Shown: positions 1 through 48,758 of the stretch, piece after piece
Numbering within the stretch: position 1 is the first letter of the stretch
How the letters are laid out: every line of letters starts with the position of its first letter
DNA from: Synechococcaceae cyanobacterium
Lineage (GTDB): Bacteria > Cyanobacteriota > Cyanobacteriia > PCC-6307 > Cyanobiaceae
NCBI GenBank assembly: GCA_947442825.1
Contig: CANEWU010000004.1
Location: forward strand, 1 to 48,758
DNA length: 48,758 bases
Direction: 5' to 3'
Notes under the pieces: model-generated
The model's input: the letters and a program-made list of their open reading frames with translations, nothing else
Databases searched by the model: none
What the model was told of the DNA's origin: nothing
Translations under genes and position numbers: made by a program

Positions 1-295
1 CCACACCCTGGGCGTGGTTGCCGGCACTGGCGGCGATCACGCCGCGCGCCAGTTCCGCGGCGCCCAGGCCCACCATTTTGTTGTAGGCGCCGCGCAGCTT
101 GAAGCTGAACACCGGTTGGAGGTCCTCCCGCTTGAGCAGCACCTGATTGCCGAGGCGGCGGGAGAGGTTGGGGGCCGCATCCAGTGGCGACTCAATCGCC
201 ACGTCGTAGACGCGCGCCCGCAGGATGCGCTGCAGGTAGGGGCTGGCCAGGGGCATGCCGCCGGGACCGTAGGGGTTGGGGACGCCGTCATTCAT
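1..295 (-). CDS. ilvA: Threonine ammonia-lyase (threonine dehydratase), N-terminal part, cut by window edge
   Basis: The minus-strand frame starting with ATG at 293-295 reads [20 protein letters not shown] and stays open to the window edge, giving about 98 residues. It contains the PLP-lysine region of fold-type II threonine dehydratases: a [13 protein letters not shown] stretch carries the lysine, and ASAGNHAQG is the phosphate-loop region. The enzyme deaminates threonine to 2-oxobutyrate, the first step of isoleucine synthesis. The C-terminal catalytic part and any regulatory ACT domain lie outside the window. It is divergent from dxs, with about 150 bases between the two starts, so the promoters of both genes must lie in that interval. 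Identity rests on these motifs and is firm. Confidence 0.9.
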
Positions 296-417
296 GGCCC
301 CCAGTGTGGCAAGCGGCCCGAGGGGGCCGCTCGGCGCTGGCAGGGTGCCAACGGCCGGCGGGGCGGCGGCGTGGGGCAAACAGTCGTGGTTGTCGCCGTC
401 CGCCAGAACGGACCCCG

Positions 418-423
418 TAGATT
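418..423 (+). promoter_or_regulatory. Candidate -10 element upstream of dxs
   Basis: TAGATT lies 24 bases before the dxs ATG at 448, a plausible spacing for a -10 hexamer with a short leader. No convincing -35 box is seen at 16-19 bases. Around it, the ilvA-dxs intergenic region (296-447) is GC-rich and shows no other recognisable element. Confidence 0.35.
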
Positions 424-447
424 GCCAAGATCCAGATCGGTATGGTC

Positions 448-2367
448 ATGCACCTCAGCGAGCTGAATCACCCGAATCAGCTGCACGGTCTGAGTACCGC
501 GGAACTCGAGGCGATCGCCCGCCAGATCCGTGAGAAGCACCTTGAGGTGGTCTCCACCAGCGGCGGTCACCTCGGGCCGGGCCTGGGGGTGGTGGAGCTC
601 ACCCTCGCCCTCTATCAAACCCTCGACCTCGACCGCGACAAGGTGGTCTGGGATGTCGGTCACCAGGCCTATCCCCACAAGCTGGTCACCGGTCGCTACA
701 GCGAGTTCCACACCCTGCGGCAGCGGGGTGGGGTGGCCGGTTATCTCAAGCGCTGCGAAAGCCGCTTCGACCACTTCGGCGCCGGCCACGCCTCCACCAG
801 CATCTCGGCCGCCCTGGGCATGGCCCTGGCCCGCGATGCCCGCGGTGAAGATTTTCGCTGCGTCGCCGTGATCGGCGATGGCGCCCTCACCGGTGGCATG
901 GCCCTGGAGGCGATCAACCACGCCGGGCACCTGCCGCGCACCAATCTGCTGGTGGTGCTCAACGACAACGACATGTCGATCAGTCCGCCGGTGGGCGCCC
1001 TCTCCACCCACCTCAACCGCATGCGGTTGAGCAAGCCGGTGCAATTCCTGCAAGACAACGCCGAAGAGGCGATTCGCCACCTTCCCTTCCTGCACGGCGA
1101 ACTGCCCGCCGAGCTCAAGACGCTCAAGGAGAGCATGAAGCGGCTGGCGGTTCCCAAGCTGGGGGCCGTCTTCGAGGAGCTGGGTTTCACCTACATGGGC
1201 CCGATCGACGGCCACGACATCCCGGCGATGGTGCGCACCTTCGAGGCGGCCCACCGCACCGAAGGGCCGGTGCTGGTGCATGTGGCCACCACCAAAGGCA
1301 AGGGCTACGCCTATGCCGAAGCCGATCAAGTGGGCTACCACGCCCAATCGGCCTTCGACCTGGCCACCGGCAAGGCCTACCCCTCGAGCAAGCCGAAGCC
1401 ACCCAGCTGGAGCAAGGTGTTCGGCCAGACGCTGGTGACCCTGTGCGAGCAGGATCCGCGGGTGGTGGGCATCACCGCGGCCATGGCCACCGGCACCGGC
1501 CTCGACCTGCTCGAGAAGGCCCTGCCGAAGCAGTATTTCGATGTCGGCATCGCCGAGCAGCACGCGGTCACCATGGCCGCCGGCATGGCCTGCGAGGGTC
1601 TGCGGCCCGTGGTGGCCATCTACAGCACCTTCCTGCAGCGCGCCTACGACCAGCTGATCCACGATGTGGGCATCCAGAAACTGCCGGTCACCTTCGTGCT
1701 CGACCGGGCTGGCATCGTCGGCGCCGACGGCCCCACCCACCAAGGTCAGTACGACATCAGCTACCTGCGAGCGGTGCCCAACTTCACGGTGATGGCGCCG
1801 AAGGATGAGGCCGAACTCCAGCGCATGCTCGTCACCTCGATCCAGCACGACGGCCCCTGCGCGATCCGCATCCCCCGCGGCGAAGGCGAGGGGGTGCCGC
1901 TGATGGAAGAGGGCTGGCAGGCCCTGGAGATCGGCAAGGGCGAGCTGCTCACCGATGGCGACGACCTGCTGATCGTTGCCTACGGATCCATGGTCTACCC
2001 AGCCCTGGCCACCGCCGGTCTGCTGCAGGAGAAGGGGGTACGGGCGGCCGTGATCAACGCCCGTTTCCTGCGTCCCCTTGATGAGGCCCTGATCCTGCCG
2101 ATGGCTCGCCGCATCGGCCGGGTGGTGACGATGGAGGAGGGGGCCCTGGCGGGCGGCTTCGGCGCCGCCGTGGTGGAAAGCCTCAACGACCACGACGTGC
2201 TGGTGCCCGTGCTGCGCTTCGGGATCCCCGACCAGCTGGTCGACCACGCCAGCCCCGAGCAGAGCAAGCAGGCCCTCGGCCTCACCCCACCGCAGATGGC
2301 CGACCGGATTCTTGAGCGCTTCGCCGTGCTCGCTTCCGCCACCCCCCGCGCCGTTGTGCCGGCCTGA
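448..2367 (+). CDS. dxs: 1-deoxy-D-xylulose-5-phosphate synthase
   Basis: This thiamine-diphosphate enzyme condenses pyruvate with glyceraldehyde 3-phosphate. It is the entry step of the MEP isoprenoid pathway that feeds carotenoids, phytol and quinones. The protein is 639 residues, normal for Dxs. Family motifs include STSGGHLG near residue 35, [12 protein letters not shown] near 70, the ThDP motif beginning [11 protein letters not shown] near 150, and [13 protein letters not shown] with [15 protein letters not shown] in the second half. The ATG at 448 ([11 protein letters not shown]) is preferred because relatives begin with this phrase; an in-frame ATG at 442 would add two residues. The next gene starts 20 bases downstream on the same strand and is probably cotranscribed. 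Confidence 0.97.
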
Positions 2368-2387
2368 GCGCCCTGAACGAATGCTCG

Positions 2388-3620
2388 GTGCTGGTGGTGG
2401 GCGCCGGTCCGGCCGGCGGTGAGCTGGCACGGCTGCTCGCGTGCCATGGCGTATCGGTGCAGCTGGTGGATCGGCTGCCCGATCTGCGGCGGGCCGCCTT
2501 CAGCAGCGCTGCCGTGCCACTCGACACCGTGAACCGCTTTGCCCTGCCCGCCGCCGTGGTGGCCAGCCGCTGGCAGGGCTGGCAGCTGATCGGGCCGGGG
2601 GAGCGGCGGCGCCAGTGGCAGGGGGAGGGTCCCCTGGGGGCGGTGCTCGATTTCGGCGCCCTGCGCCAGTGGCTGGCGGAGGAATGCCGCCGTTGGGGGG
2701 GCACGTTGCGTCTGGGCCACACGGCCCTGGACTGCCGCCCCGAAGGGGACGGGATGGTCACCCTTCTGCGCGGGGCTGATGGGAAGGTGGCGCGGGTGCG
2801 CAGCCGCTGGGTGGTGGATGCCAGCGGCGAACGACGGAGCCTGCTGGGCGCGGGGGGCCCGGGCGGCCCCGGCGGGCCGGGTGGGACTGATCCCCTGGTG
2901 GAAGGTTTGGGGGTGGAGTGGTTGGTGCGCTTGCCCGAGGCGGCGGCGGCACGCTGGCAGGGACGACTCAGCTTCTGTCTGGGCAGCGATTGGGTCCCCC
3001 AGGGCTACGGCTGGGTGTTCCCCATGCAGCCGGGGGTGCTCAAGGTGGGCGTCTGCCGGCTCCGCGATCCGCAGCGGTCACAACCGCCGCTGGCGCCCTT
3101 GCTGGAGCGGTTGCTGGAGCGGCTGCTGGAGCCCGGCGAGCGGCAACGGCTGGAGGTGCTCGATCGCCATGGGGGCCGGATCCGCAGCCGGGTGCGGCGG
3201 CGGGAGGCCCATCGGCGGGGGCGGCTGGTGGGCCTGGGGGATGTGGTGAGCACCGCCAACCTGCTGGGGGGCGAGGGAATTCGCCATGCCCTCACCAGCG
3301 CGAGGGTGCTCGCTCCCCTGCTGCTGGAGGCCCTGCGCACGGATACCGCCCCCGTGGAGCGGGCCCACCAGCAGGGGGATGCCCTGGAGTGCTACCCGCG
3401 GGAGCTCAGGCATGCCCTGGGCTGGCGCTGGTCCCTGAGCGGGCGCCTGGCACGGCGCACCTGGCTCGGCCTGCGGGATGGCAGGTCAGACGCTCGCCTG
3501 GAGCGGCTGCTTGAGGGGCTGGAGCACTGCGGGGCGGAGGATCTCTCCGCCCTGCTGTTCGACTACCGCTTCGAGCGCTATGGCCTGCGCAGCCTGCCTT
3601 ATGTGCTGGGCTGGCGCTGA
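2388..3620 (+). CDS. FAD-dependent oxidoreductase of the geranylgeranyl-reductase-like family
   Basis: This 410-residue flavoprotein opens with a Rossmann dinucleotide motif, VLVVGAGPAGGELA. It has the family's GYGWVFPM motif near residue 210 and a late FAD-binding motif, GDVVSTANLLGGEGI near 285. These place it with ChlP/geranylgeranyl-reductase-type and lycopene-cyclase-type FAD enzymes; the substrate cannot be read from sequence. Sitting 20 bases after dxs, it plausibly acts on an isoprenoid (inference). The only usable start is GTG at 2388, directly at the Rossmann strand, and no in-frame ATG lies just upstream. A Gly-Pro-Gly run (GGPGGPGGPGG, near residue 160) looks like a simple-repeat insertion. 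Confidence 0.75.
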   Translation: MLVVGAGPAGGELARLLACHGVSVQLVDRLPDLRRAAFSSAAVPLDTVNRFALPAAVVASRWQGWQLIGPGERRRQWQGEGPLGAVLDFGALRQWLAEECRRWGGTLRLGHTALDCRPEGDGMVTLLRGADGKVARVRSRWVVDASGERRSLLGAGGPGGPGGPGGTDPLVEGLGVEWLVRLPEAAAARWQGRLSFCLGSDWVPQGYGWVFPMQPGVLKVGVCRLRDPQRSQPPLAPLLERLLERLLEPGERQRLEVLDRHGGRIRSRVRRREAHRRGRLVGLGDVVSTANLLGGEGIRHALTSARVLAPLLLEALRTDTAPVERAHQQGDALECYPRELRHALGWRWSLSGRLARRTWLGLRDGRSDARLERLLEGLEHCGAEDLSALLFDYRFERYGLRSLPYVLGWR

Positions 3621-3647
3621 GGTGATGGCGGGGTGACGGGGTGAGCG

Positions 3648-3929
3648 TCAGAGGACGCCGCGGGAGGCCAGGCCCTGAATCGCTCCCATCCCGAGGATGT
3701 GCCCGAGGCTGATGGTGCCGAGCATGGCGCCGTGGCTGAGGCCGCCGAACAGGTTGGGGCTGGGCAGCTTCAGGCCCACATCAGGCTTCTTGATCGTGGC
3801 CTTGCCGATGGCGATGGCGATGACATTGGCGACGATCATCACGAGGGCCACCTTGGGCGACCAGCTGATCGTGGCGGGGGTCATGGCCAGAACGGGGGCC
3901 AGGACGGGGGAGAGAAGGGGAGCGATCAT
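3648..3929 (-). CDS. psaK: Photosystem I reaction centre subunit PsaK
   Basis: A 93-residue membrane protein with the PsaK pattern. After a hydrophobic N-terminus come TISWSPKVALVMIVANV and IAIAIGKATIKKPDVG (first membrane helix and stromal loop). The C-terminal helix contains GTISLGHILGMGAIQGLAS and the protein ends in GVL. PsaK sits at the outer edge of photosystem I and binds chlorophyll and carotenoid. Length and ending match cyanobacterial PsaK. The ATG at 3927-3929 gives a 33-residue N-terminal segment, and some relatives are processed there. The gene is convergent with the flavoprotein gene before it (27-base gap). Its leader, 3930-4023, can form alternative hairpins. Confidence 0.95.
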   Translation of the reverse strand: MIAPLLSPVLAPVLAMTPATISWSPKVALVMIVANVIAIAIGKATIKKPDVGLKLPSPNLFGGLSHGAMLGTISLGHILGMGAIQGLASRGVL

Positions 3930-3944
3930 GGCGCACTTGCCGAC

Positions 3945-3985
3945 GGCCCCATCTTCCGGGGCCAGGTGCTCCCCTCCATGGCCCC
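3945..3985 (-). promoter_or_regulatory. psaK leader with mutually exclusive GC stems
   Basis: Read on the minus strand, the leader contains GGGGCC (3985-3980), GGCCCC (3963-3958) and GGGGCC (3950-3945). The middle element can pair with either neighbour. Pairing with the later one puts a tight hairpin with a 7-base loop about 15 bases before the psaK ATG. Whether this regulates anything is inference; chance complementarity is a real possibility at this GC content. Confidence 0.3.
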
Positions 3986-4023
3986 GTAAGACTTGTTCAT
4001 CTGTCGCGTCCCCGCTTGTCGCC

Positions 4024-5169
4024 TCAACGGCCGCGGGCCGGCGGGGCCAGCAGGGATTCCCGCAATTCGCTCACCACGCCGTGGCGCTTGACGGCGCTGA
4101 TGGCCAGGTCGATGCGATCCGTCGTAGCTGCGCTCAGGGAGGGGGAGTAGACGAAGGCCTGGGACTCGGGCCGAATCCCCTGGAGGGCTAGCCGGGTCTG
4201 CGGCGGCCGCGGTTGCCGCGACTGCAGCCAGGTGAGCTGCAGGTTGTCGGCCAGCACCGCATCCACCCGCTTTTGAAGAAGCAGCGGCGGCCCCTCCGAG
4301 ACCCGCCGGATCAGCACCGGTTGGGCCGGCGGCCCCTCCCCGCGTGCATTCACCTCCCGCAGCAGCGCCTCGCTCACCGATCCGGCCCGCACCGCCACGC
4401 GGCGCCCGCGCAGGTCGTTGGGGCTCTCCAGGCTGCCGCTGAGCCGTCCCTCGATTTCGTTAACAACGGTCACCGTGAGATAGCCCACCAGCAAGGACGC
4501 CGAAACGATGCGCACCAGATAGGCCACCAGCACCAACACGTTGCCGCGGGTGGTATGCACCACCACGTTGCCGCCAGGCCCGGTGGCAAGCACCTGGAAG
4601 AGCTTGCTGATGGCGCGCCTCAGACCCTGCCGCTTGGTCTCCTCCCGCGTGCCGTAGCCCTCCACCGTCCAGGTGAGCCAGGTGAGCAGGGCGATCGCGC
4701 TCAGGAAGCCCCCGAGGAGCTCCAGGAGAGTGGGGCCGAACAGGGACGAGAGGAAGGCCCAGCCGAGATCGAGCCGGGAGTTGGCCACCATCACCGCCAG
4801 CCCGTCCTCCTGGAAGGGAAGGCTGAAGCGGAGCCGGTCGAGGCGTTCCGGCGAAACGTTGATGCAGCCAATCGCCACATCGATGCGGTCGGCGGCTGCC
4901 GCATCCAGGAGGGCGGCGGTGTTGGGCATGGGCCGGATCACGAAGGCCAGTTGCTCGCGGCTGGCGATGCGGTTCCAGAGATCGACCGCCAGCCCCGTCC
5001 ATGCCTCCCCTTCCCGCCACGCGCAGGGTTGGGAGCCATCCACCACCCCCACCCGCAGCACCGGGGCGCTGGTGGCCACCACAGGCGCGGATGGCGCCCC
5101 CGTCGTCACCCTGGGGATGAACGGCGCGAGCAGCGCCAGGGACAGCAACAGCGAACGGAGGCGCGGCAC
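4024..5169 (-). CDS. Ionotropic-glutamate-receptor-like ligand-gated channel (GluR0-type architecture)
   Basis: A 381-residue protein built like prokaryotic glutamate-receptor channels. It has a signal peptide (1-24), a periplasmic-binding lobe S1 (about 36-135), helix M1 (149-169), a pore loop (about 186-205), helix M2 (210-236) and lobe S2 (250-372). S1 carries VSPERLDRLRFSLPF; the Arg at 109 matches the ligand-carboxylate Arg of SBP_bac_3 domains, and Asp303 in VDAVLAD sits where receptors bind the ligand amino group. The pore loop reads LATGPGGN instead of the potassium filter TVGYG. GTG at 5167-5169 is chosen because it gives an uninterrupted signal peptide. It starts 5 bases after DUF3593. 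Ligand and ion are unknown; a sensor rather than a conducting channel is possible. Confidence 0.75.
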   Translation of the reverse strand: MPRLRSLLLSLALLAPFIPRVTTGAPSAPVVATSAPVLRVGVVDGSQPCAWREGEAWTGLAVDLWNRIASREQLAFVIRPMPNTAALLDAAAADRIDVAIGCINVSPERLDRLRFSLPFQEDGLAVMVANSRLDLGWAFLSSLFGPTLLELLGGFLSAIALLTWLTWTVEGYGTREETKRQGLRRAISKLFQVLATGPGGNVVVHTTRGNVLVLVAYLVRIVSASLLVGYLTVTVVNEIEGRLSGSLESPNDLRGRRVAVRAGSVSEALLREVNARGEGPPAQPVLIRRVSEGPPLLLQKRVDAVLADNLQLTWLQSRQPRPPQTRLALQGIRPESQAFVYSPSLSAATTDRIDLAISAVKRHGVVSELRESLLAPPARGR

Positions 5170-5174
5170 GGGCG

Positions 5175-5495
5175 TCAGGGTTTGGGGGCCTGGCGCAGGA
5201 AACCGAACACCACCAGCAGGTTGCTGAGGGTAAGGAAGGCCTCGGCACCCCCGTGCAGCGGGTCGACGTTGGCCAGGAGGGCATGGAAGCGAACTTCGGC
5301 CAGGATGGCCGCCGCGATCGTGATCGCCACAAACAGCAAGGTGAGCTGGAAGCCCCGCAGAGACAGGCGGGGGAAGGCCTCCACCCGCGACGCCCAGAAC
5401 AGGAACGCCAGGTAGGGCAACAACGAGAGCACGAACAGAGGCGTTGGATCCACCCGGCCGAGCCGCTCCAGCAGCGCCAGGAAGGCCCCGCTCAT
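5175..5495 (-). CDS. DUF3593 membrane protein
   Basis: A 106-residue protein matching the cyanobacterial/plastid DUF3593 family: VDPTPLFVLSLLPYLAFLFW near residue 15 and a C-terminal FLTLSNLLVVFGFLRQ. Three hydrophobic segments (about 19-36, 49-70 and 86-101) predict an integral membrane protein. No function is established that I know of. The ATG at 5493-5495 overlaps the stop of the DUF2499 gene by four bases (ATGA), so the two are probably translated as a coupled pair. The receptor-channel gene follows after 5 bases. This tight co-transcription suggests a shared membrane role (inference). Confidence 0.85.
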   Translation of the reverse strand: MSGAFLALLERLGRVDPTPLFVLSLLPYLAFLFWASRVEAFPRLSLRGFQLTLLFVAITIAAAILAEVRFHALLANVDPLHGGAEAFLTLSNLLVVFGFLRQAPKP

Positions 5496-5830
5496 CCTTC
5501 GTTTCCCGACGCCGGATCGCTCCGTCGCAGTTGGCCGCTGCGCTGCAGCCGCAGCAGGTTCCAGGCAGCGGCCGCCAGGGCGACGTTTCCGAGCGCGGTG
5601 AGCCCCGCCTGCAGCACCACAAGCCCCTGAAGTGCCGGGCTGTTGTCGAACAGGTGCCAGGTGCAGGCCGCCATGGCGCTCGCCAGGGCCGGCACCATCG
5701 CCAGGGCCAGCCAGCGCCAGCCTGGCTCCTGACGGCTCGCCCCCCAGGCCTGAATCGCCACCATCGCGGCCAGCCACTCCAGCACCGAGGTGATGTGGAT
5801 CCACCAAGTTCCGAGGGAAAGGGCGTGCAT
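5492..5830 (-). CDS. DUF2499 (Ycf49-like) membrane protein
   Basis: A 112-residue protein beginning MHALSLGTWWIHITSVLEW, the hallmark start of the DUF2499 family, which I recall as Ycf49-like in cyanobacteria and some plastids. Three hydrophobic helices are predicted (about 10-28, 42-60 and 70-95). A conserved AACTWHLFDN motif with Cys, Trp and His follows the second. Function unknown. ATG at 5828-5830 is preferred over the GTG nine bases earlier because relatives start at MHALSLG. It is divergent from csaB, with starts only about a dozen bases apart, so the promoter of one must overlap the coding start of the other or csaB starts further in. Confidence 0.88.
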   Translation of the reverse strand: MHALSLGTWWIHITSVLEWLAAMVAIQAWGASRQEPGWRWLALAMVPALASAMAACTWHLFDNSPALQGLVVLQAGLTALGNVALAAAAWNLLRLQRSGQLRRSDPASGNEG

Positions 5831-5841
5831 CGCTCGCACTG

Positions 5842-6981
5842 GTGGTGACCCGTAATGTACGGGCAGCGGTGTGGCCGGCGGCGACGATCTTGTCCACTGG
5901 CTCCATCCCCGGGGCGTTGGCCTCCCGAGCTTCCACCGGCCGCCCTGCCCGCCGGCCCCTTCTGTGTGGCTACTACGGCGAGCACAACCTCGGCGATGAC
6001 GCCCTGCTTGCCGTGCTGCTCGAGCAACTCCCCGCCGGCGTCAGGCCGCTGGTCACCGCCCACGACCAGGCGCTGGTGCGCAGCCGCTTCGCCGTGGAAA
6101 CCGTGGATCGACGAGCTCTGGCCGGGGTGCTGAAGGCCCTGACCGGCTGCGATGCCCTGGTGCTCGGCGGCGGCAGCCTGCTGCAGGACTCCACCAGCTT
6201 CCGCAGCCTGATCTACTACGCGCTGCTGATCGTCAGCGCCCGCCTGCGCGGTCGCCCCGTGTTGCTGTGGGGCCAGGGGCTTGGCCCCCTGCGGCGCCGC
6301 CGCAGCCGCTGTCTGGTGCGGGCGTTGCTACCCCTGGTGAGCGCCTCCAGCTGGCGGGATCCCGCCTCCGCCGCGCTGGCGGTTCGCCTGGGTGGTGGTG
6401 GTGCCGTCGGCAGTGATCCGGTGTGGGGGTTTCCTGCGGTCTCTTGGCGCGGTGGTGGCGGTCCGATCGTGCTCTGCTGGCGGCCCCTGCCGCGGTTCAA
6501 ACCGGAGCATTGGCGGCCCTATCTCGAGGCCCTGACGCAGCTGGCCGAGGCCGTGGATCGGCCGGTGCTCTGGCTCGCCTTCCATGCCCACCAGGACGGC
6601 CCCCTTCTCGATGGCCTGGCTGACCAAGGGTTGGTGGGTGAGGGCCTGCGGCGCCGCAGCCGCATGGAGAGGCCGGGCGATCCGGCTGAAGCGCTGCGCC
6701 GTTTCCAGGGGGCGGGCCTGGTGGTGGCGATGCGCCTGCACGGCCTGATCCTGGCGGCCCTGGCCGGCGCCCCTTGCGCCGCCCTCAGTTACGACCCGAA
6801 GGTGGCCGCCGCCGCCGCCGCGATCGGATGCCCCAGCCACGACCTGGAGGCCCCGCCGCCACCGGATCTGGCCGATCGCTGGCGTTCGGCGTTGGATCAG
6901 CCCCCGTCTGCCGTGCGCATTGCCGCCCAGCGCGGTGACACCGAACCCCATCGGCGGCTGCTGCACTCCTGGCTGGGCTGA
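5842..6981 (+). CDS. csaB: Polysaccharide pyruvyl transferase family protein CsaB
   Basis: The protein is 379 residues from GTG at 5842. It contains CGYYGEHNLGDDALL near residue 43, LVLGGGSLLQD near 107, LLWGQGLGP near 140 and a C-terminal MRLHGLILAALAGAP. These are signatures of the CsaB / pyruvyl transferase family, which attaches pyruvate ketals to cell-surface polysaccharide so that S-layer-type proteins can anchor. The first 35-40 residues are not family-like, so the true start may be further in, for example GTG at 5869 or a later TTG. The gene is convergent with the phosphatase gene, with two bases between their stops. Confidence 0.85.
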   Translation: MVTRNVRAAVWPAATILSTGSIPGALASRASTGRPARRPLLCGYYGEHNLGDDALLAVLLEQLPAGVRPLVTAHDQALVRSRFAVETVDRRALAGVLKALTGCDALVLGGGSLLQDSTSFRSLIYYALLIVSARLRGRPVLLWGQGLGPLRRRRSRCLVRALLPLVSASSWRDPASAALAVRLGGGGAVGSDPVWGFPAVSWRGGGGPIVLCWRPLPRFKPEHWRPYLEALTQLAEAVDRPVLWLAFHAHQDGPLLDGLADQGLVGEGLRRRSRMERPGDPAEALRRFQGAGLVVAMRLHGLILAALAGAPCAALSYDPKVAAAAAAIGCPSHDLEAPPPPDLADRWRSALDQPPSAVRIAAQRGDTEPHRRLLHSWLG

Positions 6982-6983
6982 GA

Positions 6984-7868
6984 TCACCCCGATCGGCGGG
7001 GCAGCACCGCACGGTCAATCCGCTCGCCGAGGCTGTTCCAGGCATCCACGCTGAGCTCCTCGCCATTCACGCTCAGCTCGGCGAAGCTGTAAGCGGAGAG
7101 GGCCCGGGCCGTGCGGCCATTGGCGACCACGGGCCGCAGCCAGGCTCCACCCCCACCGACGGTGAGGAAGGTGGTGCCGCGAATCGGGCGGGTGCGCTCG
7201 TAGTTGTGCTCGTGGCCGTTGATGTACAGCTGCACCCCGTGCCGCTCGAACAGGGGGGTGAGCCGGGCGATGGCCGCAGGATCGTCTCCGTAGAGGCCGG
7301 CGGAATAGAGGGGATGGTGGCCCACCACCACCTTCCAGGGGGCGTCGCTGGCGGCCAGAGCCTTCTTCAGCCAGGGCATCTGGTGCTGCCAGGGGGCGTT
7401 GACGTTGGTGTCGAGCAGAAAGAAGGCCACCGGCCCCTTGCGCAGGCTGTACCAGCGGCCCGCCATGCCGAAGGGGCGATAACGCACCTGCGGATCGCCA
7501 TTGGCGGTGCGGATGTCGTGGTTGCCCAGCACGGCGTGAAAAGGCACCCCGGCGCGCAGCAGCTCCCGGTAGGGCTCCTGGAAGGTGCGCTGCACATCGA
7601 TCAGGTTGCCGGCGGGGTAGATGTTGTCCCCGCCCATCAGCACAAGATCCACCGGCCTCTGGCGGTGGCGTTCCGCCATCCGCTCCCCCACCGCCCGCTG
7701 ATTGGCGTTGCCGCTGCCGGTGTCGGCCACCGCCAGGAAGCGCAGGGATCGATCGCTGGGGGCCGGGGCGGAGCCCACCGGCGCCACCCGCCCGGCCAGG
7801 AGGGGCGCAGCCCCCACGCCGCTCAGCCATCGCAGCAGGTTGCGACGGGTGAGGGATGAGGGGGTCAT
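6984..7868 (-). CDS. Tat-exported metallophosphoesterase of the purple-acid-phosphatase type
   Basis: A 294-residue protein with a twin-arginine signal (TRRNLLRWLSG) and hydrophobic stretch in the first 30 residues. The five metal-binding blocks of purple acid phosphatases appear in order: ADTG, GGDNIYP, GNHD, VVGHHPLYS and GHEHNYER. The Tyr in GDNIY would be the purple chromophore ligand. It should act in the periplasm or outside, releasing phosphate from organic esters (family knowledge); the substrate is not readable. ATG at 7866-7868 overlaps the peroxiredoxin stop by four bases, so it is the last gene of an rpmB-peroxiredoxin-phosphatase unit. No Pho box is visible near it. Confidence 0.85.
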   Translation of the reverse strand: MTPSSLTRRNLLRWLSGVGAAPLLAGRVAPVGSAPAPSDRSLRFLAVADTGSGNANQRAVGERMAERHRQRPVDLVLMGGDNIYPAGNLIDVQRTFQEPYRELLRAGVPFHAVLGNHDIRTANGDPQVRYRPFGMAGRWYSLRKGPVAFFLLDTNVNAPWQHQMPWLKKALAASDAPWKVVVGHHPLYSAGLYGDDPAAIARLTPLFERHGVQLYINGHEHNYERTRPIRGTTFLTVGGGGAWLRPVVANGRTARALSAYSFAELSVNGEELSVDAWNSLGERIDRAVLPRRSG

Positions 7869-8467
7869 CGCAGGGCAGCGTTGCTGGCGGGCTGCGCCGC
7901 CTGCAGCTGCTCCAGGGCGGCCAGCACTTCGGTGCTGTGCCCGGCCGGTCGCACCGCGGTCCACACCTGGCGGAGTGTGCCCTCGGGATCCACTAGGAAG
8001 GTATGGCGCTGCGAGTAAGGCGAGATCCACGACCCGTAGCGACGGCTCACCGCGCCATCGGGATCGGACAGGAGGGGGAAGGCAAGGCCTTCGCTGCCGC
8101 AGAAGGATTGGTGGCTCTCGCCGTCGTCGGCGCTGATGCCGGCGATCGCCGCACCGCGGGAGCGGTAGGTGGCCAGATCCCGCTGGAAGCCCCGTGCTTC
8201 CAGGGTGCAGCCACTGGTGAAATCACGCGGGTAGAAATAAAGAACGAGCCATTGGCCGCTGAAATCGGCCAAGGAGAGCTCGGTGTCTGTGGCACCACCC
8301 TTGCCATCGGGGGTGACGGCAGCAAGCTGGAAGTCCGGTGCGGGCTGTCCGAGCGGAGGCAGAGTGCCCCCCAACGCTGAAGCCACCGCAGGGCGGAGAA
8401 GCCACAAAAAAGCAGCTGCGCCTAGATCGCGCAACAGCTGCCGCCGCGAGAATGGCTCCGGCGCCAT
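7865..8467 (-). CDS. Peroxiredoxin of the BCP/PrxQ type with export signal
   Basis: A 200-residue thiol peroxidase. The peroxidatic motif PRDFTSGC places the peroxidatic Cys at residue 87. PrxQ enzymes often carry the resolving Cys five residues later; here that position (92) is Arg. The only other Cys is 123 in SFCGSEG, so it is the candidate resolving residue. The N-terminus has SRRQLLRDLG followed by a hydrophobic run, suggesting Tat or thylakoid-lumen targeting. It would reduce hydroperoxides outside the cytoplasm. It lies 8 bases after rpmB and overlaps the phosphatase start by four bases. The family call is firm; targeting is likely. Confidence 0.9.
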   Translation of the reverse strand: MAPEPFSRRQLLRDLGAAAFLWLLRPAVASALGGTLPPLGQPAPDFQLAAVTPDGKGGATDTELSLADFSGQWLVLYFYPRDFTSGCTLEARGFQRDLATYRSRGAAIAGISADDGESHQSFCGSEGLAFPLLSDPDGAVSRRYGSWISPYSQRHTFLVDPEGTLRQVWTAVRPAGHSTEVLAALEQLQAAQPASNAALR

Positions 8468-8475
8468 GGGGAAGC

Positions 8476-8712
8476 TCAGATGCGGGCCAGGTTGACGCCC
8501 ATCTCGCTGGCGTAGGCGGCCAGGCCTTTCTTCTGGATGGTGCGCAGGGTGCGGGTGGACACCCGCAGACGCACGAAACGTTTGCCTTCAGCCCACCACA
8601 GACGGCGCTCCTGCAGGTTCACCTGCTGCAGCTTCTTGGTGCGCACATGGGAGTGGCTGACGGCCATGCCGTTGTTGGCGCGCTGGCCGGAGAGCTGGCA
8701 GACCCGGGACAT
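8476..8712 (-). CDS. rpmB: 50S ribosomal protein L28
   Basis: A 78-residue basic protein starting [15 protein letters not shown] and containing [15 protein letters not shown], both diagnostic for bacterial L28. ATG at 8710-8712 is the family start; an in-frame upstream ATG would add MVF. Only one Cys is present, so this is the zinc-free form. The 47 bases upstream separate it from the ABC transporter operon on the same strand. They contain a weak hairpin followed by T-rich sequence (minus strand, about 8747-8733), which could terminate the transporter message, and must also hold the rpmB promoter. Confidence 0.96.
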
Positions 8713-8732
8713 GAAGACCAACGAAAAAGAAC

Positions 8733-8747
8733 AAAAGGGCTAAGCCC
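8733..8747 (-). terminator. Weak possible terminator after the ABC transporter operon
   Basis: On the minus strand GGGC-TTA-GCCC is followed by TTTT and then TTCTTTTT. The stem is only four base pairs, so efficiency is doubtful. The position just after the ATPase gene and before rpmB is sensible. Confidence 0.3.
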
Positions 8748-8759
8748 CAGATATTGACT

Positions 8760-9773
8760 CTAGCAAAGCGCCTCCATCAAAGGGGAATCCGGGGGCGGTA
8801 GCCGCTCGCCTGTGCCCCCGTCGAACCACAGTTCATGACGGCGCTCCCAGCCCACCCGCAGGCTCTCCGTTGCCGGGCTCTCTGCCCCGAGCAGCATCCG
8901 CAGCGGACCCCGCTCGCTCTCCAGCCAGAGCAGCTGCTGCGCCCCCATCCATTCCCGCCGCAGGATCCGGGCCGCCAGGCCTGCTTCGGCCACGGGGCGC
9001 AGGTGTTCGGGACGCAGGCCGAGCTGGCGGCCGCCCTGGGGCGGCAGCAGGTTGAGGGCGGGCCGACCGAGAAAGGTGGCCACGAAGCGGTTGGCCGGCG
9101 ACTCATAGAGCTCCCGCGCCGTGCCGAGCTGCTGCAGCCGGCCGCCCTCGAGCACCGCCAGCCGGTCGGCCAGGCCGATCGCCTCCTGCTGGTCATGGGT
9201 GACGTAAAGCACCGGGGCCTCGCCGCCGCAGAGCAGGCGCCGCAGCTCGGGCCGCAGCTCCTCCCGCAGCTGGGCATCCAGGTTGCTCATCGGTTCGTCC
9301 AGCAGCATCAGGGCCGGCTGGCGCAGCAGCGCCCGCGCCAGGGCCAACCGCTGGCGCTGGCCGCCCGAGAGCTGGGCGGGGCGCCGCTCCCGCAGGTCCG
9401 CCAGCTGCAGCAGCTCCAATACCCCTGCAATGCGTCGCTCCCGTTCCCTTGGCGCCACCCCCCGCACGCGCAACCCCAGGGCCAGATTGCCGAACACATT
9501 CAGGTGCGGATACAGGGCATAGCTCTGGAACACCATCGCCACGCGCCGCCGCCCCGGCGGTTCGTGGGTGATGTCCCGCCCGTCGAGCAGGATGCGACTG
9601 CCCTCCTCCGGGGCATCCAGGCCGGCCACCAGGCGCAGGGTCGTGGTCTTGCCGCAGCCGCTAGGCCCCAGCAGGGCCACGCATTCCCCCGCCGCCACCG
9701 CCAGGTCAAGCCCATGGAGCAGGGGGCGCCCCCCCACCCGTCGGGCCAGCTGCCGGAGCTCGAGGGCACTCAT
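8760..9773 (-). CDS. ABC transporter ATP-binding protein, MalK/UgpC (GgtA-like) type
   Basis: A 337-residue ATPase with Walker A GPSGCGKTTT, the MalK-type Q-loop VFQSYALYPHLNVFGN, signature LSGGQRQRLALARAL, Walker B LMLLDEPMSNLD and the switch His in YVTHDQQEA. A C-terminal OB-fold domain (TOBE-like, from about 240, RPEHLRPV) is typical of sugar and polyol importers. It energises uptake through the two permeases encoded just upstream. ATG at 9771-9773 overlaps the permease stop by four bases. Substrate is not readable; the family includes glucosylglycerol, trehalose, sucrose and glycerol-phosphate systems, and a compatible solute would be reasonable for a cyanobacterium (inference). Confidence 0.92.
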   Translation of the reverse strand: MSALELRQLARRVGGRPLLHGLDLAVAAGECVALLGPSGCGKTTTLRLVAGLDAPEEGSRILLDGRDITHEPPGRRRVAMVFQSYALYPHLNVFGNLALGLRVRGVAPRERERRIAGVLELLQLADLRERRPAQLSGGQRQRLALARALLRQPALMLLDEPMSNLDAQLREELRPELRRLLCGGEAPVLYVTHDQQEAIGLADRLAVLEGGRLQQLGTARELYESPANRFVATFLGRPALNLLPPQGGRQLGLRPEHLRPVAEAGLAARILRREWMGAQQLLWLESERGPLRMLLGAESPATESLRVGWERRHELWFDGGTGERLPPPDSPLMEALC

Positions 9774-10585
9774 CCTTTCACCGCCGCCTGGGTGAGGCCG
9801 GACACGATCGCCCGCTGGAACAGCAGCAACAGGACCACCAGCGGCAGGCTGCCGAGCACGGTGGCGGCGGCGTAGGCGCCGTAGGGAACGGTGAACACCG
9901 AGGAGGATCCGAGGCGGGCGATGGCGGTGGGCAGGGTGAGCAGGGGCTCGCGGCTGATCCAGGTGAGCGCGATCGGGTACTCGTTCCAGCTGAACAGAAA
10001 CACCAGGATGGCGGTGCTGCCGATCGCTGGCCCGAGCAGGGGCAGCAGCACAAAGCGGAGCCGCTGCAGCGGTCCGAGCCCCTCCAACTGGGCGGCATCC
10101 TCCAGCTCCGGTGGCAGGTCGGCCAGGGCTGAGCGCAGCAGCAGAATCGCCAGGGGGAGCGAGAGGGCGGCGTAGGGGAGCGCCAAGGCCAGTAGGTGGT
10201 TGGCCAGCCCCAGGCGTCGCGCCCACTCCAGCAACGCCAGAAACAGCAGCACGGTGGGAAACAGGCTTGCGGCCAGCAGGGCCGTGAGCGTGGCCCAGCG
10301 CAGACCGCCTCGCAGGCGCTGGAGGCCGTAGGCGCAGGGCAGGGCCAGCACCAGGGTGAGGGCCGTGGCCGCCAGGCCCACCAATGAGCTGTTGAGCAGG
10401 TAACGCCAGAAGGGGGGATCCGCCATCAGCAGCAGCCGGTAGTTGGCCAGCGTCCAGCCGCCCATGGCGGCGGCACCGGGCAGGGCCGAGCCAGCTCCCA
10501 CCAGCGCATCGGGCGGCCGCAGGGAGGTGAGCAGCTGCCAGAGCAGCGGCCCGAGACTCCAGAGCAGCGCCAGTGCCCGGATCAT
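9770..10585 (-). CDS. ABC transporter permease, MalG-like (carbohydrate/compatible solute)
   Basis: A 271-residue integral membrane protein with about six hydrophobic helices. It carries the EAA-type coupling motif ELEDAAQLEGLGPLQRLRFVLLPLL (residues near 170-195), which contacts the ATPase. SWNEYPIALT near 215 is typical of MalG-type permeases. With the next permease it forms the membrane channel of the importer. ATG at 10583-10585 overlaps the stop of the first permease gene by four bases. It also overlaps the downstream ATPase start by four bases, so translation of the operon is likely coupled. Confidence 0.93.
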   Translation of the reverse strand: MIRALALLWSLGPLLWQLLTSLRPPDALVGAGSALPGAAAMGGWTLANYRLLLMADPPFWRYLLNSSLVGLAATALTLVLALPCAYGLQRLRGGLRWATLTALLAASLFPTVLLFLALLEWARRLGLANHLLALALPYAALSLPLAILLLRSALADLPPELEDAAQLEGLGPLQRLRFVLLPLLGPAIGSTAILVFLFSWNEYPIALTWISREPLLTLPTAIARLGSSSVFTVPYGAYAAATVLGSLPLVVLLLLFQRAIVSGLTQAAVKG

Positions 10586-11433
10586 CGGAACAAGCCGGCG
10601 CGACGCTGGCTGGCCAGCCAGAGCAGTCCAGGAACCAGCAACAGGGCAAAAGTTGCCAGCAACACGGTGGCGGCATAACCGAAGTCGAGGAAGCGCAGGG
10701 CCTGCAGGGCGCCGTAAAGGGCCAGGCTTTCGGTGCTGCCGGCCGGTCCGCCGCCGCTGAGCACCTGCACCAGCTCGAACACCCCCAGCGCCTGGGCGAG
10801 GCGGAAAAGGGCCGCCAGCGCGAACCAGGGCGCCAGCAGGGGCAGGGTGAGGTGGCGCAGGATCCGCCACGGCCCCGCCCCCTCCAGCACCAGGGCCTCC
10901 CGCAGATCGGCGGGGATGGCCTGCAGCCCCGCCAGCAGCAGCAAGGCCACAAAGGGGGTGGTCTTCCACACGTCGGCGACCACCACGGCAAACCAGGTGG
11001 TGGCCGGGGTGGAGAGGAAGCCATAGGGCTGGCGACCGGCCGCCACCAGCACGGCGTTGATCGGACCGTGGGGATCGTTGAGGATCCAGCGCCAGCCCAG
11101 GGCCATCACGGTGGTGGGCAGGGCCCAGGGCAGCAGCACCGCGGCCCGCAGCCAGCCACTGCGGGGCCGATGCAGGAGCAGGGCCAGCGCCAGCCCCAGC
11201 AGGAGCTCCAGACCCACCGAGACGGTGGCGAAGCGCAGGCTCTGGGCTACGTCCTGCCAGAAGCGGCCATCCTGGGCCAACCGCAGCCAATTGGCCCCGC
11301 CGTTGGCCACCGGCTCCAGGCCGGTGAGCAGTGAGCTGGCGTGGCCGCTGAGCCAGGCGTAGCGCAACAGCGGACCCACGAACACCACAGCCAGGAGGGC
11401 CAGGGCGGGCAGCATCAGCAGCCAGGTGGTCAT
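10582..11433 (-). CDS. ABC transporter permease, MalF/UgpA-like
   Basis: A 283-residue membrane protein with about six helices. The EAA loop reads ADLREALVLEGAGPWRILR near residue 180, and LPWALPTTVMALGWRWILND near 100 is a common feature of the UgpA/MalF group. It pairs with the MalG-like permease. The ATG at 11431-11433 shares one base with the TGA of the binding-protein gene (TGATG); a TTG three bases earlier is an alternative. Position between the binding protein and second permease is the standard order of this transporter class. Confidence 0.93.
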   Translation of the reverse strand: MTTWLLMLPALALLAVVFVGPLLRYAWLSGHASSLLTGLEPVANGGANWLRLAQDGRFWQDVAQSLRFATVSVGLELLLGLALALLLHRPRSGWLRAAVLLPWALPTTVMALGWRWILNDPHGPINAVLVAAGRQPYGFLSTPATTWFAVVVADVWKTTPFVALLLLAGLQAIPADLREALVLEGAGPWRILRHLTLPLLAPWFALAALFRLAQALGVFELVQVLSGGGPAGSTESLALYGALQALRFLDFGYAATVLLATFALLLVPGLLWLASQRRAGLFR

Positions 11434-12683
11434 CAACGGCTGCCGGCGGCCACGAGCACGGCCTCACTCTGGCGCTGGGCAGTGGCCATTGTCGCGGCGG
11501 CAGCGGGGTTGCCATCGCCCGCCAGCAGGCCGTTCACCTGGCGTTGCACCACATCGCTGAGCTGGGCGTAGAGGGGAGTGGTGGGACGGGCCACGGCGCT
11601 CTCCAGGGCCTGGCGCTGTACGGCCAGCAGCGGTAGCTCGTTCCGCAGGATCGGATCGTCATAGAGGCTCTGCCAGGTGGGGGCGTAGCCATAGCGGCGA
11701 GCCAGGTGGCGTTGCACCTCCTCTCCGCAGAGCCAGCGAATCACCGTGGCGGCCTCGCGGGGATGGGCGCTGCCGCGCAGCAGGGTGAGGCCCCAGCTGC
11801 CCAGCGTGCCGCCCCCCCGCTGGCCTGGTGCCCCCACCAGCGGCACCACGCCCACATGGCCGCGCACGGAGCTGTCGCTCTGTTGCAGCAGGGCGTAGGC
11901 GTAGGGCCAATTGCGCAGGAAGGCCGCCTCGCCGGCCGCGAACAGTTGCAGCGCTTCGTTTTCGGCGAAGCCCGCCACTGCCGGCGGGCTGACGCCCGCA
12001 TCGATCAGGTGGCGTAGCCAGCCCACCGCCGCCACCGCCTGGGGCCGATCGAGGGCGGGCAGCCCGCCGGCCGGGCCGGGGCCAGGCACCCACCAGCTGG
12101 CCCCGTAGGCCTGCAGCGCTTCGTTCACCACGCAGCTCAGCCCCTCGTACTGGCGTCCCTGCCAGAGGTATCCCCAGCGCACCCTGCCCTGGCGTTGCAG
12201 CCGCTGGGCCTGCTGCTCCAGCTCGGCGGTGTCGCGGGGGGGGCGCTCCATCAAATCGGTGCGCCAGTAGAGCAGGCCTGTATCGCCCTGCAGGGGCACG
12301 CGCCAGAGATGGCCGTTGAAGCGGGTGCCGAGCAGGGCCCCGGGGAGCATGCCGTCGAGGGCGTCCTCGCCGAGGAGGGGTTCGAGGGGTTCGAGCCAGT
12401 CGGCGGCCGCGAAGCGGGCGGTCCAGGTGAGGTCCACCAGCAGCAGGTCGTAGGGGGTGTCTCCGAGGAGGAGGCTGCTGACCGCCAGGTCGGAGAGGGC
12501 CTCGCTGTCGAGCGGCCCGCGAACCACCTTCAGGAGCAGCTCCGGATGGTCGGCGTTGAATTGGCGTATCGGCTCAGCGGTGGCGTCGGCGAACGGGGCG
12601 GGCATGAGCACCGTGACCGTCACCGGTGGGGGAGAGGGGGCGCTTGCCGCGGATGGGAGGGCGCCGAGCAGGGCCCCCACCAT
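11433..12683 (-). CDS. ABC transporter extracellular solute-binding protein (family 1)
   Basis: A 416-residue protein of the SBP_bac_1 type: VTVLMPAPFADATAEPIRQF at the start of the mature part, a YDLLLVDLTWTARFAAADWL domain crossover, WRVPLQGDTGLLYWRTDL, and Trp- and Asn-rich lobes. It captures a sugar or polyol for the permease-ATPase genes that follow. From the ATG at 12681-12683 the signal peptide is short and lacks positive charges (MVGALLGALPSAASA). In-frame sequence upstream (to about 12730) encodes a proper n-region and hydrophobic core but no ATG, GTG or TTG. The real start is therefore uncertain. Signal cleavage is expected after ASA. Confidence 0.85.
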   Translation of the reverse strand: MVGALLGALPSAASAPSPPPVTVTVLMPAPFADATAEPIRQFNADHPELLLKVVRGPLDSEALSDLAVSSLLLGDTPYDLLLVDLTWTARFAAADWLEPLEPLLGEDALDGMLPGALLGTRFNGHLWRVPLQGDTGLLYWRTDLMERPPRDTAELEQQAQRLQRQGRVRWGYLWQGRQYEGLSCVVNEALQAYGASWWVPGPGPAGGLPALDRPQAVAAVGWLRHLIDAGVSPPAVAGFAENEALQLFAAGEAAFLRNWPYAYALLQQSDSSVRGHVGVVPLVGAPGQRGGGTLGSWGLTLLRGSAHPREAATVIRWLCGEEVQRHLARRYGYAPTWQSLYDDPILRNELPLLAVQRQALESAVARPTTPLYAQLSDVVQRQVNGLLAGDGNPAAAATMATAQRQSEAVLVAAGSR

Positions 12684-12787
12684 GGCCGCCAGGAGCAGGG
12701 CCAGGGCAGTGAAAACCCCGACCCCTCGTAGCGTCAGCGGCAGCCGCGGCCCCAGTTTCCGCCCTGCGGAGGCAGGGGCAGCCCCCC

Positions 12788-14695
12788 TCAGAGCCCCCGC
12801 TCCATCAGCCGGCCCATCACCTCGGCGCTGCGCTGCTGAAAGCCGGCCAGCTGGTTGGGCTCCAGGCCGCCCACGGCGAGCCGGGCCATTTCATAGAGGT
12901 GGCGGCTGAGGTCGAGGGCCAGGCGCCGGCTTGGGGAATCGTTGTCGCTGCCGGTGATCACCGCGCCGGCCTCCAGCTTGCGCAGTCCCTCCACCAGGGG
13001 ATGGCGGCGGTTGATCACCAGCACGTGGTGGTCGGGCAGGCCGGGCAACCGTTGCTCCATCAGTGCGCCCATGTCGTTGATGCGCCGCATCTGCTCCGGC
13101 AAGAGGATCAGGGCCGCCGGGGCGCCCTCCCCCTTGAGGGGCTCCACCTTGACGGTGACCCGTTCATCGTTGAGGGCGGTGCGGAAGAGCTCGCGCAGCT
13201 TCTCACCGCTCTGTTGGCCGTCGGCCTCGGCCAGATCGGGGGTCTCGTCGCGCAGGCTGGCGTCGAGTTCGGCGTCGACCCGCTGGAAGCGCAGCTCGCC
13301 ATGGCGATGCTCCAGCCAGGGGAGGAACTGGGCGTCGATCAGGGTGTCGGCCATCAGCACCTCCGCTCCCTGGGCGCGCCAGAGGGCGAGAGCGCCGGCC
13401 TGGGCGGCCTCATCGGTGCAATAGAGCACCCGCTGGCCATCCGCTGCCGGGAGGCGGGAGCGGTAGCCGGCCAGGGTGGTGTAGGCGTGGTCGCCAGAGG
13501 CGATCGGATCGGCACTCTCCCCCTCGCCAGCGGCTGGGGCGCTGGTACGAAACAGCACCAGATCGGCCACCTGCTCGGCAAATTTCTCATCCTCCATCGC
13601 CCCGATCTTGATGAAGGGGGCGAGCGAATCCCAGATTTCGGCGTAGCGGGCCGGCTCCTCGCGCCGCAACTCCTTGAGGCGATCACCGATCTTCTTGGCG
13701 ACGAAGCCACCGATGGAGCGCACGCGCCGGTCGGTCTGCAGGGCGCTGCGGCTGACGTTGAGCGGGATATCGGGGGAATCGATCACGCCCCGCAGGGGCA
13801 GCAGATAGCGGGGAACCACCTCCTTGATCGAATCGGAGACGAACACCTGGTTGCAATAGAGGCGGATTTCCCCGTTCTCCCAGTCGGCGCGGCCACTGAT
13901 GCGGGGGAAGTAGAGGATGCCCTGCAGGCTGTAGGGGTAATCGGTGTTGAGGTGAACCCACAGCAGGGGATCACCCTGGAAGGGGTAGAGGTAGCGGTAG
14001 AGCTCGATGTAGTCGTTGTCGGTGAGATCCCTTGGGCTACGGCGCCAGGGGGATTCCTGCTTGTTGACCGTCTCCCCCTCCAGTTGCACAGGCACCGGCA
14101 GGAAATCGCAGTAGGTGGCGATCAGGGTGCGGATCCGGGCTGGTTCCAGGTACTCCAGCTCCTCCTCCATCAGGTGGAGGATCACATCGGTGCCGGCCTC
14201 GGTGCGCTCGGCGGCGGTGAGGCTGAAGGTGGGGGAGCCATCGCAGCTCCAGCGCACCGCTTCGCTGCCCTCGCGGGCGGAGAGGGTGACCAACTCCACC
14301 TGGCGGGCCACCATGAAGCTCGAGTAGAAGCCCAGGCCGAAGTGGCCGATGATGGCATCGCCTTCCTGTTTGTATTTTTCGAGAAACTCTTCGGCGCTGG
14401 AGAAGGCAACCTGGTTGATGTAGCGCTTCACCTCATCGGCCACCATGCCGATGCCGTTATCGGTAATGGTGAGGGTGCGGGCTTCGCGATCGATACGGAT
14501 GTTGATGGATCCCTCCGGCCCTTCGGAGCAATCGCCCGCCATCGCCGCCATGCGCCGCTTGCTGATGGCGTCAACCCCGTTGCTGACGAGCTCGCGCAGG
14601 AACACCTCGTGGCCGCTGTAGACGGCCTTCTTGATGATCGGAAAGATGTTTTCCGTATGGATCTGGATCTGTCCCTGTTCTTCCAGAACCGTCAT
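12788..14695 (-). CDS. htpG: Molecular chaperone HtpG (Hsp90 family)
   Basis: A 635-residue Hsp90. The N-terminal ATPase domain has FLRELVSNGVDAISKRRM near residue 32, DNGIGM near 85 and GHFGLGFYSSFMVA near 115 (GHKL fold). The middle domain contains PLRGVIDSPDIPLNVSRSALQ. The C-terminal dimerisation region ends RSAEVMGRLMERGL. ATG at 14693-14695 gives MTVLEEQGQIQIHTENIF, the family start. Hsp90 supports stress tolerance and phycobilisome or tetrapyrrole proteins in cyanobacteria (family knowledge). A sigma-70-type promoter lies 26-55 bases upstream. No CIRCE operator is present in the leader. Confidence 0.97.
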   Translation of the reverse strand: MTVLEEQGQIQIHTENIFPIIKKAVYSGHEVFLRELVSNGVDAISKRRMAAMAGDCSEGPEGSINIRIDREARTLTITDNGIGMVADEVKRYINQVAFSSAEEFLEKYKQEGDAIIGHFGLGFYSSFMVARQVELVTLSAREGSEAVRWSCDGSPTFSLTAAERTEAGTDVILHLMEEELEYLEPARIRTLIATYCDFLPVPVQLEGETVNKQESPWRRSPRDLTDNDYIELYRYLYPFQGDPLLWVHLNTDYPYSLQGILYFPRISGRADWENGEIRLYCNQVFVSDSIKEVVPRYLLPLRGVIDSPDIPLNVSRSALQTDRRVRSIGGFVAKKIGDRLKELRREEPARYAEIWDSLAPFIKIGAMEDEKFAEQVADLVLFRTSAPAAGEGESADPIASGDHAYTTLAGYRSRLPAADGQRVLYCTDEAAQAGALALWRAQGAEVLMADTLIDAQFLPWLEHRHGELRFQRVDAELDASLRDETPDLAEADGQQSGEKLRELFRTALNDERVTVKVEPLKGEGAPAALILLPEQMRRINDMGALMEQRLPGLPDHHVLVINRRHPLVEGLRKLEAGAVITGSDNDSPSRRLALDLSRHLYEMARLAVGGLEPNQLAGFQQRSAEVMGRLMERGL

Positions 14696-14720
14696 GGGGG
14701 CGGAAAGTGGCTGCCGCTGG

Positions 14721-14750
14721 ATCGTAGGCAGCCCCAGCACCGGCCCTCAA
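14721..14750 (-). promoter_or_regulatory. Sigma-70-type promoter for htpG
   Basis: On the minus strand, TTGAGG (14750-14745) and TACGAT (14726-14721) are separated by 18 bases, and the -10 ends 25 bases before the htpG ATG. This suggests htpG has its own promoter in the 112-base gap after the ferredoxin gene. The rest of the gap shows nothing recognisable. Confidence 0.5.
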
Positions 14751-14807
14751 CCGCGCCACGGGAGGGGTGACCGAACCTGGGGGCCGGGGCGGCGAATGCC
14801 ACCGCCC

Positions 14808-15032
14808 TCAGCCTGCCTTCTGCAGCTCGGGACGCTCCTCCGGCAGGATCGCGCCGGCTACAGGGCACACCTGCAGGCAGATGCCGCAGTCGATGCAGGT
14901 GTCGACATCGATCCAAAAGAAGGGCAGGCCCCGCTGGTTGCTTCCCTTACCGGGATGGATGCAGGCCACCGGACAGGCGTCCACGCAATCGGCCACCCCT
15001 TCGCAGATCTCGGTGACGATCGTGTGGGCCAT
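14808..15032 (-). CDS. Bacterial-type ferredoxin with two Fe-S cluster motifs
   Basis: A 74-residue electron carrier. The second motif, CIDCGICLQVCP, is a classic 4Fe-4S CxxCxxCxxxCP. The first has Cys at 10, 16, 20 and 24 (ICEGVADCVDACPVACI), resembling the 7Fe Azotobacter pattern, where one site may hold a 3Fe-4S cluster. The intervening HPGKGSNQRGLPFFWIDVD is typical of the cyanobacterial FdxB-like family. It is a cytoplasmic low-potential donor with unknown partners. It lies 27 bases after hisZ on the same strand, but no functional link to histidine synthesis is known. Confidence 0.93.
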   Translation of the reverse strand: MAHTIVTEICEGVADCVDACPVACIHPGKGSNQRGLPFFWIDVDTCIDCGICLQVCPVAGAILPEERPELQKAG

Positions 15033-15059
15033 CGACGGGGGAATGTGTTCGGAGGGATC

Positions 15060-16238
15060 TTAGGCAGCCAGCCACTGGGCCCCGCGGCAGCCACGCTGGG
15101 CGGCGATGGCCTCGGCGGCGGCGGCACTGGTGCAGGGCTCCGGGCAGAGTTCCGCACTCTCGCCGCGGGCGTGCAGCTCGGCCATGCGGGCCAGGGCGGC
15201 GACCAATCCCGCTGCCTCGCTGGCGGCCACAAGCCAGGGGCTGGAGGGGCCGGCGGCGGGGCCATCGGCTGCGAGCAGTTCGCGGATTGCTTCAACGGCG
15301 AAGGCGAAGCCGGTGCCGGCGCTTTGTTGGGCATCGGCGCAGAAGCGCCCCACCAGGGCGTCGTACCGGCCGCCGCTGGCGATCGCCACCGGCGCGTCGG
15401 CGCCCTGGCAGACCAGTTTCAGCACCAGGCCGTCGTAGAGATCGAAGTGGGGCTGGAAGGTGGGATCGAGCTGCAGCCGCACCCCCAGCTGCTCCGCCCT
15501 TTTCGTCACGCTTTCGAGGGTTCGGGCCAGGCTCTCGAGCAGCGGCAACGGTCCCAGCCATTGCTCCAGCTGATAGAGCACCTGGGCCGGTTCGCCCCGC
15601 AGGCTCATCAGGGCGGTGAGGCGCTGGCGCTCCGTGGCCGACAGGGGCATGGCCGCCAGGGCCAGGGGGTCGAATTCGGTGAGGGCGGTGCGGACGGCCC
15701 CGCGCTGGCTGGCGGGCACCTGGCCGAGAAGGGCGTTGAGGATGCCGTGGTGGCCCACCAGCAGGGTGGGCCGGTGCTCCGGCCGCAGCCCGAGGGTGGC
15801 GGCGGCCGCCAGCAGCAGGTGCATCAGCTCGCTGTCGGCGGCGGGGGAGGGAACGCCGAGAAGTTCCACGCCGCTCTGGAGCTCCTCGCTCACCCGCAGG
15901 CCCCCGCCCTCCCCGATGGTGCTGCGGTAGGTGCTGCCGCTGGCCCACAGGCGCAACGGGCGCGGCCGGTCGGCCATGCGGGTGCTCGCGGCGCGGGCGA
16001 TCGAGGCGGTGAGTTCAGGCCTGAGCCCCAGGGGTTCGTCGGCCACCAGCCGCACCAGCTCACGCTCGTCGATCGCGCCGCCGGCCTCCAGGGTGTCGAG
16101 CCGCTCGATCGAGGGGGGCGCCACCTCCTGGTAGCCCCAGAGCCGGTACACATCCGCCAGCAGGTCGCAGAGGCGGCGGTTGCGGTCCACCTCGCGGGGG
16201 TTGAGGTCGCGGACGCCGGCGGCGGGTTGCAGGGCCAT
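15060..16238 (-). CDS. hisZ: ATP phosphoribosyltransferase regulatory subunit HisZ
   Basis: A 392-residue paralog of histidyl-tRNA synthetase lacking aminoacylation function. It shows the class II core (AAGVRDLNPREVDRNRRLCD at the start, SIERLDTLEAGG, LGLRPELTASIARAAS as motif 2 region, and IASGGRYDALVGRF near 310). There is no anticodon-binding domain. HisZ activates the short-form HisG enzyme in the first step of histidine synthesis. Length and motif set fit HisZ rather than HisS. ATG at 16236-16238. The 38 bases to the upstream inositol-phosphatase gene suggest cotranscription. Confidence 0.93.
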   Translation of the reverse strand: MALQPAAGVRDLNPREVDRNRRLCDLLADVYRLWGYQEVAPPSIERLDTLEAGGAIDERELVRLVADEPLGLRPELTASIARAASTRMADRPRPLRLWASGSTYRSTIGEGGGLRVSEELQSGVELLGVPSPAADSELMHLLLAAAATLGLRPEHRPTLLVGHHGILNALLGQVPASQRGAVRTALTEFDPLALAAMPLSATERQRLTALMSLRGEPAQVLYQLEQWLGPLPLLESLARTLESVTKRAEQLGVRLQLDPTFQPHFDLYDGLVLKLVCQGADAPVAIASGGRYDALVGRFCADAQQSAGTGFAFAVEAIRELLAADGPAAGPSSPWLVAASEAAGLVAALARMAELHARGESAELCPEPCTSAAAAEAIAAQRGCRGAQWLAA

Positions 16239-16276
16239 GGGCAGAGGAAGAAGCGGGCGAGACCGGCGGCGCGATC

Positions 16277-17194
16277 CTATGGAGGGCCGTCGGGCCCGGC
16301 CTGATCGAGTTCCGGAGCGCCGTAGCTGGCACCCGCCAGCGGCTGAATCCCCGACAGGGTCTCCACCATGGCGCTGTGCAGGCCGGGTGCGCAGGCGATC
16401 AGCCGGCCATCGGGTGGATGCAAGGGGCTGCCGTCGTAGGCGCTCACTACCCCGCCAGCCTCCTCCACCAACACCACCGCAGCGGCCAGGTCCCAGGGGG
16501 AGAGGCCCCGCTCCCAGTAGCCATCGAGAGAGCCGGCCGCCACCCAGGCCAGATCCACCGCCGCCGCCCCCGCCCGGCGCACCCCATGGCTGCGGTGGGT
16601 GAAGTGGGCGAACTCGGCGTAGTTGTTATCAAGCCGGCGGGTGCGGTCGTAGGCGAAGCCTGTGGCCAGCAGGGCATCTTCCACCCGGCGGCAATTGCTT
16701 ACCTGCAGGCGGGTGTCGTTGCGCCAGGCGCCCTCTCCAGCAGCGGCCCAGAAGCTCTGCGCCAGGGCAGGCAGTTCCAGTGCCCCGAGCAGGGGCAGGC
16801 CCTTCCAGAGCAGCCCGACGGAGGTGGCGAAGACCGGAAAACCATGGGCGTAGTTGGTGGTGCCATCGAGGGGATCGACGCACCACTCCAAATCCCCCTT
16901 GCCGCCGCGCCGGCCGCTTTCCTCCGCCAGCACCGGAAAGTGGGGAGTTTCCCGCTCGAGCACCGCCAGTACGGCGGATTCGGCGGCCAGATCCGCCTCG
17001 GTGACCAAGTTGCCGGCCTCCCCTTTGGTGCGGATGTGCTCCAGCTGCCCGAACAGGCGCCGTAGCGGTTCGGTGCCGGCTCGGGCCGCCTGCCGCGCCA
17101 CTTCCAGGAGCCGCTTGAGCTCTGCGTTCTCCAGCCCGCAGCCTTGGAGGGCCGCGCCGCTCAAACTGAGGGAACGATGGGATTCCAGGGTCAT
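16277..17194 (-). CDS. Inositol monophosphatase family protein
   Basis: A 305-residue magnesium-dependent phosphatase. Metal-binding motifs are all present: LAEESG (Glu) near residue 90, WCVDPLDGTTNYAHGFP near 105 and GLSPWDLAAAVVLVEEAGG near 230. Family members hydrolyse inositol 1-phosphate, fructose 1,6-bisphosphate, histidinol phosphate or PAP. The hisZ neighbour makes histidinol phosphate a tempting substrate, but the sequence cannot decide. ATG at 17192-17194 overlaps the stop of the plant-type ferredoxin gene by four bases (ATGA). The C-terminal 25 residues are Gly/Pro-rich and likely disordered. Confidence 0.9.
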   Translation of the reverse strand: MTLESHRSLSLSGAALQGCGLENAELKRLLEVARQAARAGTEPLRRLFGQLEHIRTKGEAGNLVTEADLAAESAVLAVLERETPHFPVLAEESGRRGGKGDLEWCVDPLDGTTNYAHGFPVFATSVGLLWKGLPLLGALELPALAQSFWAAAGEGAWRNDTRLQVSNCRRVEDALLATGFAYDRTRRLDNNYAEFAHFTHRSHGVRRAGAAAVDLAWVAAGSLDGYWERGLSPWDLAAAVVLVEEAGGVVSAYDGSPLHPPDGRLIACAPGLHSAMVETLSGIQPLAGASYGAPELDQAGPDGPP

Positions 17195-17559
17195 TCCTCG
17201 TCGAGCGGCAGGCCGGCCCGCACCATGCCGCGCCCGAAGTGGCGGCCGAACTGCAGGTCGTAGACCTCGTCTTCCTCCTGGGTTTCCACCTCCAGCGGTC
17301 CGGTCGCCCGTGCCACGCAGAGCAGGCCGTAGCCGCGCTCCCGCAGTTCTCGCGACAGGCCCAGGGCTTCGCGGTGATCGATCTCCCCATGCAGCACCCG
17401 CACGGCACAGGCGGTGCAGCAACCATTGCGGCAACTGAAGGGGAGTGGATCGCCCTGGTGTTCGAAGCTTCGCAGGATGTACTCCCCCTCGGGCACCTGG
17501 TGGCGGATGACGCGACCGGCCTGACGCCAGTGCACGGTGATCGGGAAGGTGCGCGTCAT
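17191..17559 (-). CDS. Plant-type 2Fe-2S ferredoxin
   Basis: A 122-residue protein with the plant-type cluster motif: Cys43-x4-Cys48-x2-Cys51 and Cys81 (SCRNGCCTACAVRV and LLCVA). An extra Cys at 47 sits beside the ligand Cys48. Unlike photosynthetic PetF (about 97 residues) it has a longer C-terminus with an acidic stretch (QEEDEVYD). It therefore resembles the secondary Fdx2-like ferredoxins of cyanobacteria. ATG at 17557-17559 gives MTRTFPITVHWRQAG. It is the first gene of a likely five-gene minus-strand run (ferredoxin, inositol phosphatase, hisZ, bacterial ferredoxin, htpG). The upstream 150 bases, shared with the divergent tRNA, must hold its promoter. Confidence 0.92.
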   Translation of the reverse strand: MTRTFPITVHWRQAGRVIRHQVPEGEYILRSFEHQGDPLPFSCRNGCCTACAVRVLHGEIDHREALGLSRELRERGYGLLCVARATGPLEVETQEEDEVYDLQFGRHFGRGMVRAGLPLDEE

Positions 17560-17710
17560 CGTCGGGGGTGCCGTGGCATGGGCTGGTCGCGAAGAGGCTC
17601 GGAGCAAACGAGGGGGCAGGAAGGGGTGCCTGCTAGATTGTTGAAGTCTCCCATTCCGCTGGCTCAGTGAAGACCCCAAGGGTTCTTTCCCTGTCTCCAG
17701 CTGATCCCAG

Positions 17711-17797
17711 GGAGAGGTGGCCGAGTGGTCGAAGGCGCAGCACTGGAAATGCTGTATAGGGGCAACTCTATCGAGGGTTCGAATCCCTCCCTCTCCG
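17711..17797 (+). tRNA. tRNA-Ser (anticodon GGA)
   Basis: An 87-base class II tRNA. The acceptor stem pairs GGAGAGG (17711-17717) with CCTCTCC (17790-17796), with discriminator G at 17797 and no encoded CCA. The anticodon stem CAGCA/TGCTG encloses a loop with GGA at 17745-17747. A long variable arm follows, and the T-loop reads GGTTCGAATCC. GGA reads UCC and UCU serine codons. Confidence 0.97.
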
Positions 17798-17803
17798 TTC
17801 ATC

Positions 17804-17825
17804 AGGCCCTACGGGGCCTTTTTTT
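17804..17825 (+). terminator. Intrinsic terminator after tRNA-Ser
   Basis: AGGCCC (17804-17809) and GGGCCT (17814-17819) form a perfect six-base-pair stem with a TACG loop, followed by a run of seven T ending at 17825. This is a textbook Rho-independent terminator six bases past the tRNA. Read in reverse it has no T tract, so it serves only the plus strand. Confidence 0.9.
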
Positions 17826-17873
17826 ATGCCCAAGTTTGACTCCGCCCTCCAGGCAGGAGGGCGGAGGGAGGCG

Positions 17874-18698
17874 TCAGCCGAAGCGGCCGCTGACGTAATC
17901 CAGGGTTGCCTGCTGCCCCGGGGCGTTGAAGATCTTTTCGGTTTCGCTGTACTCCACCAGATACCCGAGCTTGCCGGTGCCCCCATCGACCGCCTCGGCA
18001 TTGAAGAAGGCCGTCATATCGGCAACACGCACGGCTTGCTGCATGTTGTGGGTGACGATGATGATCGTGTAGCTGCGCTTGAGTTCGTGCATCGTCTCCT
18101 CGACCTTCAGGGTGGAGATCGGATCGAGGGCGGAGCAGGGTTCATCCATCAGGATCACCTCAGGCTCTGTGGCGATCGCCCGGGCGATGCAGAGGCGCTG
18201 CTGCTGGCCGCCGGAGAGCGCCAGGCCGCTCTCCTGCAGCTTGTCTTTGCATTCATCCCAAACGGCGGCCTTGCGCAGGGAGCGCTCCACCAGTTCGTCC
18301 ATGTCGCCGCGGAAGCCGTTGATGCGGGCACCGAAGGCGATGTTTTCGTAGATCGTCTTGGGGAAGGGGTTGGGCTTCTGGAACACCATGCCAATGCGCC
18401 GCCGCACCTCCACCGGATCAACTTTCGGGTTGTAGAGATCCTGGCCATCGAACAGCACCCGCCCTTTGAGGCTGCAGGCTGGGATCAGGTCGTTCATGCG
18501 GTTGAGGGCGCGCAACACCGTGCTCTTACCGCAGCCCGAGGGGCCGATGAAGGCGGTGACCCGTCCGCTGGGAATGTCCATGTAGACCCCGCGCACGGCC
18601 TCAAAGCTGCCGTAGGAGATCGTTACGTCCTGCAGCGACATGCAGACGTCGTCGCGACGCTGCTGATCGGCGGAGGCGGCGTTGGGGGAGGCAGTCAT
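17874..18698 (-). CDS. pstB: Phosphate ABC transporter ATP-binding protein
   Basis: A 274-residue ATPase with Walker [31 protein letters not shown] (the PstB-specific Q-loop region), [30 protein letters not shown] and ends LDYVSGRFG as PstB proteins do. It energises high-affinity phosphate import through PstC and PstA. ATG at 18696-18698; about 25 residues precede the conserved ABC core. A 98-base gap from pstA shows no clear promoter, so it is presumably expressed from the pstC promoter. No pstS or phoU gene is in the window. Confidence 0.97.
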
Positions 18699-18796
18699 GG
18701 CAGAGCTGGTTGAGGGGGAGACGGGTGGTCCGGGAAGGGAGGAGTGGAGACAGAAGGCAGGGTCTTGGGAGTCGGCGGAAAGGAAGAGCCTGTGCC

Positions 18797-19711
18797 TCAG
18801 CGGCGGCTGAGGCTGCCGAGCCATCGCGCCAGTAGGTTGGCCGCCAGGATCATCAACACGAGCACAAAGGAGGCAGCCCAGGCCAGGGCGTTCTGGGCCT
18901 CGTAGGGCATGATCGCGAAGTTGAAGATCAGCACCGACATTGTGGCTATCGGGTTGAAGATCCCCTCCGGCCAAAATGGGGAAAACAGGGCGGTGAAGAT
19001 CAGCGGTGCCGTTTCACCGGCGGCCCGGGCAATGGCCAGCACCACCCCGGTGGCGATCGGGGTGAGGGCTGCGGGCAGCACCACCCGGGAAATGGTGACA
19101 AAGCGAGAGGCGCCAACGCCATAGGCCCCCCAGCGCATCTCCTGGGGCACCAGCTTGAGGCCTTCGTCGGTGGTCTTGATCACCGTGGGAAGCATCAGCA
19201 CCGCCAGGGCGATGCCGCCGGCCATGGCGCTATAGCTCTGGCCGAAGAACAGACGGGTGGCGACGATGATCCCATAAATGAAGACCCCGCAGACGATGGA
19301 GGGAACCCCAGCCAGCACGTCATTGCCGAAGCGTACGAATGGGGGAAACCAACCCCGTCCCGCGTACTCGCTGAGATAAATGCCACCGCCCACTCCCACC
19401 GGAATGGCGATCATGGAGGCGATCAGGCTGACCACCACGGTGCCGATGATGGCGTTACCGATGCCGCCGCCATCGAAGCCCGGGGCGGGGGGGAGTTGGG
19501 TGAGCAGCTGCGGGCTGAGCAGCTGGCCGCCCTGGATGAGCACGTAGAGCAGCACCAACACCAGAGGGAGCACCGCCAGGCCAGCAAAGACCGCGGCGAT
19601 GCCAGTGAAAATGCGGTTCCAGCGATTGCGGGGCAGCCCGGATTCGAAGAAGAGAGAATGGCGCTCGAAAGCTGAAGTGCTGGACGCCATGGGGGGGGCA
19701 GAGCGGCTCAT
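18797..19711 (-). CDS. pstA: Phosphate ABC transporter permease PstA
   Basis: A 304-residue membrane protein with about six helices. [15 protein letters not shown] near residue 140, [20 protein letters not shown] near 175 and [15 protein letters not shown] near 225 are PstA hallmarks. The [10 protein letters not shown] segment is the EAA-type coupling loop. With PstC it forms the phosphate channel in the plasma membrane. It starts four bases after the pstC stop, so the two genes are surely one transcript. The roughly 35-residue N-terminus before the first helix is polar and cytoplasmic. Confidence 0.96.
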
Positions 19712-19715
19712 TGAA

Positions 19716-20744
19716 TCAGTACCGGAGGCTGAGCTTGCGCACCACCCAGCGGGCCAGCACGTTCACGGAGAAGGTGAGGACCATCAGGATCAGGGCGGCG
19801 TACATGAGGGCAGAAACCTGGATGCCGTCGGCTTCGCCGAATTGGTTGGCAAGCAGGGAGGCGATGGTGTTCCCAGGCGCTAATAGGGAAGGAGAAAAAT
19901 TGAGGGAATTACCGATGATCATCGTCACCGCCATCGTTTCCCCCATCGCCCGGCCCAGGGCTAGCATCACACCACCGGTGATCGCCGAAACGGCTGCTGG
20001 GAGGATGATGTTCATGATTGCTCCCCAGCGGGTGGTGCCTACCCCGTAGGCACCCTGGCGCAGCTCAATCGGCACCTGACGCAGGGCATCGCGGGAAATG
20101 GCTGTGATGATCGGCAGAATCATCACCACCAGGATCAGAACCGCCGGGGCCATGCCGGGGCCCTGGGGAACGGTGGAGAAGATCGGCAACCAGCCGAGCA
20201 GGCTGTGCAGGAGCTCGAGAGCAGGCCGGATCATCGGCTCCATCACGAAGATCGCCCACAGGCCAAGGACCACGGAAGGAATGGCCGCTAGCAACTCCAC
20301 CATCAGGCCGATGGCCTCGCGCAGGGCAGGTGGAATCAGGTCTTCGGTGATGAAGATGGCGGTGCCGAGCCCGAGGGGGACGGCGACGAGCAGGGCAAGC
20401 AGGGAGCTCACCAAGGTGCCGTAGATGGCAGTGAAGGCCCCATAGCTGTTGCTCACCGGATCCCAGGCGGAGGTGGTGAGGAAGGAGAGCCCGAAGCTGC
20501 GGATCGCCTCCTGGGCACCCTGAAGAACGGTGAAAAAGATGCCGGCGAGCACTACGGCCACAATCCCGGCAAGAGCCAAGGTCAACCAGCGGAAGCCGTT
20601 GTCCAGAAGCTTTTCAGCAGCGGGGCGTCGCCGCAGGGTGAAAGAGTCGCGGAAGTTATCGGTGGCAACAATTCCGTTGGCGGATCCCCGCCCCGGCGAT
20701 CGGTCTGGCGGTCTTTGCGCCTCCTCGGAAGCCTGGTTGGACAT
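19716..20744 (-). CDS. pstC: Phosphate ABC transporter permease PstC
   Basis: A 342-residue permease. It shows LAAIPSVVLGLWAIFVMEP near residue 145, LPIITAISRDALRQVPIELR near 205, GAYGVGTTRWGAIMNIILP and GRAMGETMAVTMIIGNS near 265, all characteristic of PstC. It is the first gene of the pstCAB operon. A two-repeat Pho box and a -10 element precede it, so it should be induced by phosphate starvation through the SphS-SphR (PhoR-PhoB) system. ATG at 20742-20744. The 48-residue polar N-terminus before the first helix is longer than in E. coli PstC. Confidence 0.96.
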   Translation of the reverse strand: MSNQASEEAQRPPDRSPGRGSANGIVATDNFRDSFTLRRRPAAEKLLDNGFRWLTLALAGIVAVVLAGIFFTVLQGAQEAIRSFGLSFLTTSAWDPVSNSYGAFTAIYGTLVSSLLALLVAVPLGLGTAIFITEDLIPPALREAIGLMVELLAAIPSVVLGLWAIFVMEPMIRPALELLHSLLGWLPIFSTVPQGPGMAPAVLILVVMILPIITAISRDALRQVPIELRQGAYGVGTTRWGAIMNIILPAAVSAITGGVMLALGRAMGETMAVTMIIGNSLNFSPSLLAPGNTIASLLANQFGEADGIQVSALMYAALILMVLTFSVNVLARWVVRKLSLRY

Positions 20745-20791
20745 GCGGGCTGGACGGTACGGGTGAGCTGGGACTTCCTCCCATCGCGGGG

Positions 20792-20797
20792 AATGTA
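20792..20797 (-). promoter_or_regulatory. pstC: -10 element of the pstC promoter
   Basis: Minus-strand TACATT lies 20 bases downstream of the Pho box and about 47 bases before the pstC ATG. No separate -35 box is needed if the Pho box takes its place, as is usual for PhoB-activated promoters. Confidence 0.5.
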
Positions 20798-20817
20798 GGA
20801 AGCCCTACCGCCTTCGT

Positions 20818-20836
20818 TGTTTAAGCTGCGTTTAAC
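20818..20836 (-). promoter_or_regulatory. Pho box (SphR/PhoB binding site) upstream of pstC
   Basis: On the minus strand two 8-base direct repeats, GTTAAACG (20836-20829) and CTTAAACA (20825-20818), are separated by exactly three bases. This matches the cyanobacterial Pho-box layout of tandem CTTAACCT-like octamers spaced by three. It lies 73 bases upstream of pstC in an otherwise GC-rich divergent region, where AT-rich repeats stand out. The same site is about 75 bases upstream of dnaK3. Confidence 0.75.
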
Positions 20837-20911
20837 GGATGGCCGGGGCCGGTAGCTTGGGGCCACAACCGCCCGGATCTTTCTCCAGGGCGACAGACCT
20901 GCACTTCCTCC

Positions 20912-23359
20912 ATGGGGCGGATCGTCGGCATCGACCTGGGCACCACCAATTCGGTGGTGGCGGTGCTGGAGGGCGGCCGTCCCCAGGTGATCGCCAGCGC
21001 CGAGGGGGGGCGCACCACCCCGTCGGTGGTGGGGTTCAGCCGCGAGAAGGAGCTGCTGGTGGGCCAGCTGGCCCGCCGCCAGCTGGTGCTCAATCCCCGC
21101 AACACGTTCGCCAACCTCAAGCGTTTCGTCGGGCGCGGCTGGGATGAGCTCGAGGAGGGCAGCCTCGCCGTTCCCTACACGGTGCGTGCCAACGACCAGG
21201 GCAATGTGCGCATCGTCTGCCCCGCCACCGAGCGCGAATACGCGCCTGAGGAGCTGGTGGCCTCGATCCTGCGCAAGCTCGTCGACGACGCCGCCACCTA
21301 CCTGGGGGAGCCGGTGGAAGCGGCGGTGATCACCGTTCCCGCCTACTTCAACGACGCCCAGCGCCAGGCCACCCGCGATGCCGGTCGCCTGGCGGGGCTG
21401 CAGGTGGAACGCATCCTCAATGAGCCCACCGCCGCGGCCCTGGCCTATGGCTTTGACCGCAGCGCAGCCCGCCGGGTGCTGGTGTTCGACCTGGGGGGTG
21501 GCACCTTCGATGTGTCTGTGCTGCGCATCGCTAACGGCGTCTTTGATGTCAAAGCCACCAGCGGGGACACCCAGCTGGGTGGCAACGACTGGGATCGCCG
21601 CATCGTCGACTGGCTGTCGGATGCCTTCGAGAAGGACCATGGCCTCGACCTGCGGCGCGACCGCCAGGCCCTGCAGCGCCTCACCGAGGCGGCGGAGAAG
21701 GCCAAGCAGGAGCTCTCCGGCGTGCGCAGCACCCCGATTTCCCTGCCGTTCATCGCCACCGGCGCTGAAGGCCCCCTCCACATCGAGACCACCCTCGAGC
21801 GCGGCACCTTCGAGAGCCTGTGCCCCGATCTCCTCGACCGCCTGCTGCGCCCGGTGCAACGCGCCCTGCGCGATTCCGGCATGGCCGCCGACGACATCGA
21901 CGATGTGGTGTTGGTGGGAGGCTCCACCCGCATGCCGATGGTCCAGGAGATGGTGCGCACCTTGGTGCCGCGCGAGCCCTGTCAGTCGGTGAATCCCGAT
22001 GAAGTGGTGGCGATTGGGGCAGCAGTGCAGGCCGGCATCCTCACCGGCGAGCTGCGCGATTTGATGCTCAACGATGTCACGCCCCTCTCGCTGGGGCTTG
22101 AGACGATCGGTGGGGTGATGAAGGTGCTGATCCCCCGCAACACCGCCATTCCGGTGCGCAAAGCCGACGTATTCAGCACATCGGAAGCCAACCAGAACTC
22201 CGTGGAGATCCACGTGCTGCAGGGAGAGCGGCAGATGGCGGGCGACAACAAGTCTTTGGGGCGCTTCCGCCTCTCCGGTATCCCGCCGGCGCCCCGGGGG
22301 GTTCCCCAGGTGCAGGTGTCGTTCGACATCGATGCCAACGGCCTGTTGCAGGTCTCCGCCACCGATCGCACCACCGGCCGTCAGCAGAGCGTGTCGATCC
22401 AGGGAGGCTCCAACCTCAGCGAGGAGGAGATCCAGAAGCTGCTGGAGGAGGCGGAGCAGAAGGCGGCGGAGGATCGCCGCAAGCGCTCCGAGATCGATCG
22501 CCGCAACCGGGCCCAGACCCTGGTCGCCCAGGCGGAGCGTCGTCTGCGCGACGCCACCCTGGAGCTGGGGCCCTACGGAGCTGATCGTCAGCAGCGGGCG
22601 GTGGAGCTTGCGTTGCGCGATGTGCAGGATCTGCTGGCCGGCGGCGACAGCGCCGAGCTGGAGCTGGCGGTGAGCCAGCTCCAGGAGGCCCTCTTCGGGC
22701 TGAACCGTCGCTTGATGAGCGAGCGCCGCGCCGAGGCTGGCCCTCTCCAGGGCCTGCGAAACACCCTGGGGTCGCTCAAGGACGAGCTGTTCGCCGAAGA
22801 CGACTGGGACGACTGGGACAGTCCGCGGCGGGGCGATCCCTGGTCCACGCTAGAGCGCCGGGGGGACAGTCTCTACGGTGGTTCCTCTCCGTCCCTTTCG
22901 CCCTTCGAGCGACCTGGTTACGAGCGATCTGGCTACGAGCGCTCTGGCTCTGGTGGCTCCTCCAACGGGCGTGCTCCTTTCGAGTCACCAGCGGTTGGTT
23001 GGCGGGCCGATCAGCGCCTGACCTACGAGGAGCCGAGTGATGGGCCCGACCGTTTCCGATCCGCTCGCGAGGAATGGGACGCTTCTGACCGCGCTTCCTC
23101 TCGCCGCGATGCCTACAGCCCGAATTCCTACAGCCCGGATTCCTACAGCGAGGATTCCTATCGCCAGGATTCCTATGCCGAGGATTCCTATGCCGACGAT
23201 GGCAAGGGACGTGATCCCTACGACCGCCGCGAGCGCACGCCCAGACGGGAGCGCCCAGCCGCTCCAGTCTCTTCCCCAGCCCAAGCCCCGGCTGCTAGCC
23301 CGCGCCGTTCTAGGCCCAGCGCGATGGAGGATCCCTGGGCGGATGCGGAAGCGCCGTGA
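20912..23359 (+). CDS. dnaK3: Hsp70 chaperone, DnaK3 type with long C-terminal tail
   Basis: An 815-residue Hsp70, against about 635 for standard DnaK. The nucleotide-binding domain (1-380) has IDLGTTNSVVAV, DLGGGTFDVSVL and VVLVGGSTRMP. The substrate-binding domain (about 390-500) includes LGLETIGGVMKVLI and the lid runs to about 600. A roughly 200-residue tail follows, rich in Ser, Tyr, Arg, Asp and Pro, with six five-residue DSYxx repeats (733-762) and a Trp near the end (MEDPWADAEAP). Long-tailed Hsp70s paired with a short DnaJ are the DnaK3 class, reported to be thylakoid-associated and essential in other cyanobacteria. ATG at 20912. The dnaJ start overlaps its stop by four bases. Confidence 0.92.
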   Translation: MGRIVGIDLGTTNSVVAVLEGGRPQVIASAEGGRTTPSVVGFSREKELLVGQLARRQLVLNPRNTFANLKRFVGRGWDELEEGSLAVPYTVRANDQGNVRIVCPATEREYAPEELVASILRKLVDDAATYLGEPVEAAVITVPAYFNDAQRQATRDAGRLAGLQVERILNEPTAAALAYGFDRSAARRVLVFDLGGGTFDVSVLRIANGVFDVKATSGDTQLGGNDWDRRIVDWLSDAFEKDHGLDLRRDRQALQRLTEAAEKAKQELSGVRSTPISLPFIATGAEGPLHIETTLERGTFESLCPDLLDRLLRPVQRALRDSGMAADDIDDVVLVGGSTRMPMVQEMVRTLVPREPCQSVNPDEVVAIGAAVQAGILTGELRDLMLNDVTPLSLGLETIGGVMKVLIPRNTAIPVRKADVFSTSEANQNSVEIHVLQGERQMAGDNKSLGRFRLSGIPPAPRGVPQVQVSFDIDANGLLQVSATDRTTGRQQSVSIQGGSNLSEEEIQKLLEEAEQKAAEDRRKRSEIDRRNRAQTLVAQAERRLRDATLELGPYGADRQQRAVELALRDVQDLLAGGDSAELELAVSQLQEALFGLNRRLMSERRAEAGPLQGLRNTLGSLKDELFAEDDWDDWDSPRRGDPWSTLERRGDSLYGGSSPSLSPFERPGYERSGYERSGSGGSSNGRAPFESPAVGWRADQRLTYEEPSDGPDRFRSAREEWDASDRASSRRDAYSPNSYSPDSYSEDSYRQDSYAEDSYADDGKGRDPYDRRERTPRRERPAAPVSSPAQAPAASPRRSRPSAMEDPWADAEAP
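23108..23197 (+). repeat. Six 15-base in-frame repeats in the dnaK3 tail
   Basis: Six consecutive 15-base units built on GATTCCTAY encode DAYSP, NSYSP, DSYSE, DSYRQ, DSYAE and DSYAD. The near-identical DNA implies recent tandem duplication. Each unit keeps a Ser-Tyr core and the variation is mostly in the last two residues. Confidence 0.85.
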
Positions 23360-24288
23360 GCCGCCCTCCTGCTGCCGCCCCCTCCCTCGACGGCCGAACC
23401 GATTTCTGGGTCGTTCTGGGCCTTGAGCCCGGAGCTGACGCCGACAGCCTCAAGCGGGCCTTCCGCCAGCAGGCCCGCCGCTGGCATCCGGACCTCAACG
23501 GCAATGATCCCGTTGCGGAGGAGCGCTTCAAGCTCGTTAACGAGGCCTATGCGGTGCTCTCCGATCCCCGCCGTCGCCAGGGCTGGGAACAGGGCCTCGA
23601 CGGTGGCGACGGCTCCGCCTCCGATGACCCCTTCGCCACTGGTTTTCCCCGCTTCGAGGACTACCTGTCCGCTCTGTTCGGAGAATCCCAGGAGGCGGCC
23701 GCTCCCGCCGATGACGAACCACCGGAACCCGCTGCGACCCCCCGCGCCGAGGTGGCCGCCCGGCCCGCCAGTCCGCCGCCGGTGCTGGCCGCCGACGATC
23801 TCGAAAGCGTGGTGGACCTCCTTCCTGAGCAGGCCCTTGAAGGTTCGCGGGTGGAGCTCGAGCTCCCCGATGGCACCGTGGTGGAGGTCTGGACCCCGCC
23901 CCTGGCCGGCGATGGCTGGCGCCTGCGTTTGGCGGGCGTGGGTCCCGGCGGTGCTGACCATTTCCTGCAGCTGCGGGTGCGCACCGCCGAGGGCTTGCGC
24001 ATCGATGGCCTGCGGGTGCAATTCCTGCTGGAGCTCCCTCCCGCCGACGCTGCCCTGGGCTGCCAGGCGGTGGTGCCCACCCTTGATGGGCCGGTGCGGC
24101 TGCGGGTGCCGGCAGGCTCCTCCAGCGGCCGGCTGCTGCGGCTGCGCGGCCGGGGCCTGGCCCGCGATGGCCAGCGCGGTGACCAGCTGGTGGAGGTCCG
24201 GATCGTGGTGGAGGACGATCTCAGCGAGGCGGAGCAGGCCCTCTACCGGCGACTGCGGGAGCTGGCCGAGGAGCGGCACCACGGATGA
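23356..24288 (+). CDS. dnaJ: Type-B J-domain protein, DnaK3 partner
   Basis: A 310-residue co-chaperone. The J domain (about 14-75) has the HPD motif at 44-46 (RRWHPDLNGN). No Gly/Phe region or zinc finger follows. Instead an acidic, Ala/Pro-rich linker leads to a C-terminal substrate-binding domain like CbpA (LRLRGRGLARDGQRGDQLVEV near 265). It stimulates ATP hydrolysis by the Hsp70. GTG at 23356 overlaps the dnaK3 stop (GTGA), so translation is coupled and the pair almost certainly works together. Start choice rests on that overlap. Confidence 0.9.
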   Translation: MSRPPAAAPSLDGRTDFWVVLGLEPGADADSLKRAFRQQARRWHPDLNGNDPVAEERFKLVNEAYAVLSDPRRRQGWEQGLDGGDGSASDDPFATGFPRFEDYLSALFGESQEAAAPADDEPPEPAATPRAEVAARPASPPPVLAADDLESVVDLLPEQALEGSRVELELPDGTVVEVWTPPLAGDGWRLRLAGVGPGGADHFLQLRVRTAEGLRIDGLRVQFLLELPPADAALGCQAVVPTLDGPVRLRVPAGSSSGRLLRLRGRGLARDGQRGDQLVEVRIVVEDDLSEAEQALYRRLRELAEERHHG

Positions 24289-24320
24289 GACACTGAGCGC
24301 CAGACGCTTCTGCCCCGCCC

Positions 24321-24758
24321 GTGAGTACCCCAACGGTGCACGTGCTGTTGTTCGACGCCGGCAGCGACACCGAAGGGATCCATTCCCTCGAGCTCAATGG
24401 CCGCACCGTGGTGCTGCTGTTTGAGGATCCCGACGACGCCGAACGGTATGCCGGCCTCCTGGAGGCCCAGGACTTTCCCACCCCCACCGTGGAGACCCTG
24501 GAGCGGGAGGAGATCGAGCGCTTCTGCGTCGAGGCCGGCTATGAGGCCCGTCATGTGCCGGCCGGCTTCCTGCCCCGCAGCGACGAAGACCGTCTGCTGA
24601 TCGCCCCACCCGAACAGAACATGGACGTAAGCCTTTGGCGCGATCAGGCCGAGGCGGCCGAGAACGCTGCCGACCCAGCCCCCACCCCCCACGAGGCCAG
24701 CACGGGCAGCGATCCGGAACTGGAGGCCTTCCGCCGCCGCCTGGAGGGCCTGCTGTGA
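24321..24758 (+). CDS. DUF3110 domain-containing protein
   Basis: A 145-residue soluble acidic protein. The first 100 residues match the cyanobacterial DUF3110 family (VHVLLFDAGSDTEGIHSLEL, VVLLFEDPDDAERYAGLLEA, a FCVEAGYEARHVPAG core and an LLIAPPEQNMDVSLW segment). The rest is a low-complexity Ala/Glu/Pro linker and a short helix. No function known. GTG at 24321 is the only fitting start. It lies 32 bases after dnaJ and overlaps the murQ start by four bases (GTGA), linking the chaperone pair and murQ in one likely transcript. Confidence 0.85.
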   Translation: MSTPTVHVLLFDAGSDTEGIHSLELNGRTVVLLFEDPDDAERYAGLLEAQDFPTPTVETLEREEIERFCVEAGYEARHVPAGFLPRSDEDRLLIAPPEQNMDVSLWRDQAEAAENAADPAPTPHEASTGSDPELEAFRRRLEGLL

Positions 24759-25747
24759 GCGTCCCCCCCTCCACCCCCAGCCATTCACCTACCGACCGTT
24801 CCATGGGCAGCCGCGGCCACCTGCTCACCGAACAGGCCAATCCGGCCAGCGAGCAGCTTGACCAGCTCGATACAGCCTCCCTGGTGGCGCTCTTCTGCCG
24901 CAACGATCGGGAGCCGCAGCAGGCCGTCGAAGATGCCCGGGAGGCCCTGGCCGCCGCTGTTGATGCGATCGGAGCCCGCCTGCGCCGGGGTGGCCGCCTC
25001 TTCTACCTCGGAGCCGGCACCTCCGGCCGCCTCGGGGTGCTCGATGCCGCCGAATGTCCCCCCACGTTCTGTTCGCCACCGGAGCTGGTGCAGGGGGTGT
25101 TGGCGGGCGGAGCCCCGGCGCTGTTGCGCAGTTCCGAGGGGCTGGAAGACCTCGCTGAGGCCGGCCGCAGCGATCTGGAGGAGCGGGGTTTCGGGCCCGC
25201 TGACGCCTTGGTGGGGATTGCTGCCGGTGGCACCACCCCTTACGTGCTCGGCGCCCTCGAGCATGCCCGCGCCATCGGCGCCCTGGCGATCGCCATGGCC
25301 TGTGTGCCCAGCCGCCAGGCGCCCATGCCCTGCGACATCGACATTCGCCTGCTCACAGGCCCGGAGCTGCTCACCGGCTCCACGCGCCTCAAGGCCGGCA
25401 CCGCCACCAAGATGGCCCTCAACATCCTCTCCACCGGCGTGATGGTGCGCCTGGGCAAGGTGTACGGCAACCGCATGGTGGACGTGGCGGTGACGAACAG
25501 CAAGCTCGAGGACCGGGCCCTGCGCATTCTTGGCGACCTGACCGGCATCGACCGGGAACAGGCCGCGACGCGGCTGGCGGATGCCGGGGGCTCTGTGAAG
25601 CTGGCGCTCCTGATGCAGGCAAGCGGGCTGGGGGCGGCAGCGGCCACCGAGGCCCTCGCCGCCCACGGGCCCGGTCTGCGCAACACCCTCTCGGCCCTGG
25701 GTTATGCGCTGTCCCCTGAGCCCCCTTCCTCCCAGGGCCCCCAGTAG
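24755..25747 (+). CDS. murQ: N-acetylmuramic acid 6-phosphate etherase
   Basis: A 330-residue SIS-domain enzyme that cleaves the lactyl ether of MurNAc 6-phosphate during cell-wall sugar recycling. Motifs: LTEQANPAS near the start, LGAGTSGRLGVLDAAECPPT near 90 and VTNSKLEDRALRIL near 250 with the catalytic region. GTG at 24755 overlaps the DUF3110 stop; an internal ATG (MGSRGHLLTEQ) 48 bases later is the alternative start. Its 3' end overlaps the convergent mtnP by 46 bases. Neither a MurNAc kinase nor a phosphotransferase transporter for its substrate is in the window. Confidence 0.92.
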   Translation: MSVPPSTPSHSPTDRSMGSRGHLLTEQANPASEQLDQLDTASLVALFCRNDREPQQAVEDAREALAAAVDAIGARLRRGGRLFYLGAGTSGRLGVLDAAECPPTFCSPPELVQGVLAGGAPALLRSSEGLEDLAEAGRSDLEERGFGPADALVGIAAGGTTPYVLGALEHARAIGALAIAMACVPSRQAPMPCDIDIRLLTGPELLTGSTRLKAGTATKMALNILSTGVMVRLGKVYGNRMVDVAVTNSKLEDRALRILGDLTGIDREQAATRLADAGGSVKLALLMQASGLGAAAATEALAAHGPGLRNTLSALGYALSPEPPSSQGPQ

Positions 25748-26652
25748 GGCGCGGTGAACAGGTCGGTGCGGCGTCGCGTGGGGGCGGGCACCGCATGCGG
25801 CGGTGTCATCAAGGCGTTGCGAAGGGCGCTGTGGGCCCGGCTGGGGGGCCGGGTGGCGGCCACCCGCTCCGCGGCGAGGCGCACAATTCGCTGGGCCAGC
25901 TCGGCGTTGGCCCGCAGGTTGTCGATCACCATCTCCACCGTCACCGACTCGTGCTCGCGGTGCCAGCAGTCGTAATCGGTGACCATCGCCAGCGTGGCGT
26001 AGGCCATCTCCGCCTCCCGCGCCAGACGGGCCTCCGTGTGGTTGGTCATGCCGATCACATCACATCCCCAGGAGCGGTAGAGCTCTGATTCGGCCCGGGT
26101 GGAGAAGGCCGGTCCCTCCATGCACAGATAGGTGCCGCCGCGGTGGAGGCGTCGACCGTCGGGCATCAGGCTTTCGCCCACATCAGCGAGCATGCGGCTC
26201 AGCACAGCGCAGTACGGATCCGCCGCGGTGACGTGCGCCACCGCCCCCTCCCCAAAAAAACTGAGGGGCCGCTGGTGGGTGCGATCGATGAACTGATCCG
26301 GCACGAGCATGTCGAGGGGTCGCACCTCCTCCTGCAGCGACCCCACCGCCGACACCGAAAGGATCCAGCGCACCCCCAGCGAGCGCAGGGCCCAGAGGTT
26401 GGCCCGGTAGGGAACCTCCGTGGGGGTGAAGGTGTGGTGGCGGCCATGGCGGGCCAGGAAGACCACCTCCAGATCGCCGAGGCGACCGAGGCGTAGGTCA
26501 TCGGAGGGATCGCCGTAGGGGGTCTCCATCCGGATCTCCTCCACCCCCTCCAGGCCCTCCATGGCGTAGAGGCCGCTGCCACCGAGCACCCCGAGGCGGG
26601 CGGTCATCAGATCGGGACCGCCGGCGGCGGCGGGGCTGGGGGTGGAACCCAT
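25702..26652 (-). CDS. mtnP: S-methyl-5'-thioadenosine phosphorylase
   Basis: The product (316 residues from ATG at 26650-26652) splits 5'-methylthioadenosine, the polyamine by-product, into adenine and methylthioribose 1-phosphate. Motifs: [53 protein letters not shown] and [15 protein letters not shown]. All are typical of the PNP/MTAP family-2 phosphorylases. The first 15 residues are not conserved, so ATG at 26605-26607 ([10 protein letters not shown], 301 residues) may be the real start. The last 15 codons overlap the 3' end of murQ on the other strand. The C-terminal tail after about residue 275 is variable. Confidence 0.92.
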
Positions 26653-26706
26653 CGAGAGTGCGGGAGGGGCGTGGGGCACCGTTCTACCCCAGGGGCCGCC
26701 AGTCGA

Positions 26707-26712
26707 TACAGT
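26707..26712 (+). promoter_or_regulatory. Candidate -10 element for the cyclophilin gene
   Basis: TACAGT, followed by CGG, lies 23 bases before the GTG start. The same TACAGTCGG string occurs before the flavin reductase gene at 45925. No good -35 box is seen. Confidence 0.4.
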
Positions 26713-26735
26713 CGGTTTTTCCCCCCCGTTTGCCC

Positions 26736-27176
26736 GTGACCAAGGCCCTGATGGAGACCGACGCTGGCACCATTCACCTCGAGCTCTTTGAGGCGGATGC
26801 GCCGGGCACGGTGGCCAACTTCGTCAAGCTCGCCAACGACGGCTACTACGACGGCCTCGCCTTCCACCGGGTGATCGATGGTTTCATGGCCCAAGGTGGC
26901 TGCCCCAACAGCCGCGAGGGTGCCCGGGGTGTCGCCGGTACCGGCGACCCCGGCTACATGATTCCCTGTGAGATCAACGCCAACAAGCACCAGGCCGGCA
27001 GCTTGTCGATGGCCCATGCCGGGCCCAACACCGGCGGCAGTCAGTTCTTCCTGTGCCATGGGGCCCAACCCCACCTCGATGGCCTGCACACCGTGTTTGG
27101 CCACACCGGCGACCTCGATGTGGTGCTCAAGCTCAAGAACGGCAGCCGGATCCAGAAGGTAACGATCGAGGCCTGA
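26736..27176 (+). CDS. Cyclophilin-type peptidyl-prolyl cis-trans isomerase
   Basis: A 146-residue single-domain cyclophilin. Active-site motifs: [15 protein letters not shown] near residue 45, [20 protein letters not shown] near 88 and [10 protein letters not shown] near 118. It isomerises Xaa-Pro bonds. No signal peptide is evident, so it is probably cytoplasmic. GTG at 26736 ([19 protein letters not shown]) is chosen because it places the first conserved strand a few residues in; longer upstream frames run into the mtnP promoter region. It is convergent with ribBA, three bases between stops. Confidence 0.94.
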
Positions 27177-27179
27177 GCC

Positions 27180-28874
27180 TCAGCGCCAGACCACGAACGC
27201 TCCGGGGGAGAGGCTCAACCGCGGACAGGTGGTGGCTGTGGCCTCCAGGTCGGTCAGGGGCCGGATTTCCGGCTCCAGATCCACGCTTGGATGCTCCACC
27301 CGCCGACCATCGGGGGCAAGCAACAGGCTCACGCCCCCCCCTTCTGGCCAGGCAGCGAAGCGCTGCAGCACCCCCGCCAGGTCGGCCGGGCTCAGGGCCC
27401 GACCCTCCGGCGCCCGCACCAGCACCGCCAGCTGCGGTTGGGCCAGCAAGGCCAGCAGGCGCGGGTGCTCCTCCCGCTCCAGGACCAAGCCCTGCTCGAG
27501 CACCCAGAGCCGGAGGGCCTCCTGCCGCTCCGCCAGGGTCGCCAGATCGGCCTCGCCCTGCCAGCTCAACACCGCCGTAGGGCCGCAGAGTGGTCCTTCC
27601 TCCCCGCTGCCAGCGGCGCTTTCCTCCATCAGGTGCCCCAGCTTGGTGCGCTTGGCCTGCAGATAGGCGGCGTTGTGGGCGCCTGGGTCCATCACCAGCG
27701 GCACCCGGTCCACAACCTCGAGGCCGTAGCCGCCGAGGCCGGCAATCTTGCGTGGGTTGTTGGTGATCAGCCGCAGCCGCCGCACCCCCAGATCGCTGAG
27801 GATCTGGGCCCCTACCCCGTAATTGCGCAGATCCGCAGGGAAGCCCAGCCGCTCGTTGGCCTCCACGGTGTCCAGGCCACCGTCTTGGAGGCTGTAGGCC
27901 CGCAGTTTGTTGATCAGGCCGATGCCGCGCCCCTCCTGACGCAGGTACACCACCACGCCCTCCCCGGCGCTTTCGATCAGCTGCAGGGCCGCCTCCAGCT
28001 GCGGCCGACAGTCGCAGCGCAGCGAGCCGAAGGCATCGCCGGTGAGGCACTCGGAATGCACCCGCACCAGCACTGGGCCGCTGGCCCTCTCCGGCTGGCC
28101 CTTGACAATTGCCACGTGCTCGCTGCCATCAATCTCGTTGCGGTATCCGATCGCCCGGAAGCGTCCGAAGGCGCTCGGAAGATTCGCCTCGGCCTGGCGC
28201 CGCACAAATCGCTCGGTTTCCAGCCGATAGCTGATCAGGTCCGCGATCGAGATCAGCCGCAGCCCGTGGCGCCCCGCATAGTCGACCAGTTGTGGCAGCC
28301 GGGCCATCGAGCCGTCGTGGTTCTGGATTTCGCAGATCACCCCGGCCGGATAGAGCCCCGCCAGCCGCGCCAGATCGACGGCGGCCTCGGTATGCCCCGC
28401 CCGCTTGAGCACGCCCCCGGAGCGGGCCCTAAGGGGAAACACGTGACCCGGACGCCGGAGGTCTGCCGGGCGGGTGGTCGGATGGATGGCCACCTGGATC
28501 GTGCGGGCCCGGTCTTCGGCGGAGATGCCCGAACCCACGCCGTTCTCCGGTCCGGCGTCGATGCTGACGGTGAACGCCGTCTGGTTGCTGTCGGTGTTGC
28601 GATCCACCATCAGCGGCAGATCGAGCCCATCCAGCCGCTCCCCCTCCATCGCCAGGCAGATCAGACCCCGCGCCTCGGTGGCCATGAAGTTGATCTGCTG
28701 CGGGGTGGCGAACTGGGCGGCGCAGATCACATCGCCTTCGTTTTCCCGGTTTTCATCGTCGACGACGACGATCGATTCCCCGTTGCGGATTGCCGCTAGC
28801 GCGTCCGGGATCGTGTCAAACCGGATCGGGTTTGGGCTTGGGTTCGGGCTCAGGGGAGGAGTCAACGTGGCCAT
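27180..28874 (-). CDS. ribBA: Bifunctional 3,4-DHBP synthase / GTP cyclohydrolase II
   Basis: A 564-residue riboflavin-biosynthesis enzyme. The DHBP synthase domain (about 18-215) has [12 protein letters not shown] and [15 protein letters not shown]. The GTP cyclohydrolase II domain (about 220-415) has the zinc site [14 protein letters not shown] and [11 protein letters not shown]. These make 3,4-dihydroxy-2-butanone 4-phosphate and the first pyrimidine intermediate. Both domains keep their catalytic motifs. A further 145 residues after the cyclohydrolase are not part of either domain; similar extensions occur in cyanobacterial RibBA. ATG at 28872-28874. The leader shows no FMN riboswitch. 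It is divergent from argC across 105 bases. Confidence 0.95.
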
Positions 28875-28938
28875 GGCGGGGGCAGGGCCCGATTCGCGGT
28901 CGGAGCGGGTCAGCAGGGTCGGGGGGGGCCGCGATGTC

Positions 28939-28959
28939 CTTTATAAAGCCCGGTACGAT
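28939..28959 (+). promoter_or_regulatory. Divergent argC/ribBA promoter region
   Basis: CTTTATAAAG (28939-28948) is a ten-base palindrome containing TATAAA on both strands. TACGAT (28954-28959) is a good -10 for argC, ending 20 bases before its ATG. The palindrome could serve as a -10-like element toward ribBA. No -35 boxes are convincing; assignment is inference. Confidence 0.4.
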
Positions 28960-28979
28960 CCGGCATTCCTCCCAGCGCC

Positions 28980-30044
28980 ATGGCAGCCAGCAGCGTCGCG
29001 GTCATCGGTGCCAGTGGCTACGGCGGCCTGCAGACCCTGCGGTTGCTGCAGGGCCACCCGGGCCTGGTGGTCACCTTCCTCGGCGGGGAACGCAGCAGCG
29101 GCCGCCGCTGGAGCGACCTGGCGCCCTTCCTGCCCCTGCCCGGCGATCCCCAGGTGCAACGGCCGGATCCCGACGCCATCGCCGCCGCCGCCGAGCTGGC
29201 GGTGCTGAGCCTGCCCAATGGCCTGGCCGCCTCCCTGGTGCCCGCCCTGCTGGAGCGCAACGTACGGGTGGTCGACCTCTCTGCCGACTACCGCTACCAG
29301 GACCTGGGCCAGTGGCAGGAGGTGTACGCCAGCGAGGCCCGCGAGGTGCCCCGCAGCGACGCCGACCTCTGCCGTCAGGCCGTCTACGGCCTGGTGGAGT
29401 GGGAGGAGGAGCGAATCCGCTCGGCCCGGCTGGTGGCCGCCCCCGGTTGCTTCCCCACCGCCAGCCTCCTTGCCCTCTTGCCCTTTCTCAACCAGGGGCT
29501 GATCGAGCCCGGCGGCATCGTGATCGACGCCAAAACGGGTACCTCCGGCGGTGGCCGCGCCCCCAAGGAACATCTGCTGCTGGCGGAGGCCTCGGAGGCT
29601 GTGCTCCCCTACGGCGTGGTGGGCCATCGCCACACCAGCGAGATCGAGCAGCTGGCCTCCCGGGTGGCCGGCCAGCCGATTCGCCTGCAGTTCACCCCCC
29701 ATCTGATGCCGATGGTGCGCGGGCTGCTGGCCACCGTCTATGCCCGCCTGCGGGATCCGGGCCTCACCGCCGAAGACTGCACCACCCTGCTGCAGGCCGC
29801 CTACCGCCACAGCCCCAGCGTCGATGTGCTGCCCGTAGGCACGTACCCCTCCACCAAATGGGTGCGGCAGACCAACCGCTGCCTCCTTTCGGTGCAGGTG
29901 GATCAGCGCACCGGCCAGCTGATCGTGATGAGCGCCATCGACAACCTGGTGAAGGGCCAGGCGGGCCAGGGGGTGCAATGCCTCAACCTGATGGCCGGCC
30001 TCGAGGCCTCCGCCGGCCTGCCGTTGCTGCCCTTCTACCCCTGA
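28980..30044 (+). CDS. argC: N-acetyl-gamma-glutamyl-phosphate reductase
   Basis: A 354-residue NADPH-dependent enzyme, third step of arginine synthesis. Rossmann motif VAVIGASGYGGLQTLRLL at the start, VVDLSADYRY near 98, the catalytic Cys in AAPGCFPTASLLAL near 155, and GHRHTSEIEQ and FTPHLMPMVRG in the catalytic domain. Length is standard. ATG at 28980 lies 20 bases downstream of a TACGAT -10. Its last 10 bases overlap the 3' end of purN on the opposite strand. Confidence 0.96.
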   Translation: MAASSVAVIGASGYGGLQTLRLLQGHPGLVVTFLGGERSSGRRWSDLAPFLPLPGDPQVQRPDPDAIAAAAELAVLSLPNGLAASLVPALLERNVRVVDLSADYRYQDLGQWQEVYASEAREVPRSDADLCRQAVYGLVEWEEERIRSARLVAAPGCFPTASLLALLPFLNQGLIEPGGIVIDAKTGTSGGGRAPKEHLLLAEASEAVLPYGVVGHRHTSEIEQLASRVAGQPIRLQFTPHLMPMVRGLLATVYARLRDPGLTAEDCTTLLQAAYRHSPSVDVLPVGTYPSTKWVRQTNRCLLSVQVDQRTGQLIVMSAIDNLVKGQAGQGVQCLNLMAGLEASAGLPLLPFYP

Positions 30045-30697
30045 GAGCGCGAGTGCGGCAGCTGGCCGGCGGCGTACAGCCGTTCCGCCGCCAACCGCAC
30101 AGCCAGCGGCAGGATCCGGTGCTCCTGCACCCGGATGCGGGCATGGAGTCGGTTGTGGTCGTCGTCGGCAAGCACCGGCACCGCCGCCTGAACCAGGATC
30201 CTCCCCGCATCCACCTCCGGCACCACCAGATGGGCGGTGCAGCCGGCCAGGGTCACCCCGGCGGCCAGGGCATCGCCGATTCCGTCGCGCCCCCGAAAGC
30301 TGGGCAGAAGCGAGGGGTGGAGGTTCAGCAACCGATCGGGGAAGGCCGCGATCAGCCGTGGGGTGACGATCCGCATCCAGCCGGCCATCACCACGAGATC
30401 GGCCTCTACCGCGCGGAAGGCCTCCACCAGCACATCGTCGAGGGCCTCCCGACTGGGCTGCTGGCGGTGGTCGAGCAGTTGGCAGGGCAGCCCCAGCCGC
30501 TCGGCCCGGCTGCGGGCGCCGCAGCTTGGTTCATTCACCACCAGCAGCACCACCGTGGCCGCCAGGCTGCCGTCGCGGCAGGCGGTGACCAGGGCCTCCA
30601 GGTTGCTGCCATCGCCGGAAGCCATCACCCCCAGCCGCAGGGGGGGATGGGCGGCTGGGGTGCCCGGCGGGGGCGTTGGCGGCCACTGAATGCACAC
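30035..30697 (-). CDS. purN: Phosphoribosylglycinamide formyltransferase
   Basis: This enzyme transfers a formyl group from 10-formyl-THF to GAR in purine synthesis. Motifs: LGVMASGDGSNLEALV at the start of the fold, VMAGWMRIV, NLHPSLLPSFRG with the catalytic Asn and His, and TAHLVVPEVDAGRIL with the catalytic Asp. GTG at 30695-30697 (220 residues) is preferred because it puts the first conserved strand near residue 20. An in-frame ATG at 30746-30748 would add 17 residues and almost touch the divergent Ycf35-like gene. Convergent with argC by a 10-base overlap. Confidence 0.93.
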   Translation of the reverse strand: MCIQWPPTPPPGTPAAHPPLRLGVMASGDGSNLEALVTACRDGSLAATVVLLVVNEPSCGARSRAERLGLPCQLLDHRQQPSREALDDVLVEAFRAVEADLVVMAGWMRIVTPRLIAAFPDRLLNLHPSLLPSFRGRDGIGDALAAGVTLAGCTAHLVVPEVDAGRILVQAAVPVLADDDHNRLHARIRVQEHRILPLAVRLAAERLYAAGQLPHSRSQG

Positions 30698-30754
30698 GCT
30701 GGACTCGCTCCACCCTGGATTGCCGCTAGCGTCGACCAAAGCGGGCATCGGTTC

Positions 30755-31096
30755 ATGTCCCACCTCTCCATCCTGCCAACGGTTCTGCGTGATGCCGACC
30801 TCCTGGTAGCCAGCCTCGAAAGTCTTGACCTGCGCCCCATTCGTGGTGGCAGCCTGCGCGGCTTTGAGGAGAGCCGGCCGGTGGAGGTGCACGTGGAGCT
30901 CGCCGGCGGACAGAGCCTCGGCTGGTGCCACCAGAGCGATGGCTCCCTCGCCCTGGTGGGCGATCTGCACCGTTTGAGCCGCTCGCGCCCCTTGCAGCGT
31001 CTGCTGGGCCGCATCACCCGCGCCTACGCCGCCCGCCAGGCCCTGGCGGAGGCCGCGGAACTGCTTCCGGGCGCCGTCATCCAGGTCCGTGCCTGA
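30755..31096 (+). CDS. DUF1257 (Ycf35-like) protein
   Basis: A 113-residue protein beginning MSHLSILPTVLRDADLLVAS, which closely echoes the MSHF-x-IKTKIRDLDCLxxAL start of Ycf35/DUF1257 proteins of cyanobacteria and red-algal plastids. It continues with SLGWCHQSDGSLALVGD and LLGRITRAYAARQALAEA. Function of the family is not established. It could be a second, more diverged family member, since no standard Ycf35 is seen here to compare. A TAGCGT hexamer 27-32 bases before the ATG could be the -10. The M61 peptidase start overlaps its end by 8 bases. Confidence 0.75.
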   Translation: MSHLSILPTVLRDADLLVASLESLDLRPIRGGSLRGFEESRPVEVHVELAGGQSLGWCHQSDGSLALVGDLHRLSRSRPLQRLLGRITRAYAARQALAEAAELLPGAVIQVRA

Positions 31097-32822
31097 GGGC
31101 GTCGCCTGCGAGCCGCTTCTGCTGGAGCTCGACCTGCGCGAGCCTCATCGCCACCTGGTGCAGGCTCGCCTTCGCCTTACGCCACGCCAAGCGGCCCTGA
31201 CCCTGCGCCTTCCCGCCTGGACGCCCGGCTCCTATCTGATTCGCGACTACGTCCGCACCCTGGAGGGGCTGGAGATTCACCAGGGTGGCCAGTGCCTCAG
31301 CCCCCGGCGCCTGGAGGTGGCGACCTGGAGCCTGACCCTCCCCTCCCTTGAGCCCCTGGAGATCCACTGGAGGGTGCTGGCCACTGAGCTGAGCGTGCGC
31401 ACCTGCCACCTGAGCGGTGACCATGGCTTCCTGGCCCTGGCTGGGGTGGTGCTGCAGGTGGAGGGGGAGCGCTGGCGCCCCCATCAGCTGGAGCTGCACC
31501 TGCCCGAGGGCTGGTTTCCGTTCGTGCCCCTGCCGCAGCAGGCGGATGGCTCCTGGTGGGCCCAGGACTTCGACACCCTTGTGGACAGCCCGATCGAGGC
31601 TGGGCCCCATCCCTGCCATTCCTTCTCGGTGGCCGGCCGCCCCCACCGCTGGGTCAGCTGGGGGGGCGACCTGCCTGCCGACGATCCCCCCTTCCTGGCG
31701 GATGTGGCAGCGGTATGCCAGGCCTGCTGCCGCCTGATGGGGGAGGAGCGCCCGCCTGCCGACGATTACCTCTTCGTGCTCCACCTGCTCGAGCAGGGCT
31801 ACGGCGGCCTCGAACACGATCGCAGCTGTGTGCTGCAGGCGGGGCGGCGGGCCCTGCGGCGGCCAGAGGGGCGCCGCAAGCTTCTCCAGCTGGTGGCCCA
31901 CGAGTATCTGCATCAGTGGAATGTGCGGCGGCTGCGCCCCGCCGAACTGGCCCCGATCGACTACGACCGCCCCTCGATCGTTGGCGGCCTCTGGTTTGCC
32001 GAGGGGGTAACCAGCTATCTCGATCTGCTCCTGCCGGTGGCAGCCGGCCTGGCCGATGAGGCCTCTCTCTGGGAAGACCTCGGAGCCGATCTGAGCCGCT
32101 TCCGGCTCACCGCGGGCCGACGGGTGCAGAGCCTGCGGGCCAGTGCCGAGGAGGCCTGGGTCAAGCTCTACAGACAGGATGCCCATTCCCACGACTCCCA
32201 GATCAGTTACTACCTCAAAGGTGCCGTGGTGGCGCTGTTGCTCGACCTGCATCTGCGCCGCCACGGCTCCTGGATCGGCGCGGTGCTGCAGCAGTTGTGG
32301 CGCAGCCACGGCCGCAGCCGTCGTGGCTACCGAAATGAGGATCTGATCGCTGCCTTCGCTGACCACGCCCCGGATCTGTCCACCCTTCTGCCGCAATGGC
32401 TCGAGAGCACCGATGATCCGCCCATTGATGCCTATCTGCGGGAGGTTGGTCTGGGTTTGGTTCCCGAAACAGCGCCCCATCCTTTCGCCGGCTGGCAGCC
32501 GGAGCTGCAGGGCACGGGTGCGCTGATCCTGCGGCGGGTCGATCGGGATGGCCCCGCCCAGCTTGCCGGCCTGCAGGTGGGCGACGAACTGCTCGCCCTC
32601 GCTGGCCAGCGGGTGCGGGCCGAAGAGGATCTGGCACCCCTGCTGGGCGAGCCCGCTGCGCCGCAGCCTGTGGATGTGCTCTTTTGCCGAGACGGGAGCA
32701 TTCGCTCCCGGGTTCTGCAGGCCGATCTGCCGGTGGTGATGCGCTGGCGGCTGGAGCCTTTGGCGAAGGCCGATCTGTTGGAGCTCGATCGCCGCCAGCG
32801 CTGGCTGGCGCTCCGCCCGTGA
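31089..32822 (+). CDS. M61-family metallopeptidase with C-terminal PDZ domain
   Basis: A 577-residue peptidase of the glycyl-aminopeptidase-like M61 group. An N-terminal beta domain (PAWTPGSYLIRDYVRTLEGL near 40) is followed by the thermolysin-like catalytic domain. The zinc motif VAHEYLHQWNVRRLRP (HExxH) is near residue 277 and the third ligand region FAEGVTSYLDL near 305. A PDZ domain (about 475-560, ILRRVDRDGPAQLAGLQVGD) ends the protein. No signal peptide is seen, so it is probably cytoplasmic. GTG at 31089 overlaps the Ycf35-like gene by 8 bases, and the amidase start overlaps its stop by four. Confidence 0.92.
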   Translation: MPEGVACEPLLLELDLREPHRHLVQARLRLTPRQAALTLRLPAWTPGSYLIRDYVRTLEGLEIHQGGQCLSPRRLEVATWSLTLPSLEPLEIHWRVLATELSVRTCHLSGDHGFLALAGVVLQVEGERWRPHQLELHLPEGWFPFVPLPQQADGSWWAQDFDTLVDSPIEAGPHPCHSFSVAGRPHRWVSWGGDLPADDPPFLADVAAVCQACCRLMGEERPPADDYLFVLHLLEQGYGGLEHDRSCVLQAGRRALRRPEGRRKLLQLVAHEYLHQWNVRRLRPAELAPIDYDRPSIVGGLWFAEGVTSYLDLLLPVAAGLADEASLWEDLGADLSRFRLTAGRRVQSLRASAEEAWVKLYRQDAHSHDSQISYYLKGAVVALLLDLHLRRHGSWIGAVLQQLWRSHGRSRRGYRNEDLIAAFADHAPDLSTLLPQWLESTDDPPIDAYLREVGLGLVPETAPHPFAGWQPELQGTGALILRRVDRDGPAQLAGLQVGDELLALAGQRVRAEEDLAPLLGEPAAPQPVDVLFCRDGSIRSRVLQADLPVVMRWRLEPLAKADLLELDRRQRWLALRP

Positions 32823-33700
32823 ACTCCCGTTTGCAGCCACTGCTGTGGGCCTCGGCCGGGGCCGCCCTGCTCAGCCTCGGGGCCCTTGGCTGGCTGGCGC
32901 GGGAGCTGATCGGCGATGCCGGCAGCCGGGCCGACGCCCGCCCCTCCCTTCTCGATCTTCTGGAGGAGGTGGGCCGTCCCGGTGCCGATGCCCCACCCGT
33001 TCCCCCCCGCCGGGCCGCACCGCCCCCGCCGGATCCGCTGCGTTGGAGCAGTCCGCTGGCCCAAGCCTGTCCGGCGAGCGATCCCCAGGTGAGCTACCGG
33101 CTCTCCTCCGCCCTGGCAAATCTGCCAAGCCTGCGGCAAAGGGTGGCGATTGACCCCAGCAACTATGGCGATCGCTTTCGGCAGGATGCCTTCGGCAACC
33201 CAATCGATCCCACCCCGAGGGTGGTGGTGCTTCACGAAACCGTCTACAGCATGGGTTCGGCGCTCAACACCTTCAAAACTCCCCATCCCCGCGATGAGGA
33301 TCAGGTCAGCTATCACACACTCGTGGGCCAGCGCGGCGAGATTGTGGAGGCGGTGCCGGCGGAGAAGCGCGCCTTCGGAGCTGGCAATTCCGCCTTCAAC
33401 GGCCAGTGGGTGGTCACCAATCCCTCCGTGGGCGGCTCGATCAATAATTTCGCGCTTCACCTGAGCCTCGAGACCCCTGCCGATGGGGAAGACGAGGAGG
33501 GGAGCCACAGCGGCTACACGGCCGCCCAGTACGACGCCGTTGCCCTGGTGCTCGCTGATTGGATGCGTCGCTTCAACATCCCGCCCAAGGCGATCACCAC
33601 CCATCGCCACGTGGATCTGGGGGGCGCCCGGGGCGATCCCCGCAGCTTCGATTGGTCGGAGCTGGAAACCCGTCTGGCGGCCCTGGGGCTTCTCTGCTGA
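32819..33700 (+). CDS. N-acetylmuramoyl-L-alanine amidase (amidase_2/PGRP fold), exported
   Basis: A 293-residue protein with an N-terminal membrane anchor or signal (about 7-27), a Pro-rich linker, then an amidase_2 domain from about 120. Zinc ligands are visible: VVVLHETV, ITTHRHVDLGG and GDPRSFDW. It should cut the bond between MurNAc and the stem peptide in the periplasm, for growth or recycling. GTG at 32819 overlaps the M61 stop (GTGA), so the two are translationally coupled. It faces an exported unknown protein across a 38-base gap. Confidence 0.9.
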   Translation: MNSRLQPLLWASAGAALLSLGALGWLARELIGDAGSRADARPSLLDLLEEVGRPGADAPPVPPRRAAPPPPDPLRWSSPLAQACPASDPQVSYRLSSALANLPSLRQRVAIDPSNYGDRFRQDAFGNPIDPTPRVVVLHETVYSMGSALNTFKTPHPRDEDQVSYHTLVGQRGEIVEAVPAEKRAFGAGNSAFNGQWVVTNPSVGGSINNFALHLSLETPADGEDEEGSHSGYTAAQYDAVALVLADWMRRFNIPPKAITTHRHVDLGGARGDPRSFDWSELETRLAALGLLC

Positions 33701-33738
33701 GGCCCCCTTCTCCAATCTCGGGAATCAGGCTCGTCGAA

Positions 33739-34572
33739 TCAGATCAGGGGGCTCGTGAGCTCGCGCCGCATGCCGTACAGAAGGGCATGAAGACCTGGAT
33801 TCTGCATATGTCGCAGGATGCGGGCGGGATAGTCGAGTTTGCCGTTGTGCAGGTAGGCCAGGGTGGCGAGCGCTTTGGCGTCCCGCGGGGAGCGGCTGGC
33901 GTCCAACGTGCGGTGCAGCGGCAGACCCAGCTCGTGCCTGAGGCGTACGAATTTGCCCACCAGCACCGCCACATTGCCGTCGGGATCGAGGAGGCGATCG
34001 CGCGCGGCCATTTGCGCCTCGGGGGTGGCATCTGCCGTTAGCAGACCCTGCTTGACCATCTCCCCCAGGCTCAGCTGGGCCGGACCGTGGGTGCTGAACA
34101 ATCCCGAATGGGCGGCTAAAGGCACGCTCTCCCCCGGCTTGGCGTGCTGCATCTCATCGAAAAGCACGGCTGTCACGAGCATCGGGTTGATGCGATGGCG
34201 CGTTGATTCGCGCAGGATGACCGGCCTTAGCTCCTCGAGTCGCGCCAGGGTATGGGCCCGCAGCGGTTGGAACTGGTCGAGCCCCTCGCTGAACAGCTGG
34301 GCCAGCCGGGGTTGGGGGCCGTGCACCCCGAAGCGGCGATTGAGCTCCCGCAGCTCGGCGGCGCTGAAGTCTGTGGGGTCGGGCCGTAATCCCTCGCTCG
34401 GCGAGACGCTGGGATCGTTCCCCCGGGTGCCGATGCTCTCGAGCAGCCCCCGCTCCGTTAACAAAACCGGCGGAGGGGGCTGAACCGAAGCCGCTGCCGC
34501 CAGCAGGGCCAAACAAAGGCCGGAAGCCAATGTGAGGGTGCGTAGGGGGAAGCGCAGGGACAGGGGAGCCAC
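33739..34572 (-). CDS. Exported protein of unknown function, possibly lysozyme-like
   Basis: From GTG at 34570-34572 this is a 277-residue protein with a clear signal peptide (FPLRTLTLASGLCLALLAAAAS). The rest is helical and soluble. The stretch ILRESTRHRINPMLVTAVLFDEM vaguely recalls the catalytic helix region of lytic transglycosylases (helix, then an acidic residue). HGPAQLSLGEMVKQGLL and DPDGNVAVLVGKFVRLR also resemble substrate-helix parts of that fold. This resembles the DUF1402-type lysozyme-like group, but I cannot confirm it. Facing a peptidoglycan amidase gene is consistent with a wall role. Upstream 34573-34769 holds its promoter and that of pgi. Confidence 0.6.
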   Translation of the reverse strand: MAPLSLRFPLRTLTLASGLCLALLAAAASVQPPPPVLLTERGLLESIGTRGNDPSVSPSEGLRPDPTDFSAAELRELNRRFGVHGPQPRLAQLFSEGLDQFQPLRAHTLARLEELRPVILRESTRHRINPMLVTAVLFDEMQHAKPGESVPLAAHSGLFSTHGPAQLSLGEMVKQGLLTADATPEAQMAARDRLLDPDGNVAVLVGKFVRLRHELGLPLHRTLDASRSPRDAKALATLAYLHNGKLDYPARILRHMQNPGLHALLYGMRRELTSPLI

Positions 34573-34714
34573 GGTGCGCGGGACAGTAAGGAGGGGGGGG
34601 ACGGCAGGCCGAGAAGTGGCCTGATACGGAAGCCACCAAAACCTATCGTTCTTTTTGATTTCTTCCACAGCGGGGGCGCAGTGCGTCCGCTGGCCCACAC
34701 AAGACCGGCACGGC

Positions 34715-34744
34715 TTGCCGACCCCAGGCCTGTCTGGATACGGT
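34715..34744 (+). promoter_or_regulatory. pgi: Sigma-70-type promoter for pgi
   Basis: TTGCCG (34715-34720) and TACGGT (34739-34744) are separated by 18 bases; the -10 ends 25 bases before the pgi GTG. This is one of the better promoter matches in the window. Confidence 0.5.
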
Positions 34745-34769
34745 CTGGGGGCCCTGGAACGGCGCCGCC

Positions 34770-36374
34770 GTGGTCCTGCCCCCCCTCCCGCCGCTGGACG
34801 TCCGGGACCCCGCTGCACTCTGGCAGCGTTTCCGTTCCCTGCTGTGGCACGACGCCGATCTGGGGATCTGGCTCGACATCAGCCGCATGGCGGTGGCTCA
34901 GAGCGATCTCGACGAGTTGGCCCCGCGTTTTGCGCAGGCCTTCACAGCGATGGAGGCCCTGGAGGCCGGTGCGATCGCCAATCCGGATGAGCAACGGATG
35001 GTGGGGCACTACTGGTTGCGGGCCCCTGAACGCGCCCCCGATCCCGAAGCCGCCGCCCACATCGCGGCCGAGATTGATCGCCTCGAGGGCTTCGGCCATC
35101 AAGTGGCCAGCGGCGCCGTGACCGCCCCGGCCGGAGCCTTCACCGACGTGCTGTGGATCGGCATCGGCGGTTCGGGCCTCGGTCCCCTGTTGATCCTGCG
35201 GGCCCTGCAGCGCGAGGGGCTGGGCCTGCCCTTCCATTTTCTCGACAACGTCGATTCCCAGGGCATCAGCCGCACCCTTGCGTCCCTCGGCCAGCGCCTG
35301 CGCACCACCTTGGTGATCGTCGTCAGCAAGTCCGGTGGCACCCCCGAACCGCGGCTGGGCATGGAGCAGAGCCGGGCTCGCCTGGAGGCGGCTGGCGGCT
35401 CCTGGAGCCAGCAGGCCGTGGCGGTGACCATGCTCGGCAGCCAGCTCGACCAGCGGGCGGAGGCGGAACAGTGGCTGGCCCGCTTCGACATGTTCGACTG
35501 GGTGGGAGGACGCACCTCGATCACCAGCGCCGTGGGGCTGCTGCCGGCCGCCCTGATCGGCGCCGACCTGCGGGCCTTCCTGGCCGGTGCCGCCGCCATG
35601 GATAGCCTCACCCGCGTGCCGGAGCTGGTCGCCAACCCAGCGGCGCTGCTTGCCGCCGCCTGGTATGTGGCCGGTGAAGGCCGGGGTCGCCGCGACATGG
35701 TGGTGCTTCCCTACCGCGACCGGCTGGAGGTGTTCAGTCGCTACCTACAGCAGCTGGTGATGGAGAGCCTGGGCAAGCGGCTCGACCGCCAGGGCCAGGT
35801 GGTGCACCAGGGGCTGGCCGTCTACGGCAACAAGGGCTCCACCGATCAGCACGCCTATGTGCAGCAGCTGCGGGATGGCCTCGACAATTTCTTCGTGACC
35901 TTCCTGGAGGCCCTCGATGATGCCGCCGATGTGCCCACCCTGAACGGCGAGCAGCCCGCCGATTTTCTGGAAGGCTTCCTTCAGGGCACCCGTTCCGCCC
36001 TCAGCGAGGGGGGACGCCAGAGCCTCACCATCACCCTGTCTCGGTTCGATGAGCGCAGCCTCGGCTCCCTGATCGCCCTGTTCGAGCGGGCGGTGGGCCT
36101 CTACGCCGAACTGGTGGACATCAATGCCTACGACCAACCGGGGGTGGAGGCGGGCAAGAAGGCCGCCGCCGCGGTTCTGGATCTGCAGGGCAGGCTGGAG
36201 GCGGAACTGGCCGACGGCCGCGAGCGCTCCCTGGTGGAGCTCCAGGAGGCGTTGCAGATCCCCAGCCCAGAACCCCTGTATTGGGGGCTTCGCCACCTGT
36301 GCGCCAACCCCCGCGGCTACGTGGCGAGCGGCTCCTGGGGCGATCCCGACAGCCTGCGGGTGCGGCGGGGCTGA
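34770..36374 (+). CDS. pgi: Glucose-6-phosphate isomerase
   Basis: A 534-residue SIS-domain isomerase interconverting glucose 6-phosphate and fructose 6-phosphate, linking the Calvin cycle to glycogen and sugar synthesis. Motifs: IGIGGSGLGPLLILRAL near residue 128, VVSKSGGTPEPRLG near 185, VGGRTSITSAVGLLPAAL near 245 and VYGNKGSTDQHAYVQQLRDG near 350 with the catalytic His. The GTG at 34770 follows a good promoter and gives an N-terminus of about 10 residues before the first conserved block. It is convergent with leuS, 12 bases between stops. Confidence 0.96.
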   Translation: MVLPPLPPLDVRDPAALWQRFRSLLWHDADLGIWLDISRMAVAQSDLDELAPRFAQAFTAMEALEAGAIANPDEQRMVGHYWLRAPERAPDPEAAAHIAAEIDRLEGFGHQVASGAVTAPAGAFTDVLWIGIGGSGLGPLLILRALQREGLGLPFHFLDNVDSQGISRTLASLGQRLRTTLVIVVSKSGGTPEPRLGMEQSRARLEAAGGSWSQQAVAVTMLGSQLDQRAEAEQWLARFDMFDWVGGRTSITSAVGLLPAALIGADLRAFLAGAAAMDSLTRVPELVANPAALLAAAWYVAGEGRGRRDMVVLPYRDRLEVFSRYLQQLVMESLGKRLDRQGQVVHQGLAVYGNKGSTDQHAYVQQLRDGLDNFFVTFLEALDDAADVPTLNGEQPADFLEGFLQGTRSALSEGGRQSLTITLSRFDERSLGSLIALFERAVGLYAELVDINAYDQPGVEAGKKAAAAVLDLQGRLEAELADGRERSLVELQEALQIPSPEPLYWGLRHLCANPRGYVASGSWGDPDSLRVRRG

Positions 36375-36386
36375 CCCTGCCGGCGC

Positions 36387-39017
36387 TCAGGGCACCAGAT
36401 TCACCAGTTTGCCGGGCACCACGATCACGCGGCGGGGGGGGCGCCCTTCCAGCCAGCGCTCGGCCACCTCACTGGCCAGGGCCAGCTGCTCGAGGGTGGC
36501 GGCATCCGCATCGGCGGGCACCTCAAGGCTGCCGCGCACCTTCCCCTTCACCTGGATCACCAGCGGAATCGTGGAGCGCCGCAGGGCGTTCCCATCCACC
36601 TGGGGCCAGGATTGGCTATGGATGCTGCCGGAGCCGTCGTCGCTGTCGGGGTTGGCGCCGAGACGGTGCCACAGCTCCTCCGCCAGGTGCGGTGCGAAGG
36701 GGGCCAGCAGCACCAGCAGGGTGCGCAGCGCCTCCCGCGCCACGGGCTCGCTGACGGCCTCCAGGTGGGCGGCCATGGCGTTGGCGAGCTTCATCAGCTC
36801 CGAGACCGCCGTATTGCACTGCAGCGTTCCCACCAGGTCAGCGGTCACTTCCGCAATGGCGGTGTGGACGGCACGACGCAGGGCCCGCTCGTCGTCGCTG
36901 AGCTCCGCAGCCAGCAGCTCAGCCGCCGCTGCCTCACCACCGGCCAGGCTCAGGCCCCGCTGCTGGGCCCCCTCCACCAGCCGCCAGATTCGCTGCAGAA
37001 AGCGGTACTGGCCCTCCACATCGGCGTCGTCCCATTCCAGATCCTTTTCAGGTGGCGCCTTGAACAGGATGAACATGCGGGCCGTATCGGCGCCATAGCG
37101 CTCGATCACCGCAGCTGGATCGACTCCGTTGTACTTCGACTTCGACATCTTGTCGTAGCTGATCTCCAGCGGCTGGCCATCCACCGGATCGCGGGGATTG
37201 GTGGGATCGGCCACATCGGCGGGGGCCACATAGCGGCCGCTTTGGGGGTTGCGATAGGTGATCCCCTGCACCATCCCCTGGGTGAGCAGCCGGGCAAAGG
37301 GCTCATCGAAGCCCAGCAGGCCGCGGTCCCGCAGCACGCGGGTGAAGAAGCGGGAATACAGAAGATGGAGGATGGCGTGCTCGATGCCGCCCACGTACTG
37401 ATCCACCGGTAGCCAGCGGTCCACCGCGGCGCGCTCGAAGGGCTCCGCGGTGTTGCCGGGATCCGCGTAGCGCAGGTAGTACCAGCTGGAGCACATGAAG
37501 GTGTCCATGGTGTCGGTCTCCCGCCGGGCCGGGGCGCCACAGCAGGGGCAGGGCACCTTCACCCACTCCTCGAGCTTCGCCAGGGGCGAGCCCCCGCGGC
37601 CCTCCAGGCGCACACCGGTAGGAAGTTCCACCGGCAGCTGTTCCTCCGGTACCGGCACCACCCCGCAGCTCTCGCAGTGAATCACCGGGATCGGACAACC
37701 CCAATAGCGCTGGCGGGAGATCAGCCAATCCCGCAGCCGGTATTGCACCCGTTCCGTGCCCCATCCCGCCGCCGCCGCATCGGCAACGATGCGGGCCTTG
37801 GCCTCGCTCGAGCGCAGACCGTTGTAAGGCCCGGAGTGGATCAGCACGCCAGGCTCCACCCAGGCGCTCGCTTCGAAGGCGTGCTCGTCGCTCCCCTCCG
37901 GCACGATCACCTGGCGCACCGGCAGCTCGTATTGGCGGGCGAAGAGAAAGTCGCGCTGGTCGTGGGCGGGCACCCCCATCACCACGCCGGTGCCGTAGTC
38001 GGCGAGCACGTAATCGGCGATCCAGAGGGGGATGGCTTCGCCGGTGGCGGGATTGCGGACGTGGGAGCCCAGGGGGACGCCCCGCTTGGGCCGGTCCTCG
38101 GCGGTGCGCTCCTGCTCGCTCTGGCGGCCCACCAGATCGATGAACGCCGTTACCGCATCGGCCTGGGTGGTGTGGGTCAGGGAGGGCACCAGCGGGTGCT
38201 CCGGGGCCAACACCACATAGCTGGCGCCGTAAATCGTTTCCGGCCGGGTGGTGAAGACGGTGAGCTGTTCGCCGCTGGCCTCGCCCTCCGGGCCGAGGAG
38301 GGGGAAGCGGAGCTCGGCGCCGCTGGAGCGGCCGATCCAGTTGGCCTGCATCGTGCGCACCCGTTCCGGCCAGCCCTCCAGCTTCGGCAGGTCGTCGAGC
38401 AGCTCACCGGCGTAGGCGGTGATGCGCAGGAACCATTGCCGCAGCCTCCGCTTTTCCACCAGCGCCCCGGAGCGCCAGGAGCGGCCATCCGCATCCACCT
38501 GCTCGTTGGCGAGCACCGTTTGGTCGACGGGGTCCCAGTTCACCAGGGCCTCCTGGCGGTAGGCCAGGCCGGCATCGAGGAACTGCAGGAACAGCCACTG
38601 GGTCCAGCGGTAGTAGCTCGGATGGCAGGTGGCCACCTCCCGCTGCCAGTCGATCGAGAGGCCAAGGCGCTGCAGCTGACCGCGCATCTGGGCGATGTTG
38701 CGGTCGGTCCACTCGGCCGGATCACTGCCGCGCTCGATGGCCGCGTTCTCCGCCGGCAGCCCGAAGCCGTCCCAGCCCATCGGATGGAGTACGGCGTGGC
38801 CGCGCAGGCGCTGCAGGCGAGCGATCACATCGGTGATCACATAGTTGCGCACATGGCCCATGTGCAGGCTCCCCGAGGGATAGGGGAACATCGAGAGGGC
38901 GTAGTAGGGGGGGCGACCGTCGTCGGCCGCGGGGGTGGCATCCAGGTTCTGGTCCCGCCATCGCCGCTGCCAGCGGGCTTCGATCGCGGCGGGCTCGTAG
39001 CGGGAGGATTCGCTCAC
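36387..39017 (-). CDS. leuS: Leucyl-tRNA synthetase
   Basis: An 876-residue class I synthetase. HIGH motif as HMGH in [19 protein letters not shown] near residue 50, an editing (CP1) domain from about 225 to 420 with its TxxRPET-type [14 protein letters not shown], a zinc-knuckle-like [20 protein letters not shown] near 500, KMSKS in [10 protein letters not shown] near 625, and an anticodon-binding C-terminus. Length is standard. GTG at 39015-39017 (MSESSRYEP) is the start. No T-box leader is seen. A possible -10 (TATGTC, minus strand 39061-39056) lies about 40 bases upstream. Confidence 0.97.
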
Positions 39018-39101
39018 GGGGGGTCGCTCACTGCCGCGGGGCCTGGGGCGATGGTGACATAGCGCCCCCTGACGGATCCGCGCACGGCGGACGACGGTGC
39101 G

Positions 39102-39341
39102 TCAGAGGAGGGCGCGCAGCACAGCGATCGCATCGCGGTTGATCAACACCAAGGGAAGGCTGGTGTCCTGGCGCAGGGCGAGAAATTGGTTGTCCTGCCA
39201 CTTGATCGTCCCCTCCAGCTCGTGGCCGCCCACCATGAGGATGCTGACGATGGTGCGGTTTCTGATCAGTTCCCGCACGTGGCGGACACTGGGCAGGCTG
39301 GTGTCGAGTCGAGGGCCGCGGCGCTCGAAGTAGCTCTGCAT
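39102..39341 (-). CDS. hfq: RNA-binding protein Hfq (cyanobacterial type)
   Basis: A 79-residue Sm-fold protein. LPSVRHVRELIRNRTIVSI and LEGTIKWQDNQFLAL match the divergent cyanobacterial Hfq pattern (LPSxRQxxxLI, GTIxWQD). The RNA-binding KH motif of enteric Hfq is absent, as is usual in cyanobacteria. There Hfq is linked to motility through pilus base proteins rather than to classical small-RNA pairing (family knowledge). The start is ATG at 39339-39341. It is divergent from dapF with only 30 bases between starts, so the promoters overlap the neighbouring gene. Confidence 0.9.
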   Translation of the reverse strand: MQSYFERRGPRLDTSLPSVRHVRELIRNRTIVSILMVGGHELEGTIKWQDNQFLALRQDTSLPLVLINRDAIAVLRALL

Positions 39342-39371
39342 AGGATCAGGCGGACACGCCAGGTTAGATCG

Positions 39372-40580
39372 GTGCTCCCTTTCAGCAAATATCAGGGTCT
39401 GGGCAATGACTTCCTGATCCTCGACGGCCGCGCTGAAGCCGATGGCGAGGCCTGTCTGGGGCTCACCCCCGCGGCGGTCGTCCAGCTCTGCGATCGGCGC
39501 TTCGGGGTGGGCGGCGATGGGGTGATCGTGGCGCTACCACCGCAGCAGGGTGGCGAGCTGCGCATGCGTATCTTCAACGCCGACGGCAGCGAACCGGAGA
39601 TGTGCGGCAACGGCATCCGCGCCCTGGCCCGCTTCCTGGCCGACAGCGATGGCGACCTGCCCGGCCGCACCTGGCAGGTGGAGACCCTGGCCGGGCGGAT
39701 CGTGCCGCAGCTGATGGAGGACGGCCGCATCCGGGTGGACATGGGGGCGCCGTTCCTCGACCCCGCCCAGGTGCCCACCACCCTCCCCCTGGGCCCCTGC
39801 GGCCTGCCCCAGGGGGAGCTGGAGGTGGCAGGCGAGCGGTTGGCAGGAGCGGCGGCCGGCATGGGCAATCCCCATGTGGTGATCCCCGTGGCGGATCTGG
39901 CGGCGGTGGATCTGGAGCGTCTGGGGCCCGCCCTGGAGCATCACCCCGCCTTCCCCGCGCGAACGAACGTCCATTTCGTGCAGGTCCTCGCCCCCAACCA
40001 CCTGGCGATGCGGGTGTGGGAGCGGGGGGCGGGCCCCACCTTGGCCTGCGGCACCGGTGCCTGCGCCACATTGGTGGCCTGCCATCTACTCGGGCTGTGC
40101 GAGAACCAGGCGCGGGTGGATCTTCCCGGTGGTCCTCTGCAGATCAGCTGGGAGGGTGCCGGCCAATCGGTGCTGATGACGGGTCCGGCCGAGCCGGTGT
40201 ACGACGCGGTGGTGGCCCCCTCGCTGTTGGAGGGGCTCCTGGTGGAGATGCCGCAGGGCGACGTCATGGTGGACGGGGAGGTCCACGATGACGGGGAGGT
40301 CCACGATGACGGGGAGGTCAACGACGACGGGGAGGTCGCCGAAGTCCGCGAGGTTGGCGTGTCTGGCGCGTTGAGCAGCTCGATCGATTGCGCTACGGCC
40401 TGCGTGGAGGGCTGCCGCCAACCCGATGCCTGCCCGAGCGCCGAGGCCCGTGCCAGGGTGGAAGCCCTGCTCGGCAGCCGATCCCTCGACGAACTGGTGG
40501 AGATCGCCACCAGCACCGCCGAATCGCGCGGCCGCGAGCGCATCCTGCGCGATCTGGGGACCCTGCCGAACGGGAGCTGA
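39372..40580 (+). CDS. dapF: Diaminopimelate epimerase with unusual repeat-linked C-terminal extension
   Basis: The first 290 or so residues are a complete DapF, converting LL- to meso-diaminopimelate for lysine and peptidoglycan. FSKYQGLGNDFLILDGRA opens the fold. The two catalytic Cys are in MCGNGIRALARF (near 78) and ACGTGACATLVA (near 222). Normal DapF ends around MTGPAEPVYDAVV. Here the frame continues another 110 residues: an acidic repeat (301-323, DGEVHD units), then a tail with C340-x3-C344-x3-C348-x5-C354 (DCATACVEGCRQPDACPS) and a helix ending in NGS. GTG at 39372. The cysteine desulfurase gene starts one base after its stop. The tail could instead be a separate small protein with an internal start. 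Confidence 0.9.
   Translation: MLPFSKYQGLGNDFLILDGRAEADGEACLGLTPAAVVQLCDRRFGVGGDGVIVALPPQQGGELRMRIFNADGSEPEMCGNGIRALARFLADSDGDLPGRTWQVETLAGRIVPQLMEDGRIRVDMGAPFLDPAQVPTTLPLGPCGLPQGELEVAGERLAGAAAGMGNPHVVIPVADLAAVDLERLGPALEHHPAFPARTNVHFVQVLAPNHLAMRVWERGAGPTLACGTGACATLVACHLLGLCENQARVDLPGGPLQISWEGAGQSVLMTGPAEPVYDAVVAPSLLEGLLVEMPQGDVMVDGEVHDDGEVHDDGEVNDDGEVAEVREVGVSGALSSSIDCATACVEGCRQPDACPSAEARARVEALLGSRSLDELVEIATSTAESRGRERILRDLGTLPNGS
40272..40340 (+). repeat. 18-base tandem repeat inside dapF
   Basis: Three full 18-base units (GACGGGGAGGTCCACGAT and two near copies at 40290 and 40308) plus a 15-base partial fourth. The length is a multiple of three, so gain or loss of units keeps the frame. They encode an acidic DGEVxD linker between the epimerase and the Cys-containing tail. 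Confidence 0.9.
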
Positions 40581-40581
40581 G

Positions 40582-41775
40582 ATGGCGATCTATCTGGACG
40601 CCTGTGCCACCACGCCGCCCGCCGCCGAGGTGCTGGCGGCCATGGCCGCCGCCAACGATGAGGCCTGGGCCAATCCCTCCAGCACCCATGGCTTCGGCCT
40701 GGCGGCGGCCGAGCGTCTGGAGCGCAGCCGGCTGACCATTGCTCGGGTGCTGGGGGCGGAGAGCACCGAGGTGCTGCTGGTCTCGGGCGGCAGCGAAGCG
40801 ATCCACACCGCCCTGCTCGGGGTGGCCGGCGGCCTGGAGCCCGGGCGTTTGCTGATCTCGGCGGTCGAGCACCCGGCCACCGTGGCCGCCGCCGAGATGC
40901 TGCGCCAACGCGGCTGGGAGGTGCGCAAGCTCCCGGTTGACCGCCAGGGGGTGATCGATCTCGACAGCCTCAAGCGCCTACTGGAGCCCCCCACCCGGCT
41001 GATGTCCCTGATCTGGGGGCAGAGCGAGGTGGGCACGATCCAGCCGGTGGAAGCGATCGGCGCCCTCTGCCGCGAGGCCGGCGTGCTGCTCCACGTGGAT
41101 GCGGTGCAGGTGGCCGGCCATCTGCCGGTGGATTTCGCCACCCTGCCGGTGGATCTGCTCAGCTGCGCCTCCCACAAGCTGCAGGGCCCGCGGGGCATCG
41201 GTGCGCTGTTGGTGCGCTCCGGCCTGCGGCTCACCCCGCTGATCGGTGGGGGCGGCCAGGAGGCGGGACGGCGGGGCGGCACGGAGGCGGTGGCCCTGGC
41301 CGCCGGCTTCGCCCGTGCCATCGAGCTCGCCGACGATCGCCTGCGGCTGCACGGCGGCATCGATCCGATCGGCGAACTGCGCGACTCCCTGCTGAACCAG
41401 CTGCTCGCCCTGCCCGGTGTACGCCTCAGTGGCCCCGATCCCGCCCCGCCGGGGGCCCGCCTGCCCCATCACATCAGCCTGCTGATGGCCACCCCCAGCG
41501 GCCGCCCCCTCTCCGGCCGCCGCCTGGTGCAGACCATGTGGCAACAGCGCTACGCCGTGAGCAGCGGCTCGGCCTGCAGCAGCGGCCGCGGCGCCAACCC
41601 CTATGGCCTGGCCCCCAGTCCGATCCTGCTGGCGATGGGCTACGACGAGCACGAGGCGGCCACCGGCCTGCGCCTCAGCCTGGGCCACTGGCTCTCCGCC
41701 GCGGAGTTGGAGGGGGTGCCGCCGGCCCTTGAGCGGGCTCGCCAGCGGGTAATGGCCGGCGAGCCCGTCGGCTGA
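40582..41775 (+). CDS. Cysteine desulfurase (NifS/IscS-like)
   Basis: A 397-residue PLP enzyme that takes sulfur from cysteine to a persulfide. IYLDACATTPPAAEVL at the start (YLDNAATTP in most relatives), PLP-His region SAVEHPATVAA, PLP-lysine in SCASHKLQGPRGIGALL near 205, and the catalytic Cys in VSSGSACSSGRGANPYG near 335 on the extended loop of the NifS/IscS class. It supplies sulfur for Fe-S clusters or tRNA thiolation. No scaffold gene is adjacent. The ATG at 40582 is one base after dapF, so the two are cotranscribed. The Cys-rich dapF tail just before it may be relevant (inference). Confidence 0.92.
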   Translation: MAIYLDACATTPPAAEVLAAMAAANDEAWANPSSTHGFGLAAAERLERSRLTIARVLGAESTEVLLVSGGSEAIHTALLGVAGGLEPGRLLISAVEHPATVAAAEMLRQRGWEVRKLPVDRQGVIDLDSLKRLLEPPTRLMSLIWGQSEVGTIQPVEAIGALCREAGVLLHVDAVQVAGHLPVDFATLPVDLLSCASHKLQGPRGIGALLVRSGLRLTPLIGGGGQEAGRRGGTEAVALAAGFARAIELADDRLRLHGGIDPIGELRDSLLNQLLALPGVRLSGPDPAPPGARLPHHISLLMATPSGRPLSGRRLVQTMWQQRYAVSSGSACSSGRGANPYGLAPSPILLAMGYDEHEAATGLRLSLGHWLSAAELEGVPPALERARQRVMAGEPVG

Positions 41776-41831
41776 GGCCCCCGCGCCGAGAAGGCGTGGG
41801 TAAGGTCGCTCCTCTGTCCCTTGTGAGGGCC

Positions 41832-42509
41832 ATGCTGCCGGCCGATCTCCGCACCGCCGAGGCCCAGCTCCTTGGTGGCCTCCAGGCCGCCCTCGCCGCC
41901 GAGCCCGCCGGTTGCTGGACGGTTGAGTTGCGCTTCGTGGGCCTGCGGGTGCTGCCGGTGGCCCTGCGACTCGCGGCATCTCTCACCGCCGAACGGGAAA
42001 CCTCCCTACTGCTGCCCGACGCCGGGGCCGCCGCCCTGGCCCGTCGGGATGCCCCCGATCTGGCGGCCTCCATCTCCAGCTTCTCCGACCACCTGCGGCG
42101 CCAGGGTGAGGCGGGCAGCGAGGGCCTGTTGCTGCTCGTGGCCCCCAGCCAGGCGGAGTACGAAACGGTGGAATCGCTCTGTGGGCTCCATCGGGGCCCT
42201 TTGGTGCTTCTCAACCCCGCCCTGGAGGATGCGGCGGTGGGCATCGGCAGTGTTGCCCGCCAGCGTCGCCGAGGCTTTCTTTCCCTCTGGCAGGCCGCCT
42301 ACGCCCTGCTGCCCCAGAACGGCAGCGCCCTGCGCCGCGCTTTTCCAGGGCCGTGGGAGCTCTATCGCCTCGATGCCGATGGCTTCCGGGCTGTCGCCGA
42401 GTTTGAGCAGAAACCTGATGGGGAGCAGCAGGGCGAAGCCCTCGGCGAGGGGGGAGCCGCCGCTGGTCTGCGGTCCCTCGGCCAGCTGATCGAGGGGCTG
42501 CAGCGCTGA
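41832..42509 (+). CDS. DUF1995 family protein (LPA3-like)
   Basis: A 225-residue soluble protein. MLPADLRTAEAQLLGGLQAA, RFVGLRVLPVALRLA, LLLVAPSQAEYETVESL and a WELYRLDADGFRAVAEF end match the DUF1995 family of cyanobacteria and chloroplasts. The plant member LPA3 is linked to photosystem II assembly, but a role here is only inferred. ATG at 41832 fits the family start; a GTG nine bases earlier is possible. TAAGGT at 41801-41806 could be its -10. The last 35 residues are Gln/Glu/Gly-rich and variable. Confidence 0.8.
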   Translation: MLPADLRTAEAQLLGGLQAALAAEPAGCWTVELRFVGLRVLPVALRLAASLTAERETSLLLPDAGAAALARRDAPDLAASISSFSDHLRRQGEAGSEGLLLLVAPSQAEYETVESLCGLHRGPLVLLNPALEDAAVGIGSVARQRRRGFLSLWQAAYALLPQNGSALRRAFPGPWELYRLDADGFRAVAEFEQKPDGEQQGEALGEGGAAAGLRSLGQLIEGLQR

Positions 42510-42538
42510 GACGGCTGGTCGAGCCGGCACGGTCTGCG

Positions 42539-42544
42539 TACACT
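42539..42544 (+). promoter_or_regulatory. Candidate -10 element for the DUF4330 gene
   Basis: TACACT followed by TCGG lies 20 bases before the ATG at 42565, the same form and spacing as the elements before the cyclophilin and flavin reductase genes. No -35 box is evident. Confidence 0.4.
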
Positions 42545-42564
42545 TCGGCGACTTCCGGTTCCCC

Positions 42565-43086
42565 ATGGCCAGCGAAACCCCCTCCCGCTCCTGGACCCTG
42601 GTGGACCTGGGAGCCGGCGCCGCCGTTCTGCTCGCCCTTGTGGGCGTGATCTGGAGCCCCAAGCTCAGCAATGCGGTCGCCCGCGCCACCGGCGACGTCC
42701 AGACCCTCACCGTGACCGTGGACGTGCGTGGCGAACCCGTGGCCGATCCGGCGGCGATGCTGGCGAGCGCTGAGAAGGACGGCAAGGTGAAGTTCGTGAT
42801 CCGCAACCAGCCCCACGGCTCGGTGCGGATCGATCGAATCATCCCGCTGCAGCGCCGCCTGTCGATCCTCACCCCCGATGGGCGGGTGGTCAGCGCGCCG
42901 GATCCCAACCAGAAGACCTTCGGCACCTTCGACGGCCGCTACGTGCTCACCGGTGAGGGCCGCCGGGCCGAGGGGGGCGTGGTGCTCGGCAACGCCACCC
43001 TCAAGATCGGGGCGCCGGTGGAGCTGGAGGGCAGCAACTATCGCTTCAACGGAACCGTCACCGATCTGCGCCTGGGAGCGTCCTGA
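42565..43086 (+). CDS. DUF4330 membrane-anchored protein
   Basis: A 173-residue protein with one N-terminal membrane helix (about 13-30, LVDLGAGAAVLLALVGVIWS) and a beta-rich domain: VQTLTVTVDVRGEP, a VIRNQPHGSVRIDRII motif and VTDLRLGAS at the end. This is the DUF4330 pattern common in cyanobacteria. Function unknown. The bulk should face the periplasm or lumen. It ends one base before the start of dacB (TGAGATG), so the two are cotranscribed, hinting at an envelope role. Confidence 0.8.
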   Translation: MASETPSRSWTLVDLGAGAAVLLALVGVIWSPKLSNAVARATGDVQTLTVTVDVRGEPVADPAAMLASAEKDGKVKFVIRNQPHGSVRIDRIIPLQRRLSILTPDGRVVSAPDPNQKTFGTFDGRYVLTGEGRRAEGGVVLGNATLKIGAPVELEGSNYRFNGTVTDLRLGAS

Positions 43087-43087
43087 G

Positions 43088-44446
43088 ATGGTGCTTTCGC
43101 CCCTCCCGCGCCATGCCTCTGGTGCGGCCCGGCTGTTGCCCCTGCTCCTCTCCGCGGCCGTAGCGGTTCCCCAGGCCGGGCTTGCGCAATCCACCTGGAA
43201 GCCATCGCTTCCCGCGAATACCCCGCAGGCATCTCTGCCCGTGGTGCGCCTGCCCGAGCTGCCCCCGCCCACGGGCGTGCCGGTGCTTCAGGCGCAGGTC
43301 AGCTGCCCCTCCCTCCAGCAGCGGGTGCTCCAGGCTCTCCGCGGCGAGAGCAGCGCCTGGAGCGTCACGGTGGCCGATGGCAGCGGGCGGCTTCTGGCTG
43401 ATGTGAATGGCTCCCGCCCGCGGGTTCCCGCCTCAAACCAGAAGCTGATCAGCACCGCCTTCGCCCTCGACCGGCTCGGGCCCGATTTCCGGCTGGCCAC
43501 CCAGCTCTGGCGCCTTCCCAATGGCAGTTTCCGGCTGGTGGGCTCCGGCGATCCGGATCTCGCCCTGCCCCAATTGCAGCGGTTCGCCCGATTGGCCCTG
43601 CAGTCCGGCGGCGCCGAAGGCATGGCGCCCGGCGTTGTTCGCTTTGAGCTGGCGGAGGAGCCCTCGGGTAACTGGTGGCCCTCCGGCTGGCACTGGGCCG
43701 ACCGCACCACCGCCTATGGGGCCCCGGTGACGCGCCTGGCGATTACCAGCAACGTGATCGATGAGGCGGTGACGAATCCGCCGGCGCGTTTGCGGACCTT
43801 GTTGCAGAAGTCGGTGGCCCGCGAAGGTGCGCAGGCGGAGCTGGTGATGGTGGCCCCAGGGTCTTCCCTGGCTCAGGGGGCGGTGCTGTTGCACGAGGAA
43901 CCCTCGATCGACATGCACGGGCTGCTCAGCCTGGCCAACACCGAGAGCCATAACTTCACCGCCGAGGTGTTGCTGCGCAGCGCAGCTGGAACCTGGGATC
44001 TGCCCGAAGCCGCCCGCCTCGAGACCCTCTGGCTCAGCCGGCAGGGGCTGCCCATGGAGGGGGTGCGGATCGTCGACGGCAGCGGCCTCGACCGCTCCAA
44101 TCGGCTCACCAGCCGCTTCCTGGCGGCCCTGTTGCTGCGCATGAACCAGCACCCGTACGCCCGCAACTACGTGGCGTCGATGGCGGTGGCGGGCCGGCGA
44201 GGCACCCTGCGAAACCTCTACAAGGGAAGTTCGATCGACGGCAATCTTTTCGCCAAAACCGGCACCCTCACCGGCGTGCGGTCGATCAGCGGCGTGCTGC
44301 AGACGGGCGATGGCGTGCGCTTTGTGAGCGCGATCGCCAATGGGGCCAGCAGCCCCAATCAAACGATCGGGGCCATCCTGCGCCAGGTGCAGAACGTGGG
44401 CCTCTGCGGGGGATCCGGCGGGGCCACCCTCGGCTCCCTGCCGTAG
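43088..44446 (+). CDS. dacB: D-alanyl-D-alanine carboxypeptidase/endopeptidase, PBP4 type (S13)
   Basis: A 452-residue exported penicillin-binding protein. A signal peptide (about 12-33) is followed by a Pro-rich stretch. The catalytic motifs are SNQK (Ser116 and Lys119, in PASNQKLIS), SHN in NTESHNFTAEVLLR near 285, and KTG in FAKTGTLTGVRS near 400. An insertion of about 170 residues lies between the first two motifs, as in PBP4. It trims or cuts peptide crosslinks in peptidoglycan. ATG at 43088 follows the DUF4330 stop by one base. The gene is convergent with the coiled-coil gene. Confidence 0.92.
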   Translation: MVLSPLPRHASGAARLLPLLLSAAVAVPQAGLAQSTWKPSLPANTPQASLPVVRLPELPPPTGVPVLQAQVSCPSLQQRVLQALRGESSAWSVTVADGSGRLLADVNGSRPRVPASNQKLISTAFALDRLGPDFRLATQLWRLPNGSFRLVGSGDPDLALPQLQRFARLALQSGGAEGMAPGVVRFELAEEPSGNWWPSGWHWADRTTAYGAPVTRLAITSNVIDEAVTNPPARLRTLLQKSVAREGAQAELVMVAPGSSLAQGAVLLHEEPSIDMHGLLSLANTESHNFTAEVLLRSAAGTWDLPEAARLETLWLSRQGLPMEGVRIVDGSGLDRSNRLTSRFLAALLLRMNQHPYARNYVASMAVAGRRGTLRNLYKGSSIDGNLFAKTGTLTGVRSISGVLQTGDGVRFVSAIANGASSPNQTIGAILRQVQNVGLCGGSGGATLGSLP

Positions 44447-44465
44447 CCCCCTAAGGGCTAGGGCC

Positions 44466-45401
44466 TCAGCTGGCGAGACCCCGGCCCACCGCCCGCCGCA
44501 GGCGGTTGGTGGCGCGGCGGGTGGGGGACGCCGTGGTGGCCTCGGCGCTGGCGGCTGGTCGCTGGGCCGCCAGATCGGGGCCCTGCAGGCGACCCAGCTC
44601 CTGGCGACCTCCCAGCACCACCTGGCTCAGCTCCTTGAGGCGCACCTCCAGCTCCCCGAGCACCTGCTCGGCGTAGCGGTTGGCGCCCTCCTGGATCGTG
44701 GCCGCCTCCTGACGGGTGCGGGCCACCAGGGCCTCGCACTGCTGCTGGGTCTGCTTGCCGAACTGCAGGGCATCGCTGTGGAGCCGCTCCGCCTCCGACT
44801 GGCTCTCGCGCTGGATGCGCAGACCCTCCTGGCGGATGCCTTCCAGCTCCTGCATCGCCTGTTGCCGGGCTCGCTCGTGCTGCTCCACCAGGTGACGGTT
44901 GCGTTCGGCAGCCTCCTGCTCCATTTGCTGCCGCCGCGCCTGGGATTCCTGCTCGAGCTGCTGGCGGCGGCCGGCAAACTGCTGCTCCATCTGGGCCATG
45001 CGGCCTTGGTGCTCCTGCTCGGCCTGGGCCACCTGCTGGCGGGTTTGCAGCAGCATTTGCTCGCATTGCTGGCGGGCCTGCTCCCGCAGCTCCCCTACCT
45101 GCCGTTCCGCCTCCTGGCGGATGGCGGCGGCGCTGATCAGCTGTTCACGCTCCCTGCGCGCCTGGGCCACGACCTCCTCGGCCTGCTGGCGCGCCTTCTC
45201 GATGAAGCTTTCCCGTTGACGGATCAGCTCATCGGCCTGGGTGATCTGGGCCGGTAGGGCCTCGCGCAGGGCGTCCATCATCTCGATGGCGTCCTGTTCG
45301 TTGACGAGACGGCCACCGCTGAAGGGGATCTTGCTGCCGTCGAGGACGATCTCCTCCAGCTGGTCGAGCTGGTCGAGGACGGTGATGCGGACCTCGGACA
45401 T
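44466..45401 (-). CDS. Long coiled-coil protein, DivIVA-like in layout
   Basis: A 311-residue protein. A conserved N-terminal block (MSEVRITVLDQLDQLEEIV, then SKIPFSGGRLVNEQDAIEMM) leads into a coiled coil of about 200 residues (roughly 60-265) very rich in Gln, Glu, Arg and Ala. A basic tail follows (RRATNRLRRAVGRGLAS). The layout resembles DivIVA/SepIVA-type scaffold proteins, but no DivIVA membrane-binding motif can be confirmed. ATG at 45399-45401 lies one base after the coaD stop. It probably organises something at the membrane or in division (inference); function not recognised. Confidence 0.7.
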   Translation of the reverse strand: MSEVRITVLDQLDQLEEIVLDGSKIPFSGGRLVNEQDAIEMMDALREALPAQITQADELIRQRESFIEKARQQAEEVVAQARREREQLISAAAIRQEAERQVGELREQARQQCEQMLLQTRQQVAQAEQEHQGRMAQMEQQFAGRRQQLEQESQARRQQMEQEAAERNRHLVEQHERARQQAMQELEGIRQEGLRIQRESQSEAERLHSDALQFGKQTQQQCEALVARTRQEAATIQEGANRYAEQVLGELEVRLKELSQVVLGGRQELGRLQGPDLAAQRPAASAEATTASPTRRATNRLRRAVGRGLAS

Positions 45402-45402
45402 G

Positions 45403-45894
45403 TCAGGCGGATGGGGATGATCGATTAAAGAGCCTCGCGAGGTCGGCCGCCACCACCGGCGGCACGAGATGGGAGACATCACCACCGAATCGGGCCACTT
45501 CCTTCACCACCGAACTGCTGAGAAAGCTGTGGTGCACAGCGGTGGCCAGGAACAGCGTCTCCAGGTCGGGGGCAAGCGACTTGTTGGTGTGAGCGATCTG
45601 CAGCTCGAACTCAAAGTCGGTCAGGGCCCGCAGGCCCCGCAGGATCACGGTGGTTCGGCAGTCGCGGGCGAAGGTCACCGTCAGCCCATCGAAGCTGTCG
45701 ACCTCCACTGCCGGCAGGTGGGCGGTGGCGGTGCGGATCTGCTCCAGGCGCCGCTCCAGCGGGAAAGCGGGCTGTTTCGCCGGGTTCTGCAGCACCGCTA
45801 CCACCAGCCCGTCGAACAGGCGGGAAGCCCGCTCGATCAGATCGAGGTGGCCGAGGGTAAGCGGGTCAAAGCTGCCGGGGTAGAGGGCTCGCAT
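45403..45894 (-). CDS. coaD: Pantetheine-phosphate adenylyltransferase
   Basis: A 163-residue enzyme of coenzyme A synthesis: it joins 4'-phosphopantetheine and ATP to dephospho-CoA. [20 protein letters not shown] at the N-terminus holds the TxGH nucleotide motif. [20 protein letters not shown] is in the middle and [20 protein letters not shown] is the C-terminal ATP-binding motif. Length and motifs are typical. The start is ATG at 45892-45894. It is divergent from the flavin reductase with 66 bases between starts, and its stop almost touches the coiled-coil gene start. Confidence 0.97.
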
Positions 45895-45924
45895 CCCCCC
45901 AGCCTATGGGCCGGAGCCGATCCC

Positions 45925-45930
45925 TACAGT
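45925..45930 (+). promoter_or_regulatory. Candidate -10 element for the flavin reductase-uvrC operon
   Basis: TACAGT followed by CGG, 30 bases before the ATG at 45961, repeats the string found before the cyclophilin gene. No -35 box is evident. The 66-base region also has to serve coaD on the other strand. Confidence 0.4.
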
Positions 45931-45960
45931 CGGACCCATCCCTCCCTGATCCCGCCCTCC

Positions 45961-46452
45961 ATGGCCCTGGACGCCGTCGCCGCCGCCGCCAAAAAGACCC
46001 TGCTGCGCAAGATTCCCCATGGCGTGTTCATCTGCGGCGTCGCCGAAGGGGGGGAGGTGAATGGCTTCACCGCCAGCTGGGTCACCCAGGGTTCGTTTGA
46101 GCCGCCGTTGGTGGTGATGGCGGTGCGGGCTGATTCCACCAGCAACGGCATCATCCAGCGCACCGGCCGCTTCTCCCTCAACGTACTCAGCGCCGACCAG
46201 AAGGATCTGGCGGCGGTGTTTTTCAAGCCCCAGCAGGCGATCGGCGGCCGCTTCGATGCCGCCCCCTTCCAGCTCGGCGCGCTGGGCCTGCCGATCCTCG
46301 ATGGCGCGCTGGGTGGGGTGGAGTGCGAGCTGGTGGGGCAGGTGGCCCACGGCGATCACACCGTGTTTGTGGGTGAGGTGAAAAGCGCGGTGCTCCATCG
46401 CGAGGGCGACGCCCTGGAGTTGGCCGGCACCGGCTGGCAGTACGGGGGGTGA
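45961..46452 (+). CDS. Flavin reductase-like FMN-binding protein
   Basis: A 163-residue protein of the flavin-reductase-like (split-barrel) fold: [57 protein letters not shown] and the end of the barrel at [10 protein letters not shown]. Such proteins bind FMN and reduce it or act as the flavin module of diflavin proteins. Substrate unknown. ATG at 45961. The stop overlaps the uvrC GTG by four bases, coupling it to a DNA-repair gene for no obvious reason. Confidence 0.88.
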
Positions 46453-48446
46453 GCGACGCAACGGTCAGCGAAGGAACGGCGGCCCGGCGCGAGTCGGGCG
46501 TGGGGCCGCTGCAGCAGCGCCCACAGCGGTTGAAGGAACGGCTCAAAAACCTGCCGGTCGAACCCGGCTGTTACCTGTTCCGCGACGGCGACGACCGCAT
46601 CCTGTACATCGGCAAGGCGAAGGTGCTGCGCAACCGGGTGCGCAGCTACTTCCAGAGCGGCTCGGGCCATGGCCACAGCCCGCGCATCCGCCTGATGGTG
46701 CGGCAGGTGTGCGAGATCGAGTTCATCGTCACCGATAGCGAAGCGGAGGCGCTGGCGCTCGAATCGAACCTGATCAAGGCCCACCAGCCGCATTTCAATG
46801 TGCTGCTGAAGGACGACAAAAAGTATCCGTACCTCTGCATCACCTGGAGCGAGCCCTACCCGCGCATTTTTATTACGCGGCGGCGGCGGCTGCGCAGTCC
46901 ACTTGATCGCTTTTATGGCCCCTACGTGGATGTGGGCTTGCTGCGCCGCACCTTGTCGCTGGTGAAGCGGGTCTTTCCGCTGCGGCAGCGCCCCCAGCCG
47001 CTCTACCGCGATCGTCCCTGCCTCAATTTCGACATCGGCCGCTGTCCTGGCGTCTGCCAGCAGAAGATCAGCTCGGAGGACTACCAGCGCACCCTGCGCA
47101 AGGTGGCGATGGTGTTCCAGGGCCGCAACGAAGAGCTGATGCAGCTGCTGCAGGAGCAGATGGGCCGCTGCGCCGAGCGGCTCGATTTCGAGGCGGCGGC
47201 ACGGGTGCGCGATCAGATCCAGGGGCTCGACACGCTCACCGCCGACCAGAAGATGAGCCTGGGCGACAGCTCGGTGAGCCGCGATGTGCTCGGCCTGGCC
47301 AGCGACGGACGGGTGGCGGCGGTGCAGTTGTTTCAGATGCGCGCCGGCAAGCTGGTGGGGCGGCTGGGCTTCACCGCCGATGCGCTTGGTCCGGAGCAGG
47401 AGCCGCTGCCGCCGGGGCTGATACTGCAGCGGGTGGTGGAGGAGCACTACGGCCAGGTGGAGGCGGTGGAGATCCCCCCGGAGTTGTTGTTGCAGGAGGC
47501 CCTGCCGCAGCAGGGGTTGATCGAGGCCTGGTTGGCGGAATTGCGGGGCCGCAAGGTGAAGTTGGCGGTGCCGCAGCGGCAGCAGAAGGCGGAGCTGATC
47601 GAGCTGGTGGAGCGCAACGCCGGCTATGAGCTGGAGCGCGCCCAGCGGGCGAGCGAGCAGAACCATCTGGCGCTGGAGGATCTGGCCCAGCTCCTCGATC
47701 TGTCGGATCCGCCGCGGCGCATCGAGGGCTACGACATCAGCCACATCCAGGGCAGCGATGCGGTGGCGTCGCAGGTGGTGTTTGTGGATGGATTGCCGGC
47801 GAAGCAGCACTACCGCAAGTACAAGATCCGCAGCAGCAGCATCCGCGCCGGCCATTCCGACGACTTCATGGCGATGGCAGAGGTGGTGCGTCGGCGGTTC
47901 CGCCGCTGGGCGCAGGCGAAGGCGGAGGGAGCGGATCTGAGCGAATTGCGGAAGCGCAGCGCCACGGCCCTGGCCACCGATGGCATGGGCGATTGGCCGG
48001 ATGTGGTGATGATCGATGGCGGCAAGGGCCAGCTCTCGGCGGTGATGGAGGCCCTGCGCGAGCTGGATCTGGCCGGCGATCTGGTGGTGTGCTCCCTGGC
48101 GAAGCAGCATGAGGAGGTGTTCCTGCCCGGGGCAAAACAGGCGCTGGATAGCGAGCCCGACCAGCTGGGGGTGGCGTTGCTGCGCCGCCTGCGCGATGAG
48201 GCGCACCGCTTCGCGGTGAGCTTCCACCGTCAGCAGCGGGGCGAGCGGATGAAGCGCTCACGCCTGAGCGATATCCCGGGGCTGGGCCCGAAGCGGGTGC
48301 GCGATCTGCTGGCCCATTTCCGCTCGATCGATGCGATTCAGCTGGCCAGCGTCGAGGCGATTGCCCAGGCCCCCGGGATGGGCCCGGCCCTGGCCCACCA
48401 GGTGTGGGAATATTTCCATCCTGAGGTGGATGGCAATGGCGACTAG
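46449..48446 (+). CDS. uvrC: Excinuclease ABC subunit C
   Basis: A 665-residue nucleotide-excision-repair nuclease that makes both incisions around DNA lesions with UvrAB. Domains: GIY-YIG (about 35-120, [19 protein letters not shown]), UVR helix pair ([14 protein letters not shown] near 250), RNase H-like C-terminal nuclease ([20 protein letters not shown] near 430, [14 protein letters not shown] near 520) and a tandem helix-hairpin-helix ([16 protein letters not shown] near 605). GTG at 46449 overlaps the flavin reductase stop (GTGA). The first 20 residues are not conserved, so an internal start is possible. No clear terminator follows on the plus strand. Confidence 0.97.
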
Positions 48447-48489
48447 CTGACATCCGTCACCAGGATGATCGCGGTCACCATCGGACATG

Positions 48490-48516
48490 AAAAAAGCGGC
48501 CCCACTTCAGGGCCGC
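48490..48516 (-). terminator. Intrinsic terminator for the PEP-CTERM gene
   Basis: On the minus strand GCGGCCC (48516-48510) pairs perfectly with GGGCCGC (48502-48496) around a 7-base loop, followed by six T. It lies 40 bases after the stop of the PEP-CTERM gene. On the plus strand it lacks a T tract, so it would not end uvrC transcripts. Confidence 0.85.
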
Positions 48517-48556
48517 TGCGGAGAATGCGTATTTGTGGAGCGCTGGCTCGATGAGT

Positions 48557-48758
48557 TCAGGAGCCCATGCTGATGCGGCGGCGCAGACGACGGCTTAACC
48601 CGAAGGCAGTGGCGGCACCAAAAAGCGGAAGCGGCCCAGGGACGGCAGTGGCACGAGCATCGACCACCCGAAGCCATGACAGAGGGGCTGAGACTGGGGC
48701 AGAACCAATATAACTATTTGGGAAATCAACGTCTCTGCGGGCGAATTTCACTGCGGTC
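48557..48758 (-). CDS. PEP-CTERM sorting-domain protein, C-terminal fragment
   Basis: The minus-strand frame is open from the window edge to TGA at 48557-48559 and ends in a textbook cyanobacterial PEP-CTERM tail: VPGPLPLFGAATAFGLS (motif plus membrane helix) then a basic RRLRRRISMGS. Such proteins are exported, held by the tail and processed by exosortase. Only the last 67 codons or so are in the window; a GTG at 48751 is in frame but the mature domain surely lies further upstream. The region is less GC-rich than the rest (for example AATAGTTATATTGG), typical of surface-protein genes. Confidence 0.85.
   Translation of the reverse strand, partial: TAVKFARRDVDFPNSYIGSAPVSAPLSWLRVVDARATAVPGPLPLFGAATAFGLSRRLRRRISMGS

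Follow-up and report, generated by a model that had tools for sequence, protein, structure and literature searches.

The DapF protein encoded in the window (the whole stretch of 48,758 nucleotides of cyanobacterial DNA that was analysed) carries a second domain at its C-terminus. The last ~60 residues of its tail are homologous to a stand-alone cyanobacterial protein of 60-95 amino acids. Judged by its sequence, the tail is a member of a conserved, unnamed, cyanobacteria-specific family of small proteins, and the gene is a real domain fusion of this microprotein onto DapF. The attached domain is under purifying selection, its four cysteines are retained or disappear together, and two other genomes contain the small gene unfused, in frame, directly behind dapF.

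Organization of the fused gene

A single open frame on the forward strand, running from a GTG at 39372, the assumed start, to the TGA that ends at 40580, encodes 402 residues (Table 1). Approximately the first 283 of these, the end of the core being approximate, form an ordinary DapF. This part scores 269.3 bits against TIGR00652 (cut-off 114.65), which places it in the family, and both catalytic-cysteine motifs, EMCGNG and ACGTGAC, are found in its translation. The window's protein differs from DapF as described by TIGR00652 and PF01678 in having, in addition, a linker and a four-cysteine domain. After the linker the tail reads IDCATACVEGCRQPDACP and continues into a predicted helical stretch. 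The sequence-only reading had described just such a DapF with a linker, a C-x3-C-x3-C-x5-C motif and a helix, and the four cysteine codons could be located in the one open frame. Its placing of the tail outside any epimerase domain also agrees with the searches, in which the DapF part matched TIGR00652 and PF01678 and the tail alone had no match in Pfam or NCBIfam.

Table 1. Positions in the window of the parts of the fused gene and of the flanking genes
Feature	Position	Strand	Evidence
Cyanobacterial Hfq-related RNA-binding protein gene, divergent to dapF	39102..39341	-	NF047718 66.6 bits (cut-off 52); PF21979 2.8e-19
DapF catalytic core	39372..40229	+	TIGR00652 3.5e-80; PF01678 2.9e-62; EMCGNG and ACGTGAC motifs
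Variable linker, nearly free in sequence and length	40230..40382	+	dN/dS; length and composition vary among relatives
Acidic array of 3.7 tandem copies of an 18-bp unit (DGEVHD), not conserved	40272..40337	+	Tandem Repeats Finder score 118
Four-cysteine microprotein domain, including the C-terminal end	40383..40577	+	Homology to stand-alone family; dN/dS 0-0.23
C-x3-C-x3-C-x5-C motif	40389..40433	+	Cysteine codons at 40389, 40401, 40413, 40431
Two helices predicted to form a hairpin, which contains the SLDELVEIA segment	40440..40556	+	AlphaFold2; segment kept in 18 tails without the cysteines
Stop codon TGA of the fused gene	40578..40580	+	Open frame
NifS/IscS-type cysteine desulfurase	40582..41775	+	PF00266 9e-61; TIGR03402 5e-90, under the model's cut-off

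The acidic repeat that had been read as part of the linker is a real array, with a period of 18 and a 95% match, and is the top-scoring array found in the window by Tandem Repeats Finder, but it lies outside the conserved unit, which consists of only the last ~60 residues. In the closest relative (G032), whose tail is 93% identical, a PEMAQ-type repeat sits at the position of the acidic repeat. The acidic repeat was therefore rejected as a functional element and is particular to the window's genome. Elsewhere in the window, 15-bp tandem repeats (22906-23200; up to 5.5 copies, score 94) occupy the C-terminal part of a DnaK-like open reading frame (20912-23359, 815 amino acids), which has a low-complexity tail of the SYSPDSYSEDSY type.

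Upon comparison of close pairs of genomes, dN/dS was found to be 0-0.23 for the tail domain, where the short length makes the counts small, 0.035-0.17 for DapF and mostly 0.2-1.4 for the linker. Purifying selection on the tail domain is about as strong as on DapF, and the linker is nearly unconstrained. This contrast, together with the exchange of the acidic repeat for PEMAQ in the closest relative, shows that the domain is a working part and the linker a spacer.

The stand-alone family

Outside the window's taxonomic family, a single-sequence search of 60 genomes mostly matched short open frames of 65-100 amino acids, with E values of 2e-8 and weaker. The window matches the family profile with an E value of 1.7e-23 and a 40-sequence profile with 5.0e-20; the latter contains the window's own tail, so that the independent support is the single-sequence value of 2e-8. 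Stand-alone homologues, which the sequence-only reading had proposed to look for in cyanobacteria, thus exist across the Cyanobacteriia. The family is present in 240 of 290 genomes of this class (profile search, fused and unfused copies pooled). A phylum-wide sample of 146 genomes gave 50 matches, all of them in Cyanobacteriia and none in the genomes outside that class. Two short patterns were run against 84,980 prokaryote species, each represented by a single genome; 346 relatives were confirmed, and the 80 that were kept have cyanobacterial names. Phages and plasmids contained no match to the family. In the window's genome no copy besides the fused one was found. One genome (G048), presumably Gloeobacter violaceus, has a weak and divergent copy, and its locus (L049, ~4624-4911) encodes a member with a longer spacing ahead of the last cysteine (CAEVCQSGCIEAANGTPEKCP).

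The four cysteines are invariant in the 40-sequence alignment, 39 members of which are stand-alone proteins of other cyanobacteria. The invariant columns are C9, C13, G16, C17 and C23, a glycine thus preceding the third cysteine, and the helix segment is also conserved. The window's tail has the same cysteine spacing, the same glycine and the SLDxM/L helix segment. It differs from the stand-alone proteins in being fused and in lacking the PPKWV-type C-terminus with which most of these free proteins end; this ending is also missing from the other tails of the window's genus and from several stand-alone members. Because the same cysteines are invariant in the alignment and recur with exact spacing in the DapF C-termini (74 of 117 distinct sequences), the motif is not a product of chance, and the conservation on which the earlier proposal depended has held.

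The domain has no relative in the PDB by sequence and no family model in Pfam or NCBIfam, and searches of the open-licence literature with motif strings and sets of terms found no paper on the family or on the DapF tail. Two described proteins resemble it. NsiR6/NblD is a small protein with four conserved cysteines, widespread in the cyanobacterial phylum (PMC5126843), and resembles the tail family in size, host and number of cysteines. However, its first cysteine pair is C-P-V-C (C-x2-C) as opposed to C-A-T-A-C (C-x3-C) in the window, and on this described spacing (PMC5126843) the tail is probably not NblD/NsiR6. The first 20 bases of NblD gave no match in four genomes. CP12, a small four-cysteine protein of photosynthetic organisms, has one cysteine pair near either end, and these pairs create two loops (PMC7760959), whereas the four cysteines of the window's protein all lie within 15 residues.

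Distribution and origin of the fusion

Besides the window's own genome, 36 genomes of its genus were searched and 34 of them have the tail, with E values of at most 5e-15 and in open frames able to hold DapF. The two exceptions are uninformative, as dapF is cut at a contig end in one (G012) and no dapF was obtained from the other (G036). Every genome of the genus with a complete DapF therefore has the fusion. It is also spread across much of the window's family and recurs in a second fused family, being present in each of the four matching genomes from the order of G045. Among the matches listed, out of 240, just one further open frame was long, and it turned out to be a separate gene (G312); more fusions are possible among the roughly 80 weaker matches beyond these. 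In most cyanobacteria the linker and four-cysteine domain are missing from DapF. Judged by the DapF tree, which is affected by long branches and uneven composition, the two fused groups may have arisen by one fusion event or by two.

The window comes from a draft genome of 209 contigs, and a frameshift or assembly error might have fused two genes, as the sequence-only reading had allowed. The same fusion is, however, found in tens of independent genomes, including two that are single contigs (G020 and G023), and the domain is under purifying selection. There is hardly any doubt that no such error occurred, and an artificial join was rejected on the number of genomes that share the fusion.

The proposal of a fused small protein is strongly supported by the stand-alone homologues and by G046 and G257 (the latter taken to be S. 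elongatus PCC 6301), two genomes from a single genus in which the same parts lie unfused. In both, dapF ends in a stop codon (TAG or TAA), which is followed after 12 nucleotides by the ATG of the small gene, which shares the frame of dapF, and then by nifS; an hfq-related gene and leuS are situated nearby. Two adjacent open frames share a frame by chance in one of three cases. This arrangement is likely to be the pre-fusion state and would look like the stage that precedes a fusion through loss of a stop codon. The opposite course, fission of an older fusion, may also have produced it.

The cysteine motif and the helical hairpin

The 117 distinct DapF C-termini come from related genomes and do not represent independent draws; the exact motif is present in 74 of them, 18 lack it but retain the helix, and in the other 25 the tail is missing or decayed. 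No C-terminus carries two or three of the motif cysteines, and one (L178) appears to retain the last cysteine only. The C-termini of L202 and L203 (G087 and G128, genus g52) resemble a decayed tail, with no cysteine motif and little helix. In the DapF tree the helix-only state must have changed six times or more, counting branches with good support, and the motif was therefore lost repeatedly. The helix is still constrained after the cysteines have gone (pooled pN/pS 0.23), and no separate four-cysteine copy was found in the helix-only genomes. The repeated loss of the cysteines with retention of the helix shows that certain lineages of marine and symbiont-like character can do without the cysteine site. 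The all-or-none pattern fits one cooperative site, formed either by a metal or by paired disulfides. Retention or loss of the four cysteines as a unit is thus consistent with the putative binding of a metal or an Fe-S cluster by the tail; disulfides fit the pattern as well.

An AlphaFold2 model of the window's tail (40356-40577; mean pLDDT 73.6) has helices at residues 29-41 and 44-67. A stand-alone member was modelled with a mean pLDDT of 79.7, the first 20 residues being at ~65 and the hairpin at ~90. In both models the confidence is lower in the cysteine region and higher in the helical hairpin. A missing metal can give such a low-confidence cysteine region, although this is no proof of one. 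A Foldseek search returned no solved structure at E values of up to 10.

Neighboring genes

The cysteine desulfurase begins with an ATG at 40582, one base past the stop codon, as had been noted from the sequence. In the window the next two genes after it encode a DUF1995 protein (41796-42509) and a DUF4330 protein (42565-43086), and a DUF1995 gene lies behind nifS in most of the related loci too. In the window's family nifS follows dapF even where the cysteines are lost or the tail is missing. Among 97 stand-alone loci with a mean length of 8.9 kb, dapF or a nifS relative lies within a few kb on either side of the small gene in only one (L039, from G046).

No neighbor of the stand-alone gene is shared by more than 18 of ~98 loci. 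In 18 loci (for example L087, 1522-3048) a minus-strand gene of ~470 amino acids lies upstream of the stand-alone gene; from its start sequence it is presumably MnmE-like. Its recurrence may reflect merely the kinship of the sampled genomes.

The adjoining desulfurase had led to the suggestion that the tail receives sulfur from it, and the domain could accordingly be a sulfur acceptor or an Fe-S scaffold supplied by this enzyme. The four cysteines and the position of nifS, in the window's family as in G046 and G257, speak for this. Nevertheless, the suggestion is weak and such a role improbable, because both dapF and nifS are missing from the surroundings of the small gene in 96 of the 97 stand-alone loci and because nifS still adjoins dapF after loss of the cysteines or of the whole tail. 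For the same reasons the neighboring nifS says little about the chemistry of the tail.

Probable role of the domain

The explanation given somewhat better than even chances is that the tail arose by capture of the small protein and that in it the four cysteines form one metal centre and the hairpin binds a partner, DapF serving as the carrier. In most cyanobacteria the small protein is free, has 60-95 amino acids and has its gene at a distance from dapF. At some point in the ancestry of the fused lineages, this gene would have become the immediate downstream neighbor of dapF, sharing its frame and preceding the desulfurase gene. Once dapF had lost its stop codon, or had undergone some comparably small change, the small protein would have become a domain at the C-terminus of DapF, tethered by a flexible linker. 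The four cysteines would hold a single metal centre (Zn or Fe-S) and thereby brace the helical hairpin where it starts, and the hairpin, with its TSLDxMLEIA segment, would form the partner-contact surface. DapF would carry or anchor the module, its catalysis being independent of it, and the attachment itself may be of value. DapF lacks the tail in small, Prochlorococcus-sized genomes, and the DapF of Anabaena, which is of ordinary length and tail-less, is kinetically normal (PMC12039745), showing that the tail is not required for catalysis.

A metal centre is the most likely function of the cysteines and a redox role the next. As a redox switch, the cysteines would pair into two disulfides that open and close reversibly, as in CP12; these would report the light/dark or oxidative state and alter partner binding by the hairpin and, when fused, possibly the activity of DapF. 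Two disulfides also agree with the all-or-none pattern; all members of the family that were found belong to Cyanobacteriia, whose photosynthetic metabolism is governed by thiol switches, and DapF itself employs a thiol/thiolate pair (PMC12039745). The confinement of the cysteines to 15 residues is, however, unlike the separated pairs of CP12 (PMC7760959), and since 96 of 97 stand-alone loci are unlinked to dapF, a switch specific to DapF was not the ancestral role. A switch of this kind is on balance rather unlikely. Slightly more credible, though still doubtful, is that the fusion was a tolerated accident: the module would continue an old job unrelated to DapF, and its attachment would have no function. 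An unconstrained linker, a DapF that works without the tail, and repeated loss of the cysteine part and of the entire tail are what such an accident would leave. Nevertheless, the attachment persists in much of the family, and the helix remains on DapF under constraint after the cysteines have been lost, which hints at a role of the helix linked to DapF.

Implications

Annotation of the gene as plain "DapF" conceals the second domain. The fusion provides a handle, as the small protein could be purified on an enzyme that can be assayed. Natural variants already separate the parts, having the four cysteines and the helix, the helix only, or no tail, so that the role of the cysteine site is testable by swaps between existing proteins. 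More speculatively, the microprotein may be a near class-wide carrier of a metal or redox centre, the fusion in picocyanobacteria coupling DapF, and with it lysine and cell-wall precursors, to the metal or redox state; the cysteine sensor would then have been lost several times and the docking helix kept. Being present in most of the Cyanobacteriia sampled, unmatched outside this class in the searches described here and having no family model, the small protein is a good candidate for a function linked to oxygenic photosynthesis.
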